Shown here: positions 1-64,000 of the stretch, piece by piece
How positions within the stretch are numbered: the first letter of the stretch is position 1
How the letters are laid out: each line of letters opens with the position of its first letter
DNA from: a virus
Virus record (IMG/VR): IMGVR_UViG_3300010413_000005
Location: 1-64,000 of that record
DNA length: 64,000 nt
Direction: 5' to 3' (one strand)
The notes under the pieces: generated by a model
What the model saw: only the letters and a program-made list of their open reading frames with translations
What the model was told of the DNA's origin: nothing
Database searches by the model: none
Translations under genes and position numbers: made by a program

Positions 1-5
1 TCCAT
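1..5 (-). CDS. 5' end of a gene running off the left edge
   Basis: Only the ATG and the next two bases are inside the window, so the product cannot be judged. The start is credible because it is preceded by AAAGGAGATTCGA, the ribosome-binding sequence seen before many other genes here, and by a sigma70-like promoter about 40-70 bp upstream. Confidence 0.6.
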
Positions 6-43
6 TCGAATCTCCTTTATACTGTATTTGTATCGTTAAGTAG

Positions 44-72
44 AATATATGAGAATCGACCAACGAAGTAAA
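44..72 (-). promoter_or_regulatory. Predicted sigma70-like promoter for the gene at the left edge
   Basis: On the minus strand there is a -35 TTTACT (67-72), 17 bp, then a -10 TATATT (44-49), with an A/T-rich run just upstream. It lies in the gap after the exonuclease gene and points at the gene that starts at base 5. Spacing is ideal; the -35 matches the consensus only partly. Confidence 0.5.
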
Positions 73-106
73 GCCAACGTGGCTATTTTTTTTCAAAATA
101 AATTGA

Positions 107-661
107 TTATTCGAAGAACGCGCTGCCTACCAGATCGCACATACCCCTGTAAAGCGCGATCGTCATATCTACGTCGCCGGCCGCGGAGTGCGCAGCGGAG
201 ATATCGATGCAGAAGTATTCGCACAGCTGAGTCAGCTTACAGCCGCATTCCGGTATTACTCCGATGTCTTGTAGGAAACGGCCTATCACGGATGTGTCAA
301 CGAAGCGTCTCGAGAACGGAAATTTCAGTCCGTTAGACTTGTAAATGCGACCCAAAAAATCCTTGTCGAACGGAAGATTGTGTCCGCCTAATACGGCGTA
401 ATTCAATTCTTCGTACTTCACAATCAGATTGCCGATATCGTACGCGACCGTACGCGCATCTTTCCAAGGCAAATCGGCGCGCAGATCGATTTGGTTGACG
501 GCCATAGCTTCCGGACTAATCGACATAGGATCCTCTTTCACGTACGCGTGATATCGGTCCGTGATCTCTCCTTCGTGCAATCGAGCTATGGCGACTTCGA
601 TTACAGAATAGACTTCGTGGTCCAACCCTCCGGTTTCCGTATCTACAAACCAAATTGACAT
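107..661 (-). CDS. DnaQ-like (DEDDh) 3'-5' exonuclease
   Basis: The 184-residue protein is an RNase H-fold exonuclease of the DEDDh class, which removes nucleotides from DNA or RNA 3' ends with two metal ions. All three motifs are visible: ExoI VDTETGGLD near the N-terminus, ExoII GGHNLPFDKDF around residue 93, and ExoIII HSAAGDVD around residue 158. It is a stand-alone exonuclease without a polymerase domain. Inference: it could act as a proofreading subunit for the phage DnaE polymerase at 40.7-45.3 kb, which lacks an obvious exonuclease of its own, or take part in host DNA turnover. A GGGGAAATTG site precedes the ATG. Confidence 0.85.
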   Translation of the reverse strand: MSIWFVDTETGGLDHEVYSVIEVAIARLHEGEITDRYHAYVKEDPMSISPEAMAVNQIDLRADLPWKDARTVAYDIGNLIVKYEELNYAVLGGHNLPFDKDFLGRIYKSNGLKFPFSRRFVDTSVIGRFLQDIGVIPECGCKLTQLCEYFCIDISAAHSAAGDVDMTIALYRGMCDLVGSAFFE

Positions 662-662
662 A

Positions 663-902
663 TTACAATTTCCCCAGTTCTTTTGAAGTTGGTATGGCTA
701 TTGAGATCGATACGCTCGGCGCCGGCCGAACGTGATGCGACTCGTGTATGGTTTTGATTCTTCTTGTTTCTTCGGCGAAACAAAGAACGAAGTCGTTAGG
801 TTTGGCATAGAATTCGTTCAACGATGCGATACGACGATACAACACTCCTTCGTATCGGAAGAAATCACCGTTCTCAATCTTGTCCAGTTCGACTTCATCC
901 AT
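663..902 (-). CDS. Small hypothetical protein (79 aa)
   Basis: Not recognised. It is short and acidic at the N-terminus, with no Cys pairs or membrane segment. Its stop is one base before the exonuclease start, and its own start overlaps the stop of the upstream membrane-protein gene, so it sits in the middle of a translationally coupled run. Confidence 0.6.
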   Translation of the reverse strand: MDEVELDKIENGDFFRYEGVLYRRIASLNEFYAKPNDFVLCFAEETRRIKTIHESHHVRPAPSVSISIAIPTSKELGKL

Positions 903-1212
903 TTTTCAACTCTGCCATTTTGTCCGTGTAGGCCTGCGAGATTTGCTTCATCTCATCTTCTGTCGCGTCGCCGGAGCGGATGAATAACAATCTTGTGACT
1001 GCGGAGTTGGCGTGTTCGGAGGCGACAACGTGGTCTATTCGATTATTCATCGCTTCCAAAGCGTTCGTAATCGGACTAATTGTCGATGAATACGCTTTTA
1101 GTTGTTGTTCTTGCAACTCGAGCAACCGCCGTAAACGATTCAATTTCTTGACGTTCCTCCGTAGAATCAACAATATAACCACTACAACAATTGCCATCAA
1201 ATATTCGTACAT
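895..1212 (-). CDS. Small single-span membrane protein with coiled coil (105 aa)
   Basis: The N-terminus (MYEYLMAIVVVVILLIL) is one transmembrane helix followed by a basic stretch and a long heptad-like helix rich in Leu, Gln and Lys. It would be inserted with a cytoplasmic coiled coil (inference). I chose the ATG at 1212, one base after the upstream stop and behind GGAGAATGAT, over an ATG seven codons upstream. A role as a lysis accessory is possible but not shown. Confidence 0.65.
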   Translation of the reverse strand: MYEYLMAIVVVVILLILRRNVKKLNRLRRLLELQEQQLKAYSSTISPITNALEAMNNRIDHVVASEHANSAVTRLLFIRSGDATEDEMKQISQAYTDKMAELKNG

Positions 1213-1213
1213 A

Positions 1214-1555
1214 TCATTCTCCTTCGAAATCACAGTAATCGGTTTCCAATCTACAGTTGTCCAACGGACTATAAGCGTCGATACCGTTGGTTGACGCTTT
1301 AACCGCCTTGAACACCAAACGTCTGAACGACCGGAACCAAGGGTGGCAGTTGTGTTCCACGTTCACCCTTCCTTCTACGAACGCGATCAAATTGGTTATC
1401 GGATCATGCTCTGGATGGTTGTCGTTCTCGAATCTGATTTTGTGACGACATCGAGGGCAAGTCAAATACGCTCCCTTGACCCATCCAGTAGACTTGTCCC
1501 TCACCAGATTGAGATGAGACATTAGCGTGCAATATGTGGTTCTGGATATTACCAT
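1214..1555 (-). CDS. Hypothetical protein with CxxC pair (113 aa)
   Basis: A CPRCRHKI motif sits near residue 33 and a second His/Cys group (HNCHP) near residue 69, which could together bind one zinc ion. No known family is recognised. The gene overlaps the deoxyribosyltransferase-like gene upstream by a few bases and ends two bases before the membrane-protein start, so it is part of the same transcript. Confidence 0.65.
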   Translation of the reverse strand: MVISRTTYCTLMSHLNLVRDKSTGWVKGAYLTCPRCRHKIRFENDNHPEHDPITNLIAFVEGRVNVEHNCHPWFRSFRRLVFKAVKASTNGIDAYSPLDNCRLETDYCDFEGE

Positions 1556-2058
1556 TTTTTCACCTGTGCTGGCATATTGAATCTAAACAGGGCCTTGTTC
1601 GGATCGGATATCTCTTCCAAAGTAGTGTAATAGTGATCTTGCCACTTGTCAGCTGGCATTCCGGAGAAAAGCATAATGTCCTCCGGATACTTCTTCGAAA
1701 CGGTTGGGCGCCGCGGAACATTGTTGCAAGCGTCGAATATGAAAGTTGGCATGCTTTTCGCTATCGCGATTCCCAACTCTACGAACACGCCGTGATTCGG
1801 AGGAGTTCCGTTTACCACTGCCATCAACACATCGGATTTCAAAATATCCGTTATGTTGTCGCGCGCGATATTGAAATCGTCACCCTCTCCGTAAAGAAAA
1901 TGCGATTGTCCGTTGCGATTGAACGGATTCCACACTTCATATCCGATTTCTTGCAATCGCCTGGCCAACTCTGCCAATAACCACTTGTTGCCGTTTCCCG
2001 GAAATCCTTCCGAGTTGGACAAATACAATACACGCCGTAGTCGCAACGGAGTGTTCAC
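1549..2058 (-). CDS. Nucleoside 2-deoxyribosyltransferase-like protein
   Basis: The 169-residue protein has the flavodoxin-like layout of the nucleoside 2-deoxyribosyltransferase family: an N-terminal strand VLYLSN, a central strand with an Asp, SDVLMAVVNG, and the loop GVFVELGIAIAKS, whose Glu corresponds to the family's catalytic Glu. Such enzymes move or hydrolyse the base of a 2'-deoxynucleoside (5'-phosphate). Inference: it salvages or removes nucleotides during infection. Neighbours include a MazG-like protein, which supports a role in the nucleotide pool. Substrate specificity cannot be read from the sequence. Confidence 0.7.
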   Translation of the reverse strand: MNTPLRLRRVLYLSNSEGFPGNGNKWLLAELARRLQEIGYEVWNPFNRNGQSHFLYGEGDDFNIARDNITDILKSDVLMAVVNGTPPNHGVFVELGIAIAKSMPTFIFDACNNVPRRPTVSKKYPEDIMLFSGMPADKWQDHYYTTLEEISDPNKALFRFNMPAQVKKW

Positions 2059-2062
2059 GATA

Positions 2063-2638
2063 CTATCCTATGGGCAGGCATTCGTCTTCTTCTGAAACCG
2101 AATCGGACGAATCGTTGGGGATGTCGATGAAGTCTTTGGCGTTGTCTGCGATCATCATCGCGTAGTTGGCCAAGTTGATACATTTTCGAATGAATCTTTG
2201 AATCGCTTCTGTGTCGCTCCCACCTCGATTGTGCATACGGTGAAGCAGCCTTATCGACGCTACACACTCTGAAGCGGAATCGATAAGCGATTTGATTGAT
2301 CGTTCTTTCCACCCGCCCTTGAAATCGTTCTGACGAAGTATCTCCTCCATGTTCATCGAGAACCAGTCCAGAACCGGTCGAATAACCAAGCCGTATCTCT
2401 TTGGTTTCTTTTCTTCCGGATCCGGCCGTACGTTGAACGCAATCACGTCCTTGTGTACGTATTCGATTTGGGCATACCCTTCGAACGGAGACGTTGCAGC
2501 GTTCAAGTTACGTTGCATCCAAACGGCATATCCGTTGTTGACCAATGCGTTGATTACTTGGTTGGATTGATTTTCCGAATAAACCGTGAGCGTTTTCAAG
2601 TACAACGCCGGATCAGACTTGCGTATCATCGTTTCCAT
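2063..2638 (-). CDS. MazG/dATP-dGTP pyrophosphohydrolase-like protein
   Basis: The second half (about residues 95-175) carries a pattern I associate with phage MazG-like dNTP pyrophosphohydrolases: FSMNMEEILRQNDFKGGW, a helix with acidic residues, and NLANYAMMIADN near the end. The usual EExxE helix is weak here (SASECVASIRLL), so activity is uncertain. I used the ATG at 2638, directly behind GGAGAGGAA; an ATG at 2650 inside the upstream gene is an alternative. It sits next to the deoxyribosyltransferase-like gene. Confidence 0.55.
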   Translation of the reverse strand: METMIRKSDPALYLKTLTVYSENQSNQVINALVNNGYAVWMQRNLNAATSPFEGYAQIEYVHKDVIAFNVRPDPEEKKPKRYGLVIRPVLDWFSMNMEEILRQNDFKGGWKERSIKSLIDSASECVASIRLLHRMHNRGGSDTEAIQRFIRKCINLANYAMMIADNAKDFIDIPNDSSDSVSEEDECLPIG

Positions 2639-3182
2639 TTCCTCTCCCATGTTGGTGCGCGTAGTGGTACATGTTCAAGAGCTGTACGCGTTTTTCGTCG
2701 CGTGGCAGTCTACTTCTTCTGTATATCCTATCTCCGGTCCCTGTCCGCCCTTCTGATCTAATCAGAACGAAGTGTGTGTCGTCGAAACAAATCATATATT
2801 GCAGATTCGAACAGTTGTAAACGCGACCGAGTTCGAAGTTGATATCCCGTAGCACTCCGCGACCGTCTGCCGCTTCTACCTCTATGCTCCTGTGGGTTTG
2901 GGTGTCAACGACCTTTTCTTGATTGTAATACCAACCTCTAATCGCTGACCACAACAGGCCGGCCGCGACCTCTTGGACTTCATTCAAGAGCAATGTGCGA
3001 CTCGGAGCGTGAATGGTAACGTTGGATACCACTTTGTCCGCGACCGCGATATGCGTTCTGGCTGAAGCAAGTTCGTCCGCCTCCGCGTATATCGACCACT
3101 TCACCGGATCGTTTCCCTCCGCGTAAAACGTATCTCCGTCCACCGACAAATGCACCGGTGGAAGTATCAATTCTCCGAACAT
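2613..3182 (-). CDS. Hypothetical protein (189 aa)
   Basis: Not recognised. A mixed alpha/beta protein without membrane segments or Cys clusters. The C-terminal 20 residues are rich in Gly, His and Asn. The 3' end overlaps the MazG-like gene, so translation is likely coupled. The ATG follows GGAGAGCGAA. Confidence 0.6.
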   Translation of the reverse strand: MFGELILPPVHLSVDGDTFYAEGNDPVKWSIYAEADELASARTHIAVADKVVSNVTIHAPSRTLLLNEVQEVAAGLLWSAIRGWYYNQEKVVDTQTHRSIEVEAADGRGVLRDINFELGRVYNCSNLQYMICFDDTHFVLIRSEGRTGTGDRIYRRSRLPRDEKRVQLLNMYHYAHQHGRGNGNDDTQV

Positions 3183-3212
3183 TTCGCTCTCCTTGTTATT
3201 GTTACGTGTGCG

Positions 3213-3299
3213 TCAATCCATGTAACGGTGTTTACCTACCAGATAACACGCCACAGCGATTGCGAACATAATGGCGTATGCGATTGATTGTTCATCCAT
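3213..3299 (-). CDS. Mini membrane protein (28 aa)
   Basis: The 28-codon frame begins behind a near-perfect AGGAGGTAGTA site. It encodes a short acidic N-terminus, one hydrophobic helix (IAYAIMFAIAVACYLV) and a basic tail, GKHRYMD. It fills an otherwise empty gap just downstream of a copy of the 28-bp intergenic repeat. The strong ribosome-binding site and membrane-like composition are the only support; function unknown. Confidence 0.55.
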   Translation of the reverse strand: MDEQSIAYAIMFAIAVACYLVGKHRYMD

Positions 3300-3327
3300 T
3301 ACTACCTCCTACCTAGGTGGGTACAAT

Positions 3328-3355
3328 ACCTACCTTTTCAAACCTTTACCTACCT
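3328..3355 (-). repeat. 28-bp intergenic repeat, copy 1
   Basis: The minus strand reads AGGTAGGTAAAGG then TTTGAAAAGGTAGGT. One of five copies in the window (others at 4729, 4770, 5751 and 21080). It contains the stop codon of the radical SAM gene and lies about 30 bases upstream of the mini membrane protein start. Confidence 0.85.
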
Positions 3356-4204
3356 GTGTTGCAAAACCACCTTTTGTAAAATGCAATTCCCGGTAGGGTT
3401 TTGAACGCATCTACGGAAGTTGAACCCGTATTCTTCGGTTGTCTTGTCTAGAGAAATATCCCACGGACAGATTATCCGGCGACCGTCCGGTAGAATGTTT
3501 AGATAGCGACATGTCCTATGTTCCGGTTGGCCAGTTGTGAGCACTCCGCGACGCGATATGTGGAAAGTCATAGGCTCGTGCCAACGTTCGATAAAACTCC
3601 GTACGATGTGCGCGTATTCGTACAGCGCAATTGTGTCCTGCGTATCTTCCCAATAGTTGCCGCTCGCTACGATATCCCGGATCGAAGTGATGTACATCGA
3701 ATCGCAACCCAAATCGTATTTCGCCGCCTGCGCTACATCGAACAAATCGTGCTTGTTGTATTGGTCTAGCGTAAAAACGAGCATGAACGGGAAATTGGAT
3801 TTGCTAAGCTTGGATAGCGATTTCCACTTTGTGTGCTTTCCGCACACGCTCAACCTGATGCTGGGTTCGTATTCCGCGCAACGTTCCAGCGCGTCCATGT
3901 TGGCCCCGTTGGTGTAGATAGTCGTTTTCAATCCGTAGACCGAATTCATCTGCACCATGGACAACAGGTCCGGATGTAGACTCGGTTCTCCTCCTATCAA
4001 TATGACGCGTTCGGCCGTATTCAGATAGCGACAAACGATTTTATCGTAATCTCGAATCGGCATATCGCGCTCTCCGAGGTGCTTCCGGAAGAAACACGTA
4101 CCACACACCGCGTTGCATCTGCCGGTAATGAATACCTGCAAAGTTGGGATCGGTTTGCGCGGAATCTCCGTCCATTTGCTCTTATCGTACTTCAATTCTA
4201 TCAC
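3350..4204 (-). CDS. Radical SAM protein
   Basis: The 284-residue protein has the CxxxCxxC iron-sulfur motif (CNAVCGTC, near residue 31) and the SAM-binding GGEP motif (IGGEPSLHPD, near residue 71) of radical SAM enzymes. More Cys residues near the C-terminus (TCRYLNILPDGRRIICPW and CVQNPTGNC) resemble an auxiliary cluster region (SPASM/twitch type). Such enzymes make a 5'-deoxyadenosyl radical for difficult C-H chemistry. Substrate unknown: a base, a nucleotide, a peptide or tRNA are all possible. It is of interest because the same genome has an unusual pyrimidine operon at 45.6-50.3 kb. The stop lies inside an intergenic repeat. Confidence 0.85.
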   Translation of the reverse strand: MIELKYDKSKWTEIPRKPIPTLQVFITGRCNAVCGTCFFRKHLGERDMPIRDYDKIVCRYLNTAERVILIGGEPSLHPDLLSMVQMNSVYGLKTTIYTNGANMDALERCAEYEPSIRLSVCGKHTKWKSLSKLSKSNFPFMLVFTLDQYNKHDLFDVAQAAKYDLGCDSMYITSIRDIVASGNYWEDTQDTIALYEYAHIVRSFIERWHEPMTFHISRRGVLTTGQPEHRTCRYLNILPDGRRIICPWDISLDKTTEEYGFNFRRCVQNPTGNCILQKVVLQHR

Positions 4205-4206
4205 AT

Positions 4207-4521
4207 CTATTCTCTTGTTCGGTCCGGATCAACGTTAACGAAGTTCTCTGCCTCTGCTACGATTTCTTTCCCCAATCGTACAATTCGAGCGTCCATAATC
4301 CGGATGGCGGCATTTGTGATTTTGCTCCAATCTCCGTCCAGAACTTCGTCTATGGAAGACTTGATCAACGACGCCATCTCCTTGTCCATGTGCTCTAAAT
4401 CAATTCCGTTTGTCATCTTCATAATGGACAATCTATTGCGGAGCTCTCGACATTTGGCCAATTCAGCTAACAGTTGTATCAGATCGCGGTGCGCTTGGTT
4501 TCTGTAAGCTTCGATCTCCAT
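4207..4521 (-). CDS. Helical hypothetical protein (104 aa)
   Basis: Predominantly helical and charged, with heptad-like Leu spacing in the first half; no Cys pairs or membrane segment. The stop is two bases from the radical SAM start, so the two are probably translated together. Family not recognised. Confidence 0.6.
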   Translation of the reverse strand: MEIEAYRNQAHRDLIQLLAELAKCRELRNRLSIMKMTNGIDLEHMDKEMASLIKSSIDEVLDGDWSKITNAAIRIMDARIVRLGKEIVAEAENFVNVDPDRTRE

Positions 4522-4522
4522 G

Positions 4523-4726
4523 TTATCGCTCCTTCGCTCGAGATTCGTACGGAGGCAGCACTTTGCGTCGCCGTCCGCCGAATACTAAATATGCTTTGTT
4601 GGTGAATCTAGGTTCTTGCGGAAGGCTGTCTAGGTGTTCCACGGAAAAGTAGGTTCGTGCCCAACCGTTCGCGAAGTCCTCCGCGGCGATCTTTTCTTCC
4701 TTCGTTACCCTACCTCTGTTGCCCAC
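4523..4726 (-). CDS. Small basic hypothetical protein (67 aa), GTG start
   Basis: Not recognised. Many Lys and Arg residues, especially at the C-terminus. The GTG at 4726 follows GAAAAGGTAAGTAC, which belongs to a copy of the 28-bp intergenic repeat, so the repeat itself seems to supply the ribosome-binding site. Confidence 0.55.
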   Translation of the reverse strand: MGNRGRVTKEEKIAAEDFANGWARTYFSVEHLDSLPQEPRFTNKAYLVFGGRRRKVLPPYESRAKER

Positions 4727-4728
4727 GT

Positions 4729-4756
4729 ACTTACCTTTTCAAACCTTTCCCTACCT
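4729..4756 (-). repeat. 28-bp intergenic repeat, copy 2a
   Basis: Minus-strand core GGTTTGAAAAGGTAAG, with one base changed from the other copies. It lies three bases upstream of a GTG start and is followed upstream by a second, closely spaced copy, separated by GTACCCACCGAGG. Confidence 0.85.
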
Positions 4757-4769
4757 CGGTGGGTACGTT

Positions 4770-4797
4770 ACCTACCTTTTCAAACCTTTCCCTACCT
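4770..4797 (-). repeat. 28-bp intergenic repeat, copy 2b
   Basis: Minus-strand core AAAGGTTTGAAAAGGTAGGT. Tandem with copy 2a, 41 bp apart start to start. The linker TACCCACC(T/G)AGGTAGG is also found next to copy 1, so the duplicated unit is longer than 28 bp. Confidence 0.85.
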
Positions 4798-4802
4798 CGG
4801 TG

Positions 4803-5267
4803 CTACAATTCTTCCCTGGCGTATTTGGTCGCACCAGCGCGCGCTTCGTCTCGAGTGTTGTACGGACCGTGCAAAGAGGTCCAAATCTCGTCGAAGAAGA
4901 ACCACAGTCCGCAATATTGTATAGTCGGATCGCTTTTATATTGACGATTCGATTGTGGCTCTCCCAACGTCATCATTTCTTCGTCCGAAAGCCAATGCGG
5001 ATTGACGTTCAATTGGACGACTTCCTGTTCTACCGGAGGCGGATTCTTCTCGAATTCTTCGTTGTGGAAGTTGGAGATGGCGTCCAATATCGCGTCCACG
5101 AATGCATCCGGATTGTTCCACGGAAGATTCTTTATCCTATTCGCCGCCTTTCTCGCAGCGACTCGAGCACCCGTATGCAGATTGTCCGGATTGAATACGT
5201 TGGCCATGTCTCTATGGTCCAGTTCAAATACCACGCGGCGCTTTTTCAGATCGACTTTCCTTATCAT
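4803..5267 (-). CDS. Hypothetical protein ending in an aromatic GPY/GPF module (154 aa)
   Basis: The ATG at 5267 follows CAAGGGGCAACCG. The N-terminal half is charged and unrecognised. The last ~35 residues (GLWFFFDEIWTSLHGPYNT then DEARAGATKYA) match the module that is repeated three times in the protein at 9707-10483: aromatic strands, GPF/GPY, then an Ala-rich helix. The frame stays open upstream to 5414, but that stretch reads better as a separate mini membrane protein in another frame. Confidence 0.6.
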   Translation of the reverse strand: MIRKVDLKKRRVVFELDHRDMANVFNPDNLHTGARVAARKAANRIKNLPWNNPDAFVDAILDAISNFHNEEFEKNPPPVEQEVVQLNVNPHWLSDEEMMTLGEPQSNRQYKSDPTIQYCGLWFFFDEIWTSLHGPYNTRDEARAGATKYAREEL

Positions 5268-5407
5268 CGGTTGCCCCTTGACAGCCGTTTGGCTTCTGCG
5301 ATCGTGTTGCGACGTGCTTCGTCCGCCCTTCCGACTGTGTATCCGAGATACGCGGTCAAGAAGTTCGCGAACAACAATAAAACAACTCCAATTTCGTATG
5401 CGTTCAT
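5264..5407 (-). CDS. Mini membrane protein (47 aa)
   Basis: MNAYEIGVVLLLFANFLTAY forms one membrane helix and is followed by a charged helical tail. The ATG sits behind GGAGTGAACG and overlaps the previous stop; its own TGA overlaps the next ATG (ATGA type). This double overlap and clean membrane composition support it as a real gene. Function unknown. Confidence 0.6.
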   Translation of the reverse strand: MNAYEIGVVLLLFANFLTAYLGYTVGRADEARRNTIAEAKRLSRGNR

Positions 5408-5410
5408 CGT

Positions 5411-5647
5411 TCACTCCATATCGAATATAGTCTTCGCGTATTCCGCTTTACGCTTGTACGCTATGAAATCTTTTACGTTGCCGCGATAGCACGCTTCTAA
5501 CGTCTCCGCGTCCAGCCGGTATCCCGGACAACTCGAGAGCAGTTCTCCTTCTCCGGCGCCGCACACCGTACAATAAGCCAACTCGCCTTCTCCGACGAAA
5601 GTCAACTTGTGCCGATGTACGGCTCCCGGTCCTCTGCGTACGGGCAA
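5411..5647 (-). CDS. Small zinc-binding-like protein (78 aa), TTG start
   Basis: Has HRHK, then YCTVCGAGEGELLSSCPG: a Cys2 pair plus another Cys and nearby His, typical of short zinc-binding phage proteins of unknown role. The TTG at 5647 is preceded by GAGAGGGTAAACG. The gene follows a 23-codon mini-ORF by three bases. Confidence 0.6.
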   Translation of the reverse strand: MPVRRGPGAVHRHKLTFVGEGELAYCTVCGAGEGELLSSCPGYRLDAETLEACYRGNVKDFIAYKRKAEYAKTIFDME

Positions 5648-5650
5648 CGT

Positions 5651-5722
5651 TTACCCTCTCGGTTTGCCGATAATGCACCCGAACAACTGATGCGTTATTA
5701 ATTTCGAAGCTGCGTTGTACAT
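5651..5722 (-). CDS. Mini-ORF (23 aa) after an intergenic repeat
   Basis: A 23-codon frame starting behind GTAGGAGACTAAG and ending in GGGTAA, part of the next gene's ribosome-binding region. No homologue recognised. It might be a translational leader for the zinc-binding-like gene rather than a functional peptide. Confidence 0.4.
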   Translation of the reverse strand: MYNAASKLITHQLFGCIIGKPRG

Positions 5723-5750
5723 CTTAGTCTCCTACTCCAGTGGTCGTGAT

Positions 5751-5778
5751 ACCTACCTTTTCAAACCTTTCCCTACCT
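5751..5778 (-). repeat. 28-bp intergenic repeat, copy 3
   Basis: Minus-strand core AAAGGTTTGAAAAGGTAGGT. It lies between the interrupted gene ending at 5788 and the 23-codon mini-ORF, about 30 bases upstream of that start. Confidence 0.85.
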
Positions 5779-5787
5779 TTACCGCGA

Positions 5788-6069
5788 TCAACCGGCGATG
5801 AACTCGTCGACTACGGTCCGGAGCTCTGTCGAGTTCCGAGTGATGCGTAGATCGACAATGAGAATGGCTTCTCAACCTACCTTCGTTCCGGGCAAGTTCT
5901 CGTCGAACCACGCGTTCGTTCTCGCGTCCACTCTCTCCTTCGCCACGTCATACGCGCTCCGGAACCCTTCCAGCCCACCGCTGTCGTCGAACTCCGCCTT
6001 CTCAACAATCCGCTCATGCAAGCTCTCATAGTTGATGTTTCGCGTGAATGTCAATATCTTCCCTGCCAT
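5788..6069 (-). pseudogene. Small gene interrupted by an in-frame TGA
   Basis: From the ATG at 6069 (behind GTAGGAGGATGGC) 65 codons run to a TGA at 5872-5874. Reading on in the same frame gives 27 further codons that look coding (AILIVDLRITRN, then TELRTVVDEFIAG) before a second TGA at 5788. The extension has a strand-like start and a regular helix, and it fills the gap up to the next repeat. Either the 92-codon gene was recently truncated, or some ribosomes read through. TGA is a normal stop elsewhere in this genome. Family not recognised. Confidence 0.55.
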
Positions 6070-6257
6070 GCCATCCTCCTACTGAATCCGTAGGTCGCTT
6101 TTCCGAATCCGGCGCCGGTAGTCCGGAGGAGCGAAGCGACGATAACAATCCGGCGTATCAACGTGATAGTAACCGGTCGGATAGTTCCGGAGCTGAAACT
6201 ATTTCGAGTTGTAGATGGGAGGCACGTTGGCTGGGAGCTCAACGGGATGCAATGCGA

Positions 6258-6280
6258 TGTTTTATAATATTGTAAGCGCT
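6258..6280 (+). repeat. Iteron-like 23-bp repeat, copy a
   Basis: Core TATAATATTGTAAGCGCT, preceded by TGTTT. It covers the -10 box of a predicted leftward promoter, so a protein bound here should affect that promoter. Confidence 0.85.
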
Positions 6281-6297
6281 TCGTCGTTTATTTACAA
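6269..6297 (-). promoter_or_regulatory. Predicted leftward promoter overlapping an iteron
   Basis: The minus strand has TTGTAA (6292-6297), 17 bp, TACAAT (6269-6274). It would drive the leftmost genes from 6069 down. The -10 box lies within repeat copy a, implying regulation by whatever binds the repeat (inference). Confidence 0.5.
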
Positions 6298-6313
6298 AGT
6301 AAGTTGTGCGCGA

Positions 6314-6336
6314 TGTTTTATAATAATGTAAGCGGT
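6314..6336 (+). repeat. Iteron-like 23-bp repeat, copy b
   Basis: Core TATAATAATGTAAGCGGT: two changes from copy a. Same orientation, 56 bp further on. Confidence 0.8.
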
Positions 6337-6406
6337 GTAGGGTTGTTTTGGGGGTGGCTGGGCGTCGATAGTTGTGAAGTTGGTGAGTTGTCCCGTTTGT
6401 TAGCTT

Positions 6407-6429
6407 TGTTTTATAATATTGTAAGCGCC
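6407..6429 (+). repeat. Iteron-like 23-bp repeat, copy c
   Basis: Core TATAATATTGTAAGCGCC, identical to copy a except for the last base; same orientation, 93 bp after copy b. Confidence 0.85.
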
Positions 6430-6462
6430 CACTTCGGTATAAACAATATATATTGATAGATT

Positions 6463-6485
6463 TGTTTTATAATATTGTAAGCGCT
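6463..6485 (+). repeat. Iteron-like 23-bp repeat, copy d
   Basis: Core TATAATATTGTAAGCGCT, identical to copy a over all 23 bp. It lies 56 bp after copy c, the same spacing as between copies a and b. Confidence 0.85.
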
Positions 6486-7011
6486 TCGTTGACCGATAAT
6501 AGATAAAATAAAAATAGTTGGGGCGAAAAATGGTCATCTGCTGCACTGGTCACACACCAGCCAGCGAGAGCCACACCCCATCGGTTTTTGCCACAGTGGG
6601 GGATACGCCAACATATATTGGATAGGCAGTAGTCCTACGTCCCTTTGTCTATTGTCTATTATCCAACTTACATTGGTTATTCTATATATCGTAGTAGTTT
6701 ATATACGCTATTAGATATTATATTATATATCCAATATACTTTGATCGTCTGGTCGATGTGTTGTGTGTGTCCAGGGGTGGAAGTGTGCGCACACATGGTG
6801 TGTGGGGTGGCAAGCCAGCTATCCACGTATAGTAGATATATACAATCGACAATCGTAGTTCGAACAATCCGCAACCTATTCGAGATTCGAATAGGGCCGG
6901 AGTAATCAGTACGTCTATTCGTTCGTCTAGAATCTCGAGTTGTAGAGTATCCGGAAACGAATAATGTTCATTCTATAGAGAGAGAGTAGCTAACAAATAA
7001 AATCGTAGAAG

Positions 7012-7034
7012 GGCGCTTACATTATTATAATGCA
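7012..7034 (-). repeat. Iteron-like 23-bp repeat, copy e (inverted)
   Basis: The plus strand reads GGCGCTTACATTATTATAAT. Opposite orientation to copies a-d, on the far side of the A/T-rich block. Confidence 0.8.
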
Positions 7035-7053
7035 TACGTATATATAGGGGCAG

Positions 7054-7076
7054 GGCGCTTACATTATTATAAAACA
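7054..7076 (-). repeat. Iteron-like 23-bp repeat, copy f (inverted)
   Basis: The plus strand reads GGCGCTTACATTATTATAAA, then ACA. Same orientation as copy e, 42 bp away (about four helical turns). Confidence 0.85.
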
Positions 7077-7455
7077 TTTCTCCCTTATATAGAGCGATTC
7101 TCGTATAGGGCGTTATAGAGAAGGGCGCGTACGTTCCGGAGAAGGAGCGTATAGGGAGATTTGTATAGGGGTAGTTATCTCTCTCTCGGGAGATTCGGAT
7201 ATTTGTTTGTTTGTTTCACAGGGGAATTTTGGTGCCTACTCTTCGAGCGGCACCAGTGCGATTTCTCGCACCGATCGGCTAGGTGGCTATTTAGGTGTGG
7301 TTTAGGCAGCCTATATTGGAAAATTGGGCGATCTGCAATAGGGCGAAGTGGTGAAAATGTGTGTTTTTAGGCTTGTGGATTCTCGACATCCTACGGGACA
7401 CGCAAACACATTTTTGTGCGCTACGGCCACGATTTATTGGACGTTTTTTCGCGTT

Positions 7456-7478
7456 TGTTATAAAATAATGTAAGCGTA
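7456..7478 (+). repeat. Iteron-like 23-bp repeat, copy g
   Basis: TGTTATAAAATAATGTAAGC, then GTA. A diverged copy resembling the third copy in the initiator gene. It lies just past the 3' end of the gene at 7530. Confidence 0.7.
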
Positions 7479-7529
7479 TTTTAGGATGGAAATTTGTGAG
7501 TTTAGAGATGGGTAACTTTTGTTCCTACC

Positions 7530-7889
7530 TCAAAAACGCACAAATCTGCCGTTCGCTCGAGACAATCCGACGGCGAAGTCAAACAAAGCTTGTGACGAAT
7601 TTGTGGCTGCGCGTTGTAACAAATCGGCGATCTTGCGATTTACACCTACGAACGGAACGACAGCCAGAATTTCCGGTCCTTCGATCGAAGCGTTCTCTAA
7701 AATGCGCCTCCGGAGGTCCGAAATCACGTGTTCCGGGAGAATGGCTGTTTTCGTGATACGGAGGCGCATCGCTTTGAGCATTTCGCGACTTGGAGCGGCG
7801 ACGGCTTGTGCTTTTCGGTCGCCTTCCTTCCAGAGCAACCAAACGATTTCGCCTTCGAACTCAAATTCTGCTTTTATCCAGTCTTTCAT
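7530..7889 (-). CDS. Hypothetical protein (119 aa)
   Basis: Last gene of the leftward run before the 1.4-kb noncoding region. A beta-rich start (aromatic strand VWLLW) followed by an Arg-rich helical half. No family recognised. It starts one base after the upstream stop. Confidence 0.6.
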   Translation of the reverse strand: MKDWIKAEFEFEGEIVWLLWKEGDRKAQAVAAPSREMLKAMRLRITKTAILPEHVISDLRRRILENASIEGPEILAVVPFVGVNRKIADLLQRAATNSSQALFDFAVGLSRANGRFVRF

Positions 7890-7890
7890 T

Positions 7891-8307
7891 TTATTCAGCC
7901 TTGGCCGGAGCTCCGTAAAACTCGAGTCTCATACGAATGATCCTTCCCAACTCGTGAACCACTTGCGAAGAGTGATAACAACCGTCTGTTTCTACGACGT
8001 AGTTGTGGCTGAAGTAGGCTCCTTGCCAGAATCGCTCGTCTACTTGCGCGATTCTCACTCCCTTGAGCTCGGGACCGAAGATATTGCGCCATTTGATCAA
8101 TCCGTTTTCGTAGTAATCATGAATTCTCGATATAACGGCGCGCCCTTCGGATAGTCTCTCCGTAGGACAGTAAAATGCTTCTCCGCGTCTCCTAAGAACC
8201 ATAGTGAATGGTATATTGGCGAATCCCTTGATCGTTATTTCTTCCGGAAGGATGTTAGCTGATCCTCCCTTCGGTTCTGTGAATTTTTCGTGTTTTTTCA
8301 GTCCCAT
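7891..8307 (-). CDS. Hypothetical protein (138 aa)
   Basis: The ATG at 8307 follows AAAGGAGATCGAAAA, the stereotyped ribosome-binding sequence, so I preferred it to a start 8 codons upstream inside that site. Mixed alpha/beta with many aromatic and charged residues; no recognised domain. Confidence 0.65.
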   Translation of the reverse strand: MGLKKHEKFTEPKGGSANILPEEITIKGFANIPFTMVLRRRGEAFYCPTERLSEGRAVISRIHDYYENGLIKWRNIFGPELKGVRIAQVDERFWQGAYFSHNYVVETDGCYHSSQVVHELGRIIRMRLEFYGAPAKAE

Positions 8308-8320
8308 TTTTCGATCTCCT

Positions 8321-8605
8321 TTACAAAACAACTTCCAAATCTTGGTTTACTCCGCGGCCGTCCGGATAGTAGGCGGAGACCAATCTCTTCACCACTAAGT
8401 CTCCTGCGTTAGGATGCCTTACTACGAATTTCTTCTTTCGCGGATAGAACACTTTCACCATTTTTACCACGTCTTTGATAGAGGCAGACGGATCTGTCAA
8501 TATCATGTGGCTGGTCTTTTTGAAATCGACTATCCAAGCGGCGCACGCTCGAGTATCGATTTTTTTGAACACGGAATCGTATTTTATCTTGCTTTTTATC
8601 AGCAT
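8321..8605 (-). CDS. Basic hypothetical protein (94 aa)
   Basis: Lys-rich, with a short beta-alpha-beta look and no known motif. It starts behind GTAGGAGATCGAAAA. Its last codons and the following spacer (GTTGTTTTGTAAAGGAGAT) are identical to the end of the gene at 12512, which suggests an old duplication of the gene junction. Confidence 0.6.
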   Translation of the reverse strand: MLIKSKIKYDSVFKKIDTRACAAWIVDFKKTSHMILTDPSASIKDVVKMVKVFYPRKKKFVVRHPNAGDLVVKRLVSAYYPDGRGVNQDLEVVL

Positions 8606-8622
8606 TTTTCGATCTCCTACGA

Positions 8623-9078
8623 TTATTCGAATTCCCTACATGCTTTCGTTTTCAACGTTACGCACAATAGCGGATTTCTCTCGCAATGAACGATTCCGTT
8701 TCCCTCTAATTTGTGCGAAGTGCAATATCCGCAGGTCGCTCCTTCCGGAACCGCAGGAACGTATCCCCAGTCTTCGAGCCATTGACGCCAAGGATGGAGG
8801 TATTCGCGCGGTATCCCGTAGTCGTCTACGTAGTCGTTCTCCACTGATTGTGCTTTTCGCTCGGAGCTCTCGATGAAGTGTATTTTGTCCTCCGGCTTCA
8901 TCGTATAGCACGTAGCGGCGATGTGACAAGCGTACGCCCTTATCACGTCGGCTGCGTCCGCTCGAGTAGAAGTGTGTTTTAGCCTTTTCAAATACCGTTG
9001 CGCTCTCGTTATGGCGTGATTAGGTAAAGCGATCGAGCACTTCTCTACCACCGACTTACGAAAATCCTTGTAACTCAT
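8623..9078 (-). CDS. Hypothetical protein with C-terminal Cys cluster (151 aa)
   Basis: The helical N-terminal two-thirds is followed by CGYC, then HC and two more Cys (residues ~118-147), which could form a zinc-binding knuckle. Starts behind AAAGGAGCTCAAAA and overlaps the end of the ribbon-helix-helix-like gene. Family not recognised. Confidence 0.65.
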   Translation of the reverse strand: MSYKDFRKSVVEKCSIALPNHAITRAQRYLKRLKHTSTRADAADVIRAYACHIAATCYTMKPEDKIHFIESSERKAQSVENDYVDDYGIPREYLHPWRQWLEDWGYVPAVPEGATCGYCTSHKLEGNGIVHCERNPLLCVTLKTKACREFE

Positions 9079-9250
9079 TTTTGAGCTCCTTTTCTCGTTC
9101 TCTCCGGATGTGTTCGTCTACGGACATCTCGATCAAATCCGTGAGATTCATGTCGTTCTTTTCAGCGAAATCCATCCAGCGTCTTTTCTTCTCTCCGGGA
9201 AGTGCCATTTGGATTCGCGCCCTTCGCGGCGTTCTCTTGTATCTGATCAT
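9056..9250 (-). CDS. Ribbon-helix-helix-like DNA-binding protein (64 aa)
   Basis: A basic N-terminal strand (RRARIQMALPGEKK) is followed by two helices (RWMDFAEKNDM and LTDLIEMSVDEHIRRE), the order found in Arc/CopG repressors, which bind operators as dimers through the strand. I used the ATG at 9250, just after the upstream stop. Inference: a small regulator of early genes. The fit is by pattern only. Confidence 0.55.
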   Translation of the reverse strand: MIRYKRTPRRARIQMALPGEKKRRWMDFAEKNDMNLTDLIEMSVDEHIRREREKELKNELQGFS

Positions 9251-9251
9251 T

Positions 9252-9686
9252 TTAGAACCTGAAGAATTCGGACGCTCCGCCGTCATCGAACATTTCGTCT
9301 TCTTTCATCCTCTTCAGGACCTCTCCGGCGACGCGATCGAATTCGTCCGGATCGATGCCCATCTCTTGTACTGCTTTCGAGTATTTGTGTTCCGGAGGAA
9401 TTGAACAGAATCCGCCTCTTGGGTCTTCGTAGACTGTGTAGCTTTCGGCCGGCAATATCTTCTTTCGCCTGAGATATCCCTGTACCATGAAAAACGTATC
9501 GCGGTCTTCTTCCACCTTATGGGTGAATTCCAAGTGAAGAGCAAGTTCGCGATCGATTTTTTGTTGATACTCGAGAATTTGGCTTCGCAATTCCACCAGG
9601 TATTCGTACGACGCTCTTACGAAGCTTCCGACTCTCATTTTTTGAACGCGTTCGAACGCGTCCTGTTTGGTTCTGTTTTCCGACAT
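9252..9686 (-). CDS. Hypothetical protein (144 aa)
   Basis: A helical N-terminus with heptad spacing, then a short loop-rich part and an acidic C-terminus. It starts behind AAGGAGATCGAAA. Not recognised. Confidence 0.6.
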   Translation of the reverse strand: MSENRTKQDAFERVQKMRVGSFVRASYEYLVELRSQILEYQQKIDRELALHLEFTHKVEEDRDTFFMVQGYLRRKKILPAESYTVYEDPRGGFCSIPPEHKYSKAVQEMGIDPDEFDRVAGEVLKRMKEDEMFDDGGASEFFRF

Positions 9687-9706
9687 TTTCGATCTCCTTG
9701 TTTGTG

Positions 9707-10483
9707 TTAGCTGTAAACGACCTTGAATCCTTCTGATTTGGCAACTTCAGTCGCCTCTTTTCTCGAGTTGAAAGGTCCCACGTATCCGGTCGCGTCCGGA
9801 TCCTTCTCGTCGTAGTACCAATATTGACGTCCTTTTTTGAACACGTACGCGGTTCTACCATCGTTCTCGATTCCGTATCCGCAACCTTTGGCTCGTTCTA
9901 CGGCGATCCTTTTGCTTTTGTACGGTCCGTAATCCGTTCCCGTGGGAGCTGTGTAAAACCATCCTTCTTTCCTACGAAAAAGCCAAACTGTGCTTCTCGG
10001 TTTGTCTTCTTTCTTCGGATAAAATCCAGCTTTTTTGATCTTTTCGATCGTTTCCGAAATCGAAGCGAACGGACCTTTATGTTTCAAAGTATCCGGATTG
10101 CGATACCACCAACCTTTCGGAGTGCGATATATGGTGGACAATACGCTCGGTTTCCTATCGACCAATTTGTATGGTATCGGAGTGTCTAAATTGCGATTTT
10201 TTGGGTCCAGAGGAACGCAATACACGTCTTCGTACCAATCTACGTTGGCGTGTACGCTCTCGCATACGTCCAACCACACGAATTTTGGTATTCGACGAAT
10301 CAACCAAGCGTCGTTCCCGGAAACCATATTGAATATCTCCGCGGATATCATTTTTCTGGCTGAAGCGTCTTCTTTCGACGCCTTTCTTTCGTCAATTAGA
10401 CGTTGTAATTTGGCGCACAATTCTGCCGCTTCTTTACAGACTTGGTTTTTGCCTATTTTTTTGAGCCAATTGGTTGATGGCAT
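9707..10483 (-). CDS. Protein with three tandem aromatic GPF modules (258 aa)
   Basis: The C-terminal half contains three copies of a ~40-residue unit: GWWYRNPDT then GPFASISETIEKIKKAGF; GWFYTAPTG then GPYKSKRIAVERAKGCGY; YWYYDEKDP then GPFNSRKEATEVAKSEGF. Each has aromatic strands, GP(F/Y), and an Ala/Lys helix ending in G(F/Y). A single copy also ends the protein at 4803-5267. The fold may resemble small beta-beta-alpha domains that bind ligands or nucleic acid (inference). The N-terminal ~100 residues are unrecognised. The start at 10483 follows AAGGGAGATCGAAG. Confidence 0.6.
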   Translation of the reverse strand: MPSTNWLKKIGKNQVCKEAAELCAKLQRLIDERKASKEDASARKMISAEIFNMVSGNDAWLIRRIPKFVWLDVCESVHANVDWYEDVYCVPLDPKNRNLDTPIPYKLVDRKPSVLSTIYRTPKGWWYRNPDTLKHKGPFASISETIEKIKKAGFYPKKEDKPRSTVWLFRRKEGWFYTAPTGTDYGPYKSKRIAVERAKGCGYGIENDGRTAYVFKKGRQYWYYDEKDPDATGYVGPFNSRKEATEVAKSEGFKVVYS

Positions 10484-10497
10484 CTTCGATCTCCCTT

Positions 10498-10635
10498 CTA
10501 ATCTTGAAACGGACAATCATCTTCGCGAGGACAACGTAAGCAATCGGCGAAATCCGATTCTTCGTCCCATCCTTCTTTCTCGCAAGCGTATTTTTCATTG
10601 TCCGGATTTTTTGACTCCAAATTCGTACAAGCCAT
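10498..10635 (-). CDS. Mini Cys-rich protein (45 aa)
   Basis: The ATG at 10635 sits behind AAAAAGGAGATCGAAAA. Five Cys residues, including CLRCPREDDC near the C-terminus, suggest one zinc site. Very acidic otherwise. Function unknown. Confidence 0.55.
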   Translation of the reverse strand: MACTNLESKNPDNEKYACEKEGWDEESDFADCLRCPREDDCPFQD

Positions 10636-10693
10636 TTTTCGATCTCCTTTTTCAAAACAAACGGACAGTAGGCGCCTACTGCCCGCGATAACA

Positions 10694-10957
10694 CTATCGA
10701 GCGCCGATCTCGCTCTCGAGACCACGGAGCGCTTCTTCGCGCGTCCATGCCTGTCGGATTATCTCCGGCAGACCGGTTTCCGGACAAAACGTTTCCGCGT
10801 CCTCCACCATCCACATTACGCGGTCGCCGATCCGAACGTGGACCGGGAAAATGGCGTAGCGCGAGAAGTCTCCGAAGAGCACCTTTTTACCGGCAAGCTG
10901 TCCGGCCTTCGAGTTGTCGTTAGAAGCGATTTTGAGAGTTGAACGAGAGCGTGCCAT
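10694..10957 (-). CDS. Hypothetical protein (87 aa)
   Basis: Starts behind GGAGGTTTTC at 10957. Basic N-terminus, then a beta strand with RIGDRVMWMV and a helical C-terminal end. Not recognised. It is more GC-rich than its neighbours, as seen in CGC and GCG codons. Confidence 0.55.
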   Translation of the reverse strand: MARSRSTLKIASNDNSKAGQLAGKKVLFGDFSRYAIFPVHVRIGDRVMWMVEDAETFCPETGLPEIIRQAWTREEALRGLESEIGAR

Positions 10958-10985
10958 GAAAACCTCCAAAAGGGTTAGGGTTGAA

Positions 10986-11201
10986 CTAATTCACTTTCAC
11001 GTAACGTACGATTTGATCTTTAGTGTCGAAAACGACATTGCGGTTGCGGTTATCTAAACGTTCGATATCTCTGCGAAGAACTTCTCTTTCTTTCACGGCC
11101 CAAAGGCCTAGCTCGTTCGCCATTTCCGCAAGTTGCTCTATTCTATCATCGGACATTCTTCCTCGATCGTCTTCGCTGATCTTCTCGTACCTTCTTGCCA
11201 T
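10986..11201 (-). CDS. Small charged hypothetical protein (71 aa)
   Basis: First gene after promoter P1, with a 33-base leader. The ATG at 11201 follows AAAGGGAGAGACGAAG. Mostly helical and charged (RYEKISEDDRGRMSDDR start). Family not recognised. Confidence 0.6.
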   Translation of the reverse strand: MARRYEKISEDDRGRMSDDRIEQLAEMANELGLWAVKEREVLRRDIERLDNRNRNVVFDTKDQIVRYVKVN

Positions 11202-11793
11202 CTTCGTCTCTCCCTTTTTCTCGTTGCTCTCCATACTTTAAACATAGCGCGTTTTTTGCTTCCAGGCAAGAACTTTTTTCAACTTTTTTTGATTTTTTTT
11301 TGCTACGTCGTTTTTTGAATCCCCAAAACGTGTTTACGTAGTCCGGAGGTCCGGCGATGCGAATCCATCCCGCCCTAACAGCGCGCGGAATGTCCATATT
11401 CCCTCCCCAATGCATAGCTTCGGGCAACGGATCGGCCGGAGGATTGTCTATGAACGCGTACGCCCATTCTCGAGCTTCCAGCCACCAACTCGCTTTGCCA
11501 TGTTTTGGGTTCTCGAACGTGCTGTTCCAGATGTTGTTGGCTCTATCGTTGGCGCGATCGAATACCGCGCAGTATGCTACGATTTGTCGATAGAAGGAAC
11601 GACCGGTCAAAGCAGCTTGCTTTTTCAACACCCAAGCTATCGCGTCTCTCTCTTTCGGTTTCCTACAAGTATCGCATTCGGCTCTAACGCATTTTGCCAA
11701 CGCCAAAGCTGTTTTCTGTTTAGACTCCGCTTGCGCGTAAACCGTAGAATACGCGCAAGCGACCAATACCGCGGAGATTACTAACACCCTCAT
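11146..11793 (-). CDS. Secreted SleB/transglycosylase-like cell-wall hydrolase candidate
   Basis: MRVLVISAVLVACAYSTVYA looks like a cleavable signal peptide. The mature part has ERDAIAWVLKKQAALTGRS, an Ala/Trp helix and PLPEAMHWGGN, an order that recalls SleB-type wall hydrolases (inference, by eye only). The frame runs on through promoter P1 and into the next gene as a basic tail. If the run of six A before CGACGTAG had seven, the protein would stop at 11303, before the promoter, after about 163 residues. A one-base loss or slippage is likely, so the true 3' end is uncertain. Start overlaps the previous stop (TAATG). Confidence 0.45.
   Translation of the reverse strand: MRVLVISAVLVACAYSTVYAQAESKQKTALALAKCVRAECDTCRKPKERDAIAWVLKKQAALTGRSFYRQIVAYCAVFDRANDRANNIWNSTFENPKHGKASWWLEAREWAYAFIDNPPADPLPEAMHWGGNMDIPRAVRAGWIRIAGPPDYVNTFWGFKKRRSKKKSKKVEKSSCLEAKNALCLKYGEQREKGRDEDGKKVREDQRRRSRKNVR
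11241..11269 (-). promoter_or_regulatory. Promoter P1
   Basis: Minus strand TTGCCT (11264-11269), 17 bp, TATGTT (11241-11246), with an A-rich upstream element (AAAAAAAGTTGAAAAAAGTT). Sequence and spacing match five other operon-start promoters in the window. It drives the gene starting at 11201. Confidence 0.75.
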
Positions 11794-12014
11794 TAATCAG
11801 AATCCTTGTCGGTTCCGGAATCGTCGTCTTCGTACAATCCGAAAGCGTTTTTGGCTTCTTTTACAATCGTATCGGTAGGATCCGGAACATCTCCGGTCAC
11901 GTTGATATCTCCTTCCACTTTGATGTCCGTATCGACGTCGGTGTCGATTACCAAACAACTTATCGCGATCAATATTGACACAACGAACAGAATCGTCATT
12001 TTCGATATACGCAT
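11793..12014 (-). CDS. Small exported, possibly lipidated, acidic protein (73 aa)
   Basis: N-terminal hydrophobic segment TILFVVSILIAISC with a Cys at its end, followed by a strongly acidic Asp/Thr-rich tail. The IAIS-C site is only a partial lipobox, so either a lipoprotein or a membrane-anchored peptide is possible. Next to the secreted hydrolase candidate, which fits a lysis or envelope role (inference). Confidence 0.5.
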   Translation of the reverse strand: MRISKMTILFVVSILIAISCLVIDTDVDTDIKVEGDINVTGDVPDPTDTIVKEAKNAFGLYEDDDSGTDKDSD

Positions 12015-12066
12015 AGCGGAACTCCTTTCGCTTTACCGTATGCGTATATCGTACCTTATTTACAGT

Positions 12067-12498
12067 TTATTCCGAAGTTACTGAATTGTGCTTTTCGAGA
12101 CTTCGTTTCGACGCCCTATAGATGTCTAGAGCCAATCTCCATCGATCGACGTCCATTTTCTTGTTTCTATCGATGTAGAAATCAATCATATCGTCCAGAG
12201 CTACCTGTAAGATGGCCGCATTTTGCGCTACTTCCAGATTTTGCGCTGCGGCGGCGACCGCGGTTAGTGGATCTTCATTCATCGACGACCACGACACCTT
12301 CACTTCGAATACTCCGAGATTCACTCCTACTGCGACCTCCGTCTCTACGCGGAAAGCGTGTTTTATCGAACACACATAGAAATCATCGCTCGGATCGCCG
12401 TATCTCGGAGGAAAGAATTCGTGCGCCTTGTTCAACGCTCTTTCCAGAGTCATAGCTACGGTGTGCGGTTCGAAGTCCATTATTGATCTTTTTGCCAT
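12067..12498 (-). CDS. Hypothetical protein (143 aa)
   Basis: Starts at 12498 behind TAAAGGAGATTCGAAA. Middle region has alternating strands (FRVETEVAVGVNLGVFEVKV), then a long Ala-rich helix and a basic C-terminal helix. Not recognised. Confidence 0.6.
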   Translation of the reverse strand: MAKRSIMDFEPHTVAMTLERALNKAHEFFPPRYGDPSDDFYVCSIKHAFRVETEVAVGVNLGVFEVKVSWSSMNEDPLTAVAAAAQNLEVAQNAAILQVALDDMIDFYIDRNKKMDVDRWRLALDIYRASKRSLEKHNSVTSE

Positions 12499-12511
12499 TT
12501 TCGAATCTCCT

Positions 12512-12832
12512 TTACAAAACAACGATACAATACTGTCTTTTTTTGGTGCGTAGTCGAGTTTTACAAGTTATCAGGCCGGCCTCTTCCAATTTATCGAGTC
12601 CGGAGGCGACTATCGCGTAGAAATTGCTCGATCCGCGGTATCGCGGCATCTCGTCCAGTGTCTTGTACACTTTCTTCTCGTCGATCCAAGCGTAGTTGTG
12701 GCTTTTCCCGTCTATCTTATCGAGAACGTCCAGAATGTCTCGACACAGATTCTCGAGAGATACGCCATATTTCCAACCACGATAATCAGACACGATTTGT
12801 TTGATTCTTGCGTCTTGTCTCGGATCGATCAT
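12512..12832 (-). CDS. Winged-helix-like hypothetical protein (106 aa)
   Basis: Helices followed by AGLITCKTRLRTKKRQYCIVV at the C-terminus, a helix-then-hairpin pattern reminiscent of a winged helix; weak evidence. Starts behind ATAGGAGAACGAG. Its 3' end shares the GTTGTTTTGTAAAGGAGAT junction with the gene at 8321. Confidence 0.5.
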   Translation of the reverse strand: MIDPRQDARIKQIVSDYRGWKYGVSLENLCRDILDVLDKIDGKSHNYAWIDEKKVYKTLDEMPRYRGSSNFYAIVASGLDKLEEAGLITCKTRLRTKKRQYCIVVL

Positions 12833-12841
12833 CTCGTTCTC

Positions 12842-13159
12842 CTATGCCTTACAAGTGAGGGTCGCGAGTTCTTCCATGATTTGTTCGTCAGCGTTTACCA
12901 TCGATAGCGCCCATACGAAAGAAGCTCTGATGTCGTCTTCTTCTCCGGTCCGAATCATTCCGGCGACGTCCAGAACGTCGGAAAGCAGAGGACTCGGAAC
13001 GATTCCCTCGAAAGCCAAACCAGCGTTTTCAGCCGACTCTACGATCGCGTCCCAATCAAGGTCGATTCTGCCTTCAGACTCGTTCGCGAGCGCCCAATCG
13101 TTTAGAAGCGATACGAAGTTGTAAGCTGCGGCGTAAGCGGTGCTGATCGTGGTCTCCAT
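12842..13159 (-). CDS. Acidic helical hypothetical protein (105 aa)
   Basis: First gene after promoter P2. Its leader (AACGAGAAAAAAGGAGATTC) closely matches that after P1. Ala- and Glu-rich, probably all-helical, no motif recognised. Confidence 0.6.
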   Translation of the reverse strand: METTISTAYAAAYNFVSLLNDWALANESEGRIDLDWDAIVESAENAGLAFEGIVPSPLLSDVLDVAGMIRTGEEDDIRASFVWALSMVNADEQIMEELATLTCKA

Positions 13160-13198
13160 TTTCGAATCTCCTTTTTTCTCGTTGCGTCCCATGTTTTA

Positions 13199-13227
13199 AA
13201 TATAGCGCGGATTCCACTTCCAGGCAA
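13199..13227 (-). promoter_or_regulatory. Promoter P2
   Basis: TTGCCT (13222-13227), 17 bp, TATATT (13199-13204) on the minus strand, with the same A-rich upstream sequence and the same CGCGCTATA around the -10 box as P1. Drives 13159 leftwards. Confidence 0.75.
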
Positions 13228-13259
13228 GAACTTTTTTCAACTTTTTTTGAATTATTTTA

Positions 13260-13589
13260 CTACTTGTCTAATTTCCAAATACGCGGTCTATCGGCGTGTA
13301 GATTCAGGCCTAGATCGTATTCGAGCGACGCTTCATACAAAACGAACGAGTTGCCGTTTATCGAAACCACGTTTTCTATACACTCCGGTTTTTGTAGAAA
13401 TCCGCCGTGACAACCCGATGGATCTCCGTTGTCCAAAACGTCTATCGGCCGGAGAACATCCAGATTGTAGCAGTACCACAAATGTTCTCCGGTTCCGCGG
13501 ACCTTGGTAGCGCTGGCGAAAGAGCAATCTTTGCAGAATCCCTTATCGCCAGTCGTTACCATAGCGGTTACGTATTCGTCGTAGCCCAC
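13260..13589 (-). CDS. Hypothetical zinc-binding-like protein (109 aa)
   Basis: FCKDCSFA near residue 18, WYCYN near 39 and GCHGG near 59 give four Cys that could form a zinc site. GTG start overlapping the upstream stop. Family not recognised. Confidence 0.6.
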   Translation of the reverse strand: MGYDEYVTAMVTTGDKGFCKDCSFASATKVRGTGEHLWYCYNLDVLRPIDVLDNGDPSGCHGGFLQKPECIENVVSINGNSFVLYEASLEYDLGLNLHADRPRIWKLDK

Positions 13590-14176
13590 TATTCGATGAA
13601 AGCCTTTTCGCCTTTTTGAGTCAAGACCAAAGAGAAACAGTCTCCGTCTACGTCGTCTACTACGACGTAACCTTCGTCGACCAGTTTTTGTAGTTCGAAA
13701 TGATTCAACTCAGATCGCTCGAATTCCACGAAATGCTCTACCGTAGCGCGCAACTCTTGTATGATCTCGAATCTGCCCAAGAATCTGCTTGACTTCGCCT
13801 CCGAAGCGACGTTTTGTTCTTGTTCTTTGTAAAAACCACAACCTTCAGGATCGTCGCATTCTTCGTTCGCGCCGTCTCCGGGTTTGAATCCGCAACCCGG
13901 ACAAGCGTCGTCATCTTCTTCGTAGTCGTCGTCTTCTTCGTGTTGTTCTTTTCTCATCTCCGAGATTGTGTTTTCCATCGTACACATACATCCGGCGCAG
14001 TAGCCATGTTCCTTATCGAGAGCCACCAACAACTCCGGAATCCAGTACGACTTCGCACGATTGTAAATGTTCCCTCCGGCGCCCTGTACGATTCCCTCCG
14101 CTTCTTCGACCAACTCTTTGATTTGTTCTTTGATCGCTTCGAGCCGTTCGATGTCTTCTACGTAGATATGTCCCAT
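13589..14176 (-). CDS. Hypothetical acidic protein with Cys clusters (195 aa)
   Basis: A coiled N-terminus, then CAGCMC, a very acidic linker (EEDDDYEEDDD), CPGCGFKPGD and two more Cys, compatible with one or two zinc sites. The last 60 residues look like a winged-helix reader (HFELQKLVDEGYVVVDD, LVLTQKGEKAF). Possible nucleic-acid-linked regulator, by inference. First gene after P3, behind CAAGGAGATTCGAA. Confidence 0.6.
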   Translation of the reverse strand: MGHIYVEDIERLEAIKEQIKELVEEAEGIVQGAGGNIYNRAKSYWIPELLVALDKEHGYCAGCMCTMENTISEMRKEQHEEDDDYEEDDDACPGCGFKPGDGANEECDDPEGCGFYKEQEQNVASEAKSSRFLGRFEIIQELRATVEHFVEFERSELNHFELQKLVDEGYVVVDDVDGDCFSLVLTQKGEKAFIE

Positions 14177-14205
14177 TTCGAATCTCCTTGCTTGTGTATA
14201 TTCTA

Positions 14206-14234
14206 AGCATAGCGCGTTTTGCGCTTCCAGGCAA
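14206..14234 (-). promoter_or_regulatory. Promoter P3
   Basis: TTGCCT (14229-14234), 17 bp, TATGCT (14206-14211) on the minus strand, with an AAAATAAACTGAAAAAAAGT upstream element. Drives the gene starting at 14176. Confidence 0.75.
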
Positions 14235-14260
14235 GGACTTTTTTTCAGTTTATTTTGATT

Positions 14261-14515
14261 TTATTTTTCGTACTCTTCGATCAAATCGGAAACCATCGAT
14301 TTGTATTTGTCACTTAAAGTGATAACGTAATTCGTGTCTGTCTCTTCGAGAACATTCACTTGGTTGTTGTTGATCATTTCTTCTACCACGCTTTGCATAT
14401 TTTCGGATTTCTTGAAAGTCGAAATACACCCGTCGGAAGCGCATAGAATTTCCAACACGTTGTCGCAAGACATTTCTATTTCTTCTGGCCAATTTTCCAT
14501 GTGCGTGTAATCCAT
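14261..14515 (-). CDS. Acidic hypothetical protein (84 aa)
   Basis: Starts at 14515 behind ATGGAGATTGTG. Helix-rich, with QSVVEEMINNNQVNVLEETD then YVITLSDKYKSMVSDLIEEYE, which may be a small winged-helix domain. The gap upstream (14516-14571) holds the A-rich upstream element of the other promoters but no matching -35/-10 pair. Confidence 0.55.
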   Translation of the reverse strand: MDYTHMENWPEEIEMSCDNVLEILCASDGCISTFKKSENMQSVVEEMINNNQVNVLEETDTNYVITLSDKYKSMVSDLIEEYEK

Positions 14516-14571
14516 CACAATCTCCATTGTTTCGTAGCTTCGTATATCAATTTATTCAGTTTATTTTTATT

Positions 14572-14949
14572 TTATGAGACTTGCGTATCTTCGTCTTCGT
14601 CGAAAGCGTTGATCGTGGATTGGTCGTCTTCGTCGAACGCCAATTTCATGATCATGTCTTCCCGGAGCTGGTCGATTTGTTCTGTCAACAAAGCGATAAC
14701 TCTTTGCGAAATGCGTCTTGCGCTTTCGGAATCGATAGTCGACATAACGGCGTTTACCATGACGTTATTCAACTCCAACTCCACGGCGAACGGACTTCCG
14801 GCCTTGGTTGAACAAACTCTTTTCCCTTCGTCCGGCTTGAGGTGTAGCAGCCAAGATATCCCGGATTTGACAGCGAGCGACCGCGTTCTTTGCAAAACGT
14901 TCAATCGATTGATCATCTCCTTGAATTCGTCCATGTTTACGTCTTTCAT
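14572..14949 (-). CDS. Hypothetical protein with acidic tail (125 aa)
   Basis: Two helical segments around a short beta region, then a C-terminal stretch rich in Asp and Glu. Starts behind AAGGAGAAGTGTA; its ATG overlaps the stop of the previous gene. Not recognised. Confidence 0.6.
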   Translation of the reverse strand: MKDVNMDEFKEMINRLNVLQRTRSLAVKSGISWLLHLKPDEGKRVCSTKAGSPFAVELELNNVMVNAVMSTIDSESARRISQRVIALLTEQIDQLREDMIMKLAFDEDDQSTINAFDEDEDTQVS

Positions 14950-15236
14950 TACACTTCTCCTTCGTTTTGTTTGCTTTTTTTGATCAATTCGTCGATTCCG
15001 GAAACTAACGAATTGGCCAATACGTTGGCATCCATTACCTTCAAGAACGACGCTGTTATATTCAGTTCGGCCGGTTCCAAACCGTTCCCTTCGAATTTCA
15101 TTATGGCTTCTTCGTCGTCCTCCGGATTCTCCGTCGTTTTGCAGCAGTTGTAATCGTGCCCGAGATCGTTCAATCCGGCGATTGCCGAATCAGCTATCTT
15201 GTGTATTTTATCCTTTGGAACGTCCTTGAATTTCAT
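14949..15236 (-). CDS. Hypothetical protein (95 aa)
   Basis: Lys/Asp-rich, predicted helical, with two adjacent Cys near residue 31. Start behind AAAAGGATGGGAATAA and overlapping the previous gene. Not recognised. Confidence 0.6.
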   Translation of the reverse strand: MKFKDVPKDKIHKIADSAIAGLNDLGHDYNCCKTTENPEDDEEAIMKFEGNGLEPAELNITASFLKVMDANVLANSLVSGIDELIKKSKQNEGEV

Positions 15237-15549
15237 TTATTCCCATCCTTTTCAAGAATTCTGTAAAATCGTTGGACCAAGCCCAACGGCGTATCATCTC
15301 GTCGTAAACCGCGGCCAGAGACTTGTCGTCGTTCAAGAATTCCTCCGGAGCCGAAGTCGTTATGTACGGTTTGTGTCCGAACCAAGCGATCTCTCTTATG
15401 CCTTCCACTTTGGATTTTCTGGTGGAAAATATGTGGCGCATCAATCCGGCCTTCTCCTTGACCAACTGTGCTTCTCTTTCTCTGTGGCGCTCTCCGGAAA
15501 TCCGGATAATCTCCGCCCAACCTGCCAGACTGTTTTTCGTTTCTCCCAT
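15208..15549 (-). CDS. Hypothetical protein (113 aa)
   Basis: The ATG at 15549 follows TAGGAGTTGCT. The product is helical and basic in its first half and has a Trp-rich C-terminal part (RRWAWSNDFTEFLKRMG). The frame stays open upstream, but that part is better explained by the mini membrane protein in another frame. Confidence 0.6.
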   Translation of the reverse strand: MGETKNSLAGWAEIIRISGERHREREAQLVKEKAGLMRHIFSTRKSKVEGIREIAWFGHKPYITTSAPEEFLNDDKSLAAVYDEMIRRWAWSNDFTEFLKRMGINEIQGRSKG

Positions 15550-15557
15550 AGCAACTC

Positions 15558-15686
15558 CTATCCGGCGCTCGATATGGCGCCGATCGCTAAAGCGAAGAAG
15601 AATACACACAAACCGATTACCGTGTATTCGGCGACGTCGTTTATGCAACTCCAAATCGCTGTTTCGTTGATTACGATAAATGGCAT
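15558..15686 (-). CDS. Mini membrane protein (42 aa)
   Basis: One hydrophobic helix (VIGLCVFFFALAIGAISSAG) ends the peptide after a short amphipathic start. The ATG follows AGGAGTAAA, and the stop lies nine bases from the next start. Function unknown. Confidence 0.6.
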   Translation of the reverse strand: MPFIVINETAIWSCINDVAEYTVIGLCVFFFALAIGAISSAG

Positions 15687-15687
15687 T

Positions 15688-15861
15688 TTACTCCTTCTCG
15701 TTTCGTCGCCTTCTACGAATATCTGCGACGCGTTTTCTTTCGCGTTTCTTCGCGATCGTTTTCTCGTACCAAATTTTCATACGTTTGCGCTTTTCGTCGT
15801 CCATAGGTTCGTCGTCCAGAATATCGTCGACGATTACAAACGTTCTTCCATCTCTGCTCAT
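15688..15861 (-). CDS. Small basic protein (57 aa)
   Basis: An acidic stretch (DDILDDEPMDDE) is followed by a Lys/Arg helix to the end. Start at 15861 behind AGAGGATTGGAA, overlapping the previous stop (ATGA type). A nucleic-acid-binding tail is possible; otherwise unknown. Confidence 0.6.
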   Translation of the reverse strand: MSRDGRTFVIVDDILDDEPMDDEKRKRMKIWYEKTIAKKRERKRVADIRRRRRNEKE

Positions 15862-16220
15862 TTCCAATCCTCTTCTTCGCATTCCCAACCCGGTTCCAAA
15901 AGCTTCTCCGGAGCTTCCTTCCAACCGAGTTGCTTCGCCACCCACTCCAATTTCTCTTTGTCTGAACCGAAACGACTGTATCCGCCTTTTCTGCGAATTC
16001 CAGAATGAAAAATGCGAGATAAGAATTGTCCGTGCCCCTTTACTTCCACCCAAACGAAATATACGTCTATGGGATTTCCGTCCGGTCCCTTTTTCGAGTG
16101 ATAATTGTATCCTTCTGTGACGCAATAACAGAAATGGAAATCTTGCGCCGCTTCTCCGGGAGATTCAGCACATACCACAGACCATACGCTCTGTGACAGC
16201 AATTTGACTTTATATTCCAC
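15858..16220 (-). CDS. Hypothetical protein (120 aa), GTG start
   Basis: GTG at 16220 behind AAAGGAGTAATTC. Beta-rich N-terminal half with aromatic residues (VYFVWVEVKGHGQF), basic loop, then an acidic C-terminal helix ending WECEEEDW. Not recognised. Confidence 0.6.
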   Translation of the reverse strand: MEYKVKLLSQSVWSVVCAESPGEAAQDFHFCYCVTEGYNYHSKKGPDGNPIDVYFVWVEVKGHGQFLSRIFHSGIRRKGGYSRFGSDKEKLEWVAKQLGWKEAPEKLLEPGWECEEEDWK

Positions 16221-16223
16221 GAA

Positions 16224-16808
16224 TTACTCCTTTTCGATCAACCTACAATGTACGTCTCCGAAATGATTGGCGCAATATATCGTTCCCTTGCCGTGCGCCA
16301 CCTCTATTTGTGCCGTAGCGAATCCTACGTACGGATAACTGCCTTCAGGCAATTGTGTGTGTATAATCAGCTTGTCCGGCGCCCCGTGAGAACGTAACAC
16401 GTCAACTCTAGTTATCTTGATGATGCCTAATCGAGGTCGCGATCTCAGCTCGCGATACATCTCTCCAATTTTGAAAGGACCGAGCGATCTTTCTTCGAAC
16501 GACAATCCCTCAATCTCGTAATGCGCTCGAGCCTTTTCCATTCCGGAGGAGAATCCCAAATCTGTGTAGAACACTCTTTTGTCCATAATCCTGGACATCG
16601 CCAAGCCGGCCTTGATCCCCAGTTCGCGCTCCTCCTTTTTGTCGTCGTCCAGCGCTGAAGTCAGCATTCTATGGCTCGCGTACGGAGTCTCTCCGCGGTG
16701 AATACAATCCAAAATACACATGTCTAGATAGGCGTTGTTTCTATCGATCTCTCCTGCGTACGGAGATTCTATGGTGACGGAAGTTGCTATTTTTATCGAT
16801 TCATACAT
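16224..16808 (-). CDS. DUF7768-like protein with C-terminal extension
   Basis: Residues ~14-105 carry the pattern SPYAGEIDRNNAYLD, ETPYASHRMLTSALDDD, KEERELGIKAG and FYTDLGFSSGM, which I recognise as a Rossmann-like phage family related to nucleoside 2-deoxyribosyltransferases (DUF7768). The last ~80 residues form a separate beta-rich part with THSHGAP-like loops. Likely a nucleotide-binding enzyme; activity unproven. It lies directly after the sigma-factor gene. Confidence 0.6.
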   Translation of the reverse strand: MYESIKIATSVTIESPYAGEIDRNNAYLDMCILDCIHRGETPYASHRMLTSALDDDKKEERELGIKAGLAMSRIMDKRVFYTDLGFSSGMEKARAHYEIEGLSFEERSLGPFKIGEMYRELRSRPRLGIIKITRVDVLRSHGAPDKLIIHTQLPEGSYPYVGFATAQIEVAHGKGTIYCANHFGDVHCRLIEKE

Positions 16809-16816
16809 GTGATCTC

Positions 16817-18109
16817 CTATTCGGTCCCGTACATTCCGCGCGGTCTACATGATTTCGGAGGAACCGGGATGCCTTCCAGTCTTTGTAGTTTACCTATCGC
16901 CTCCGCTTCGATTTGTCTGATTCTTTCTCGACTCACGCCTAGTGCTTCGCCTATCTCGCGCAAAGTGAGCTGTCCTTCTTTATCAAAACCGAAGCGTTTT
17001 CTGATAACGAATCTTTCCCTATCGGTCAGAAATTTCATTATGTGTTCTACTCGTTCCGCGTTTTCCAATCTCACCGCTCTGTCGTCTTGTCTCTCGGATT
17101 TTGAATCTTTGAGCAGGTTGATACGAGGAGACTCGCTATCCCCCACTCCGACGTCTAAAGAAGAGAACTCAGAAGGAATATCCAATATGGCCTGCATCCT
17201 TTTGTTGGTCAGATTCATTTTTTTGGCCAATTCTTTGGTCGTAGGCCGGCGATTCTTCAAAGCGTAAAATTCGCCTTTTGCTTTCTTCGCCTTATACATC
17301 AAAATGTACGCGTTCGAAGGAATCTTTATCTCCCTGTGTAATTGGCAAGACGCCCTGTGTACGGCTTGATTTATCCAATTCAAACCGTACGTAGAGAATT
17401 TGTACCCCTTCCTGTAATCGAATTTTTCGGCCGCTCGTATCAGACCGAGATTGCCCTCTTGTACGTTATCGTACACGTACGAAGTCCCTACGAATCGGCG
17501 TACCACGGATAAAAACGACAGCTTGACGTTGGCCTCTATCAACTCGTTTATGGCCGATCGACTTATCCGCGAAAGTCGTTCCATTTCGACGATCAATTCC
17601 GCCAATTTCTTGAAGCCAATTCCGGTAGCACTCCTGGATATTCTGTCAGCGTACTTAGAAGGGCGCCCTACGGAGCGAGACATTACGGAATAGCATTCTT
17701 CCAGATCTTTTATGGTTTTCTTCCAGAATCTATCGTTCACCCTAATTCCGGACATCAGTTTGATTTGTTCTTTCCTGATACGTCTAGCTTTAGTACGGTC
17801 GCGGCCGGAGGAAATGATCTCGATCCTTTCAGCTTCCATTTTGCTTACTTCGGACACCAATTTCAACAACAATCCTTCTTCTTCGTCTCTCGGCCAAGGC
17901 AGTGCGAAGTAAACGGACATTTCTTCATGATATCCCACTGACAAATCGGCTAACGCAGGTAATAGAAGTTGCGACTTCAGTATCGTATCCCTCAACTCGT
18001 TTTGGGCCGATTCTATCCGTTTGGCCACTTCCACTTCGCCCTCCCGAGTCAAACGAATATCTTTTACGTAGTATTCTGGCAGCGTTTGTTCGTCGCGTTC
18101 AGTTGCCAA
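16817..18109 (-). CDS. Full-length RpoD-like sigma70 family factor
   Basis: The 430-residue protein has sigma region 1.2-like sequence at 10-47, region 2 at 185-256 (LIEANVKLSFLSVVRRF, VQEGNLGLIRAAEKFDYRKG, KFSTYGLNWINQAV), region 3 at 258-335 and region 4 at 355-412 (LTDRERFVIRKRFG, then LTLREIGEALGVSRERIRQI, the -35-binding helix-turn-helix). It resembles primary or stationary-phase bacterial factors rather than the short phage factors. It should redirect host RNA polymerase to phage promoters (inference). The start is TTG at 18109 behind ACAGGAGACTTCGA. It follows promoter P5 with two small genes. Confidence 0.9.
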   Translation of the reverse strand: MATERDEQTLPEYYVKDIRLTREGEVEVAKRIESAQNELRDTILKSQLLLPALADLSVGYHEEMSVYFALPWPRDEEEGLLLKLVSEVSKMEAERIEIISSGRDRTKARRIRKEQIKLMSGIRVNDRFWKKTIKDLEECYSVMSRSVGRPSKYADRISRSATGIGFKKLAELIVEMERLSRISRSAINELIEANVKLSFLSVVRRFVGTSYVYDNVQEGNLGLIRAAEKFDYRKGYKFSTYGLNWINQAVHRASCQLHREIKIPSNAYILMYKAKKAKGEFYALKNRRPTTKELAKKMNLTNKRMQAILDIPSEFSSLDVGVGDSESPRINLLKDSKSERQDDRAVRLENAERVEHIMKFLTDRERFVIRKRFGFDKEGQLTLREIGEALGVSRERIRQIEAEAIGKLQRLEGIPVPPKSCRPRGMYGTE

Positions 18110-18303
18110 TCGAAGTCTCCTGTGTCCAATCCGATTTTCTTAGAAACGCGTTTCACCTCTTCAAGCAACGCGTTCGCCTCTTCTTCTGTACCGCTTACTA
18201 TCACCAATCTGCTTCCCTTGGGCAACCTTATCAATTCTTTGATCACCCTCAAGGCTAATTGGTGTCTTCTACCGATCCTGTCCGAATTCGACCACATATT
18301 CAT
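18064..18303 (-). CDS. Hypothetical protein overlapping the sigma gene (79 aa)
   Basis: A helix, a hydrophobic strand (SRLVIVSG) and a helix with Glu/Ala, like a small alpha/beta nucleotide-binding fold fragment; unrecognised. Its start overlaps the upstream stop (ATGA), and its 3' end overlaps the sigma start by 46 bases, so the two are likely translated together. Confidence 0.55.
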   Translation of the reverse strand: MNMWSNSDRIGRRHQLALRVIKELIRLPKGSRLVIVSGTEEEANALLEEVKRVSKKIGLDTGDFDWQLNATNKRCQNTT

Positions 18304-18557
18304 TTTGATTCTTGCTCGGCCGTCGCTTCTCGATACGCTTTCACGCACTTTTTACAAATGTTGTGTTCCATATGGAACTCGGTCATCGGAACTTCCAGAT
18401 CCCAACCTCCGGAGCGCTCGTTCGGCCAACCACACAATCCTGGAGTGTCTATCCCTCCACCGTACTTATGTCCTCTTTCGGACAACTTCCGGATGTGCCA
18501 AAGACTATGCGGAGTGGCCGCGTACGATTCGCAAATCGAGTATTTATCTTGAGCCAC
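18300..18557 (-). CDS. Hypothetical protein with HxxxxC..C motif (85 aa), GTG start
   Basis: GTG behind AGGAGGTATC, only about 12 bases from the predicted start of transcription at P5. EHNICKKCVKAY near the C-terminus and CGWPN before it could form a zinc site. First gene of the sigma-factor operon. Confidence 0.6.
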   Translation of the reverse strand: MAQDKYSICESYAATPHSLWHIRKLSERGHKYGGGIDTPGLCGWPNERSGGWDLEVPMTEFHMEHNICKKCVKAYREATAEQESK

Positions 18558-18575
18558 GATACCTCCTATTCATTA

Positions 18576-18604
18576 ATCGTAAACTACGCCTACCGAATAG
18601 GCAA
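18576..18604 (-). promoter_or_regulatory. Promoter P5 (sigma-factor operon)
   Basis: TTGCCT (18599-18604), 17 bp, TACGAT (18576-18581) on the minus strand, with ATACTGAAAAAACG upstream. It drives the three-gene run ending in the RpoD-like sigma factor. Confidence 0.75.
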
Positions 18605-18629
18605 GCGTTTTTTCAGTATAAGTTGATTT

Positions 18630-19148
18630 TTACCACTTGATGCGTCTACGATCGAGTTCGCTCGGAGTCGGAGGTCGCGTTTCGCCGCGTTCCGGTTCTG
18701 ATCTTACCCAATCGCATTGATACATTCGTCGTTGATACAACGGCGTCTCTAACATTTCCTGTCGAGTTATCCTCAGCGGCCAGTCTTCGTTGGCCATAGG
18801 AAATTGGTTGCGATTGTATTCCGGCCGAATAGGAGTCTTGAACACTTCGTCGCGATCCACTTCCACGTACAAATAAAACGGAACTCCGGTTCCGGCGATA
18901 CCGAATTCGTACAGCTTCAACAGAAGCAACTTTTGTTTGGGCTTCACCATCGGAGGCGGATTGTATTTTTCTGTCCAGGTGAGAATCGTAGAAATCAATC
19001 CGCGCGGAGGTAATACGTAGTTCGGAATTGATACCGGCATAGGAGACAATTCATGTACCACTATTTCTTCGTAATCAGCAGGATATTGGCGGTAATCGAA
19101 TTTCATATACCGGATTTCTCCGTTTCTCAATATCACCGGAATTTTCAT
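18630..19148 (-). CDS. Hypothetical protein (172 aa)
   Basis: Beta-rich with many prolines (LPPRG, NPPPMVKPKQK), Tyr and Arg; no signal peptide or Cys cluster. It ends just upstream of P5. Starts behind GAAGGATAGTGAC. Not recognised. Confidence 0.6.
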   Translation of the reverse strand: MKIPVILRNGEIRYMKFDYRQYPADYEEIVVHELSPMPVSIPNYVLPPRGLISTILTWTEKYNPPPMVKPKQKLLLLKLYEFGIAGTGVPFYLYVEVDRDEVFKTPIRPEYNRNQFPMANEDWPLRITRQEMLETPLYQRRMYQCDWVRSEPERGETRPPTPSELDRRRIKW

Positions 19149-19152
19149 GTCA

Positions 19153-19950
19153 CTATCCTTCGATCAATTTGTCTATCAACTCGCACAAATACGCAGATTC
19201 GACGCGATTGCCGTCCTTGACTTTATCTTTCATCGCCGCGATTACTTCGGCGAAATACGCGACGTCGACTCCGGCCAATTGATCTTCCAACGTATGGAAG
19301 TCGTCCAAGTCCAACTTCGATATCTGATGTGCTATTTTCAAAATTTGGCCGGCATGAACGGACCATCCTCTTTTGACGTATTTGCGCACTCTGATCAGAG
19401 AGCAAATAGGATACAGACTTCCGACGTACTTCAGTTCTCGTGCCAAGATACACTCGAGAGCTGCTGTATTCGTCACTACCTCTCGATCCCAACTGGTCCA
19501 GTAATTGGTAACGTGAACGAAATCGTAATTCTCGTGTATCTCCGATGGCTCTCCGTAGAAGCGAATCACCAACTGTATTTTGCCCGATAACGAGATCGCA
19601 TTTCCGGTGATCACCACCGGAAGGTATCGACCGCGTTTACTCAAGCGCTCGAGTGCCGTCTTGGTTTCTTCGGACGGTTCGACCTCTTCCGGATCCTTAT
19701 GGAAATCGATTGTTTCGTCTCCGGTCAGAGCCGATACTCCGGCGCTCTTCACTTTGATGGAAATCCGGTCGCCTATGGTCTCCAAGTACATATCCGGAAC
19801 GTGGCGCCTTGCCTCTCCCGGCTTGGCCTCGTTGTTCATCTCCGTTCTCAGTTCCTTGAACTTTTTGATGTAGTAATTGGCGACCGCTTTCACTGTATCC
19901 GCGTTTCGGAAGTACATATCGTAGTCGTTCACAGTCTCTTGGAGTAACAT
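19153..19950 (-). CDS. Conserved phage-type hypothetical protein (265 aa)
   Basis: Central part reads LSKRGRYLPVVITGNAISLSGKIQ, then IRFYGEPSEIHENYDFVHV, TNYWTSW and a later ARELKYVGSLYP. I have a sense of a widely spread phage protein with this pattern, but know no assigned function. The acidic His-containing block and the KYVGS loop may be catalytic. It is followed by the sigma-operon neighbours and preceded by a mini gene. Confidence 0.6.
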   Translation of the reverse strand: MLLQETVNDYDMYFRNADTVKAVANYYIKKFKELRTEMNNEAKPGEARRHVPDMYLETIGDRISIKVKSAGVSALTGDETIDFHKDPEEVEPSEETKTALERLSKRGRYLPVVITGNAISLSGKIQLVIRFYGEPSEIHENYDFVHVTNYWTSWDREVVTNTAALECILARELKYVGSLYPICSLIRVRKYVKRGWSVHAGQILKIAHQISKLDLDDFHTLEDQLAGVDVAYFAEVIAAMKDKVKDGNRVESAYLCELIDKLIEG

Positions 19951-19965
19951 CGACGTGATACATCC

Positions 19966-20079
19966 TCATGTTATTATTGTATTTTTGTCTACCAGCCTTC
20001 TGACTTTCTCGTCGTCGATGCTGTCGCACAAATTCTTATGTATGGAAGCTAGTGTTTTGTTTATAGTTCTTTTTTTCAT
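19966..20079 (-). CDS. Mini basic protein (37 aa)
   Basis: The ATG at 20079 stands behind TAGGAGATTACG, just after a terminator-like hairpin. Lys/Arg-rich helix (MKKRTINKTLASIHKN start). Function unknown. Strong ribosome-binding site is the main support. Confidence 0.5.
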   Translation of the reverse strand: MKKRTINKTLASIHKNLCDSIDDEKVRRLVDKNTIIT

Positions 20080-20095
20080 CGTAATCTCCTAAAAG

Positions 20096-20127
20096 AATTC
20101 CCGGCCGAATCTCTCCGACCGGGAATT
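20096..20127 (-). terminator. Terminator-like hairpin
   Basis: Minus strand: AATTCCCGG, 14-base loop, CCGGGAATT, then CTTTT. Nine perfect pairs followed by a short T run. It lies after the Dam gene and its small downstream ORF and before the 37-residue mini gene. The T run is short, so partial read-through is likely. Confidence 0.55.
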
Positions 20128-20136
20128 TCTCACAAT

Positions 20137-20244
20137 CTACTTGTCTCTTTTGTTGATAGTATGTGTATTAGTTAGAGAACAACCTCTTTTCTTTCCGTTT
20201 ATTGCCGAGCGGAACCATTCCGCGCGATCAAATCTTATAGGCAT
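20137..20244 (-). CDS. Mini basic protein (35 aa)
   Basis: Begins at ATG 20244 behind TTGAGATCGGC, a weak ribosome-binding site, eight bases after the Dam stop. Basic, one Cys, no membrane segment. Could be spurious; kept because it fills the gap exactly up to the terminator hairpin. Confidence 0.35.
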   Translation of the reverse strand: MPIRFDRAEWFRSAINGKKRGCSLTNTHTINKRDK

Positions 20245-20251
20245 GCCGATC

Positions 20252-21070
20252 TCAATAATTGGTGATCAACAATTCGAATATCTCGTTACGCTTATTGATA
20301 TCGCTGTTTACCGACCTACGCGCTGAAATCCTTCTCTTGTCGTATCCGCTATACAGACATTCGATAAAGTCGGTATCGCTATTGGACAACATCAATAAGC
20401 ACCCTCTTTTATCCAATTTATCGAACAACAACTTCAATCTTACCTGTTCTATTTTACCAAATTTGTATTTTGTGTAAGATGTGAAATTCGACGTCTCCGA
20501 AACCGGATGGTATGGAGGATCGAAATACAAAAAGTCTCCTGGCTTGGCCAATTTCAATACGTATTCGAATCCGCACCTTATCAACGCGACGTTGGATGAC
20601 AAAGCTTTGGATACCGATCTCAATGCTTCGGGAGTAGGAATGGAAAGTTTGGATTGCCGTCCCATCGGAGAATTGAATTCTCCCTTCGAATTCTCTCTGT
20701 ACAATCCGTTGAAACAAGTCTTATTCAAATAAACGAATAGCGCCGCTCGAGCGGCGCCGCTCATCATTTTCTCGAAGTTGTACAATTCTCGTCTTGAATA
20801 ATACGCTTCGGAGTTGTGAAGCGATTCCAGCAACTTAAGATATGACACGACCTCTTCGACGTCGTCTCTAATCGATTTATACATGTTTATCAGCGAGGCG
20901 TTGATGTCGCTCAATATCGCTATCGAAGGAGCTACTTTGAAAAACATAGAACCGGATCCTAAAAACGGCTCGAAGTATCTTCTATTCGAAACGTCTTCCG
21001 GCAACAGAGGTATTATCTGTTTCAACAATCTGCTTTTACCTCCAACCCACTTTATTACCGGAGAAGCCAC
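20252..21070 (-). CDS. dam: Dam-type N6-adenine DNA methyltransferase
   Basis: The 272-residue protein has the D12-class order: KWVGGKSRLLKQI at the N-terminus (SAM binding), YFEPFLGSGSMFF (motif I) and DPPYHP (motif IV, ~residue 198), with the Tyr-rich C-terminal target region. Family members usually methylate GATC. Expected roles: protecting phage DNA from restriction, or timing of replication and packaging. The start is GTG at 21070 behind TATAAAGGCA, directly downstream of an intergenic repeat copy. Confidence 0.9.
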   Translation of the reverse strand: MASPVIKWVGGKSRLLKQIIPLLPEDVSNRRYFEPFLGSGSMFFKVAPSIAILSDINASLINMYKSIRDDVEEVVSYLKLLESLHNSEAYYSRRELYNFEKMMSGAARAALFVYLNKTCFNGLYRENSKGEFNSPMGRQSKLSIPTPEALRSVSKALSSNVALIRCGFEYVLKLAKPGDFLYFDPPYHPVSETSNFTSYTKYKFGKIEQVRLKLLFDKLDKRGCLLMLSNSDTDFIECLYSGYDKRRISARRSVNSDINKRNEIFELLITNY

Positions 21071-21079
21071 TGCCTTTAT

Positions 21080-21107
21080 ACCTACCTTTTCAAACCTTTC
21101 CCTACCT
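21080..21107 (-). repeat. 28-bp intergenic repeat, copy 4
   Basis: Minus-strand core AAAGGTTTGAAAAGGTAGGT, ten bases upstream of the Dam start and just after a terminator-like hairpin. Far (over 15 kb) from the other copies, so the element can be dispersed. Confidence 0.85.
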
Positions 21108-21112
21108 CAAAG

Positions 21113-21137
21113 AAAAGGCGCCGTTTAGACGCCTTTT
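21113..21137 (-). terminator. Terminator-like hairpin upstream of dam
   Basis: AAAAGGCG, nine-base loop, CGCCTTTT, then CTTTG on the minus strand. Eight perfect pairs. The complement also ends in T, so it may work in both directions. It separates the lipoprotein gene from dam; the adjacent repeat may then restart or regulate expression. Confidence 0.55.
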
Positions 21138-21183
21138 CCAATTCCCACTTGTATTCACCGCTTTCCTTTATGGCTCAACGTAC

Positions 21184-21552
21184 TCAAGGATCGTCGCAGA
21201 CCGCGTTATGGATCTGCATCAATCGCTCCTTTTCGTTTTCGAGCACACTGAGAAGAATTTCCGCATCATTACAATATTTAGCCACGGTTTCGTCTTCGGT
21301 TTCTATCAAGTTGCAAGCAGCAACAAACCTCCTTTTCCAGACGTTATATGACTTTTCCACAACGACTGCTCGGTCTAGCGCTGCTTGCTTGTTCTCGTCT
21401 GTACATGCGTCGGTTATGAATCCGTCCACGACGTCGCCGGCCGAACTGATGATGTCGTCCGGATTACTCGATGGCGGACCGCTCCCTAGCAATGAACAAC
21501 CCAGCAGCGCGAATACAATGAAAAATGCGCACGCTATTGCTATTCGTTTCAC
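21184..21552 (-). CDS. Small lipoprotein (122 aa), GTG start
   Basis: Signal peptide with clear lipobox FALLGCSLLG; Cys19 would be lipidated. The mature protein is helical with four more Cys (disulfides possible outside the cytoplasm). GTG start behind AAAGGAGATAGAC. Could be an outer-membrane spanin-like subunit or a surface-exclusion protein; not decidable from sequence. Confidence 0.6.
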   Translation of the reverse strand: MKRIAIACAFFIVFALLGCSLLGSGPPSSNPDDIISSAGDVVDGFITDACTDENKQAALDRAVVVEKSYNVWKRRFVAACNLIETEDETVAKYCNDAEILLSVLENEKERLMQIHNAVCDDP

Positions 21553-21612
21553 GTCTATCTCCTTTACTCGAACCGGAGCGATCGAACTATCGAACGGAGC
21601 TCCGGAAACGCT

Positions 21613-22149
21613 TTATACGGGTTTGTTTCCGTGTCTATATTCCCTGGTCCAGTTGTATTTCATTTTGATGATAAGGTGAGCTGAAGCGAGCTTTTTGACC
21701 ATAGCCATAGCTTCCAGAATTCTGACTATCGCATCCGACATTTCGATCGGGAATCCCTCCGGCTTGCCCGTAGTCTCGTCATAATACACTTCCATATTTC
21801 CACTTCTCAATTCTTCTAAAGCCTCGCTCAATTCGGAATGCGCCAAAGCTATTTTGGCCGTCAACTCTAACGGAGTAGGATTTTCGATCCACCAACCCTT
21901 GGACTTCGACCACTCTTCTATCTCTTTCGTCAAACCGTCGAAAGTAAGCGATCCGGCATCGTGATTCTCGCACAAACCGGACTTGGCACAATCGCAACTC
22001 GGTCGCTGTAAGTTGGCTCGTTGCTCTCTTTCCCGTATTGCTTTTTCTCGTTCGTCCAATTCGAGCTTTACGTTGCGCAGATACAATACAGAAAATAAAC
22101 CGACGATAATGACGGATACGCCTACCAATAACATGATTATTTGATACAT
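21613..22149 (-). CDS. Membrane-anchored MazG-like pyrophosphohydrolase
   Basis: Residues 3-25 form a transmembrane helix, followed by a charged helix and CDCAKSGLC. From residue ~75 to the end the sequence fits MazG-like phage enzymes: EIEEWSKSKGWW, AKIALAHSELSEALEELRSG (metal-binding Glu residues), GKPEGFPIEMSDAIVRILE and a YNWTREYRHGNK end. Such enzymes cut (d)NTPs to monophosphates. An N-terminal membrane anchor is not usual for the family. Starts behind GAGGAGAGCGTAG. Confidence 0.75.
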   Translation of the reverse strand: MYQIIMLLVGVSVIIVGLFSVLYLRNVKLELDEREKAIREREQRANLQRPSCDCAKSGLCENHDAGSLTFDGLTKEIEEWSKSKGWWIENPTPLELTAKIALAHSELSEALEELRSGNMEVYYDETTGKPEGFPIEMSDAIVRILEAMAMVKKLASAHLIIKMKYNWTREYRHGNKPV

Positions 22150-22745
22150 CTACGCTCTCCTCTTCTGCCGCTCAATCCGCGCTCTCCGGGCAGATTGCAA
22201 TCGGCGACGAAACGAGGTTTGGCTTTCTCGTTTTCGTATTTCGCTCTCCACTTTTCTGATTTCTCTTCCGATTTGTAAATCTTATTTTCCAAGCTCCTGA
22301 TATTCCTTCTCAGTCGCGCTCGCTCTTTCGATAACTTCCCCACCTTGTTTTCTAATGAACTCACGGTCCGAGACACTCTGCCCAATTTTGTCTTCAGAAA
22401 TCCGCATTCACGTAAATGCGCTTTCGACTTATCGCGCAATCTTACCAATTCCAATGAATTGTATTGCGCTTTTGCTACATGTTCTTCGCGTCGTTCCAAT
22501 TCGGATAAAACGTGGGACATAGCTTCCATAACTGCTACGAAATCGTTGTGCGCGTTTACGAATCTAGATGCCAATTTGTCGCAATCGGCGCCTCCGTTTA
22601 TCCACGCTACCTTTTCGCCTGTTTGCGCGTCCACTATTTTGATGCCGGAATCATACGAAACGGATTCGTACGTTCCGATGTCGTCCTTCCAACGAGTCCG
22701 TATCTCTTCTATTCCGTCGACTCCGGACTTGCTTCTCAATACCAT
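22137..22745 (-). CDS. Coiled-coil hypothetical protein (202 aa)
   Basis: About residues 65-175 are a long heptad-patterned helix rich in Lys, Glu, Leu and Arg. The N-terminal 60 residues are mixed, and the end is basic with GERGLSGRRGERR. Overlaps the membrane-anchored MazG gene. Function unknown. Confidence 0.6.
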   Translation of the reverse strand: MVLRSKSGVDGIEEIRTRWKDDIGTYESVSYDSGIKIVDAQTGEKVAWINGGADCDKLASRFVNAHNDFVAVMEAMSHVLSELERREEHVAKAQYNSLELVRLRDKSKAHLRECGFLKTKLGRVSRTVSSLENKVGKLSKERARLRRNIRSLENKIYKSEEKSEKWRAKYENEKAKPRFVADCNLPGERGLSGRRGERRCIK

Positions 22746-22807
22746 ACTGTCTTGCGACCTTTCATACGTATTGTAATTACGACTGCTTTCTACCTCTTAT
22801 GAAATAA

Positions 22808-23305
22808 TCAATTGGAGCAAGCCCAAGTCTCTACATTGTTCAAATAATTGCCGTCTTCCCAGAGACGCGGATCGGCGTGGTCATGGTCCGCGTCTCCTAA
22901 AATCCGATAGGACAACGCGTGTATGTATTCGTGTTTCAGCGAATCCTCCATGAACAGCAGATTGCCTACGTCTAACACATATATTTGCTTGTTTTTAGCG
23001 AGGTGGCATCCGGCGACCATTTTCCCTTCCGGAAGGTTCTCTGGAATGCAATTTGAAGGCAATTCGTCTACGATAACGACCGGGATACTCTTGACATCTT
23101 GATACGCTTCGTACGGGATTTCTTTTCCCATTACTTGTTCCCAAGCATCCACAGTCCCTTTGAATGCGTCCATGAAATCCAAAGTCGGTTTTTCTTCGAC
23201 GACCGGATTGGTGCAACCGAAAGATAGCGCCAAAAAAATCAACGACGCAAAGACCGTTTTGTATCCTCTTCTTCGTCCAATTGTTTGATCAATTCGTCTG
23301 TCCAT
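22808..23305 (-). CDS. Lipoprotein with HEXXH zinc-protease-like motif (paralogue 1)
   Basis: Signal segment VFASLIFLALSFGC with likely lipidated Cys31. HEYIHAL at 125-131 is a zincin-type zinc site. Upstream AGCHLAKNKQIYVLD and downstream ADPRLWED, then NNVET, are shared with the lipoprotein at 62026-62559. Either a zinc peptidase acting in the periplasm or a protein that keeps only the fold. Roles in wall digestion, superinfection exclusion or maturation are all possible. The start at 23305 lies inside the upstream gene. Confidence 0.65.
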   Translation of the reverse strand: MDRRIDQTIGRRRGYKTVFASLIFLALSFGCTNPVVEEKPTLDFMDAFKGTVDAWEQVMGKEIPYEAYQDVKSIPVVIVDELPSNCIPENLPEGKMVAGCHLAKNKQIYVLDVGNLLFMEDSLKHEYIHALSYRILGDADHDHADPRLWEDGNYLNNVETWACSN

Positions 23306-23478
23306 CTCAACGCGTTCCTTACTGTGTCTAGAGTGTTTTGTGAAGACGGATTTTCCAAAATCAGAGCCGATAGTATCCTGGTGGCTATCAACTCTCTTCG
23401 ACTCGGGATGTGGAAATATCCTTCCAGTATTACTTCAGTAATAACTGTTTTGATCGTCTGTTTCAAATCTCCGAACAT
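23239..23478 (-). CDS. Helical hypothetical protein (79 aa)
   Basis: All-helical and charged, with RRELIATRILSALI and a C-terminal basic end. Its 3' end overlaps the lipoprotein start. Not recognised. Confidence 0.55.
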   Translation of the reverse strand: MFGDLKQTIKTVITEVILEGYFHIPSRRELIATRILSALILENPSSQNTLDTVRNALRWTDELIKQLDEEEDTKRSLRR

Positions 23479-23756
23479 TACACACCTATCTTCTTTCTGC
23501 GCGCCGGATCGTGGTGAGTAGAATACTCTACTTCTTCCGACTCGCGATAGTTACGAGTGCGCAGAGGCCGCGGTTTGCCGTCGACGGTGAATTGAACGCA
23601 AGAACCTTCGTCGTATCCGTGAAACAGATTTCTGTGCCCCTTCCCGGAGCATTCCGGATGCTTGCAACGTTCGCATATCGTGTATTTGTAAGCGAAAGAA
23701 TCTTTCTTTTCCTCTTCGTCCGGAGGAGGAGCCTTTTTGGATAAATCGCCTGCCAT
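23478..23756 (-). CDS. Hypothetical zinc-binding-like protein (92 aa)
   Basis: CERCKHPECSGKGHRNLFHG (residues ~28-47) has three Cys and two His in a compact group. The rest is charged and probably extended. Starts next to the upstream stop. Not recognised. Confidence 0.6.
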   Translation of the reverse strand: MAGDLSKKAPPPDEEEKKDSFAYKYTICERCKHPECSGKGHRNLFHGYDEGSCVQFTVDGKPRPLRTRNYRESEEVEYSTHHDPARRKKIGV

Positions 23757-23757
23757 A

Positions 23758-24537
23758 TCAAAGCGCTATCGGTTCGTCTGTGAATTTGATGTCGGCGTAT
23801 TCCTCTTGTTCAGAGATCTTGATCTTCTTCTTGTTTTTGGTCAGAAGATACATCGAAGACATCCTTGACCAAACGACCACATGCGATATGTAGAATCCGT
23901 ATTTGTCTCCGTAGTATTCTGACGCGATCGGGAAGTATTCTCTCCAATCTGTGATGTTCTTTCCGAACAATTCCGAGTAAACCGCAAGATTCTTCTCGAA
24001 TCTACGGATACCGTACAACGCGGAATCGGTTATGGTGACGTACTTTTTGGCGCAATCGAATATACCTGCCAACACAGATCGATACTTCGGATCCTTCTTC
24101 TCTCGAGCCAAAGTGAATTGATTGAAATCGGCGTGAACCCAATCGAATTGAAATCTCTTCGCGGCGCCGGATTCGTGTAACACCCTCATAGTCTCGTACG
24201 AATCCGCTTCTTTCACCACCACAGAAGGGTGCAACGATTCGCGAACGCTACGAACGCAATTCGGACAAGCGTCCCAAGCCAAGTGTTTTTTCTCTTCGAG
24301 AAAAAGCAAATCCTGTATGATCGCGGAATGCCATCCGCTTCCGGCGAATAACTCCAATACGGTCTTGGAATCGGTCACCAGCTTACAAAGACGCTTGAAG
24401 GCGGCGACGTCCTTGTAAACGTCCTTCCTGCCTATGCAATACGTGGAATGCGAATCGTCGCGACCGGGAGAACCGGAATTCCCGTCTGTGTACAGCACCA
24501 TATTTCTGCCCTCTACGTTCACAAAGTACTTGAACAC
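23758..24537 (-). CDS. Rossmann-fold SAM methyltransferase-like protein (259 aa)
   Basis: VLELFAGSGWHSAIIQDL is a typical motif I for SAM binding; LAWDACPNCVRSVRES gives the acidic residue after strand 2, and FDWVHADFNQF the post-motif strand 4. Not the DPPY type, so the target is probably not adenine N6; possibilities include cytosine C5, protein or small molecule. I chose the GTG at 24537 behind TAGGAGGAGAA rather than an upstream TTG, which also removes an overlap. Confidence 0.65.
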   Translation of the reverse strand: MFKYFVNVEGRNMVLYTDGNSGSPGRDDSHSTYCIGRKDVYKDVAAFKRLCKLVTDSKTVLELFAGSGWHSAIIQDLLFLEEKKHLAWDACPNCVRSVRESLHPSVVVKEADSYETMRVLHESGAAKRFQFDWVHADFNQFTLAREKKDPKYRSVLAGIFDCAKKYVTITDSALYGIRRFEKNLAVYSELFGKNITDWREYFPIASEYYGDKYGFYISHVVVWSRMSSMYLLTKNKKKIKISEQEEYADIKFTDEPIAL

Positions 24538-24545
24538 TTCTCCTC

Positions 24546-24851
24546 CTATTTTGTGTTTTTGTTCAAATCGAAGTCGCAAAGCAAAAGGAGGTGTTTATCC
24601 TCCGTCCATTCGTATTCACAGCTGTGCGGTATTTCTTTGAGTTCGCGTCCGGTCCTCTCTTTTACCAACTCGGATATCGTCTGTACTGTCTTCAGTACGA
24701 CCGGAGCTGTTTCGAAAGCGGTTTGCAGCGTAGCGCAAGCCACCCAAGTAAAAAACATTCCGAAGAAAGTCACGAACGCTACGATTTTCAAATCGGCCTT
24801 GTGTCCTAAATAATACAAACAATTGTCCACGAATTCTATAATTCTTTTCAT
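24546..24851 (-). CDS. Single-span membrane protein (101 aa)
   Basis: A membrane helix (IVAFVTFFGMFFTWVACATL, residues ~23-42) follows a short basic start. The remainder is helical, then an acidic, Cys-containing tail. Starts behind TTGGAGTTATC. Function unknown; holin-like or spanin-like roles are guesses only. Confidence 0.55.
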   Translation of the reverse strand: MKRIIEFVDNCLYYLGHKADLKIVAFVTFFGMFFTWVACATLQTAFETAPVVLKTVQTISELVKERTGRELKEIPHSCEYEWTEDKHLLLLCDFDLNKNTK

Positions 24852-25216
24852 GATAACTCCAATCCCGGAAGGTTGCCGATCGCCTTTTTACTTCGGCGCG
24901 TCTCCGCCCTTCTAATCTTGTGCATACCGGAATCATGTCTGAGATGGCACTGTTGGCAAAGAGCGGCCAAATTGCTGTCGTCGTTATGTAAAGTATCGTG
25001 ATCCAGATGGGCTATCTGAAGCGATATTTTCGTCTTCGGTTGTCCGGCCGCGCGGCGCCGTTCGTATTCGTCGATGTCTTCCACGAAAACGCCTTCTCGA
25101 TCTCTGTATCCCAATTTGCCGTCTTCGGCTCCGCATTGTTCACAGCGCCGGCCGGCCCTGTTCAAAATGAACTCTCTAATCGTTCCCCAACCCTTTATGT
25201 ACGCTCTCCTATTCAC
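24848..25216 (-). CDS. HNH endonuclease-like protein
   Basis: CEQCGAEDG near residue 24, LQIAHLDHDTLHNDDSNLAALCQQCHLRHD at 67-96: two CxxC knuckles around an H-(x)-N-(x)-H core, the layout of HNH nucleases. It could be a homing endonuclease, a packaging-linked nuclease or a host-DNA nuclease. GTG start at 25216 lacks a ribosome-binding site; a strong AGGAG lies just inside the frame, seven bases before an ATA codon. Confidence 0.75.
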   Translation of the reverse strand: MNRRAYIKGWGTIREFILNRAGRRCEQCGAEDGKLGYRDREGVFVEDIDEYERRRAAGQPKTKISLQIAHLDHDTLHNDDSNLAALCQQCHLRHDSGMHKIRRAETRRSKKAIGNLPGLELS

Positions 25217-25478
25217 CGTCGTCTTCTTCGTCCTCTTCTTGCGAATTGAGGCATTCTTCGCACATTTGAACCGTTTCGCCGTTCAACTTGCCCATGAACA
25301 AGTGATTTTGGCAAAAGTAGTATCCGCAGGTTTCTCCGTTCTCGTGCATACCTCCGCATACGTACGCCAACCCGTGATCGATTTTCTCTTCGCATCCGGG
25401 ATGGTGGCAAACGCCTTCGACCGCGTAACCCATCTCTTCTCCAGTATCGTTATTCACTCCGCAGCGCGACCAACCCAT
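25209..25478 (-). CDS. Cys/His-rich phage zinc protein (89 aa)
   Basis: Ordered motif: GVCHHPGCEEKIDHGLAYVC, GGMHENGETCGYYFCQNHL, MCEEC, acidic tail. About nine Cys and several His imply at least two zinc ions. I have seen similar small proteins in phages without known function. Start behind AAGGAGTGGTGAT. Confidence 0.65.
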   Translation of the reverse strand: MGWSRCGVNNDTGEEMGYAVEGVCHHPGCEEKIDHGLAYVCGGMHENGETCGYYFCQNHLFMGKLNGETVQMCEECLNSQEEDEEDDGE

Positions 25479-25479
25479 A

Positions 25480-26028
25480 TCACCACTCCTTCTTGTCAGT
25501 GCTGAGACTTTCGTATCCTAACCGATCTGCCACCTTCTTCACTACTCGAGAACCGGCGAACGGATCGACGATTGTTCCTCCCGGAGGACAGTGTGTTCGG
25601 ATGAGTTTCTCCACCAAGCTGTCAGGCTTTTGGTGTGGATGGATTATCGGACCGATGTGCGTATCGAAGAACAATCCGGTCTTGGAATGAAAATTCAAAC
25701 CAGGACCGAACCAATCACCGTGAAATACCGCGATCGCTTCTACGAATCTCGGATATCGTTTAGAGACGTTTTTCGGAGAAGGAGGTTTGATCCAATGAGC
25801 AACTCTATCCGGAACTATGCTCAGCGTCGATAACTGCTCCGGATACATGAAACAGATTATTGCTCCGCCTTCTTTCCTGAGCCACCAACCCAAATCGATG
25901 GCTTTATTCAACTCGACCGGATCGTATATGGGATCCAGAAATACGAAATCCGCGGAATGTTGTTCCAATTTGTCGTACAAAGAGTACGCGTCGCATTTGT
26001 AAAACGTTCCCGGATTGTCGTAATGCAC
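25480..26028 (-). CDS. N4/N6 DNA methyltransferase (permuted type)
   Basis: DPIYDP (motif IV, residues 32-37) comes before HPHQKPDSLVEKLIRTHCPPGGTIVDPFAGS (motifs X and I). This is the beta-like, permuted order of N4-cytosine/N6-adenine methyltransferases. The usual DPPY or SPPY is DPIY here, an unusual substitution next to the catalytic Tyr, and at 182 residues it lacks a clear target-recognition domain. May be weakly specific or inactive. GTG start. Confidence 0.7.
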   Translation of the reverse strand: MHYDNPGTFYKCDAYSLYDKLEQHSADFVFLDPIYDPVELNKAIDLGWWLRKEGGAIICFMYPEQLSTLSIVPDRVAHWIKPPSPKNVSKRYPRFVEAIAVFHGDWFGPGLNFHSKTGLFFDTHIGPIIHPHQKPDSLVEKLIRTHCPPGGTIVDPFAGSRVVKKVADRLGYESLSTDKKEW

Positions 26029-26654
26029 TATTGAAGCTTTCTTTCTATTTCTTGGCAGATTCTTTCTGTTACTTGAGATGGCATTTCGTTGCCGTCTAAT
26101 ACGACGATATGTTGATAGAATTTCTGCTTCATTCCTTTATACCAACCGTGAACTCTCTTCTGTATATCGTCTGCTTCGGTGTAATCTTTGCGCGTACGAG
26201 ATTCCAATCTCCTTTTTGCTTCTTCCAATTTGACGTCCAACACAAAAGTCAAATCCGGAGGAACGGCGCGACCGTTCACCGTTCTGACGAACATCTCCGA
26301 TTGCCAATTTTCCGACTGATAAGCCATAGATGAATAATAATATCGGTCGCACAGCACGATCATCCCCGTATTGAGCGCCGGCCGAACTTCTCTGTTCAAA
26401 TGGTCCATCCTATCGGCCGCGAACAACAAAGCCATCGTAGCGTCGCCGCGATCGGTTTCTATTTGCCCGGACAGTATCCGACGAATCAATCTGCCTATCG
26501 GTCCGTCGCTCGGTTCCCTCGTGCAATATACGGAGTAGTTCCTCCTACGCAGCTCGCTAGACACAGTTACGATTTGTGTAGTGGTGCCGGAACCGTCGAT
26601 TCCTTCCAGCACCACGAACAACCCTCGTTTCGGAGTAGAAGCGTTATTGGTCAT
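26028..26654 (-). CDS. tmk: Thymidylate kinase
   Basis: P-loop GIDGSGTTTQ near residue 18, REPSDGPIG (the DR/E-P loop), LFAADRMDH, and DRYYYSSMAYQ, with a lid region RLESRTRKDYTEADD. Converts dTMP to dTDP with ATP in the cytoplasm. The 208-residue length is normal. Together with the ThyX, cytidylate kinase and dNMP-kinase genes it feeds phage dNTP synthesis. Confidence 0.9.
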   Translation of the reverse strand: MTNNASTPKRGLFVVLEGIDGSGTTTQIVTVSSELRRRNYSVYCTREPSDGPIGRLIRRILSGQIETDRGDATMALLFAADRMDHLNREVRPALNTGMIVLCDRYYYSSMAYQSENWQSEMFVRTVNGRAVPPDLTFVLDVKLEEAKRRLESRTRKDYTEADDIQKRVHGWYKGMKQKFYQHIVVLDGNEMPSQVTERICQEIERKLQ

Positions 26655-27619
26655 TTCATTGCGTCTAACACGTCGTCAGCTGCAGCGGAAACCAGAGCAC
26701 TAGGATCCCACCTCTTGATTCCTCGAAATCTCTTTTCGTTTACTTCTATCGGCTCCAAGAACCTTATGAAACTGCCGTGTACGGTAGTCGAACCTGGCTT
26801 CAAGATTCCGGCCTCTACCAGTTGATTTATCTTCTCTTCGGCCGCAGGATTGGCGATCGATCTTGTAACCGCGTAATACCCTCCGGGAACCCTAGTGCCA
26901 CATCCGCGCGCCTCTTCTTCTCCGAGTTCTTCCGTAGTCACCAATTTGAAGTCTTTTTTGATCTTGGCAATCAGTTCTTCGGAGTCTCCCGGATTGAAGA
27001 TGTATTCGATTTCACAGGGAACGAACAATCCGAATATCTTGGCGTGTGGTAATTTGCCGGTTCCTCCGCAACATTCGCACATGTGTTTCTCTTTGACTTC
27101 CTTATCCGCGTCGAAAAGCTTGGGTTGGTGTAGCCAATAATTGTATTGGCGGTAATCCATGCGAGTGCTTTCTGAATTGTCGATTATGACGTACCCTCCG
27201 GTTCCTCCCTTGTAAGTTCCGGCGCCATGACACAGCTCACAATCGTCTCGAGATTCTATCAATTTGATCAGGCGTCGAACGCGATTACGTCTCACTTTAG
27301 ATTCGTTTTCGTCTTCAATGATCACTCGAAGTTGGGAAAGCGTGTATTTACCGCATATCTCGCACAACTCCTCCATGTCCAGGATTTGTTTGTTCTTCTT
27401 ACGGCACTCGGGACACTCCAAATCGCCTACACAGATCGGACAATCGTAGTAATCGCCTTCGTCGTGTGCCACGTATATGACCGAATCACCGTCCGTCAAC
27501 TTCTTGGCTACGGCCGGACCGCTGAGACGTTTGGATATTCCGCGCGCTATGGCTTCTCCGCACCAATCCTCTATGGTGGGATAATGTTCTTTTCCTATCC
27601 ACATCAAATAACTGTCCAT
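26651..27619 (-). CDS. DnaJ-like zinc-knuckle hypothetical protein (322 aa)
   Basis: Four CxxC groups: CPIC, CPEC with CEIC nearby, CELCHGAGTYKGG and CECCGGTGKLP; the last two have the CxxCxGxG style of the DnaJ zinc domain. The C-terminal half is an alpha/beta part with no known motif. No J domain is present. Possibly a chaperone-like or adaptor protein. First gene after P4, behind GGAGGTTCGA. Confidence 0.6.
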   Translation of the reverse strand: MDSYLMWIGKEHYPTIEDWCGEAIARGISKRLSGPAVAKKLTDGDSVIYVAHDEGDYYDCPICVGDLECPECRKKNKQILDMEELCEICGKYTLSQLRVIIEDENESKVRRNRVRRLIKLIESRDDCELCHGAGTYKGGTGGYVIIDNSESTRMDYRQYNYWLHQPKLFDADKEVKEKHMCECCGGTGKLPHAKIFGLFVPCEIEYIFNPGDSEELIAKIKKDFKLVTTEELGEEEARGCGTRVPGGYYAVTRSIANPAAEEKINQLVEAGILKPGSTTVHGSFIRFLEPIEVNEKRFRGIKRWDPSALVSAAADDVLDAMK

Positions 27620-27643
27620 TCGAACCTCCGTTTGTCTATACCC

Positions 27644-28276
27644 TTATCGTAGCGCGATATTGCCTTCCAGGCAAGTACTTTTTTTCAGTTTATTTTGATA
27701 TTTACCTATTTGATTTCCGCAAGGGAACCATCCCGGAAACGTTTCGGTCGCGAACAGTTCGGCGCGCGGCAACTCTCCGCACAACTCCACTATCCTGTCT
27801 CTAACTTCGTCCGGTTTCCTACTGTGTTCCCTTATCGGAGCGAACACCAACTGCGATTGCTTCAATGTATGAATTGGGAACGGCCGGCCGTATTTCACCG
27901 TAGTCGCCGCCAGAACTTGTTCGATATTCGGCTTGACCAAAGTAGGGACCGGACCTCTTCCTGTGATTATCTTGCCTCGCTTGGTGGTTTTGATCCAAAT
28001 GTACGGAACTCCTCTGTAATGCAATCCCCAAGCTTCGATAAGCTTGAATGGCAAATCCAGCTTTGGACACGTTCCCCACATGAATAACACCGATTTCTTG
28101 TGCATCCACTTCCTTACAGGCATCTTACACAAGTCTTCGAAGCTGATCATTTCGTAGTGTTTCCCGCAAGCGGCGTACTTATTTGGATCTCCGTAGTACA
28201 GCCAAGGCGGATCTATGTACAATATACGGAATCCGCCCACCAGAGCGCTGGCTATGTTCATCTCGGGAAACAGCAA
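27644..28276 (-). CDS. MT-A70 family N6-adenine methyltransferase
   Basis: ILYIDPPWLYYG gives the DPPW catalytic motif; the later PPTLVKPNIEQ-like loop, REHSRKPDEVRDRI and PGWFPCGNQ end are typical of MT-A70 enzymes in phages. Likely modifies adenine in phage DNA to evade restriction. The last ~17 codons overlap promoter P4, so the C-terminal tail may be an add-on. A TTG at 28276 and an ATG at 28261 are both possible starts; neither has a strong ribosome-binding site. Confidence 0.85.
   Translation of the reverse strand: MLFPEMNIASALVGGFRILYIDPPWLYYGDPNKYAACGKHYEMISFEDLCKMPVRKWMHKKSVLFMWGTCPKLDLPFKLIEAWGLHYRGVPYIWIKTTKRGKIITGRGPVPTLVKPNIEQVLAATTVKYGRPFPIHTLKQSQLVFAPIREHSRKPDEVRDRIVELCGELPRAELFATETFPGWFPCGNQIGKYQNKLKKSTCLEGNIALR
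27646..27674 (-). promoter_or_regulatory. Promoter P4
   Basis: TTGCCT (27669-27674), 17 bp, TACGAT (27646-27651) on the minus strand, preceded by AAAATAAACTGAAAAAAAGT. It lies inside the last codons of the MT-A70 gene and drives the run from 27619 (zinc protein, tmk, methyltransferase, HNH). Confidence 0.75.
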
Positions 28277-28280
28277 TTTA

Positions 28281-29060
28281 CTACTGTTTCTTTTCTAAAT
28301 TCGAAACCCTGCGATCGAGCGATTCCACCGAAGCAGACAACACTCTCAACGCCGCGGTATCCACGGATACCGGATTGCCCAAACTAATTTCGACCGGTTT
28401 CCCTCGTATCACGTCGATTACCGTAGATATCCAAGATACCACGAATTCCAACTGCATGAAAGTTGTATCGATGAATATAGCGTCCGGAGCGCGAACCAGA
28501 GGAGCCACCTTACGATTGGTATCCTGTTCATCCCTTTTCATTATCGAAGTTCGCACGTCTTCGTAATCTGATTCGACTCCGGATTCTTTCAATTGCCGGT
28601 AACGCATATTGGCTCGGAAATCCAAATCAGCGGTCATGTAGATTTTCAAATCGGCGTTGGGGAAAAGAACGGTGCAAGTGTCGCGACCTTCCGTTATGAT
28701 GCTCGATTCCGAATTGTTCGCCATACCTCTGGCTATGATATTCACTTCGTTTCGGACTTCCGGATCCTTGGACAGCGTAGAGGCGATTAGAGACATCTGG
28801 TTGTCTATCACTTCGTTCGTAATCGATCTGCCTTTATACAGCAAATCATTCCCTATCAATTCGAAGAATATACCGTGTATATTCGCCAATTTAGCTGCTT
28901 CTTTATCGTTGCTCTTGAACAACTTCAACAGATAAGCGACTCCTCTGTACAACAGTCCGGTGTTGAGCAAAGTGAACCCTAATCTCTTGGCTAACATTTT
29001 TGATGCGGTGCTTTTACCGGCGCCGCTCGGACCGTCGATGGCCACGATCATCTTTTTCAT
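28281..29060 (-). CDS. cmk: Cytidylate kinase with C-terminal helix
   Basis: GPSGAGKST (10-18) P-loop, ARGMANNSESSIITEGRDTC around 113-131 (the EGRD motif), DFRANMRYRQL and a lid KRDEQDTNR. It phosphorylates CMP/dCMP. After ~225 the typical fold is complete; the remaining ~35 residues form a coiled-coil-like tail (LRVLSASVESLDRRVSNLEKK) not common in the family. Start behind AAGGAGAAAACTG. Confidence 0.85.
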   Translation of the reverse strand: MKKMIVAIDGPSGAGKSTASKMLAKRLGFTLLNTGLLYRGVAYLLKLFKSNDKEAAKLANIHGIFFELIGNDLLYKGRSITNEVIDNQMSLIASTLSKDPEVRNEVNIIARGMANNSESSIITEGRDTCTVLFPNADLKIYMTADLDFRANMRYRQLKESGVESDYEDVRTSIMKRDEQDTNRKVAPLVRAPDAIFIDTTFMQLEFVVSWISTVIDVIRGKPVEISLGNPVSVDTAALRVLSASVESLDRRVSNLEKKQ

Positions 29061-29152
29061 CAGTTTTCTCCTTAGTTTAGCAGATCCGAGTTAGTATATA
29101 TCCATTACAGGCGATTGCTTATGAAATAGCAGCCTTTCATTAGGAGGTGACC
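29061..29152. promoter_or_regulatory. Divergent intergenic region with promoter-like boxes
   Basis: The only place where genes point away from each other. A leftward TATACT (29093-29098) lies 33 bases before the cytidylate kinase start, with only a weak -35 (TAAGCA). On the plus strand no good -35/-10 pair is seen, though the AGGAGG before the XhlA-like gene is excellent. Expression of the plus-strand gene may use a phage-specific factor. Confidence 0.35.
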
Positions 29153-29434
29153 ATGGCAACGTTATCCGAAGACGACATCAGGCAACTATTGGTAAGCAAC
29201 GCTGAAATAAAAAGAGATTTGAAATCGGTAAATGAAAAATTGGAAGAACTTCCTAAGATGAGAGATAGCATGGAAGCGATTTGCGTACGTACGAAAGAAA
29301 ACAAATTGAGAATCGATAACGTCGAAGACAGAATGAAAGAGAACAGAAAATTGGGATGGGGATCGTTTACCGCTATCGCGACCGCGTTCATAACCGGGAT
29401 ACTCGCCTTGATATCCCAAATGTTCAAAAATTGA
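29153..29434 (+). CDS. XhlA-like holin/haemolysin-family protein
   Basis: The only gene on the plus strand. A 93-residue product with a long heptad helix (residues ~5-68) then a C-terminal membrane helix (FTAIATAFITGILALISQMF), the same architecture as XhlA, which associates with the membrane and helps host lysis. ATG at 29153 behind TAGGAGGTGACC. Its 3' end overlaps the convergent gene on the other strand by 11 bases. Confidence 0.65.
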   Translation: MATLSEDDIRQLLVSNAEIKRDLKSVNEKLEELPKMRDSMEAICVRTKENKLRIDNVEDRMKENRKLGWGSFTAIATAFITGILALISQMFKN

Positions 29435-30227
29435 AACTGGTCTGTATGTGATCCAGTTTGTCCACTAGCGTACTGCGGATGTACGCTCCGTGCGCGTATA
29501 CTGCTATCGCTATCCTCCTATTTGATTTGCGCAAACACATCCTACACTCCACACACGTAACTCCTTCTATTTGGTGCCTACAAGGAACCAATTTCAAACC
29601 CATAGCGGAATCGGGCAAATCGTACGGAACATTTTTCATGAAATCCTTCACCACTATCATAGGCGTATAACCGAGAGAATATGCTCGATCTGCTTGTTCC
29701 GCGGTTTCTACGCTGGCCAGAGCATGGATGCTGTCTCTCCAACAAGAAAACTCTATCGATTCCCATCGATGCGTATACAACCAAACGTCTCCGCCTCCGG
29801 CGCCCCTCCATCGCTCCGCAGCCATAGATAATCTCACCGCTCCGCGATAACAAGAAACGTCTCCGCCTACGTGTATTCGTAGATCGCGCCCTCCCTTCGC
29901 TCCGTCTTGCGGAACTCCGTCCTTAAAAGCGTTTTCTATCGCTTTCGCTTCAGCTTCGATTACGTCGTACGGTTCTACGTTTCTCGAATTTTCATCCAGT
30001 TTCTGATTCGCCGGACCGGTTATCCCTGCCTGTACGTAGCAACCGTTGTCCTTGAATACGCACGTATCCGGGCATGTCTTCGATATCGAAACGTAGGAAG
30101 CGCAACAATACGGCTGTTGTGGAATCGGCCGCTTGAATCGAGTGTTGGTGTCCTCGTATTTTTGAGGACTAATCTTCCTGTTTCTGCTCTTCTTCGCGAA
30201 CAGCACTATTTTGTTTTTGGATGCCAT
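29424..30227 (-). CDS. Cys-rich phage protein of unknown function (267 aa)
   Basis: CCASYVSISKTCPDTC then NGCYVQAG near residue 41-68 and CVECRMC near 234 form conserved-looking Cys groups. In between are LRIHVGGDVSC and DVWLYTHRW, which look like strands of a barrel. It recalls phage proteins that carry metal or Fe-S sites but lacks a classical radical SAM CxxxCxxC. A Gp88-like relationship is a guess. Confidence 0.5.
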   Translation of the reverse strand: MASKNKIVLFAKKSRNRKISPQKYEDTNTRFKRPIPQQPYCCASYVSISKTCPDTCVFKDNGCYVQAGITGPANQKLDENSRNVEPYDVIEAEAKAIENAFKDGVPQDGAKGGRDLRIHVGGDVSCYRGAVRLSMAAERWRGAGGGDVWLYTHRWESIEFSCWRDSIHALASVETAEQADRAYSLGYTPMIVVKDFMKNVPYDLPDSAMGLKLVPCRHQIEGVTCVECRMCLRKSNRRIAIAVYAHGAYIRSTLVDKLDHIQTSFNF

Positions 30228-30603
30228 ACTTGGTTGTCAAATCGTATTCATCTATCAGCTTATTAGCGGTTTCCATGTCTCCGGTTTCTTGGCTCGCGAT
30301 GGCCAAGGTAATTCCTACTGACGCGACGTCGGCTCCTTCTTTGTTTCCGCGTGATTTGATCAATTCCATGGCGTCCGGTCGCGACGCTAACAGTTTGCGA
30401 ATTCTGTTTCTGGCTTTGACTATGGCCTCCGATTCGGATGGAGTCGACGGAAGTAGCGGATTGTTAAAAACCTCGCACTTTTCATTCCTACAAAAAGCGT
30501 ACGGATCGGACTTCTTCACCGGAGAACCCTTGATAGGCGATTTGTACAAAGCTTTGCCGCACTTCGGGCATTTAGGGTGTTTTTGGTGTATTTTGCTAGA
30601 CAT
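30169..30603 (-). CDS. Zinc-ribbon protein (144 aa)
   Basis: CPKCGKAL near residue 12 and CRNEKC near 38 make a four-Cys zinc ribbon; the rest is a charged helical region. Starts behind TAGGAGGTCGAT. Its 3' end overlaps the next gene by 59 bases, unusually long, so the downstream start could be later. Confidence 0.6.
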   Translation of the reverse strand: MSSKIHQKHPKCPKCGKALYKSPIKGSPVKKSDPYAFCRNEKCEVFNNPLLPSTPSESEAIVKARNRIRKLLASRPDAMELIKSRGNKEGADVASVGITLAIASQETGDMETANKLIDEYDLTTKYGIQKQNSAVREEEQKQED

Positions 30604-30671
30604 ATCGACCTCCTATTTGTATAATAACCGAATACGGGAAAGTAGTCGAGATATTTACAACTTATATTGCG

Positions 30672-30914
30672 TTATTGTATGGATATGGAGATAATCCTAT
30701 CCACCTCCAAACAATCAGTAGGATCGTTGTTCATCTCTAAATGCGTTATCAAATCGACTTCTTCTCCGTTCAATTTCACCGTTCGGTGTCTCGTTCCGGT
30801 CAATTTGCCGCTTCGATATCCGCTTTCTGTGGTTTCCAATTCCACGAATTCTCCTACCGCGTTGAATATTTGATCCCAAAACCAACCCGGCCTTCTGAAT
30901 TGTTTAGTCGTCAT
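30672..30914 (-). CDS. Hypothetical protein (80 aa)
   Basis: Beta-rich small protein (SGKLTGTRHRTVKLNGEEVD). ATG at 30914 behind AAAGGAAATTGGAA. Not recognised. Confidence 0.55.
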   Translation of the reverse strand: MTTKQFRRPGWFWDQIFNAVGEFVELETTESGYRSGKLTGTRHRTVKLNGEEVDLITHLEMNNDPTDCLEVDRIISISIQ

Positions 30915-31146
30915 TTCCAATTTCCTTTCCCAATCCCGCTATTTCTGTATCTTGGTAGCAGACTTTGGAACAATATCTCTTGTGTTTAGGTATGTATTCG
31001 TTACAACCCGCTGCCTCGCAAGTTTTGATCCTGAAGATCGATAAGTTGTTCTTTTTTCTTTGCAAATCGAATAGACTTTTCTCCGACTCCACCATATAAG
31101 GCAGATCAGGCCTCAGCTTGATTCCCGACAAGTTTAGTATTGCCAT
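30904..31146 (-). CDS. Small zinc-ribbon protein (80 aa)
   Basis: CEAAGCNEYIPKHKRYCSKVC (43-63 region) gives C-x4-C then CxxxC, a common phage mini zinc ribbon. N-terminal half helical. Behind GGAAGGATTCGCA. Function unknown. Confidence 0.6.
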   Translation of the reverse strand: MAILNLSGIKLRPDLPYMVESEKSLFDLQRKKNNLSIFRIKTCEAAGCNEYIPKHKRYCSKVCYQDTEIAGLGKEIGNDD

Positions 31147-31510
31147 TGCGAATCCTTCCTATCCCACGCTTCCAGAATTTAGAGGCCAATTCTTCTCCGA
31201 CGTATTTCGCCAATTGACTTTTGTGTATCAACGCTACTCCGTCGACTCCTACCGGTTCTCCGTTCTGATTGTGGATATCCCAAGAACCGTACCAATCTAT
31301 CAATCTCTGATTGGCTATGACTACGAAGTCCTTGTAGTGTCCGGAGGTTCCTTTCAACGACATGATCCTCTTAATCATGGCTCCGTTGGGAGTGATATCC
31401 ATCCTGTTTACTCTACGACCGGTTTTGCCATTAGTCACTGACTTTTTGGCCTTACACTTGCGCTTTTTTTCGGATCCTGATTTATTCGCCTTTCGATTAC
31501 CCTGTTTCAC
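31106..31510 (-). CDS. Basic hypothetical protein (134 aa), GTG start
   Basis: Lys/Arg-rich N-terminal 35 residues, then a mixed domain with RLIDWYGSWDIHNQNGEPVG. The GTG follows AAAGAGGTTGTCTC and overlaps the uracil-DNA glycosylase gene. Possibly DNA-binding; unrecognised. Confidence 0.55.
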   Translation of the reverse strand: MKQGNRKANKSGSEKKRKCKAKKSVTNGKTGRRVNRMDITPNGAMIKRIMSLKGTSGHYKDFVVIANQRLIDWYGSWDIHNQNGEPVGVDGVALIHKSQLAKYVGEELASKFWKRGIGRIRNGNTKLVGNQAEA

Positions 31511-32129
31511 GAGACAACCTCTTTGCCAGTTTCAAATCTTCGATCGCCATATCGGAGAACTTCTTTCTGTCTTCGGATGACAATCTGATTATGTAGGCCG
31601 GATGGTACGTACAAATCGCTTTCCACGAAAAGACTTCGGAGCGAGAATCCATCACGACCATTTCCAATTCTTCTCCTCTCCAATCTTTCAAAACGGAAAC
31701 GTTGACCATCTTCGCCGGAACTAATCCGAGAAGAACAACCACTTTCGGATTCACTATCTTCAAGAAAGAAACCAAACGAGGTTTGCATTTTGCCATTTCT
31801 TCCCGAGTAGGATTCCTATTCGAAGGAGGACGGCAAGCCACTGTGTTACAAATGAATACGTCTTCTGTTCTATCCAATTCGGATCGATCTAACCAAGAAT
31901 CCAATTCTCTGCCGGCCATACCAACAAACGGAGAACCGGTTTTATCTTCGTTGGCTCCCGGAGCTTCTCCAATCAATGCGATATCGGCCGTAGGAGAACC
32001 GCGCCAATGAACTATCTTGTTTCTGTTACGATGCAGCGGGCAACGTTCGCAACCTGAACACTTCTTTTCCACTCTGGACAGTAAATCCAATTCGTAGAAT
32101 CCTTCTGATCTGGACTTCGTCGATTCCAT
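31497..32129 (-). CDS. Family 4 uracil-DNA glycosylase
   Basis: [10 protein letters not shown] near 24-33, [20 protein letters not shown] (54-73, motif A), CNTVACRPP (94-102), a further Cys near 114, and YHPAY for motif B. These are the 4Fe-4S and catalytic signatures of UdgA. It removes uracil from DNA. A phage that encodes it is unlikely to use uracil as its normal base, a useful limit for any modified-pyrimidine idea. Sits beside the flap-exonuclease gene. Confidence 0.9.
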
Positions 32130-33031
32130 TACCTGGCCATCTCCATGATATCGTTCATTTGAAATTTTTCTAGAAACGAAGCAAATCGAAGTCTTTTGAA
32201 GTATTTCACCATTTTGTCCCTATTGGGTTCTGGAGGTATTACTTTCAATTCACAATCGACTTTGATCTTGGTCAACTTTTTATACAACGCGACGTCTCGA
32301 GCGTGCTTTAGAACCAATTCGCGATACCTTTGTGCTACCGGCCAATCATTGTTATTGACGGCTCCTTCGAACACTTTCTTCAGAGTGACGTAGTGCCCTA
32401 ACAAATTCGCCGCGGTCTTGGGTCCTATAGAAGGCACTCCGGGAATTCCGTCGCTCGAGTCTCCGGACAACGCTTTCAAATCGGCGATTTGCGAAGGAAA
32501 TACGCCGTGTTTTTGGAATACTTCGTCTATTCCATACACTTTTTCAGGATTTTTGCCAAACGCAGGAGATATCGTCCAAACCGAGTTGGGCATTATCAAT
32601 TGCCTCAAATCCGAATCTCCGGAGTAAATAGCTACGCGACCGGAAGATTTCACCGATAGATTTCCTATAACGTCATCAGCTTCACAATCCACGCCGTAAT
32701 ATTGCGGAACTCCGATCGCAGTAAGTATTCCCTTCAATATCGCCTCTTGTCGATTCAATTCTCGAGATATCTCAGCCCTTTGCGGATCGGGTTTATCTCG
32801 GTTCTTGTAACCGGCGTACAACTTGTATCTGAAGTTCAATCCTTCTCCTTCCCAAGCGACTGATATGGGAGTTCTCCATTTTTCAAATATCCTCAACGAT
32901 ATGTTGATGAATCCGTACACTCCGCCAATCGACATTTCTTCGTCGCCGATTTTGGTGCTGAGATTAGAGAAAGCGTCCGACGTCCTCCAAAGCAAATGAC
33001 GACCGTCCAAAATCATTGTGTCGAATTTCAT
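32129..33031 (-). CDS. 5'-3' exonuclease / flap endonuclease
   Basis: MILDGRHLLWR at the start, ECEADDVIGN-like acidic motif, YSGDSDLRQL, and LSGDSSDGIPGVPSIGPKTAANLL, the helix-3-turn-helix DNA-binding motif. This is the FEN family as in T5/T7-type phage exonucleases, removing RNA primers and flaps. I use the ATG at 33031 (TGATG overlap with upstream gene) instead of an upstream one inside that gene. Confidence 0.9.
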   Translation of the reverse strand: MKFDTMILDGRHLLWRTSDAFSNLSTKIGDEEMSIGGVYGFINISLRIFEKWRTPISVAWEGEGLNFRYKLYAGYKNRDKPDPQRAEISRELNRQEAILKGILTAIGVPQYYGVDCEADDVIGNLSVKSSGRVAIYSGDSDLRQLIMPNSVWTISPAFGKNPEKVYGIDEVFQKHGVFPSQIADLKALSGDSSDGIPGVPSIGPKTAANLLGHYVTLKKVFEGAVNNNDWPVAQRYRELVLKHARDVALYKKLTKIKVDCELKVIPPEPNRDKMVKYFKRLRFASFLEKFQMNDIMEMAR

Positions 33032-33285
33032 CAAAACGGAACCTCTTCTTCGTCCACCGGAATCTCCGGACATTCTTCGTCGATGTGTCTATTCCACATA
33101 TCCTTTTTGATTTCGTGCCACTTGCCCAATACAGTATTTCGACGTTTGTACTTCCAAGTCGAACTATCTCGATCCGGAGACCAATACATCAAATAGACTT
33201 CGTGGTATTTGAATCCGGTGGTGAATCGTTTGTAGGTTATCCCACAATGAGGACACCTCTCGTCGTTTTTGTAACAGCGACTCAT
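33031..33285 (-). CDS. Small zinc-binding-like protein (84 aa)
   Basis: YKNDERCPHCGITY at the N-terminus and a HIDEECPEI near the C-terminus could pair to bind zinc. Basic, aromatic middle part. Start and stop both overlap neighbours. Confidence 0.6.
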   Translation of the reverse strand: MSRCYKNDERCPHCGITYKRFTTGFKYHEVYLMYWSPDRDSSTWKYKRRNTVLGKWHEIKKDMWNRHIDEECPEIPVDEEEVPF

Positions 33286-33485
33286 TCATCGACGTACCGA
33301 AGATAGATCTCTCTGATTTTGCACTTTTGCGCTTCGGAGAGCGTCCATTTGTTTTCCAAACGTTCTTCCATCGATACGACGAAATTGGCTTCCCATTCGG
33401 TCAAATCGTGTTCGTCCTTTTGCAACTCTTGGACTTTGCCGTATAGGTCGTCGAATTCTTTCTTTCTGTTATCCCAATATGACAT
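33282..33485 (-). CDS. Helical hypothetical protein (67 aa)
   Basis: Charged, helical, with Trp residues (LTEWEANFVVSMEERLENKW). Behind ATGGAGATTTGA. I recall similar small proteins in replication clusters of phages, with unknown function. Confidence 0.6.
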   Translation of the reverse strand: MSYWDNRKKEFDDLYGKVQELQKDEHDLTEWEANFVVSMEERLENKWTLSEAQKCKIREIYLRYVDE

Positions 33486-34295
33486 TCAAATCTCCATAAG
33501 TGATAAAATGAATTTCGATAGCTTCGGACTTTTACTAGTGTTATCTCTACACCACTTATGAATTTTGTTGATCACCACCGTATCGTACCTTATATCTCCG
33601 GATATGTCGGCTGCTATCCATTCCCTGTCCAGGATGTTGTTGGGATACATTTTTGTAACGCGATTGAATACCCTGATTTCCTTCTCGTTGCCCAAATCGG
33701 ACACCCTCATCCGACCGGTCCTGATTAAGTATTCCGTCCAAACCAGATACGCGACTCCGTACGCGTCTGCCAAATCTTCGCTCGTTTGTCTATTCTGCTT
33801 CTTTCCCTTCTGCGGAAGATTGTATTGACTGAAATCGGCGCCCCAACGACTCAGAACGAACTCCTCCATCAAATCCTTCTTCGCGGTTCCGTCTCCGGTA
33901 ACGAACATCTTCACGGAACCGGGATCATGCAAACGGAACGGTATTCCGCTTCTCAAAAGACACATTCTGGCGACTCCTCCCAATTCGCCCTTGTGATGCG
34001 CTCCGTGAGAAGCGTCCAGCGCGTAATCTTCAACTCCGGCGAAATCTGGAGCATGGTCTCTGATTGTTTCTTCGAACCACAACAGGGCATTGTATAGACG
34101 CAACATATTGAACGTCTGATTGTCCTTCGATTTGTCCACGGTCAATCTATAGGCGTCTTTGTGTTTGGCAGCAGCTCCGGCCAAATCAGTGTAGTACGAG
34201 AACCAATTCAGTCCTCCGTCTTTCAGTTGAACGACCGCTCCGTGATTCAACCCCAAATCGTATCCGTTTACCAGTACGCTTTTTTCAATCTTCAT
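33486..34295 (-). CDS. RuvC-like Holliday junction resolvase
   Basis: RNase H-fold metal site: VNGYDLGLNHGAVVQL (Asp13), a VEDYALDASHGAHH Glu motif, and SEDLADAYGVAYLVW with the two C-terminal Asp. These match the four acidic residues of RuvC nucleases that cut four-way DNA junctions. At 269 residues it is longer than bacterial RuvC (~170), with a C-terminal basic extension. Fits with recombination genes next door (SbcCD-like, RecA). Confidence 0.75.
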   Translation of the reverse strand: MKIEKSVLVNGYDLGLNHGAVVQLKDGGLNWFSYYTDLAGAAAKHKDAYRLTVDKSKDNQTFNMLRLYNALLWFEETIRDHAPDFAGVEDYALDASHGAHHKGELGGVARMCLLRSGIPFRLHDPGSVKMFVTGDGTAKKDLMEEFVLSRWGADFSQYNLPQKGKKQNRQTSEDLADAYGVAYLVWTEYLIRTGRMRVSDLGNEKEIRVFNRVTKMYPNNILDREWIAADISGDIRYDTVVINKIHKWCRDNTSKSPKLSKFILSLMEI

Positions 34296-34464
34296 CTTCC
34301 GAAACGTATTCTTTCAGTTCCTTGACTACGATTTCCAATTCGACTACGCGCTGTTGAAGCTTTTCTATGTTGGCCATGGCCCTATATAGGAAATACAAAG
34401 CCACGACCAGAGCGAAAGCTCCTATATTCGTAATCAACGTAATTTTTTCTAAAGCTTGTTCCAT
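34285..34464 (-). CDS. Mini membrane protein with coiled coil (59 aa)
   Basis: A hydrophobic helix (IGAFALVVALYFLYRAM) then a heptad helix (KLQQRVVELEIVVKELKEYV) and an acidic tail. Sits between the SbcC-like and RuvC-like genes; its stop overlaps the RuvC start. Too small to be an enzyme. May be an Rz/holin-like or membrane tether. Confidence 0.6.
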   Translation of the reverse strand: MEQALEKITLITNIGAFALVVALYFLYRAMANIEKLQQRVVELEIVVKELKEYVSEDED

Positions 34465-34465
34465 A

Positions 34466-36370
34466 TCAAGCCGCTTCTTCTACCGTAGATGTGCTATCCT
34501 CTCTCACCACCTCCAGGTTCCTATCGAAGAAGTCACACACGTTAGGATCGTGCGATATCACGTAAATGGTTCCGCAGTCCTCTCTCATCTTCTGCAACAA
34601 TATTCCTACTCGAGAGGCGCCCTCTTTGTCCAACCCGTCGAATATCTCGTCCAACAACAGTATTCCCGGCCGGCCGTTCTCTCTCGAAGCTACCAAATCC
34701 ATCAACGCCAACTCCGCTGATATAGTGATCTTGCGTTGCTGTCCGGAGCTGGGTGGGTAGTTCGCCAATCCTTCGATTTCCCACTCCATAGATATCTCGT
34801 CTCTGGTAGCATTCTTTGAACTCTTCAACTGTCGCTGCGTATCGAACGTGACCCGGATATCTCCGTCCGAGAGCGTGTCTAGATAGTAATTGGTTCTCTC
34901 GGTTATGAACGGCATCACAGAATCCAATATGTAACTCGGGAGGCCTTGATCAGAGAATCCTCTCACCCAGAATTCTTGGTGTGCCAATTCATTTTCCCAT
35001 CCGCTCCGGCGAACCTTCAAGTTGGACAACGATTCTTCTGACGTCTTGTTGTCTTTGGCCAATTCGTTTATCTGCTCTTCGTACGGATTGACCTCGTTTT
35101 TGATTACGTCGATGCTTTCGCGTTTCCGTTTGATTGTGGCTTTCAGTTCGGCCGCTTTGGAATCGGTAGATTTCAAAGATCTCAATTCCTTTTCCAACTC
35201 TTCGATCTTTGTGTTTATGGCCAATCCGCGCTCTATAGAAGCTCTGCATTCTTTTATGTGATTCTCGTTATCTTCGTTGCTCTTTTCCAATTTGGAAAGC
35301 TCGACTCTCTGAGATTTCAACCCGTTTTCCAATTCTGATATCTCGAGATTCAACGAGTCCTTGTAATCCTTAGGAGCTCCGGAGTCCAACGGAGCAGTAC
35401 AAGTGGGACAGTTATCCTGTTCCAATTCGGATAACGATTCCTTCTTCAGTCTCAAACTGGCATTTGTAGAACCTATGCCCGAATTGCAAACGCCCAACTT
35501 TTCTCTAATCTTGGATCTATTGATTATCGCAGCTTCCATGTCGGCGCGTATGGATGTTACGTCTATCACCGTGAGCTTCAATTTGTCTATCTTTTCGATG
35601 AGCGCCGGAATGTTGGAACGCTTGGATTCCAATTCTCTCAGTTCGTCCAACATAGTTTTGCAATCTTCGGCGACCACCTTCGTCCGATCCTTCTGCGATT
35701 GTGCGTAAGTATCTTTCTTTTCTTTCAAACGTTTGATCGCCTCTTTATTCGAAGACATTTTGTTTTCAAGAGAATCGATATTGACGGCGACCGATAACAG
35801 AGAATCCTTCAATTCTTTCGCTTTATCTTTCACCACCTGTCGACACTTCTTGAATATATCGGTGCGCATGATGACGTGCAATATGTCTTTTCGATCGGAA
35901 TCTTTGGATAGAACGGAGGCGAACCTCTTCGTATCTCCTTCTGCGTACAACACCACGTTCCTGAAGGTGTGGTAATCCATACCCAACATCCTATCGATCT
36001 TGGTTTGGATGTCGTTCTTCTCTCCCTGCCATTCTGCTCCGGAAGGTTGTATCAAAGCCAACTTCGGTTGGTCCTTCCTTCGTTCCCTCTTTATTGTCCA
36101 GATTCCGTCATCCATCTCTATTCTGGACTCGAGTATGGAGTGCTTCTGCCCGTTTTTGATTACTTGATTCCCGATCTTATCGTCGATGTATTTTCCGAAC
36201 CAGCACCAACTTATCGCTTTGAAGAAATTGGATTTTCCGGATCCGTTGGAAGTCGCCGAAGCAGTATCCTTGTTCACTCCGGTTATCCCTATCAAACCCT
36301 GTTTGTGTAGTTGGATATTCAATTCTTCGTATCCGCAGAAATTCTTTCCTATAACATCCAAAGGTTTCAT
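34466..36370 (-). CDS. SbcC/gp46-like recombination exonuclease ATPase
   Basis: Walker A at 31-48 (TSNGSGKSN), a long coiled coil, zinc hook CPTC at 321-324, signature SSGQQRKI near 540 and Walker B GILLLDEIFDGLD with an H-loop ISHD. The 634-residue size matches T4 gp46. Forms the Mre11/Rad50-type complex with the protein encoded at 36367-37539, processing DNA ends for recombination-dependent replication. Confidence 0.9.
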   Translation of the reverse strand: MKPLDVIGKNFCGYEELNIQLHKQGLIGITGVNKDTASATSNGSGKSNFFKAISWCWFGKYIDDKIGNQVIKNGQKHSILESRIEMDDGIWTIKRERRKDQPKLALIQPSGAEWQGEKNDIQTKIDRMLGMDYHTFRNVVLYAEGDTKRFASVLSKDSDRKDILHVIMRTDIFKKCRQVVKDKAKELKDSLLSVAVNIDSLENKMSSNKEAIKRLKEKKDTYAQSQKDRTKVVAEDCKTMLDELRELESKRSNIPALIEKIDKLKLTVIDVTSIRADMEAAIINRSKIREKLGVCNSGIGSTNASLRLKKESLSELEQDNCPTCTAPLDSGAPKDYKDSLNLEISELENGLKSQRVELSKLEKSNEDNENHIKECRASIERGLAINTKIEELEKELRSLKSTDSKAAELKATIKRKRESIDVIKNEVNPYEEQINELAKDNKTSEESLSNLKVRRSGWENELAHQEFWVRGFSDQGLPSYILDSVMPFITERTNYYLDTLSDGDIRVTFDTQRQLKSSKNATRDEISMEWEIEGLANYPPSSGQQRKITISAELALMDLVASRENGRPGILLLDEIFDGLDKEGASRVGILLQKMREDCGTIYVISHDPNVCDFFDRNLEVVREDSTSTVEEAA

Positions 36371-37539
36371 GCAGCCTCACTATCGTCGGATAGCGCTCGA
36401 GTCTGTTCCAACGCTTTCAAACCTATCGATTTCAATTTGGACGTGTCCAGACCGTCTGTATTCACGCCCTTGGAATCTACGTAATCCATTATCGCGCGCT
36501 CCGGCGAAGAGGACGCTTCACCTGCCGTTTGTTCCAGACGCGATTCGTGGTGGTATACTGGATCGTGTTTGTATTCCGCTCTGATTCCCTTGGACTTTAG
36601 TTCCTTGACGTGCTCTATCACGCCGGATTTGATTTTAGCCCATTCTGCGTGGGTAGCTTTCACTACGAATCTGACGTAATCCTTCTCCGCGAATTCCATT
36701 TTACCGGAGTATGAATTCCAATGTATTAGATGAAATTCGGGCATACCGGTTTTGATCTTTTTCCTCTTCAAACGACCGTCTTCGTAGAATTTCAGAAACC
36801 AAACGCACGATTCCCTTCCGACGTCGTCGAATCTGTGGTGCATAGGAGAACCGAGATAGAAACCCTTTCTCTTACCTTCATTCAAGAACGTCTGATGTTT
36901 ATGGAAGTGTCCTCCTATCACGTGATTGAAAGAAGTGGATATCTCCTCTACAGACAATCCTATATCGCAATTCCATCCGTAATGCTGGCAACCCAATACA
37001 CTATTGTGGAACAGCAAAACGTTTACTTTATCCTTGTGATTAGCGGATATCGATTCGCGATAGGATTCCAATATCGATCTGCTTTTCTCCAGAGAAGAGT
37101 ATTCCAAGTGCCAGAAATTCAACCAATTGGTAGGAGAAAACGGAACCTGGCTGTGCTCGAAACACATCACCTTGTTGTTTCCGTATTTGTACATCTCGGT
37201 CACGAATCGGCCGCCTTGGAGATTGTTGGCGTCGTGATTTCCCGGAATGAGATATACGAACGCCTTGCATTCGCTCAAACATTTCGAAGTCTCGGCTGCG
37301 GTTACTGCGTCCAATCTCGATACGTTGAATAGATCTCCTATTATGTGAAAATCCATCCATTTTTGTTTCGTACCGTATTTTTTCAAAATCAAATTGAATT
37401 TCTTCCACAACTCTATTTGATCATCCAAACGATCGGTCCGGCCTTCGTCGGTAGGTTTGGCGTGAGGAAGAAAATTCCCCATATGCAAATCGGCCGCAAA
37501 CAATCCCGAGTAAACACATTCTTCGGATTCAGATGCCAT
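36367..37539 (-). CDS. SbcD/gp47-like recombination nuclease
   Basis: Calcineurin-like phosphoesterase motifs in order: DLHMGN, GDLFNV, GNHDAN, FHNS and GGHFHKHQ, the di-metal site of Mre11-type nucleases. 390 residues, slightly larger than T4 gp47. Its stop overlaps the SbcC-like start (4 bases), as expected for a stoichiometric complex. Confidence 0.9.
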   Translation of the reverse strand: MASESEECVYSGLFAADLHMGNFLPHAKPTDEGRTDRLDDQIELWKKFNLILKKYGTKQKWMDFHIIGDLFNVSRLDAVTAAETSKCLSECKAFVYLIPGNHDANNLQGGRFVTEMYKYGNNKVMCFEHSQVPFSPTNWLNFWHLEYSSLEKSRSILESYRESISANHKDKVNVLLFHNSVLGCQHYGWNCDIGLSVEEISTSFNHVIGGHFHKHQTFLNEGKRKGFYLGSPMHHRFDDVGRESCVWFLKFYEDGRLKRKKIKTGMPEFHLIHWNSYSGKMEFAEKDYVRFVVKATHAEWAKIKSGVIEHVKELKSKGIRAEYKHDPVYHHESRLEQTAGEASSSPERAIMDYVDSKGVNTDGLDTSKLKSIGLKALEQTRALSDDSEAA

Positions 37540-38599
37540 ATTCCCATCCGTGTTTAGTTCTCAATTCACTGAGCAATTCGGAACGAAGTTGATCGTTTTC
37601 GTTCAACAATGCCACAGTGCTATCTATTCCATTAGCTAATCGGTCGTCTCCGCGCGAATACCACGCTCCGGAGCGCGTCAATATACCGTCCCTTTCACAT
37701 TGGACTATCAACGACCTGCTTTTGTCGAATCCCTGCCCGTATCTCACAACTACCGGCGCTTTTCTGAAAGGAGGGAATATCTGATTCTTGCGGATGTCCA
37801 CGATGGCATTGTGGGCTGTTTTCACGCCGTCTTCATCCTTCTCGCTACCGGTCGCGCGGCGAACGTAAGCGACGATTGTAGCGTGGTGTTTGGTAGCCCA
37901 ACCTCCGGATATCTCTTCCTTGTCCCCGTAGGCTACGCCGATCTTGGTTCTCACCTGAGATATGAATAGCAACGCCACATCTTCTTTGAATACCTTGGGC
38001 ATCACTTTGGGAAGATATCTCGAGAACGCTCCGGCCGCGTCTCCGATCTTCTCCACTCCGTATCCGGCCTCTATTTGCGCTTTGGTTTTGCAAGGGTTGA
38101 TAGAATCCAACACTATCAATATCGGTATTCGGCGCCCCTTGATTTCTCTTATCTTGCTGGCCCTCAGAGTTATTCCATCGATGAAAGAGAATATTCTCTC
38201 TATATCGTCCGGCTGCGAAATGATCAAATGATCGGTATCGACTCCGACTTGTTTGGCATAATCCGGATCAAGTTTGCATTCTTTATCGATGTAAACCGCC
38301 ACTCCGCCTAACGATTGTGTTTCTGAAACTATGTGCAGAGCCAACGTAGTTTTTCCGCTGGATTCGGCTCCATGTAATACGGTCAACCTTCCCAGTGGAA
38401 TACCTCCGCGACCCATGGCCGCGTCTACGGTTGCCAATTGGGTTCCAATTACGCCTCTCACTTTCATCTTGGCGTAATTGGAACCCAACACGTAAGCGTT
38501 GGATTCGTCGCCGGCCGCGGCCAGAATTTCTTCCAGAACGTTTTTGCCCGGCGACGAATCGGGTTTGCTTTGTGACTTCTTTTTATTGGATTTGGACAC
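37529..38599 (-). CDS. recA: RecA-type recombinase
   Basis: Walker A GAESSGKTT at 77-85, ILIVLDSINPC (Walker B region), VALLFISQVRTKIGVAYG, then a GGWATKHHA motif near the usual L2/DNA-binding loop. The protein is bacterial RecA-like rather than T4 UvsX-like. It promotes strand exchange for repair and recombination-dependent replication. The N-terminal ~20 residues are a basic, Ser-rich tail. GTG start. Downstream of SSB-like gene, upstream of SbcCD-like pair. Confidence 0.95.
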   Translation of the reverse strand: MSKSNKKKSQSKPDSSPGKNVLEEILAAAGDESNAYVLGSNYAKMKVRGVIGTQLATVDAAMGRGGIPLGRLTVLHGAESSGKTTLALHIVSETQSLGGVAVYIDKECKLDPDYAKQVGVDTDHLIISQPDDIERIFSFIDGITLRASKIREIKGRRIPILIVLDSINPCKTKAQIEAGYGVEKIGDAAGAFSRYLPKVMPKVFKEDVALLFISQVRTKIGVAYGDKEEISGGWATKHHATIVAYVRRATGSEKDEDGVKTAHNAIVDIRKNQIFPPFRKAPVVVRYGQGFDKSRSLIVQCERDGILTRSGAWYSRGDDRLANGIDSTVALLNENDQLRSELLSELRTKHGWEYGI

Positions 38600-38602
38600 T
38601 TT

Positions 38603-39880
38603 TTATTTATTCTTTTTGTCCTTCTTGTCGCCCTTGTCCTTCTTGTCGCCCTTGTCCTTCTTGTCGCCCTTGTCCTTCTTGTCGCCCTTGTTTTTCTTAC
38701 TTTCCGATTCCTGTTTGACCCTGTCCAATTCCTTGTCTATTTCGTCGAAATCGAAATCGTCGTCGTCTTTAGATGATCCGCCTTTCTTCTCCTTCTTGTC
38801 TTCCTTCTTGTCTTCCTTCTCGTCGTCCTTCTCGTCGTCCTTCTCGTCGTCGTCCTCATCTTCGTCGTCGTCGTCTTCATCCTTCTCGTCGTCGTCTTCG
38901 TCTTCGTCGTCCTCATCTTCGTCGTCGTCTTCGTCGTCCCCATCTTTCTCGTCGTCTTCGTCGTCCCCATCTTTCTCGTCGTCTTCGGAGTCCAAGCCGT
39001 CTTCGTCTTCGTCCTTCTCGTCTTCGTCCTTCTCGTCGTCGTCATCATCTTTCTCGTCGTCGTCTTCGTCGTCCGATTCCAACCCGTCATCTTCGTCTTC
39101 GTCGTCGTCGAAATCTTCGGCGTCATCAGACACCTTGACTCCTGCGAGCATCGCCTCTACGTCCTTGGGAGATTTCACCATGTTTGCGAAAATGGCAAAA
39201 AGATCGCAGATTCCGCCTTCTTCCATGGCCTCTGCTATCTTCCTACGAAGACTCTTTTTGAGCGATTTGTGATCCTTCAAGGTATCGGCGTCCACCGTCA
39301 CCTTGTATTTAGTCTTGATTCCCTTGCCCTTTTTGTTGACTATGAGGAATATGGCAGCGGTTTCCTCTGTGATGTCTCCGTTGTCCAGAAACGCTTCTGA
39401 GATGCCGTCGAATATTGTTTTAGGCGCGAATATGACGCACGGTTCCGGATCTAACTTCTGCCATTTCCGAGTCTTGTCTTTGCGCCAAGCTATCGGAGTT
39501 ATTCCCCAAAGGAATCGACGCGTAGCAGACATTTCTGCTGCTTCGTCGGAGTCCACGTCTCCGGACTCTACGTGTTTTTTCACCGGACACTCTTCCGGAA
39601 TCTTCACACCCTTCTTCTTTAGCAGCCTTTGGACGTACGGATGTTCCAGGACCGGATTGGCCTTTACATCGAGAGACGGAACCATGGAATTGTCCTTGCC
39701 GATTCCGTAGTGAACCTCTGCGCGTATGTAGTTGATGCCGTCCGTCAACGGGAATTCTTCCTTGGTACGGCAGCAACCGTGTACGTATATCAGAGTGTCT
39801 CCGGGATCGAACGAGTAGAAGTCGCTACCCCTCTGCTCCTTTTTGTACCCTTCTTTCATGCGCTCAACGTTGACTGACAT
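38603..39880 (-). CDS. SSB-like protein with giant acidic and Lys tail
   Basis: Residues ~1-235 form a folded domain: YSFDPGDTLIYVHGCCRTKEEFP and a GINYIRAEVHYGIGKDNS strand pattern reminiscent of T4 gp32-like ssDNA-binding proteins. It sits between the HU-like/recombination genes and recA, where SSB is expected. Residues ~240-370 are almost all Asp, Glu and Lys, and the C-terminus has four copies of a KGDKKD unit. Acidic tails in SSBs recruit other proteins, but this one is exceptionally long. SSB identity is inferred, not certain. Confidence 0.6.
   Translation of the reverse strand: MSVNVERMKEGYKKEQRGSDFYSFDPGDTLIYVHGCCRTKEEFPLTDGINYIRAEVHYGIGKDNSMVPSLDVKANPVLEHPYVQRLLKKKGVKIPEECPVKKHVESGDVDSDEAAEMSATRRFLWGITPIAWRKDKTRKWQKLDPEPCVIFAPKTIFDGISEAFLDNGDITEETAAIFLIVNKKGKGIKTKYKVTVDADTLKDHKSLKKSLRRKIAEAMEEGGICDLFAIFANMVKSPKDVEAMLAGVKVSDDAEDFDDDEDEDDGLESDDEDDDEKDDDDDEKDEDEKDEDEDGLDSEDDEKDGDDEDDEKDGDDEDDDEDEDDEDEDDDEKDEDDDDEDEDDDEKDDEKDDEKEDKKEDKKEKKGGSSKDDDDFDFDEIDKELDRVKQESESKKNKGDKKDKGDKKDKGDKKDKGDKKDKKNK
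38618..38689 (-). repeat. Tandem 18-bp coding repeat (four units)
   Basis: Four perfect copies of an 18-bp unit (plus strand GTCCTTCTTGTCGCCCTT) encode the KGDKKD repeats at the end of the SSB-like protein. Exact identity suggests recent expansion by slippage; copy number may vary among isolates. Confidence 0.85.
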
Positions 39881-40395
39881 TATTTATCACCTTTCTTGAG
39901 GATTTTTTTCATTTGTTCGCGCCGTTCCTCTTCCAGCGGCGACTCTTCGTAGGACTCTTCCTTTGTGGATAGGTCCTGTTTGGCTATTTCCTTGCGGGTT
40001 TTCGCACCCAATGATTGGGATAGATTGCCGCGTTTATCTAAAGTCTTCCAGATGTGTTCTGCGGTGGTGACGTTATCGGAAGCGATCGCTATCGCTTCTT
40101 TCATTTTCAAAAACAGAGGATCTGATTCTATTTTCGCTTTCACCTTCCACTCGGACGCCTTGGGATCTTTTTTTAGAATCAGCTCCGTTGTTTGCGCCCT
40201 CCAAGCACGATAAATCGCATCAGCTTTGATTTGCTCTTCGACCGCGGCGCCCCAAACTGACGACCAGAACGCCATCTGTTTAGACACCTTGCGTTGTGTA
40301 TCGTCGATATCGTTTATGACGTATTCTTCCGGTTCGATTTTGATAGAAACGCCGTGTACTTTGATGACGCGCCTCTTGAAAGAAATGTCTGTCAT
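39880..40395 (-). CDS. Phage replication-cluster protein of unknown function (171 aa)
   Basis: Begins with a basic strand (RRVIKVHGVSIKIEPEEYV), then ISKQMAFWSSVWGAAVEEQI and several charged helices ending in a Lys-rich tail. Between HU-like and SSB-like genes. A recombination mediator or helicase-loader role is possible but unsupported by any motif. Confidence 0.6.
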   Translation of the reverse strand: MTDISFKRRVIKVHGVSIKIEPEEYVINDIDDTQRKVSKQMAFWSSVWGAAVEEQIKADAIYRAWRAQTTELILKKDPKASEWKVKAKIESDPLFLKMKEAIAIASDNVTTAEHIWKTLDKRGNLSQSLGAKTRKEIAKQDLSTKEESYEESPLEEERREQMKKILKKGDK

Positions 40396-40676
40396 TTCTT
40401 ATCCTTTTTCTTTTTGAGCGAATTCAATACGCGCTTGGCGATTTGGCTTTGATTGAATCTCAGAGCTCTAGTCTTGGCGGTATTGAAAGGCTCGCCGTCG
40501 TTTACCAGAGGCGTTTCCATCTTGCGAGATTTGTAAGTAACCGGCTTGAATACTCCGAATCTCGTAATTCGAACCACTTCTCCGGCGTTCACTTTCTCCA
40601 ATATGGATGCGAATATGTCCTTGATTATTTGAGGCTTTACTCGAGCGTCGCGAGCGATTTCCTTGATTCCTGCCAT
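40392..40676 (-). CDS. HU/IHF family DNA-binding protein
   Basis: Fits the family: an N-terminal helix pair, IFASILEKVNAGEVVRITRFGVFKPVTYKSRK with the FGVF turn, then the NTAKTRALRFNQS strand/helix. The 94-residue length is typical. It would bend and pack DNA, perhaps at the origin. Starts behind AGGAGACTCC next to the polymerase stop. Confidence 0.85.
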   Translation of the reverse strand: MAGIKEIARDARVKPQIIKDIFASILEKVNAGEVVRITRFGVFKPVTYKSRKMETPLVNDGEPFNTAKTRALRFNQSQIAKRVLNSLKKKKDKK

Positions 40677-40684
40677 GGAGTCTC

Positions 40685-43600
40685 CTATTTGTAGTTGTAA
40701 ATTTTCAAAGCTGTACCGCAGAAGTAACTCGTGCTTCTTCTTCGATCTGATTTCTTCTCTACTTCTACGGCTATCATCTTACCTATGGAAATGTGTTTGC
40801 TAATACTTCTCCAAGTGCTGGCAAAACTTATGATTTCTATGAGTTTTCCGTCCGCACTTATCAATCCTAAGAAGGCCATTTCATTGCCGTTCTTATCGTA
40901 TTTTTTTCGCACGTTAGTTACGATACCTGTATAAAATCCACCTTCTTTGGACTTATGAAATTTGTAATTGGTAGTTCTAATTTCCTTGATTTTGTCATTT
41001 TTCCATTTATAAGTAAGCGCCGGATGCTTTCCGGTGGCTATCAATTCCCAAACGTTCAATTGTTCCCAAGATTGTATTTTGGATCGAAGAGATTCCAAGT
41101 TTACAGCGAAATGCGCTTTCAGATTCTCGTATTTGGCGTTGGGAGTTACACAAGCGATTACCGGAGTGCCTATTCCCTTATCTATGATCGCTCTGTATTC
41201 ATCGAATACGTCGATATCGAACTTGGTCCGATACTGTTTTCCTCCCGGATCTTCCAAGTTGACGTTGGCGTAGCGCGCGCCCCAAAACATCTCTTTTCGT
41301 TCTCTTTCGGACGGCAAGTCTCCGGTGTGAAAGTCGCCTATTTGATTGTATTTGACTTCTACTATGACCGCGGCGACGATACATGCTTTATTCCCGTAAT
41401 CGGCGAAAAAGTCTTCATCACTCATAGAAACTATCGGCAATTTGATATTTTCTTCTATGAAGTCCTTGTACGCTTCTATGGGGTGCGTCCCGAGCGCTAG
41501 CGGATTCACTTCTGAAGAAATCAAACACAAATCTTCTTTTGAGTATTCTTCGGCGCCCTTCGCTTCTTCCAACATAGCGATGACGTCGGCATACTTCTTC
41601 TTAGCCACCAACGCCCAAATAGATTCCAGATTCTCTACCATCCATTTGACGCTGGGAACCATCCCCTCAAGAGCTCCGGCCTTGGACAGAGCCATAACGA
41701 CTCCTTTGTGGCATTTTCTCGCGTCGACTCTAGATATGAAATCCACGAAATCTTTGAATGGCTGATTGGCCATAATAGTATCTGCGGCCGCCGATCCGAC
41801 TCCTTTGATATCTATCAACGAACCTCTGATAGAACGATCGGCCGCGTCCATACTGAAATGCTTCTTGCTGACGTTGATATGCGGAGGTTTCAATTCTATT
41901 CCGTAATTTTTCTTGGCTGCTTTGGCCAATCTTTGTATCCGAACGCGCTCCGGTTCGTTCTTGAGCAACGCCCAATAGAACTCTAACGGATAATGTATCT
42001 TCAACCACATGGTCCAATAGCCTATCAACCCGTATTCGGTAGCGTGCGAATTGTGCGACACTACCGGAGGCGAATCCGGGCTGTGTCCCGCTACGAAATT
42101 GTGTCCTACGGAATCCATCTCCAAATCGTAACAATGCTCTTTACCGTTGGGCGTTATTTTGATTATTTTATCCGCGAAAGTAGGACGGCCCTTGCCCCAA
42201 CGCTTTGTCCTCTCTCCCTTTTCGTAATCCAATTTCTTGTGACAAGAATTGCACAACAAACGCAAATTGGCTTTGCTGTGAAAGGCGGCATGGTTGTAAT
42301 CGCATTCGGCTGGAGATTTGATGTGCGCCACTTCTCCGCCACCTCTGCCTTGGCGACAAATTGTACCGCAATTAGAACATCTGCTATCGGATTCTATCCA
42401 AACTTGCTCTACTTTCAATTTGTATTTGTCGTTGATACGATCCGCTTGGGCGAATCTGGTATCTTTGTTCATCCACCACGGACAATAATCCTTAGCGGTA
42501 TTTTCTCCCATAAACATCAATTCGTCGCCGACAGACAAGCCGGTAGCTATCGATTTGTACCCCCTAGAAGTCATCAACCTGTGCATTCGGCTGATGGCCG
42601 GAGTTTTGTTGCCGGATTCCGTTTCTATGACAAACGTTTCGCGAATGCCGTGATCATGTATTCCTATTAGACGTGCCGGCCGAACGCGCCCATCTTCGTC
42701 CATTTGCAAAAGATGTAATCGACCACCTCTTATCTTTTTCGCTATCGGAGTCAAACGTCCTTTTTCGTCTCTAGAATCTCTCAAACGAACCAACTCTCCG
42801 ATTTGTATTTGCGATTTAGAATGGCTATTAGCTCCTGGCTTCCAAACCCATGCGTTTTTACATATAGTCTTGTTAAATCCGTACGAGCCAAAAAATGTTA
42901 TCGCGTCCATTATCTTATTGGCAGTTTTCGCGTCGACTCCGGCGTGTTTAGCGGCGCCTTCAACGAACTTCGCGCGTTCTTTCCCCAAAGTCTCGTCGCC
43001 TATCTTCTTGGCTATCGTTTTGCGCAATGAATCCGCGGTTCCGGGAGCGAATCCGGCGATGTCTGTGAATATGCGTATAACGTGTTCTTGGTAAACTATG
43101 ATCCCCAACGTGTCCGATGTTATTTCCGATACCTTTGGGTGGAAGTCTACCTTTTTGGCCAACTTCGGATTCTTTTTGCGTTGTATGTACTTCGTAGCCA
43201 AGCCGGACCGAGCGGTCCCTGGTCTGTTCAACGCAGTCATGGCAGGTATGTCTTCGAAGTCGGTGAAGTTGATACCCATGCAAATCTTATCAGCGCTAGG
43301 CGTATCGTATTGGAAAATTCCGTCGTATTTGTGATCAGTGAATCCCTGTAGCGTTTCCGGATCGTTCAAATCGAAGTCGTCGGATTCCAAGTCCAATTTC
43401 TCTCCGGTATTCTCTTCGATCGCTTCCAAACATTCTTTGATGACGGTGAGAGTTCTCAAACCCAACACGTCTATTTTCACCAATCCCACCGCGGCGACGT
43501 TGTACATGTCGGTTGCTGTGACCACTACCGAATCGCCTCCGGATTCCGCTTTACGAACTTCCAACGGCAATAAATCGGTCAACGGGACCGGAGATGCTAC

Positions 43601-45322
43601 GACTCCGGCCGCGTGTATGCCCGGATTCTTAGCCAATCCTTCCAGGCTCTTGGCGTGATAGAGCACCTTTGGATATTTCTTATCGAATTTTCTACACACG
43701 TCGAAGTCTTTGAACGAATCGGCTATTGTCTGACTGGCGCGTTCGTCTCCGCTCGAACGCTCGATGATGCTTTTGGTTACTTGATTGACTTCCGACAACG
43801 GAACTTCCAAAACGCGAGAAACGTCCTTCAAACATTGTTTACCGGATAGTTTGCCCACGGTTGCGATCTGAGCCACTTTATCGCGCCCATACTTACTCAC
43901 CAAATATTCAAATATCTCTTGTCGTCTTCTGTCTTCGAAATCACAATCGATATCCGGCAAGTCGATACGATACGGATTCATGAATCTTTCGAATATCAAT
44001 CCGTGCTCCAGCGGATCGACAGAGGTTATTCCGAGCAAATATGCCACCAAACATCCTCCTACGGAACCGCGTCCTGGTCCGCACATGATTCCGGAGCTTC
44101 GAGCGAATTTGTACAAGTCTCTGATTATCAAGAAATACGGCACGAATTTCAATTTTACAATTGAACCCAATTCGTACTTCAACCTGTTTCCGTACGTCTG
44201 TATAGCGTCTTCGTAACTCACCCCGTTTTTGGCAGAGTATTTACGCGCTCGGGATTTGATATTCCTCCAAGCCCATCCTTCTAAACACAAATCTTTTAAA
44301 TAAGCTGTTTGATCTCCGCGATATTTATCAGGTACGGATAAGTCGGGCAACAAGGCTTGGTGGTAATCGACTTTGAATTCCACGTTACACATTTCTGATA
44401 ACTTCACAGTTGAATTCAAAGCTTCCTTGACGTCTGTTACGGAGAAAAACGGATGGTATTTGAAGAAAGCGGATTTCATTTCTTTCCGCTTTCTCATATG
44501 AAATTCGTTCCCGTCGAATTTGAATCTGTTCGGATCGCTCATGAAGTTATTCGTACCGATACACAACAAAACCTCGTGATGTTCGGAATCGCTCTGGTGT
44601 ACGTAGTGCGCGTCTTGTGTTGCCAACAGCCTATTGGACTTCCCGTATCTCTTGCGCAACTCGAGAGCGAATTTGTTGGCCGTCAATTGGTCCGGAATGT
44701 TGTGCGGTTGGACCTCAATCCACAGATTACTACCGAACTCATCTCTCAATCGATCGGCAAATTCGATCGCGAACCTTTTCTTACCCAGCACGCATGAATC
44801 GTATACCGGACTAGCCAGACATCCCGTGCCCAAACTGATTCCTTCTTTGTACTCGCACAAAGCTTCAAGATCGATTCTCGGTTTGTAATAAAATCCGTCG
44901 ATGTAAGCCGAACTGGACAGTCTGAATAGGTTCTTCAATCCCTCCGAGTTGTGCGCCCAAGCCGTTATGTGCCAGCGTTTTGATATGCCGTGTTTCTCTT
45001 CGTATTCCTTGATGACTTTCTTGGCTTCTGCTCCCTTCTTGCCTTCTGAAATCTCGTTCTTTTCCTCCGCGGTCAATCCCTTCCTGTGCATATTATTACA
45101 CACGTAAAATTCGATTCCGTATATCGGCTTCACGTCGGTTCCCTTGCACTCTTCGTATTGGTGCATATATCCGCGCATGGTTCCGTGATCGGTAAAAGCG
45201 ATCGCCGGATTGCCTCTTTGTTTGGCTTCTTCTACGTAGTCCTTGATTTTACTTCCACCATCCAAAGTAGAATTATCACTATGCGTGTGCAAGTGTACGA
45301 AGTCTTCTTTTTTATTTGGCAT
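40685..45322 (-). CDS. dnaE: DNA polymerase III alpha subunit (DnaE-type) with intein
   Basis: Extein of about 1274 residues. PHP domain starts VHLHTHSDNSTLDGG (His10, 12, 14); GPGRGSVGGCLVAYLLGIT precedes palm motif PDIDCDFEDRR (Asp457, 459, 461); fingers and thumb follow. The intein occupies 821-1091 between YGFNKTI and SHATEYG. A replicative polymerase of the bacterial C family for phage DNA synthesis; no intrinsic DnaQ exonuclease is seen. No sliding clamp or clamp loader is seen in this window, so host ones may be used or lie elsewhere. Upstream genes of the modification-like operon overlap it. Confidence 0.95.
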   Translation of the reverse strand: MPNKKEDFVHLHTHSDNSTLDGGSKIKDYVEEAKQRGNPAIAFTDHGTMRGYMHQYEECKGTDVKPIYGIEFYVCNNMHRKGLTAEEKNEISEGKKGAEAKKVIKEYEEKHGISKRWHITAWAHNSEGLKNLFRLSSSAYIDGFYYKPRIDLEALCEYKEGISLGTGCLASPVYDSCVLGKKRFAIEFADRLRDEFGSNLWIEVQPHNIPDQLTANKFALELRKRYGKSNRLLATQDAHYVHQSDSEHHEVLLCIGTNNFMSDPNRFKFDGNEFHMRKRKEMKSAFFKYHPFFSVTDVKEALNSTVKLSEMCNVEFKVDYHQALLPDLSVPDKYRGDQTAYLKDLCLEGWAWRNIKSRARKYSAKNGVSYEDAIQTYGNRLKYELGSIVKLKFVPYFLIIRDLYKFARSSGIMCGPGRGSVGGCLVAYLLGITSVDPLEHGLIFERFMNPYRIDLPDIDCDFEDRRRQEIFEYLVSKYGRDKVAQIATVGKLSGKQCLKDVSRVLEVPLSEVNQVTKSIIERSSGDERASQTIADSFKDFDVCRKFDKKYPKVLYHAKSLEGLAKNPGIHAAGVVASPVPLTDLLPLEVRKAESGGDSVVVTATDMYNVAAVGLVKIDVLGLRTLTVIKECLEAIEENTGEKLDLESDDFDLNDPETLQGFTDHKYDGIFQYDTPSADKICMGINFTDFEDIPAMTALNRPGTARSGLATKYIQRKKNPKLAKKVDFHPKVSEITSDTLGIIVYQEHVIRIFTDIAGFAPGTADSLRKTIAKKIGDETLGKERAKFVEGAAKHAGVDAKTANKIMDAITFFGSYGFNKTICKNAWVWKPGANSHSKSQIQIGELVRLRDSRDEKGRLTPIAKKIRGGRLHLLQMDEDGRVRPARLIGIHDHGIRETFVIETESGNKTPAISRMHRLMTSRGYKSIATGLSVGDELMFMGENTAKDYCPWWMNKDTRFAQADRINDKYKLKVEQVWIESDSRCSNCGTICRQGRGGGEVAHIKSPAECDYNHAAFHSKANLRLLCNSCHKKLDYEKGERTKRWGKGRPTFADKIIKITPNGKEHCYDLEMDSVGHNFVAGHSPDSPPVVSHNSHATEYGLIGYWTMWLKIHYPLEFYWALLKNEPERVRIQRLAKAAKKNYGIELKPPHINVSKKHFSMDAADRSIRGSLIDIKGVGSAAADTIMANQPFKDFVDFISRVDARKCHKGVVMALSKAGALEGMVPSVKWMVENLESIWALVAKKKYADVIAMLEEAKGAEEYSKEDLCLISSEVNPLALGTHPIEAYKDFIEENIKLPIVSMSDEDFFADYGNKACIVAAVIVEVKYNQIGDFHTGDLPSERERKEMFWGARYANVNLEDPGGKQYRTKFDIDVFDEYRAIIDKGIGTPVIACVTPNAKYENLKAHFAVNLESLRSKIQSWEQLNVWELIATGKHPALTYKWKNDKIKEIRTTNYKFHKSKEGGFYTGIVTNVRKKYDKNGNEMAFLGLISADGKLIEIISFASTWRSISKHISIGKMIAVEVEKKSDRRRSTSYFCGTALKIYNYK
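42050..42862 (-). other. HNH-containing intein in the DNA polymerase
   Basis: A 271-residue intein: Cys1 (CKNAWVWKPG, block A), block B with GNKTPAISRMHRLM (His), an HNH nuclease CSNCGTICRQG, HIKSPAECDYNHAA and NLRLLCNSCHKKLD, blocks F/G ending VVSHN before Ser+1. All splicing residues (Cys1, block-B His, His-Asn, Ser+1) are present, so it should splice. The nuclease may make it mobile. The N-extein ends GFNKTI where a plain GFNK would be expected next to SHATEYG; the extra TI may be part of the insertion site. Confidence 0.9.
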
Positions 45323-45584
45323 TTTCTTCTATCAAGTACAGAGCGACGTCTTTCAAATCTTCCGGATAATCTCCGAATACTATTTCGTCCAGCACCGACG
45401 GTTCTTCAGCTCCCATCTCGGCCAGACTTCTTTTTTTGCCGTTTATCGTCAATTTCGCGTCGTATCCCCTAACGTCGATATCATATTCCAATTTCTCTTT
45501 GGCGATATTGAATGACGAATTGGTAGGCAGTCCGGAGACTCGAGCTCCGGACGCCCATTGTCTTATCTTCTTCAAAGACGGCAT
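45312..45584 (-). CDS. Hypothetical protein (90 aa)
   Basis: Small alpha/beta protein with KLTINGKKRSLAEMG; no motif. Overlaps the polymerase start by 11 bases and follows ThyX by three. Likely co-translated with both. Confidence 0.6.
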   Translation of the reverse strand: MPSLKKIRQWASGARVSGLPTNSSFNIAKEKLEYDIDVRGYDAKLTINGKKRSLAEMGAEEPSVLDEIVFGDYPEDLKDVALYLIEENAK

Positions 45585-45587
45585 GCG

Positions 45588-46607
45588 CTATTCGTTCTCT
45601 AATCTTTCTCCGGTCCAAGGATTCCTTTGCCAGAACACTGCGTATTCCGCGGCGCGATCGATCATCTCGTAAGCCATAGGAACCTTGTATTTGTGCAACG
45701 TATCGATTTGATGAGCTTTCGATATATCTTCTTGTTTCCCCATCTGTTCAGGTATTCTGTGGTGACGGAAATGAAGAGGACAAGGAGGATGTTGATCCAA
45801 TCCTTCGTACCGACGTCGATTCTCTTCGTGATAGACGCATCCGGAAAAACAATCGTCCTTGATACACGGAGGGCAAACCAGTTCCGCGAACGCCGGATGG
45901 ACCTTGTTGACCAGTTCGCTTACTATTCCCATGATGACTGGACCCCACAACCCCAATTGCAAAATGAAACAACCTCGTTCTCCGACTATGTGTTGCAACG
46001 AACTGATGTTCATTTTCCAACTCATACGGTGTTGAGATGCGAGCGGCATCGTATCCCGAGCGTCTTCCATAGGTATGTTGCTAGCCACCAAGAAATTGTA
46101 AGTTAGCTGTATTCTCTCCATCAGATCGACGTACGCCCTCAACACGTTAGGATCTCCGTGTCTCAAGATGCTTTCCGGTATGCGATAGTCGCTATCGGTA
46201 AAGAATCGACCTTGATTCCGGATGCGCATTGACTGCGACCAGAACGACGATTTGGCCAGGTCTGGTACAATGTCCATGTAGATATCGGCTCCGATCGATT
46301 CCGGTCCTGGAAGAACTCCGATTCTGTGACGCACGGCTTGTTCCCTCCAAGATATCGAAATGTGTTCCAACATGAAAGTGAAGTCGATGTGTTCTCCTAC
46401 CGGTATGCGTTGTTTTATCACCGAGTGAAAAACGTCTTGCACTTCTTTCGCCGATACCTTCGAATACACTTGGTCCGGAGTCAATAACTCGTCGTCGTTT
46501 TTCGAAGCTTGCCAAACACTGTAAATCGTTTCCAACGGAAACGCTGTGAAAGTCAACAGCGTGACTTTCGGAGTCTTTACCAATCTTTTGTTCGCATTAT
46601 TTTCCAT
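45588..46607 (-). CDS. thyX: Long ThyX-like flavin-dependent thymidylate synthase with Cys-rich tail
   Basis: SISWREQAVRHRIGV (87-98) is the ThyX RHR motif, and ARDTMPLASQHRMSW and HIVGERGCFILQLGLWGPV match the later ThyX helices. After RHR the usual S-x-N/E-x-S-x-R is replaced by GVLPGPESIGADIY. The C-terminal ~90 residues add Cys245, 248, 253, 257 and 276 with several His, which ThyX normally lacks and which could bind zinc or an Fe-S cluster. It may make dTMP or a modified relative such as 5-hydroxymethyl-dUMP (inference). Starts behind GAAAGGAGATCGAA. Confidence 0.75.
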   Translation of the reverse strand: MENNANKRLVKTPKVTLLTFTAFPLETIYSVWQASKNDDELLTPDQVYSKVSAKEVQDVFHSVIKQRIPVGEHIDFTFMLEHISISWREQAVRHRIGVLPGPESIGADIYMDIVPDLAKSSFWSQSMRIRNQGRFFTDSDYRIPESILRHGDPNVLRAYVDLMERIQLTYNFLVASNIPMEDARDTMPLASQHRMSWKMNISSLQHIVGERGCFILQLGLWGPVIMGIVSELVNKVHPAFAELVCPPCIKDDCFSGCVYHEENRRRYEGLDQHPPCPLHFRHHRIPEQMGKQEDISKAHQIDTLHKYKVPMAYEMIDRAAEYAVFWQRNPWTGERLENE

Positions 46608-47181
46608 TTCGATCTCCTTTCGTCAATATGCTAACCGCCAAGTCCCAAAGTCCTTCCGGCGATGTGTGATCTGTGATCAATTTCCACACGCGTGGTACGT
46701 GTTTCCCGATTTGATCGGAGGCGTAATCCAACCGATTGTTTATTCGTTCGGCGTTCTCGGGCATCCTAATTCCCACCCTGCCAACCGAAGTTTTGATGTC
46801 GCACATCAAATGGATGTAAGTCAAATCGGTTCTGGATTTGATGATGTCTATCCACCATTGTAACGTTTCTTCGGCCATTTCTCGATTGAAAAAATCTCCG
46901 TCTTCCAACCCGTACGCGAACGCTGACGGCATCGAACGATCTAACACACATTCCAACGACGTGAATTTGGATAACAAATCCGCTACGAATAGATCTTCTA
47001 CGTACGAATTGAAAGGGATCCTGAATCTCCTCAGTTTCAATTCCAATTCCTTGGCGTGTTTGAAATGAATTGCTGTGTCGTCCTTGAATGCTCTTACGAT
47101 AGGGATATTGAAATATCCACTGACTTTTTTGGCTAGAGTCGTTTTACCGACTCCGTTCATCCCTTCGATTATCACTAACAT
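46597..47181 (-). CDS. Deoxynucleotide/nucleoside kinase-like protein
   Basis: EGMNGVGKTT (6-15) is a P-loop; DRSMPSAFAYG (~81-91) is the DR(S/Y) motif of thymidylate and deoxynucleoside kinases; the lid is Arg-rich (GRVGIRMPENAER). The genome also has a standard tmk at 26 kb, so this second kinase likely has another substrate, perhaps a modified deoxynucleotide made by its neighbours. Overlaps both adjacent genes. Confidence 0.7.
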   Translation of the reverse strand: MLVIIEGMNGVGKTTLAKKVSGYFNIPIVRAFKDDTAIHFKHAKELELKLRRFRIPFNSYVEDLFVADLLSKFTSLECVLDRSMPSAFAYGLEDGDFFNREMAEETLQWWIDIIKSRTDLTYIHLMCDIKTSVGRVGIRMPENAERINNRLDYASDQIGKHVPRVWKLITDHTSPEGLWDLAVSILTKGDRNGK

Positions 47182-48368
47182 CGTGATTTAGCTTCCATCG
47201 CCGAATGTGCTTGTTCCAGAATAGACAATCCGTAATCGAGATCGTCAAGTGTGATATTCAGCGGAGGAGTGATTTTCACCGGTCCTGGTCCCTTCCGGAA
47301 CGCTCCTATGAGCAGACCTCTCTTCAAACATTCCTGCCCCAATTCCAACACGTCGTGCGGACTATCGTACGCTATCAACAGGCCGGTTCCTCTAACGTTT
47401 TTCGGATATCCGATTTTGCCCAACACGCTTTTGACGTGAGACGATTTGCCGTTTATCGAATCCATGTTGGGCGAATACTCCAGATAGTCCAACATACCGT
47501 TCACGTGCGCCATACCGATCGGATTACCTCCGAACGTAGAGAAGTGAGTTCCGGAGGTGAATGTTTCGCTAAACGGTTTCAACGCCAAACAAGCTCCGAC
47601 CGGGCATCCCATAGCTACTCCCTTGGCCATCGTCATTACGTCCGGCTGTACGCCTATCTTTTTCGCGTAAGAGAAATCTCCGCAGCGTCCGGCGCCGGTT
47701 TGGACTTCGTCGAATATCAACGTTATGTTGTGTTCGTTACACTTGACTCTCAAGTCGATCAACCAGTTGTGATCGTATTCTCGGACGTCGTTGTTGCCGA
47801 ATACTGGAGCTATGAGGACCGCGGTGGCCAAATATGGATCTATCTCTTCCAGATGTTCGAATTTTCTGAATCCTCCAGTCAGCGGTCCGAATCCCTCTGT
47901 GTGGTGCGGAGGACCGTCGCCGGCCGATAGCGATCCCAGAGTTCGGCCATGAAATGATCCTTTCACTGTGTAAATGTATTTGCTACGTCCTGATTCGTAC
48001 GTAAAATCTGATTTGAATCTCTTGTATTGATACAAACGCGCCAACTTGATCGCCGCTTCGACCGCTTCGGTTCCGCTGTTACAAAAAAACACCTTATCCA
48101 TACCGGTCAAATAACACAGACGTTCCGCGGCGATGTTTCTCTCCTCGAAGCTGAACAGATTGGGAACGTGAACCGGAGTGTGATTCCCTTTCATATCGCT
48201 AATCACTCTTTCGTGACACACGGAACAATATCCCAACGACGAAGTTCCGACGTCGCAGAAGAAATCCAGGAATCTCTCTCCGCGTCTGGTAATCAAATAA
48301 GATCCGTTTCCCGATACGAACTCGGGAGCGTATTGATTCAAAGTATTCATCAACGATTTGTTACACAT
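47175..48368 (-). CDS. Class III PLP aminotransferase (ArgD/OAT-like)
   Basis: FCNSGTEAVEAAIKLAR (95-111), KGSFHGRTLGSLSAG (136-150), DEVQTGAGR (220-228) and the PLP lysine in TMAKGVAMG (Lys249) define the fold type I class III. The usual EP-(I/V)-x-GxxG segment is altered to APVFGNND, changing the residue that normally contacts the substrate, so the substrate probably differs from ornithine. Aminotransferases of this class are unusual in phages. In an operon with ThyX and a dN kinase it could install or remove an amine on a modified base precursor (inference). Starts behind GGAGGACAATAG. Confidence 0.8.
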   Translation of the reverse strand: MCNKSLMNTLNQYAPEFVSGNGSYLITRRGERFLDFFCDVGTSSLGYCSVCHERVISDMKGNHTPVHVPNLFSFEERNIAAERLCYLTGMDKVFFCNSGTEAVEAAIKLARLYQYKRFKSDFTYESGRSKYIYTVKGSFHGRTLGSLSAGDGPPHHTEGFGPLTGGFRKFEHLEEIDPYLATAVLIAPVFGNNDVREYDHNWLIDLRVKCNEHNITLIFDEVQTGAGRCGDFSYAKKIGVQPDVMTMAKGVAMGCPVGACLALKPFSETFTSGTHFSTFGGNPIGMAHVNGMLDYLEYSPNMDSINGKSSHVKSVLGKIGYPKNVRGTGLLIAYDSPHDVLELGQECLKRGLLIGAFRKGPGPVKITPPLNITLDDLDYGLSILEQAHSAMEAKSRC

Positions 48369-49273
48369 CTATTGTCCTCCGCTAATCTGGTTATGTCCTT
48401 CCAATTGTATACCCTTGTGATGCTTTCGTGTTCCACGGATTTGTTTTTAGGAGTGTCGTAAAGTAAAACCTTGATTCCGGCTTGCGCCAATGATAATGCG
48501 TTCCTATCCAAGTCTTCTACGAAAAAAATCGGCCATGCCGGAGAAATGTGTCTGTAAACCGCCTCTACTTTGTCTCTGTTGAAAAGCAATATGTCGTACG
48601 GTATTTTGTATTTGCGCAACCACCATAAGGTATCGTGATACATTCTCTTGAATTGCCATTGCGGTCGCGCCGTTATTATGGCTATCTTATACCCCATCGA
48701 TTTCAATTTTCTGATTCCGGTAATCGCTCCGCGGATCGGTTTCAATTCCCGGAGGAATCCCTTCGAATGCAATTCATCCTTGTATGCTTCGATTTCGTCG
48801 AATCCCTTGCCTCTGTATTCTCTTTCGCTTTTAGAACGCAGAGCGTTGAAATCGGTTATCACGTCGTCCATGTCCAAACAAATCAACTTGGTGAACTTGG
48901 ATAATTTGAATTTGGCCGCGGTCGCGCGCGTCGATATCACTTTGGTTTTGCTATCGAACACCTTGGCTATGTCTTCCGGTTCGATTCCGTACACCAAAGA
49001 CAAAGAAATCGTGATTTTCAGAATATCCACCAATTCCTCTACCACATTACGTTTATCGGGAGAGTGTGTGTCCAAAAGGTGTCGTTTGTAGGAAGGTGAC
49101 AAACGAGCCAATTCGCCCACTTCTTCGTACAACAACATCGTCAGATCTTGAATCGCTCGAGTCGCCTCTAAATTGCTCATGCAAGACGAATCCATTCCGA
49201 ATTCCTTCTGCTGTTCTTTTTGCAGCTTCCAGAATGCGTCCAAGGATCTATCGAGCGATTTCTTACTTTCCAT
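48350..49273 (-). CDS. MazG/dUTPase-like domain fused to HAD 5'-nucleotidase
   Basis: Residues ~10-110 form an all-alpha NTP pyrophosphohydrolase-like domain (LLYEEVGELARLS, Glu50/51/54; VVEELVDILKI, Glu79/80, Asp83). Residues ~125-307 are a HAD phosphatase: ICLDMDDVITDF (Asp134, Asp136), IITARPQW, a Lys in NRDKV and FFVEDLDRNA. Chained, they could convert a dNTP to dNMP and then to deoxynucleoside, wiping out a canonical nucleotide. Substrate is unknown; dCTP or dTTP/dUTP are plausible. The fusion supports a role in pool replacement. Behind AAAAGGGAGTAGGCG. Confidence 0.75.
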   Translation of the reverse strand: MESKKSLDRSLDAFWKLQKEQQKEFGMDSSCMSNLEATRAIQDLTMLLYEEVGELARLSPSYKRHLLDTHSPDKRNVVEELVDILKITISLSLVYGIEPEDIAKVFDSKTKVISTRATAAKFKLSKFTKLICLDMDDVITDFNALRSKSEREYRGKGFDEIEAYKDELHSKGFLRELKPIRGAITGIRKLKSMGYKIAIITARPQWQFKRMYHDTLWWLRKYKIPYDILLFNRDKVEAVYRHISPAWPIFFVEDLDRNALSLAQAGIKVLLYDTPKNKSVEHESITRVYNWKDITRLAEDNRCVTNR

Positions 49274-50258
49274 CGCCTACTCCCTTTTTCCTCCAACCCC
49301 AATGCTTAGCCAAATCGTACGCTTGCTCCATGACGACGTCGACGGTGGCGCGCGGATTCCAACTCGCGAACCGACCCAACGGCGCGACTCTTTCCGGCCA
49401 TTGAGGAGGTTCCGCCAATGGTAGCAAATGCCCTTTCATATTCCTTTTCCATTCCAGTATTTCGAATCCGTTGGGGAATAGAAAATTCAAATCAGAATAA
49501 ACTCCTGATTCGTTCATTTCTCCGGATACTTCACACGAATAGAATCCGTCTACGTATGACAACCTGTGTATGGAATTTCCCGGAGTGTACGGTGTGTAAA
49601 CGTAATCCCAACGAACGTACGGATTGCCTACCGGTTTCACGTTTATCAAATGCAAGGCCATCGCCGTAGAATCGGGAAAGTGTTCGAAATGTCCTATCTT
49701 TTTGATGATCCACAACGGTATGGTGAATACCAAATAATCGAAATCGAACGTAACGGCGTTGGTGTTTATCGCGATTCCGGCGTCAAGAGAGAACGTAGCT
49801 ATAGCGCTATTGTTTATATTGGCTCGTTTGCCCAATTCTTCTATCAACGCGTTCAAATCACATCTCATGCCCTTTTTCGTGTTACCGGAGAACGGATCGT
49901 TCATGCACTTGGTAGAGAATTCGCTGGGTTCCATCTTGCGCGTTTTTACGTAATGATCGTGCTGTATACGCTCAAACGCCTTCCGTCCTACTTTCTGCAT
50001 GTGTTTACGATAGTCCTTGACTTCTCCTTGTAAGTGTATCCCTCCCTTTATGGTGAAGTTGCTGTACGCCAAACCGAGTTCTCCGAGCATCGATCTGATC
50101 AGATTACTTTTGTGTAGATACTTCAATCCTCCAGAGGAGAACTCTCCTCCCAATTTGTTGGGTTCGAATACCGTCACTTCGATATCGTAAAATTGATTGA
50201 AAACGTAAGACGCGACCAACCCGGAGATTCCTCCTCCTACCACAATTACTTTTTTCAT
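49263..50258 (-). CDS. FAD-dependent oxidoreductase (amine oxidase/mutase-like)
   Basis: GGGISGLVASYVF (8-20) is the dinucleotide-binding fingerprint; FEPNKLGGEFSSGGLKY matches the second FAD contact. A C-terminal GRFASWNPRATVDVVMEQAY is the FAD-binding end seen in UDP-galactopyranose mutases and amine oxidases. 331 residues, shorter than typical amine oxidases. First enzyme of the operon; it could oxidise an amine or modified base. Its ATG overlaps the stop of an 18-codon leader ORF. Confidence 0.75.
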   Translation of the reverse strand: MKKVIVVGGGISGLVASYVFNQFYDIEVTVFEPNKLGGEFSSGGLKYLHKSNLIRSMLGELGLAYSNFTIKGGIHLQGEVKDYRKHMQKVGRKAFERIQHDHYVKTRKMEPSEFSTKCMNDPFSGNTKKGMRCDLNALIEELGKRANINNSAIATFSLDAGIAINTNAVTFDFDYLVFTIPLWIIKKIGHFEHFPDSTAMALHLINVKPVGNPYVRWDYVYTPYTPGNSIHRLSYVDGFYSCEVSGEMNESGVYSDLNFLFPNGFEILEWKRNMKGHLLPLAEPPQWPERVAPLGRFASWNPRATVDVVMEQAYDLAKHWGWRKKGVGDGK

Positions 50259-50311
50259 AAAACGTCCTTAAATACAAAACGCCCACCACGGCCGGAGATC
50301 GAAGCAGCCAT
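50255..50311 (-). CDS. 18-codon leader ORF coupled to the FAD oxidoreductase gene
   Basis: ATG 50311 lies behind TAGGAGGGCGCCTGCT; the TGA overlaps the oxidoreductase ATG (ATGA). The peptide (MAASISGRGGRFVFKDVL) has no known domain. A coupling leader is likelier than a working peptide. The oxidoreductase itself has only a weak site of its own (AAGGACGTTTT). Confidence 0.4.
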   Translation of the reverse strand: MAASISGRGGRFVFKDVL

Positions 50312-50324
50312 AGCAGGCGCCCTC

Positions 50325-51209
50325 CTAAACACGATTCGAAACCTCGTCCAAATCGGTTCCGGAAGGTGACCCTATGATACCTTCACCGATGAATCTACAT
50401 ATAATTTCTGCTACTATGGCTATCCCTTCTATATCCATTTTTCCAGTTTTGGTGATGAACTTGCCATCCGAAAATTCTATCAAAAACAGCTTTTCTATTT
50501 CTCCTTTTCGAAAACATTCCAGAGGAGCAGCTATCCTAATTTCAGCCTTTCTGATGCGTATGGATGGACAAATAGCGGCGACCGCTACGCGGCGATTCTT
50601 AGGCAACTCCAAATACACAGACATGTAACGGCTGTTCTTCATCCTATCGATTACCACCAAATCTCCGACCGAAGCGTTTTTGGATCGCGAAATTCTCTTG
50701 CCGGAAATATTGGACAACCTTTGGAAGAATCTCATACAGAAATCTCGCGCTCGATCCAATGCGTCGCTGGCAGCCGTTCTTTTGGATTCGGTGATTTTCT
50801 TTTTCGTGCTATCGTCCATCGGAGACGCTTTACGCAAAGACGTAACGTTTTTACGCCTTTTGGCTTTCACCGCGGAAACCTCCGGTTTTGATTTTGTAAT
50901 TCTGCCATTTACTATTCCCCAAGCTTCGATAGTCTTGTTCAACAACGCTATCAAATCTTCGTCTTCCAAATGTGTGAAACAATACGTTCGGCGATCTCCG
51001 TCTTCGTCGGTGATTCTTTCGCGTCGCATGTAATTGGATACTCTGAGACTATTCGATTTGCAATGTTTCCTCAACGCAACACATCGATTCCTCATCACGC
51101 AAGGCATCTTATCGATCGGAGAATCTCCTTTTCGTTCTCCGTCGCATTGCGTATCTTTACGGGAATAATACCCGAAACATCTAGGGTACTTTTTTTTGTT
51201 TTCGAGCAT
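50325..51209 (-). CDS. Hypothetical protein with N-terminal Cys cluster (294 aa)
   Basis: Cys residues in YPRCFGYYSRKDTQC and MPCVMRNRCVALRKHC form a likely zinc or Fe-S motif; the middle is Lys/Arg-rich and Ser-rich; the last third is beta-alpha mixed. Located between the sigma-like gene and the modification-like operon. Not recognised. Basic character suggests nucleic-acid contact. Confidence 0.6.
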   Translation of the reverse strand: MLENKKKYPRCFGYYSRKDTQCDGERKGDSPIDKMPCVMRNRCVALRKHCKSNSLRVSNYMRRERITDEDGDRRTYCFTHLEDEDLIALLNKTIEAWGIVNGRITKSKPEVSAVKAKRRKNVTSLRKASPMDDSTKKKITESKRTAASDALDRARDFCMRFFQRLSNISGKRISRSKNASVGDLVVIDRMKNSRYMSVYLELPKNRRVAVAAICPSIRIRKAEIRIAAPLECFRKGEIEKLFLIEFSDGKFITKTGKMDIEGIAIVAEIICRFIGEGIIGSPSGTDLDEVSNRV

Positions 51210-52209
51210 CTGAAAGCTTTTTTACCAGTTGTGAATACCAAGTCACGTAATCTGACACATATTTCCAAGTGTATTCAGCTCCTGAAACACCTCCTGTAAT
51301 CAAATTGTATTTACCCTCTAAAACCAAAGTCTTATGAATCTTTCCCTTCTTCAAGAACAGTACCGCTCCCCAATGGTAGTAATGAACCTCTCTCGCCCAT
51401 TCTCCGGCCGATTGGATATCCCTGGCCGGATCGTTAGGTCTGGGATCAAGATTGCGTTTCTTGATTATCTTTCTGACGAAATCGTAATCGAATTTGTTAT
51501 TCTTGCTTAGGTGTATCATGGGCCAAGTACCCTTGTCTATATATATCTGTGATATCTCGGGAAATTCTGATTCTGCCAGATACGTAAACGCCCTCCTGAT
51601 TCGTAGGCTGGAATAGTCGACCGCGTTCTTGCTCACACCGATATACTTGGCTATCAATCCGTTGGTCATCTCGGATTCGCCTTCGTTGTCCATGAAAATC
51701 ATGAACGCCTCCGGTGGATGACACATGATATCCAAAACGGTCCGATCTCGTTCGCACAACTTGTTTCTCAATTTCATTTTCAATTCCAGGCGACGCTGGT
51801 TGTCTTCGGATTGTTCGTAAACGGAATACGGATCCGGGATGTCTCCCTTGATAGTTTCTCCGGATTGCTCGGCCATCTCTTCTATCGAGACTAACTGCCA
51901 AGCCTGTTTGGAAACTATCATCCGTCCGTTTCTTTCTTGAACTACGTGCGGAACCTTGGAATTGGTCATAGAATTCTGTATTATTCTTATGGCTTCGTAT
52001 CTCAAAACCTTACTGACGAATCTGTGGAATTTACCTCTTCCGGCGTTGAAATCGTACGAATCGAAACACCTCTGAAACATGGCCACGCGCAATTCTTGCA
52101 TTGCGTCGTCGAACGGGATACCGGAAGCGATGTTGATTTTTCTAGCGTGCGTTTTCAGAATTGGCCATACGTGCTTTTCCAAATCCGCGTACAATTCTTG
52201 TAAAACCAT
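51181..52209 (-). CDS. Divergent sigma70-family factor
   Basis: IPFDDAMQELRVAMFQRCFDSYD and FHRFVSKVLRYEAIRIIQNSM resemble sigma region 2 (core binding, -10 recognition). ERDRTVLDIMCHPPEAF then GLIAKYIGVSKNAVDYSSLRIRRAF fits region 4 with a helix-turn-helix. No region 3 is obvious; a ~120-residue C-terminal extension is unique. It may program late transcription while the RpoD-like factor at 16.8 kb serves another stage (inference). Start at 52209 behind AAAAAGGGAGATCGAA. Confidence 0.7.
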   Translation of the reverse strand: MVLQELYADLEKHVWPILKTHARKINIASGIPFDDAMQELRVAMFQRCFDSYDFNAGRGKFHRFVSKVLRYEAIRIIQNSMTNSKVPHVVQERNGRMIVSKQAWQLVSIEEMAEQSGETIKGDIPDPYSVYEQSEDNQRRLELKMKLRNKLCERDRTVLDIMCHPPEAFMIFMDNEGESEMTNGLIAKYIGVSKNAVDYSSLRIRRAFTYLAESEFPEISQIYIDKGTWPMIHLSKNNKFDYDFVRKIIKKRNLDPRPNDPARDIQSAGEWAREVHYYHWGAVLFLKKGKIHKTLVLEGKYNLITGGVSGAEYTWKYVSDYVTWYSQLVKKLSDARKQKKVP

Positions 52210-53824
52210 TTCGATCTCCCTTTTTACCGAACAACTTCTTTCCCAGACCACTGTACAAAGCCAAGGGTAAATCATCCAATTTCATTATCGCGGAACAAAC
52301 GGCTCCGGTTTTCTGATTGTAAAATGCGGCCACATCTATAGTAAGCACGCCTATGGATATCACTTCTATTCCGGATTTCGTTATCGTTTCCACAGATTCA
52401 GCCAAATGGTTGGCTAAAATACCACTGTCGCATCCGTACGCCAAGGGCGCTCCGTCCGACAATACAATCAACACTTTGCGCTTTTCTTGTCGCACTATCA
52501 AACGTTTAGCAGCAGACAAAATCGCTTCTCCGTCCGCGTTATCCATGTATCCGTCGATGAAAGAGAATCTACTTCTGCACACATTTAGTCTTTCATCGAA
52601 TTCCTTGAATACTATGTAATCGAACGGCGCTCGAGCCTGATATATCTCGTCTTCGAAGTTGATTCCCTTCGGATATCTTTCCACATTGTTGTGAAATCCC
52701 AATACTTCAAACGGGATTCCCAATCTCTCTATGGTGTCGGATAATCCTACGGCGGATACTCTTACGTGCCAAGCCTTGGTCTTTTTCTTTTTCGCCTTGC
52801 CCATGGAACCGGACAAGTCAATCAAAATCAATATCGCTGTTGAAGTATCGACCGGAGCTCCGCGTTCATAATGCACGTTTCGATTACCGGTTATGACCGA
52901 ATGTAGAGAAGAAGAATCCAGAAATCCGCTATCTCGGTCGCCGATCGGAGCGCGTTCCTTTTCCGCTCTCATTGTTTCGATAATCGCCCTGCGCATCGCC
53001 GAAGCATTCTTCTTCGTTTCTGACAAGTCGGATACGAACGTGGACGCGTTTCCGGTAGTCGGTTTCACCCAACGGTCCATGGCCAAACAATCCGGATGCG
53101 GAATGTATCTGCCATTCTTCAACACGTCGTTCTTTGATTCCTGTTCGATTTTGTCTTTCAATCGCGATTTGAAATCGAAAGATTGCTCTCCGGCCGGAGG
53201 GATGAACGAAATCATAGGAGATATCTTCTTGGCCAATTCGTATGTACTTTCGGAATCGGCAAGCGATTTCACAGACAAAAACATCTCAGATATCGGTTCG
53301 TATTCGGATCTAACGTGATCCGGAATCCACCTCAAATCCAGATTCAACCCGTCGGATATCGCTGCGCACAAAAGCATTTTGAAGTCGGACAATTCTCCGG
53401 CCTTGGATTGCTTCTCTAACAACTTCGACGCCTCATTGTTGGAGAAATCCAGATTGTCTTTCATTCCCGGATAAATCGCGCCGTATTTCAATTCTATTCT
53501 GATGTCTTCCAAAGCGTTGAATGCCGACTTCACTTTCACGTCGGATTCGTTTTTGTACAGATCTACGGCGCCCCTCAAACCGCGATTCTTGGAATACACT
53601 TCTTCGGCCGCGTGACACAATTCGTGATCCAGTTCTCCGTTCAACGCGCGCATTGAGGACTTGCCCAGTTTGTCCGAATTGTAAGGCAATCTTATCACGG
53701 TTCCGTCGAAATCACAACGGCATCCGGTCATTTCCACTGATACGTGGTAATTGTTCGATATCGCGCGCGCTATGTTAGCGAACGGAGTCTCCAGCTTCCG
53801 GAGGTGTTGAACAGATTTTTTCAA
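52142..53824 (-). CDS. CobT-like VWA protein with HEXXH motif
   Basis: The C-terminal half has a von Willebrand A fold: ILILIDLSGSMGKA (MIDAS Asp336, Ser338, Ser340) and VLIVLSDGAPLAYG. The N-terminal half has DHELCH (His67-Glu68-His71), a zinc-protease-like motif, and acidic helices. It pairs with the MoxR-type ATPase directly upstream, as CobS/CobT or MoxR/VWA pairs do to remodel a target. TTG start behind GGAGGAACTAC. Function unknown in phage. Confidence 0.8.
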   Translation of the reverse strand: MKKSVQHLRKLETPFANIARAISNNYHVSVEMTGCRCDFDGTVIRLPYNSDKLGKSSMRALNGELDHELCHAAEEVYSKNRGLRGAVDLYKNESDVKVKSAFNALEDIRIELKYGAIYPGMKDNLDFSNNEASKLLEKQSKAGELSDFKMLLCAAISDGLNLDLRWIPDHVRSEYEPISEMFLSVKSLADSESTYELAKKISPMISFIPPAGEQSFDFKSRLKDKIEQESKNDVLKNGRYIPHPDCLAMDRWVKPTTGNASTFVSDLSETKKNASAMRRAIIETMRAEKERAPIGDRDSGFLDSSSLHSVITGNRNVHYERGAPVDTSTAILILIDLSGSMGKAKKKKTKAWHVRVSAVGLSDTIERLGIPFEVLGFHNNVERYPKGINFEDEIYQARAPFDYIVFKEFDERLNVCRSRFSFIDGYMDNADGEAILSAAKRLIVRQEKRKVLIVLSDGAPLAYGCDSGILANHLAESVETITKSGIEVISIGVLTIDVAAFYNQKTGAVCSAIMKLDDLPLALYSGLGKKLFGKKGDRNGFTRIVRGFGKARMANSENAR

Positions 53825-54936
53825 GTAGTTCCTCCGAAATGTCTCTGTACCAATCCGCCTACGAAAACGGAATCCGAAGCGTCCATCTTATTCAATATGG
53901 TGATTCGCGCCGCTCGAGTTACATCTTTCAGTTTCAAATTTTTGCGCGACCATTCGATCAACGACCGAGTTGAAATGGACGAATAGCAATCTCCTCTACT
54001 GCAAGACTCTCTAACCATGTTGGCCAATCTGACCATCTTGGTCGCCGTTCGGTCGTCTATTCCCTTACACCGCTTCATCAATATGGATTTTTCCACTTTC
54101 GGACTCGGGAACGTCATATATATCACGACTCCGAACCGATCGACGAATGACTCTTTTTGAGGCAAATCATTACATGTAGCGATGATTCTGAAATTGGGAT
54201 CGAATTCGATCGATCTGCCTCCGTCTCCGGTGATTACCAGCTGGCGAGGTTTGGTCATGGCGGTGTACAACGAAAACGATATGTGTCCGGGCATCGCTTC
54301 GACTTCTTCCAACAGTAGCCAATAACCGCGATCGGCCGATATCGGTAGCGAACCGTCAAACCATTCGGTTTTTGATTGCCCGGTCTTCTTGTCGATGGTC
54401 ACACCCTTTTCTCCGATGAATTCGGCTTTGCGCATATCCCCATCGTTTTGTACCCTCAATACCGGTTGATTGCAGATCGAAGCCAACTCCATAACCAGGG
54501 TGGATTTACCGACTCCGACCGGTCCGTGTATCAGAACATTGTCGTCATCTTCGATTCCCAAAGACAACTCCTCAAGATGACCCGCTTCTCGATCTGATAT
54601 GATCCATTCCGGATCATGTATCGGAACCATTTTGGAATCTCTCTCCGAGAGCTCTCTTTTGAAAGAAGGACTCGCAGCCCCTATTCTGAATACTGTAAAA
54701 GATGATCCGGTTCCCGGATCGACTCCGATTATGTTATGGCGACTTGCCTCTTTGCGCAATTGGTGCGCTGCGTCGCTGACCGTCGGAGCTCCGGGATACT
54801 TGTTCAGATACGCGATGACGTCCATATCGTGTTTCTTGTTCACGTGGACGTCTAATCGATGATACCATTGTCCGCATTCTTTACACTGTATTTTTTTGCG
54901 GCCTTTTCCGTCAATGCTGCTAGTAGGATCTCCCAT
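53821..54936 (-). CDS. MoxR/CobS-like AAA+ ATPase with N-terminal zinc-finger-like domain
   Basis: CKECGQWYHRLDVHVNKKH (18-36) is a C2H2-like knuckle, followed by a MucR-like DVIAYLNKYPGAP helix. The AAA+ core has GPVGVGKST (Walker A), YWLLLEEVEAM (Walker B), FRIIATCNDLPQ (sensor 1) and FVDRFGVVIYM (Arg finger region). Partner of the VWA gene. It directly follows promoter P6 with nearly no 5' leader. Confidence 0.85.
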   Translation of the reverse strand: MGDPTSSIDGKGRKKIQCKECGQWYHRLDVHVNKKHDMDVIAYLNKYPGAPTVSDAAHQLRKEASRHNIIGVDPGTGSSFTVFRIGAASPSFKRELSERDSKMVPIHDPEWIISDREAGHLEELSLGIEDDDNVLIHGPVGVGKSTLVMELASICNQPVLRVQNDGDMRKAEFIGEKGVTIDKKTGQSKTEWFDGSLPISADRGYWLLLEEVEAMPGHISFSLYTAMTKPRQLVITGDGGRSIEFDPNFRIIATCNDLPQKESFVDRFGVVIYMTFPSPKVEKSILMKRCKGIDDRTATKMVRLANMVRESCSRGDCYSSISTRSLIEWSRKNLKLKDVTRAARITILNKMDASDSVFVGGLVQRHFGGTT

Positions 54937-54945
54937 ATCTTTTTG

Positions 54946-54974
54946 AATATAATCCGCGTTTTTACGGAAGGCAA
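54946..54974 (-). promoter_or_regulatory. Promoter P6
   Basis: TTGCCT (54969-54974), 17 bp, TATATT (54946-54951) on the minus strand, with A/T-rich upstream sequence. The expected start of transcription (~54939) is about three bases before the MoxR-type ATG, so the mRNA would be almost leaderless. Confidence 0.7.
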
Positions 54975-54984
54975 GTGTATTTTA

Positions 54985-56007
54985 TCAGATTTTTATGTAT
55001 ATTTCTCCGAGAGCGTTTATCCTATCCCTCAGAGCTGATACATATTCCTTACGATCTCCTGTGAATTTCTTGGCCTTTTCTATGGTTTCCATAGCTTGAT
55101 CAAGATTGGATTTTCCCGGATCTATTCCGTCCGGTAATCTGCCGATGTACACGTTCCGGAAATGAGATGATAAGCGTTCCGCGACCTTGAACGGCGCCGT
55201 TTTCTCTTCCGGATCGAGCACTACGGTAACTCCGCACAATTCGTCCAGCCTGCACAGCAAATCAAACTGCTCGTCGTGAAGAACCTTGCCTCCCAGCCCT
55301 ATCGTTGGAATGCCGTGTTGATTGAATATAACAGCATCTATCGGTCCTTCAACCACACAGAAATCGGTAGCGCCCAATTTCGCGATGTCCCAACCTATCA
55401 AAAGTCGTTTGTGGTCTATTCCCTTTGGATTGAGATATTTTGGTTCCAGTTCTCCGGTCATATCCCGAGATGTGAACGATTGCCCGTTGGGACAAACTAT
55501 CGGAATGATCAGTCTGTTCCTATATCTTCCACGAGTGCAATATCCCATGTTCCATGCGCGCGCGGTGTATGATTTGATTCTTCTACTCTTCAAATACTTC
55601 GGAAGTCTCCATTTGCCTTTTCGATAAATCGGCTTCATCTCGCTGGGCAGCTCCGCCATTACGTCGCCGTCCGGTAATTCGTCGTCGTCTTCGGATATCC
55701 TCAGAGATGCTATCCTACTCTTCAACGTTTCCAGGTCATCTCTGCGTCGAAACTGAACAGCTTGGCGAAATACCAATCTGACCGCTTCTTCCCAAGATAT
55801 GCCCTCCGCGGTCGCTACCAACCCGAACACGCTGTTGCCTCTGAAATCGCACTTGAAACAAACATATTTTCCGGAACGCGTATTGAAGTAGAACGAACCG
55901 AACTTGCCGCAGGCCGGACAAACTGCGGTCATCTCGTCGCCGGTTGAAGGTTTACAACGATCTAATCGGGATTCACCCCAAGAGCGTATATCAAACCCCT
56001 TGCTCAT
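54985..56007 (-). CDS. DnaG-type DNA primase
   Basis: N-terminal zinc ribbon (CPACGKFG near 30, CFKCDFRG near 50), RNA-polymerase domain with FTSRDMTG, and a TOPRIM core with VVEGPIDAVIF (catalytic Glu) and VTVVLDPEEK. 340 residues: shorter than bacterial DnaG, lacking the helicase-interaction domain, like other phage primases. Makes RNA primers with the DnaB-like helicase encoded upstream. Confidence 0.9.
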   Translation of the reverse strand: MSKGFDIRSWGESRLDRCKPSTGDEMTAVCPACGKFGSFYFNTRSGKYVCFKCDFRGNSVFGLVATAEGISWEEAVRLVFRQAVQFRRRDDLETLKSRIASLRISEDDDELPDGDVMAELPSEMKPIYRKGKWRLPKYLKSRRIKSYTARAWNMGYCTRGRYRNRLIIPIVCPNGQSFTSRDMTGELEPKYLNPKGIDHKRLLIGWDIAKLGATDFCVVEGPIDAVIFNQHGIPTIGLGGKVLHDEQFDLLCRLDELCGVTVVLDPEEKTAPFKVAERLSSHFRNVYIGRLPDGIDPGKSNLDQAMETIEKAKKFTGDRKEYVSALRDRINALGEIYIKI

Positions 56008-56317
56008 GATCTCCGATTACTTTGTCCACCAATTTCTTGAACATATTTCGTCGCTTTTGGTATTCCGGTTTGGATGGATCGTTGTTCGGACCCATCCACT
56101 TTTTCGGATCTCTGTCCAGCGCTCGTTTGATTCGTCTAAACGATTCCGACCACTCGAACTTCGCCGATGTCACGTTGCCCGTAGTCGCCAATTTGCGTAG
56201 CGACATACGATCGAAAGAACCCAAGGAATCCAAAGCCAACATAGCCCAATAGCATTCGTCGTAAGTAGGCTTTTTTCCGCTTTTTGCCGCTTCTATGATT
56301 TCGAATAGCGTTCTCAT
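55991..56317 (-). CDS. Helical hypothetical protein (108 aa)
   Basis: Charged helices with RDPKKWMGPNNDPSKPEYQKR loop. Between helicase and primase genes with overlaps on both sides. Could be a small replication accessory protein; not recognised. Confidence 0.55.
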   Translation of the reverse strand: MRTLFEIIEAAKSGKKPTYDECYWAMLALDSLGSFDRMSLRKLATTGNVTSAKFEWSESFRRIKRALDRDPKKWMGPNNDPSKPEYQKRRNMFKKLVDKVIGDHEQGV

Positions 56318-56535
56318 TTCTTATCCCTGGCTATCCATGTGCGCAATTCTCTGCCGACCAATTCGGTGGCTTCCGTGTATCCGAATCCGCCTCTTTCCGC
56401 GATTCGTTCGGCGCTTTGTCCGCAATGATATTTCTTATCATAAGCCAACCAAATTTCCAAATGCTCTTCCCAAGAAATGGTTCCTCTCGGATGTCCGTTT
56501 TCAGCCTGTATCGGTGCACGTTTTTGTTCGCTCAT
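56314..56535 (-). CDS. Small HTH-like protein (73 aa)
   Basis: SAERIAERGGFGYTEATELVGRELRTWI looks like a helix-turn-helix, as in short DNA-binding or terminase-small-like proteins. Weak evidence. Overlaps the helicase and the 108-residue gene. Confidence 0.45.
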   Translation of the reverse strand: MSEQKRAPIQAENGHPRGTISWEEHLEIWLAYDKKYHCGQSAERIAERGGFGYTEATELVGRELRTWIARDKK

Positions 56536-57932
56536 CTTCTGTCCTCAACTTCCTTCTCCCGGATTCTCATCTTGTGATATTCAGCGAGCGCCGGAACGAT
56601 CTTGCCGGATTCTCCGTCGCGATGTTTCGCTATGAACAAATCGAGCGCTTTCTCCGGTCCTTCTTCCGGAGCTTCAAATTCCTCGTCAATCTCTTCGTCG
56701 TCTTCGGTGACCTTGACTTCTTTCTTCCTGTTCTGTTTGCCGTAATCCGGATCGTTCACGCTGATAATCAAGTCGGCAATTCGAGCCTTGTCGTAGCTTT
56801 CGGCCGTCCCTTCAGCCATAGCCGTTTTATCAGCCCACTGAGAACCAGCGTGAACGCTGGAATATATGGCGTATCCTTCGTCTTCTCCTAACCCCTTGGC
56901 TCTCCAATAAACCTCAGATTGCTGCAGCCGAAATTTCTCTCCTCTCATATTCGTGGCCAATATGTGATCCAACGAATCGAAACAAATCAACTTCGGCCGC
57001 CAACCGTCGAATTGTTCTTTCAAATCCTCCAAAAGCGTAATCACGTCTTCGAACGTTGCGGACCGGACCGGGAACGAGGCGATTTTCAATTTGTTATTGA
57101 ACTTCTTGGCCATCTTTTTGTAGCGCTTATCGATGGCTCGAGCGTCCTGCGGTGTGAGATTGTAACCCTTCAAATCCTTGTAGTTCATTCCCAACCACAA
57201 AGCATCAGCTCGAGTCGCGACCTGGCGCGCCGGCATTTCGAACGGTATCACAAGAGTCTCATATCCCTGCTTTATCGAGTGGTACGCCAGATTGTTGAGA
57301 GCGATCGATTTGCCTTTACCGGTCGTTCCCATTATCAGACCCAACTCTCCTATTCGCAACCCCTTTGTTATATTGTCTATCGTCTTCCATCCGGTCATTA
57401 TCGCTGTTACTTCGTCCGGATGTTCTCTTTCGTATTTTCTGGCGTCTTGACGATCGTAAAACTCCTCTACCCAATTGATCAGAGTGTACTTTCTCTCCTC
57501 AACTTTCTTTTTGCTGGCTTCTCCGAAAACCTTGTAAACGTCGTCCAAGTCTCCGTCTTCGAGATGTTTTGCCCCCTGTTCCAAAGCCAGCTGCGCGTTT
57601 ACATACAAAACGAATTTCTTCAATCGCTCGAGCGCCAATTTCGGATTATCCGCGCGTTTCTTGGCTATCCTCTTCACCGCTTGCAGATGGGATAGTCTCT
57701 CCTCTTGTTTCCTGCGGAAGTTCTCCTTGGCTATGGCCATGTACATTTTCGGAGTCGGAGTCTCTCCGAATTGCGTCAAAGAGTATCTCAACACGCTCCA
57801 AATCCAAGAGCGCTCCTTGCTTCCGAAATGATGAGCGTCGCAGATCCGGATGGCCTGTTTCGCGTACGCCTTGTCGCGCATCGCACAAGCTAAGATGGTT
57901 TCTTCAAACTCTTTATCGAACTTACGATCCAT
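56532..57932 (-). CDS. DnaB-like replicative helicase
   Basis: N-terminal helical domain (~1-150), linker helix, then a RecA-like motor: ELGLIMGTTGKGKSIALNNLAY (Walker A), LVIPFEMPARQVATRADAL, LICFDSLDHILA (Walker B), VHAGSQ and an Arg-containing ending. The C-terminal tail is rich in Glu (EDDEEIDEEFEAPEEG). Hexameric 5'-3' helicase of the replication fork, loaded by the DnaC-like protein encoded directly upstream. Confidence 0.9.
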   Translation of the reverse strand: MDRKFDKEFEETILACAMRDKAYAKQAIRICDAHHFGSKERSWIWSVLRYSLTQFGETPTPKMYMAIAKENFRRKQEERLSHLQAVKRIAKKRADNPKLALERLKKFVLYVNAQLALEQGAKHLEDGDLDDVYKVFGEASKKKVEERKYTLINWVEEFYDRQDARKYEREHPDEVTAIMTGWKTIDNITKGLRIGELGLIMGTTGKGKSIALNNLAYHSIKQGYETLVIPFEMPARQVATRADALWLGMNYKDLKGYNLTPQDARAIDKRYKKMAKKFNNKLKIASFPVRSATFEDVITLLEDLKEQFDGWRPKLICFDSLDHILATNMRGEKFRLQQSEVYWRAKGLGEDEGYAIYSSVHAGSQWADKTAMAEGTAESYDKARIADLIISVNDPDYGKQNRKKEVKVTEDDEEIDEEFEAPEEGPEKALDLFIAKHRDGESGKIVPALAEYHKMRIREKEVEDRR

Positions 57933-58596
57933 TATATCCCATAGATTTGGACATTTCTGTTGCTTCTTTGGTTCTGTAATCTCCTCCTAACATTTCCACT
58001 GTTTTATATTTCCCAGTAAGCATTGAGCTGATCGTCGGACCGTACGATTCACGCAGATCCTTTTCACTGAGATTGGAAGCCAACAACGTAGGGAAAGCGT
58101 TGTCGTATCTGTTCTTCAACAGAGCTTCCAAACGAGAAGCCAAGAACCCACTTTTCGAAGTGTGCTCTTTGCCCAGCTCGTCTATGAACAGAAAATCGGA
58201 GTTCAAACAATATCGCAACAGTTCGGCCGCGACCGGACTGTCGAATCCGATTTTGATATTGGTATCCAAATCGCTCAAAGTGGTGTAATAAATCCTGTAC
58301 CCTACTCGGACCGCTCTTCCCAAGATGTAACAGCCGAACATGGTTTTTCCGTTGCCGTTATCGCCCACGAATAGCAATCCGTATCCATTGTTGTACGCTC
58401 TGTGTAGTTTATTCTTGTATTTGAGCACTACCGACTGAAAGATATCCACGTTGTGTGTGACGTCCGACGATTTGACGTACCAATGAATCGATGGAACACA
58501 ACCCCTGTAAAGAGCCAAGTCGTATCTGTGTTTTGAGTTCTTCAGGTTGTATTTTCTGTCCATCGCGAACGATAGGACTTCGCTATCACTTCTCAT
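57922..58596 (-). CDS. DnaC/IstB-like helicase loader
   Basis: LLFVGDNGNGKTMFGCYIL (Walker A), SDFLFIDELGKEHTS (Walker B) and a short sensor TLLASNLSE. The 224-residue AAA+ core fits DnaC/lambda-P-like loaders. Gene order initiator, loader, helicase is like a lambdoid replication module. ATG at 58596 behind AGGTGATTCGA, slightly overlapping the initiator gene. Confidence 0.85.
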   Translation of the reverse strand: MRSDSEVLSFAMDRKYNLKNSKHRYDLALYRGCVPSIHWYVKSSDVTHNVDIFQSVVLKYKNKLHRAYNNGYGLLFVGDNGNGKTMFGCYILGRAVRVGYRIYYTTLSDLDTNIKIGFDSPVAAELLRYCLNSDFLFIDELGKEHTSKSGFLASRLEALLKNRYDNAFPTLLASNLSEKDLRESYGPTISSMLTGKYKTVEMLGGDYRTKEATEMSKSMGYNGS

Positions 58597-60184
58597 TCGA
58601 ATCACCTAGGTTTTTCACCGCCCAATTGACAATCGGACGCAATGTCGGAGACATAAATATCTTATTTCCGTTACGCACGCTGTCTGCCATACTCTGAATC
58701 GTCGCCAAAAAACGGTCGCTGTACAACGTCGAATCCAACCCCAATGATCTTATGCCTTCGCGCAATCGCTCGTCTAGCGAATTCGTATCTGCGAATGTAT
58801 TTTTGATTTTTTCCCTTGGTTTATCGCTCTTTTTGCGTTTATCCAGATTGGCGCAAGCCACCTGGTCTATCATCGCCGGAGACTTGAGTATGGACACCGG
58901 AGGTATGGTCAAGCCTTTTCTCGCGAAGGAGCCTATATGTTCGTGCCAATACTCGAGAACTTGCCGCGGAGTCACCCCCTTCTCGATGCACAACACTCCG
59001 GCCTCTTCCGCATATGACTTCTCCTTGTCTGGAAGCACAGAAGGAAACGAGATCGGCCGGCCCTGCGATACTTCGGCCGCGCGGCGATACCGGACGTAGA
59101 TTCTCGAGAACTCCACTCCCAGTTTGGCGATCAGTTTCTTGCGTGAGTTGTCACGTTTCGATTTGCTCAATATCCGGAGCATGCGCGGTCGCTCTTTGCT
59201 GTTCGGATCGAACGACACGCTCGGGTGTCCCCTCTGGTCCAGATTCTCGAAGCGAATTTCTTTACCTCGACGCAAGTCGAGTTCGGCAACTTGTTGCCGA
59301 AGGTTTCTCCTCCCAGAATCAGCACGTTTCTTCTCCGAAGAAACGAGTACTTTAAATTTGTTTAAATTTAATTTACTTAAATTACTTAAATTTAAATTAG
59401 TTAAATTAGGGGATCCAAGGGGAGCGACTTTAGTCCCTTCCGAGTTGTTTTCAGATTGTTTGTTTTCAACAACTCGATTCGTTTGTTGTAAGTATCCGTC
59501 TTCTTTGGTGAATTTCCTTCTTTTTATCAATTTTTCTTCAACTTTTATTGTATTCCGAATTGTTGATAAATCGCCAGATAGTAAATACAAATTATCTTGA
59601 TTATTAGTGGTTATATTTTCTATTAGCATTGAATTGTTGTCGTATGTTTTATAATGATGTAATCGATCGCGTAATACGCAAACATAAAATTGTCCCGCGT
59701 AATCATAATAAGTTGTATTTGCAGGTTGTGTATTTCCTTTATAATATTGTAAGCGCTTCGATTGTAAAATCAATTCGGATAACGTGACGGCGCTTACATT
59801 ATTTTCTAACATGAAATTTGACAATCTAGTGACCGCGTATCCGCTCTTGATCATCAATTTTCTCTCCACTACGACTTCAGTAGGTTTGCCAGATCCGTGT
59901 GGAATGAAACTGATGTAATTCTTGCGCTCGAGTTCTCTCAATATCTGATTGCTACGACGTTGTGAATACTCCAACTTGTGTGCCAACGCCGTACGTCCGG
60001 ACTTCAACGTCTTGGAGTCGTACGTCAAAAGTTTCATCCACACTGCTAGCGCCGGACACGATAACTCTTCACAAGCGGTTTCGATATCGGCCGGACCTTC
60101 CCAAGGAAACAATTCTTTCGTAGCTTTGAAACGCGTTCCGGAGGAATGTTTCGTAGTGGAAAGTATGGGAATGTGTTTTTTCAT
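58586..60184 (-). CDS. Lambda-O-like replication initiator with origin inside the gene
   Basis: Residues ~35-90 form a winged-helix-like domain (CPALAVWMKLLTYDS, TALAHKLEYSQRRSNQILRELERKNYISFI), typical of phage O/DnaD-type initiators. The region for residues ~124-180 holds three iterons; ~258-278 is an A/T-rich block coding for Asn/Leu. The C-terminal half has basic segments and REXXEYWHEH-like helices for loader contact (inference). ATG at 60184 lacks a ribosome-binding site and follows a strong hairpin; a GTG at 60226 is an alternative start. Confidence 0.7.
   Translation of the reverse strand: MKKHIPILSTTKHSSGTRFKATKELFPWEGPADIETACEELSCPALAVWMKLLTYDSKTLKSGRTALAHKLEYSQRRSNQILRELERKNYISFIPHGSGKPTEVVVERKLMIKSGYAVTRLSNFMLENNVSAVTLSELILQSKRLQYYKGNTQPANTTYYDYAGQFYVCVLRDRLHHYKTYDNNSMLIENITTNNQDNLYLLSGDLSTIRNTIKVEEKLIKRRKFTKEDGYLQQTNRVVENKQSENNSEGTKVAPLGSPNLTNLNLSNLSKLNLNKFKVLVSSEKKRADSGRRNLRQQVAELDLRRGKEIRFENLDQRGHPSVSFDPNSKERPRMLRILSKSKRDNSRKKLIAKLGVEFSRIYVRYRRAAEVSQGRPISFPSVLPDKEKSYAEEAGVLCIEKGVTPRQVLEYWHEHIGSFARKGLTIPPVSILKSPAMIDQVACANLDKRKKSDKPREKIKNTFADTNSLDERLREGIRSLGLDSTLYSDRFLATIQSMADSVRNGNKIFMSPTLRPIVNWAVKNLGDSNEK
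59351..59408. other. A/T-rich block inside the initiator gene (candidate unwinding element)
   Basis: Nearly all A and T over 58 bp, with repeated TTTAAATT and ACTTAAATT units (for example TTACTTAAATTACTTAAATT). It lies 236 bp from the nearest iteron copy. In lambda, an A/T-rich stretch beside the O-gene iterons is where the helix opens. It encodes a Leu/Asn-repeat linker. Confidence 0.55.
59645..59667 (+). repeat. Iteron-like repeat in initiator gene, copy h
   Basis: TGTTTTATAATGATGTAATC then GAT: three or so changes from the noncoding copies. Read in the antisense direction of the gene. Confidence 0.7.
59735..59757 (+). repeat. Iteron-like repeat in initiator gene, copy i
   Basis: TTTATAATATTGTAAGCGCT preceded by TCC; 21 of 23 positions equal copy a. 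It also continues with TCG as copies a and d do, which is hard to explain by coding need alone. Confidence 0.8.
59789..59811 (-). repeat. Iteron-like repeat in initiator gene, copy j (inverted)
   Basis: The plus strand reads GGCGCTTACATTATTTTCTA. Opposite orientation to copies h and i, and most similar to copy g of the noncoding region. Confidence 0.75.
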
Positions 60185-60200
60185 TCGAGAATTAAAAGAG

Positions 60201-60236
60201 AAACGGCTCCGTGCATAGAGGAACACGGAGCCGTTT
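60201..60236 (-). promoter_or_regulatory. Strong leader hairpin before the initiator gene
   Basis: AAACGGCTCCGTG, ten-base loop, CACGGAGCCGTTT: 13 perfect pairs, followed on the minus strand by CTCTTTTAATT and then the initiator ATG. It lies between promoter P8 and the start codon. It could be a terminator/attenuator or a translation switch, since no ribosome-binding site is seen. Confidence 0.65.
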
Positions 60237-60285
60237 CAATGGGAGATTCGAATATCTTGGTACAGTGCCTTTTGGCGATTAAGTT

Positions 60286-60314
60286 AGTATAGCGCTTTTC
60301 GCTCGGAGCTACTG
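60286..60314 (-). promoter_or_regulatory. Predicted promoter P8 for the initiator gene
   Basis: TATACT (60286-60291) with a poor -35 (CAGTAG, 60309-60314) 17 bp upstream and a run of A. The GCGCTATA around the -10 matches P1-P3. Weaker than the others. Confidence 0.45.
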
Positions 60315-60322
60315 ATTTTTTT

Positions 60323-61804
60323 TTAGTCATCGGAAGATTCTTTCACAGTCACGCTGAATTCGGACTCCGAGCGATAAACCTTCAATCGCTCTTTGGAATG
60401 CTTAGTGAAGTACGAATTGGTGTGGTCCATGAAATCTATCAAGGTCGCTTCCGTTTTGCCCTCTGCGATCGTCATGTTTCTCATGCGTTGGATGGTAGCC
60501 TTGGCGTCTCTTCCACCTTCAGCGTTGATGACGCATTCGATCTCGGGAATGTCTATCCCTTCTCCGAATACGGTTCCTATCAATATGTTGAAGTCGCCGC
60601 TCAAGTAATCGTCTATCACTTCTTGTCGTTTGTGTTTTTGATGTTTGCCAACTACCACACCGTATTGTGCCCCTCTTGATTCCAAGGCGTCTACTATCAT
60701 CTGTATCTGCTCAAGGCTGTTAGAGACCACAAGGACTTTCATCCTATGGGCAAATTGATGTGCCAACGCAGCGATTCTATCATTTCGATACTCGTTCGCT
60801 ACGATACCGCGGCGCCGGAGCGTTTGACTCCATTTCATGTGAGCTATGTTGTCCGGTTTCCTGATCGGATAGACCAACACGTTTTGTCGCATGAGAAATC
60901 CGTCTTTTATGAGCCTGGAAGACGGAACGTCGATTCTAATCGGTCCGCATGAAGCTTTGAGCCAAATGACTCCCATCGACTGTTCTCTTTTATTGTCCAA
61001 TAACGCGGTCGCCGAAAGTCCTATTTTGAATCGAGCGTCGAAGTCCTGTATGGTCTTGTGCCATTCTCCGGTCCCTTTGAAATGGTGAAATTCATCAGCT
61101 ATGATAACGTCGATTCTCTTTATCAAATCGGCGTATCGCGGATCTCTGGGAACTGTCTTCCATTTGCCATGCTTGTCTTTGTAGCGCCGGCCTCTCAATA
61201 AAGTGAGCGTTTGAGCAGTCGCGACCGTAATGAACTTGGGATCGAATTCGGAGTCTCCTATGATTCCGATTTCAGTACACAAAGCTTCTTCGAGAGAGCT
61301 TATCGTTTGATACAGAAGCATTTGCGACGGAACTATGAACAGAGTCGAATGGCCTAATATGGATATGATTCGAGCAGCGGTTTTCGTTTTACCGCTTCTT
61401 ATGGGCATCTTGATGATGCCGTTGCCGAATAATCGAGCCTTTCTTATGTCCCGAGTTACCGAAAGAACTGCCTCTAATTGGTAGTTTCTCAGTTGGATGT
61501 TTTCGTTCCAATTGATTTTTCGTCGTTCTGTATGTACTTTTCTCAAGTCGACTACGTCGTAATCCACTTTCCATTCTTTCAGCACCTCCGCGACGTCTTC
61601 GAGCATTCCGATCGGGACCGTGTATCCGCGTTTTTCGCTGAAAGTCAACAAATGAGTTCGTCCATCCCAGAATCCGCTTTTGAAGCTCGGAGCGAATCGA
61701 TGCCCGGCGACCAGATAACTGGTGACTTCCTTTATGGCCTTGATCACACTGATGTGTACGCCTTCCAACGTGATCAATCGATTATCCAATATCAATCTGG
61801 GCAT
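60323..61804 (-). CDS. SF2 DNA helicase (UvsW-like)
   Basis: After an N-terminal ~110-residue domain, RNYQLEAVLSVTRD (Q motif), GIIKMPIRSGKTKTA (motif I), VIIADEFHHFKG (motif II, DEFH), IGLSATALLDN (motif III), LIGTVFGEGIDIPEIE (V) and an RMRN motif VI. 493 residues. T4 UvsW has the same class and remodels branched DNA and R-loops, which fits the recombination genes nearby. The start is uncertain: ATG at 61804 or GTG at 61843; neither has a clear ribosome-binding site. Confidence 0.85.
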   Translation of the reverse strand: MPRLILDNRLITLEGVHISVIKAIKEVTSYLVAGHRFAPSFKSGFWDGRTHLLTFSEKRGYTVPIGMLEDVAEVLKEWKVDYDVVDLRKVHTERRKINWNENIQLRNYQLEAVLSVTRDIRKARLFGNGIIKMPIRSGKTKTAARIISILGHSTLFIVPSQMLLYQTISSLEEALCTEIGIIGDSEFDPKFITVATAQTLTLLRGRRYKDKHGKWKTVPRDPRYADLIKRIDVIIADEFHHFKGTGEWHKTIQDFDARFKIGLSATALLDNKREQSMGVIWLKASCGPIRIDVPSSRLIKDGFLMRQNVLVYPIRKPDNIAHMKWSQTLRRRGIVANEYRNDRIAALAHQFAHRMKVLVVSNSLEQIQMIVDALESRGAQYGVVVGKHQKHKRQEVIDDYLSGDFNILIGTVFGEGIDIPEIECVINAEGGRDAKATIQRMRNMTIAEGKTEATLIDFMDHTNSYFTKHSKERLKVYRSESEFSVTVKESSDD

Positions 61805-61886
61805 AGAAGTGCGACGAATTTGAAAAATAATTCGTAGTATCACGCGCGTCTAGCGCGATATGAAATTAATTAGCGCGAACGGAAAA

Positions 61887-62024
61887 TTATTCTGAAGTGA
61901 CTTGTTCTACTTTGTCTTTGGTTTTTTCTGCGTCGTCGGAGCTAAGATATCCTAATGAATACAGAATTGAGATGGCAGCGGTGATTACCGCGGCGATTAT
62001 CGCGCTAATTTGCTTCTTACTCAT
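61887..62024 (-). CDS. Mini membrane protein (45 aa)
   Basis: KKQISAIIAAVITAAISILY forms one membrane helix near the N-terminus; the tail is charged. ATG behind an excellent AGGAGGAGTGAC and overlapping nothing upstream. Together with the lipoprotein gene, likely part of the envelope/lysis group (inference). Confidence 0.65.
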   Translation of the reverse strand: MSKKQISAIIAAVITAAISILYSLGYLSSDDAEKTKDKVEQVTSE

Positions 62025-62025
62025 G

Positions 62026-62559
62026 TCACTCCTCCTGTTCGATTATGACCGGATGTTCTTTGTCTCGTTTGAGCATCCTTTCCGTTATTGTTTCCACGTT
62101 GTTCACATTTTCGTTATCTCTTTTCTTGTACGGATCTTCTTCGGTGCTGATTCGCGTCCACAATCTTTCGTCGTAGTGATACGGAACGGCTAGAGCTCCT
62201 TGTTCGCAATCAGCCAAGGCATGAATCGCTTCGTGCATCATGGTGTGCTTGAAAGCGGTTCCTTTCAAATCGCTGGCGATTGCTATTTCGTTTTTATCGT
62301 AAGTGGTGCAACCAGCTATCGAATCCTTGGTTCTACCGTTACAAGTTATAGGTCTGTCTTTGATTATCACATCGTAATTGAAAAGGTCCGCGTAGCACCG
62401 ATCGCTTACCCTCCATATCATCATGTCCCAAGCTGCGACCGAGATCAACATCTCGGGATATTCGACTTGTTCGCCTGGACGCAGTTCGTACGGATCCGTT
62501 TGGCAGGCGGACGATATCGCGAGCGCCAACCCGATTAGTAGTATGTTCAACTTTTTCAT
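62026..62559 (-). CDS. Lipoprotein with HEXXH zinc-protease-like motif (paralogue 2)
   Basis: Signal peptide LLIGLALAISSAC with likely lipidated Cys19. MMHEAIHAL (His109-Glu110-x2-His113) is a zincin motif. Shared with paralogue 1 (22808-23305): AGC-x2-3-KN-x-I before the helix, DxRLW and NNVET after it. Five more Cys may form disulfides. Possible periplasmic peptidase involved in wall access or exclusion; unproven. Behind AAAGGTTTGTAA. Confidence 0.65.
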   Translation of the reverse strand: MKKLNILLIGLALAISSACQTDPYELRPGEQVEYPEMLISVAAWDMMIWRVSDRCYADLFNYDVIIKDRPITCNGRTKDSIAGCTTYDKNEIAIASDLKGTAFKHTMMHEAIHALADCEQGALAVPYHYDERLWTRISTEEDPYKKRDNENVNNVETITERMLKRDKEHPVIIEQEE

Positions 62560-62586
62560 TTACAAACCTTTCTTTTATCGGCGTTA

Positions 62587-64000
62587 TCACGGAAGTGTAA
62601 CACTGGATTGTAGAACGTTATCGTTGATAACAGCTCCGGTTCCAGTATTTTGGATCGCAGGAGTCGTGGTGTATTCATTCAAACAGATATTTTCCGTTAC
62701 GATGTTATAATTTCCACTAGATAGATTGATCCAATCGTTATTGCCCATTCCGACCGAATTCGAGTTGGCAAAAAGGTGATTGGCGTGTACTCGTAATGAT
62801 TGGTGAAGCGTTCCAGCCTTGATGAATTCTCCTTCGTATTCCATGGTGAATTCGCAATTTTCTACTGATCCGCCATTGTGAAGAGAACTATCGGAGAACT
62901 CAACAAGGAATGTATTGAACGCTCCGTTCGATCCTTGGTTGTTCCTTACCTTTCTAATCTGACAATTGTGCGCGTTGCTGACCCTGATGAATGTACGTCC
63001 GTAGCTCGCGTAATTGGAAGTCGTACTTGTGAAGTACCATTGCCCTCCGTATCCGTACAAGAACAAGTCTTCTAAAACACAATGGTCGCCTGTCACCTCT
63101 ATATACGATTTACTAGTCGGTTCCGGAGGTCTTGCCGAATTGTAGAATTCGAATCTGGCGTGAATTATTTTGCAATAATCTCCTGCCATTTCTATGCAAG
63201 ATTCGACGTTGCCGCTTCCGAGAGAAGTATCGAAATCTGTCAACATCTTGAGATTCATTATCGTCGTTTCACCCTTCATGGAAAAGAACGCGAAACCAGG
63301 AGAAACGACATCCCAAGAAGTAGGAATGAAATTCAATTCGAAACCGTCTACGAAACAATCCGTAAAGCAGAAGATTGAATCATTTCCCGGTCCGGCGATA
63401 TCTCGATCCATATACACACTTTGTACGTCTATCACGAGATCTCTGATTTTGCAATCCTGGAATAAAATCCATTCGTAATTGTGAATTGTTCTTTCATCTG
63501 TGGTTCCGGTCGCCTTCCTGAATTTGCAATTGTATAGTGTTCCTTCCTTGATTTTGATCATATGATCGGTAGCGCCGCTGAATCTCATGAAAGTAGCGTT
63601 CATATTGAAGCTGCAATCAATGTAATCGACGCCTTCTGTGTCTATCATACAAGGTTGGGAGGAGTTGTCTCTGTCCGCTTCTGCGCCGGAGAAATGGCAA
63701 CCTCTGAAAGTTCTTTGAGACGTTTCGTGTGAAGTTCCAGCAGAAGAAAGAACGAGTTTTCCGCTATCCGAATACACATAACAATTCTCGAATGAAACCT
63801 TGCGATTGCCACTAGTGATGCTTATGGCCGGAGTGTAATTCGCCGTTCCTCCGGCGTCGATGACGATTACACAACCGATGAAATGCGAATCTTCTCCGTC
63901 GACTACGAGAGCATTTTGTCCTGATTCTTTTTGGATGAATGCGCAATTTACGAAAACCTTTTTTCTGGAAACTGCGTATCCGTTGTTGTACGGCGATCCT
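62587..64000 (-). CDS. Beta-helical tail-spike-like protein (5' end beyond the window)
   Basis: Repeating short strands with Cys/Asn and small turns (NCEFTMEYEGEFIKAG, DCSFNMNATFMRFSG) give the look of a right-handed parallel beta-helix, as in phage tail spikes and capsule depolymerases. The same frame stays open upstream of the first possible start at 63777 to the window end (for example VNCAFIQKESGQ, HFIGCVIVIDAGG), so at least 471 residues are present and the gene starts outside. It would be on the virion and bind or cut surface polysaccharide (inference). Confidence 0.7.
   Translation of the reverse strand, partial: GSPYNNGYAVSRKKVFVNCAFIQKESGQNALVVDGEDSHFIGCVIVIDAGGTANYTPAISITSGNRKVSFENCYVYSDSGKLVLSSAGTSHETSQRTFRGCHFSGAEADRDNSSQPCMIDTEGVDYIDCSFNMNATFMRFSGATDHMIKIKEGTLYNCKFRKATGTTDERTIHNYEWILFQDCKIRDLVIDVQSVYMDRDIAGPGNDSIFCFTDCFVDGFELNFIPTSWDVVSPGFAFFSMKGETTIMNLKMLTDFDTSLGSGNVESCIEMAGDYCKIIHARFEFYNSARPPEPTSKSYIEVTGDHCVLEDLFLYGYGGQWYFTSTTSNYASYGRTFIRVSNAHNCQIRKVRNNQGSNGAFNTFLVEFSDSSLHNGGSVENCEFTMEYEGEFIKAGTLHQSLRVHANHLFANSNSVGMGNNDWINLSSGNYNIVTENICLNEYTTTPAIQNTGTGAVINDNVLQSSVTLP

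Follow-up and report, generated by a model that had tools for sequence, protein, structure and literature searches.

Two diverged phage paralogues predicted to be envelope-anchored zinc peptidases, one of them encoded beside the tail fibre gene

Few envelope proteases made by phages have, to our knowledge, been described. As a clear precedent in lysis we found just one, a phage-derived Listeria metzincin which, paired with a lipoprotein, makes Listeria more sensitive to lysis by phage (PMC8235301). VgrG2b, a gluzincin of the HEXXH...E type, is toxic from the periplasm and not from the cytoplasm (PMC6899460), and Llp of phage T5, an outer-membrane lipoprotein exposed to the periplasm, blocks FhuA and stops re-infection (PMC9586334). 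Here we compare with these systems two proteins, P0001 and P0002, encoded in a window that covers the first 64 kb of an IMG/VR virus record 113,818 bases long.

P0001 (177 aa; 62026..62559, minus strand) is a predicted lipoprotein with an HEXXH motif, encoded directly 3' of a tail fibre/spike gene, and P0002 (165 aa; 22808..23305, minus strand) is its paralogue, likewise a predicted lipoprotein with HEXXH. Both reading frames are present where the initial annotation had placed them and look coding in their own frame (scores 0.37 for P0001 and 0.25 for P0002, with a median gene at 0.30 and the other five frames negative), and each is preceded by a sequence resembling a ribosome-binding site, a Shine-Dalgarno-like AAAGG 5' of P0001 and AAGGA 5' of P0002. 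Scans for promoters and terminators gave results no better than chance. The motifs that had drawn attention to the pair are all there: HEAIHAL and HEYIHAL, DERLW and DPRLW, NNVET, and AGC...KNEI and KNKQI. At the DNA level the motif HExIHA..DxRLW occurs in the window at the P0001 and P0002 sites only (shuffle expectation 0.00).

P0001 and P0002 are diverged paralogues. They align by pairwise BLASTP at 26% identity over 153 columns (E 2e-6), form the best paralogue pair of the genome (all-against-all E 3e-4), and yield an alignment score for the mature proteins that none of 5000 shuffles reached. With HEXXH masked the score was reached by 3 of 5000 shuffles, and with HEXXH, RLW and NNVET all masked by 13 of 5000; shuffles are the sole control quoted for the pair, the reverse-sequence BLAST control having been spoiled by low-complexity acidic repeats. 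The two had been described as related but with little similarity outside the motifs; the first part of that description holds, while the second understates a kinship that extends beyond them. Their common C-terminal features are H-x-D-x-R-L-W and N-N-V-E-T. Besides the lipobox cysteine, two further cysteines align between them (C73/C86 and C84/C100), which would fit an oxidising compartment and an exported, disulphide-bearing protein.

It had also been suggested that the pair represents a wider phage family with its own C-terminal motif, and this is not supported by the collections that we scanned. Peptide, motif and profile scans found no further member in IMG/VR, the GTDB species genomes, GenBank phages or plasmids, and neither searches with one protein at a time nor a profile search built from both, in which the profile consists of two rows, returned relatives from IMG/VR or GTDB. 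Such scans need exact short peptides, a fixed motif or a two-row profile, and diverged members may exist. Among 50 related phage records, many of them fragments and with the phage's own genome as the sole positive control, no copy of either protein was detected. Since no other member was found, the "family" amounts to two paralogues in one genome, and two sequences are all that underlies its C-terminal motif. Scanned for the DNA motif, IMG/VR yielded seven stretches, of which six were out of frame or plainly unrelated; the seventh encodes a VWA protein, which contains HEVLHA..DPRLW but is no lipoprotein. The GTDB DNA motif scan and the NNVET scan gave no matches. A PaBG protein (tblastn E 10) without HEXXH was dropped, as was a Pectobacterium match (tblastn E 3) that runs antisense to the annotated genes and takes in residues 55-108 only.

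The lipobox noted earlier is borne out in both proteins, which match the PROSITE-type pattern and show the features of an Lgt/LspA-type lipoprotein signal: a positively charged n-region, a hydrophobic stretch (hydrophobicity about 2.0-2.1) and a lipobox ending in cysteine, C19 in P0001 (ISSAC; 62503..62505, minus strand) and C31 in P0002 (LSFGC; 23213..23215, minus strand). The chance of passing this test is about 0.0004 per gene (about 4 in 10,000 random N-termini of the same composition). P0001 and P0002 alone pass it in the greedy gene set, and two further lipobox ORFs, at 21184-21552 and 24546-24851, pass if tested separately. Judged from these N-termini, both proteins are probably anchored in the envelope; they would be exported by the Sec route and lipid-anchored at the N-terminal cysteine, facing the periplasm or the outside.

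Both are also probably zinc peptidases of the zincin fold, as predicted from sequence and structural models, although neither reaches the cut-off of any curated Pfam family and neither has a match among the NCBIfam and PADLOC families. P0001 matches the SprT-like family PF10263 at E 0.045 and 14 bits, below the 25.6-bit gathering cut-off, and P0002 has no match to it; PF06114 (Peptidase M78) does not appear, for P0001 or P0002, among the matches listed up to E 10. The one strong match in PHROGs is that of residues 60-116 of P0001 to positions 17-74 of 306 of phrog_1233, at E 4.3e-8, in an alignment that ends shortly after HEXXH; P0002 does not match phrog_1233. The same family matches orf3 of the Lactococcus prophage bIL285, which is annotated as a metallo-protease, lies directly beside a transcriptional-regulator gene and passes the Pfam cut-off for M78 (IrrE-like domain); a further match lies in a Deinobacterium genome. 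Since bIL285 orf3 is M78/IrrE-like, P0001 has a zincin core in its sequence.

AlphaFold models, for which the two-row alignment served as input, are of poor overall quality (mean pLDDT 57 for P0001 and 51 for P0002), with a reasonable core in P0001. In both, the predicted architecture runs from strands to the HEXXH helix and then to a C-terminal helix starting from NNVET, and in these low-confidence models HEXXH sits on an active-site helix after a beta-sheet, as in a zincin. The PDB neighbours of both models (Foldseek, VIA) are mainly zincins, namely selecase, IrrE/PprI, PPEP and deuterolysin, together with clostridial collagenases, Spartan, HtpX and VgrG2b, and the BFVD neighbours include many phage proteins named SprT, IrrE or metallopeptidase. 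The best PDB E value is 0.23 and VIA Z reaches 5.6, in the range that the tool calls a common arrangement. Foldseek uses sequence, so that part of the structural match comes from the HEXXH helix as such, and with individually low scores the models therefore support a fold class and not a family. A sequence search of the PDB found no solved structure similar to either protein; phmmer matches to an insect allergen and to KpsC were taken as chance. Taken together, the phrog_1233 match of P0001 and the mainly zincin neighbours of both models support a zinc-peptidase (zincin) fold, in line with the initial annotation.

In SprT-like peptidases the third zinc ligand is a His that stands about 13-15 residues downstream of HEXXH and precedes x(2-3) and an aromatic residue, in the motif H-G-x-x-W/F. 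The HEXXH of P0001 (HEAIH, H109-H113; 62221..62235, minus strand), the presumed zinc-binding and catalytic motif, lies on a predicted helix spanning residues 100-120, and that of P0002 (HEYIH, H125-H129; 22919..22933, minus strand) on a predicted helix spanning 118-136. One candidate for the third ligand is the conserved His of HxDxRLW, H128 in P0001 (x14 after HEXXH, in H128-Y-D-E-R-L-W; 62158..62178, minus strand) and H143 in P0002 (x13, in H143-A-D-P-R-L-W; 22859..22879, minus strand). The other is the conserved Glu of NNVET, E156 in P0001 (NNVET at 62089..62103, minus strand) and E159 in P0002 (NNVET at 22826..22840, minus strand), located where the predicted C-terminal helix begins, in a region of low model confidence. 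The third ligand may be either the His, as in SprT-like proteins, or the Glu, as in gluzincins. Zinc would be held by the two HEXXH histidines together with one of these residues, and the HEXXH Glu would act as general base.

P0001 had been placed beside the spike, correctly, for the tail fibre/spike gene lies directly upstream of it, with its 3' part at 62587..64000 in the window (minus strand; whole gene 62587-65616 in the record). On the other side is a gene for a 45-aa single-TM protein (61887..62024, minus strand), whose ATG comes one base after the P0001 stop and whose AGGAGGAG ribosome-binding site lies inside the end of P0001, an arrangement that makes translational coupling of the two likely. 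This small protein has a weak holin-like match (phrog_4712, E 0.06). The downstream flank of the slot thus delimited is a DNA helicase gene (60323..61843, minus strand), which serves as a synteny anchor.

Searching with the major capsid protein brought up 64 related IMG/VR stretches; GenBank phages are distant, the best helicase match being about 30% identical and the best terminase match about 28%. The same slot recurs in relatives between the helicase (40-58% identical; 46% in G042) and the tail fibre (62% identical over its length in G042, and represented by N-terminal parts in most others), and its contents were read in 11 of them. In G001 it holds an M15 endolysin with a PG-binding domain (Pfam), 57% identical to a homologue in G003, and a holin-like protein (phrog_1129/1299, E 0.002-0.003); in G042 an Rz-spanin-like protein (phrog_739, E 2e-4); in G039 a TM-anchored HEMIH protein; and in G005 a papain-like protease (L109:4868-5671; Pfam C1, above cut-off). 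Other small TM or signal-bearing proteins are encoded there too. The slot of G014 has a few soluble ORFs too, so that it is mostly, not exclusively, an envelope slot. From the spanin-like gene of the relative we infer a host that is probably Gram-negative. A search with the G001 M15 endolysin matched the G003 homologue and nothing in the window phage, in which no endolysin or spanin was recognised. By eye only, a 215-aa signal-peptide protein without Pfam or PHROG match (window 11146-11793) is a wall hydrolase candidate. Near the G005 papain-like protease is an ORF whose start, MKWLLLAALLCAC, is lipoprotein-like.

Membrane-anchored HEXXH proteins are encoded in related phages at L110:5249-5830 (G039), L082:2032-2580 (G042) and L024:991-1521, with motifs such as AHEMIHVRQ...AEHERSAY and EHEHFH...EEGAY. 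As homologues of P0001 and P0002 they were rejected (hhalign probability 0.5, no detectable homology), and envelope-anchored zincin-like proteins recur in the lineage in G039, G042 and L024. Near the major capsid gene of relatives, ORFs at L025:1-2280, L027:3-1340 and L037:1-876 carry HEAIHG, HEEIHG or HETIHG followed by an EE-rich, gluzincin-like segment, and the L027 ORF resembles by eye a MuF-type minor head protein, possibly a capsid-borne zincin.

P0002 sits 40 kb from P0001, outside the slot, among clustered genes for membrane proteins and nucleotide metabolism. A MazG-like protein with an N-terminal TM helix (21613-22149; phrog_3301, E 4e-23) is indeed encoded near it, but does not directly adjoin it as had been claimed, since a 202-aa coiled-coil ORF (22137-22745) lies between. 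The ORF at 21184-21552, beside this MazG-like pyrophosphatase gene, encodes a further predicted lipoprotein with an LLGC lipobox, and that at 24546-24851 is a TM/lipobox ORF of the same 20-25 kb cluster. Elsewhere in the window, by eye, a DnaE-type polymerase (40685-45322) carries an intein-like insertion between FNK and SHATEYG with an HNH-like Cys/His segment, and 52142-54936 encodes a CobT/VWA protein with HELCH beside an AAA-type ATPase, a MoxR-VWA-like pair.

Our preferred explanation, offered tentatively and at somewhat less than an even chance, is that P0001 and P0002 are envelope-anchored zinc peptidases and that P0001, acting late, helps to weaken the envelope at lysis. P0001, its synthesis probably late, following that of the tail fibre and coupled to that of the 45-aa membrane protein, would loosen envelope proteins while other phage proteins open membrane and wall; P0002 would probably be the same type of enzyme used at another time of infection. 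The bond most likely to be cut would be a peptide bond of a host envelope protein or of a peptidoglycan-linked peptide. The slot in relatives holds mostly lysis and envelope genes, which favours a part in lysis for P0001. Counting against it, the paralogue P0002 sits outside the slot, and since no copy could be detected in any of the 50 related records, neither protein is needed for lysis across the lineage.

If the lipoprotein were instead to cut or block a surface receptor, then re-adsorption of released particles, or of rivals, would be prevented. Such receptor shedding or superinfection exclusion seems to us somewhat unlikely, and we rank a lysis aid somewhat ahead of it for P0001. The position of P0001 directly downstream of a receptor-binding tail fibre gene, as for T5 Llp (PMC9586334), speaks for it, and the presence of a second copy outside the lysis slot would agree with a non-lysis role, but T5 Llp is a small protein that acts by binding and not by cutting, and the predominance of lysis and envelope genes in the relatives' slot points the other way.

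A broader reading, which we consider unlikely, is that the two lipid-anchored zinc peptidases cut host envelope proteins, that the slot is a swap site for unrelated envelope-acting enzymes (a lipid-anchored zincin, a TM-anchored zincin, a papain-like protease or an M15 endolysin), and that envelope proteolysis is part of lysis. Equally concerned with the envelope, though in our view quite doubtful, is a conditioning of the host in which the pair would process host envelope proteins throughout infection, P0002 early and P0001 late, which would mean maturation or shedding of a surface protein, or quality control. The clustering of P0002 with the lipoprotein, MazG-like and TM/lipobox genes described above is consistent with this, and cell morphology is disturbed by periplasmic zincins, VgrG2b among them (PMC6899460). 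Least probable, and very unlikely in our judgement, is a zincin fold that is not a working peptidase and serves in binding or structure, for example as an o-spanin replacement with the 45-aa TM protein, for although the tight coupling of a lipoprotein to a small TM ORF recalls two-component spanin pairs and the third zinc ligand has two candidates, the HEXXH His, Glu and His and HxDxRLW are kept in both copies despite differences at about 70% of positions, and the roughly 20 residues of the 45-aa protein outside the membrane are probably too few for the periplasm.

Were a lysis or exclusion role for P0001 true, some phages with spanin-bearing relatives would use a protease either to open the envelope or to protect it from re-infection, and a lipid-anchored zincin of the P0001 type would be a small secreted protease for study. 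The exchange of envelope enzymes at this one position throughout the lineage makes the idea testable by comparison.

Among known systems, the M78/IrrE-ImmA-like proteins (phrog_1233, PF06114) share with P0001 a core strand-strand-HEXXH-helix segment; the known members are cytoplasmic, of HELGH type and found near repressors or in DNA-damage control, whereas P0001 and P0002 are predicted exported lipoproteins. SprT-like and Spartan-Wss1 proteins (PF10263) have in common with the pair HExIHA, a His 13-14 residues on and then an aromatic residue, matched here by H..DxRLW, and Spartan 6mdx compares with a predicted model at VIA Z 5.6; they differ in that P0001 falls below the curated cut-off and that both of our proteins are predicted to be exported. 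Selecase/abylysin and the VgrG2b domain are similar in size to the pair and have an HEXXH helix followed by a C-terminal helix starting with a conserved Glu, a place that the Glu of NNVET may take in the pair, and selecase and VgrG2b are among the top structural neighbours of the low-confidence models, although VgrG2b is a T6SS toxin domain. Llp of T5 is a lipoprotein whose gene, like that of P0001, is adjacent to and downstream of a receptor-binding protein gene (PMC9586334), a likeness of gene position only, since Llp blocks FhuA by binding and is not an enzyme. Listeria Mtz/Tim offers, as predicted for the pair, an exported HEXXH protease of phage origin, and Mtz promotes phage lysis, but Mtz is a metzincin, Tim is a separate inhibitor-like lipoprotein cleaved by the protease, and the host is Gram-positive (PMC8235301).
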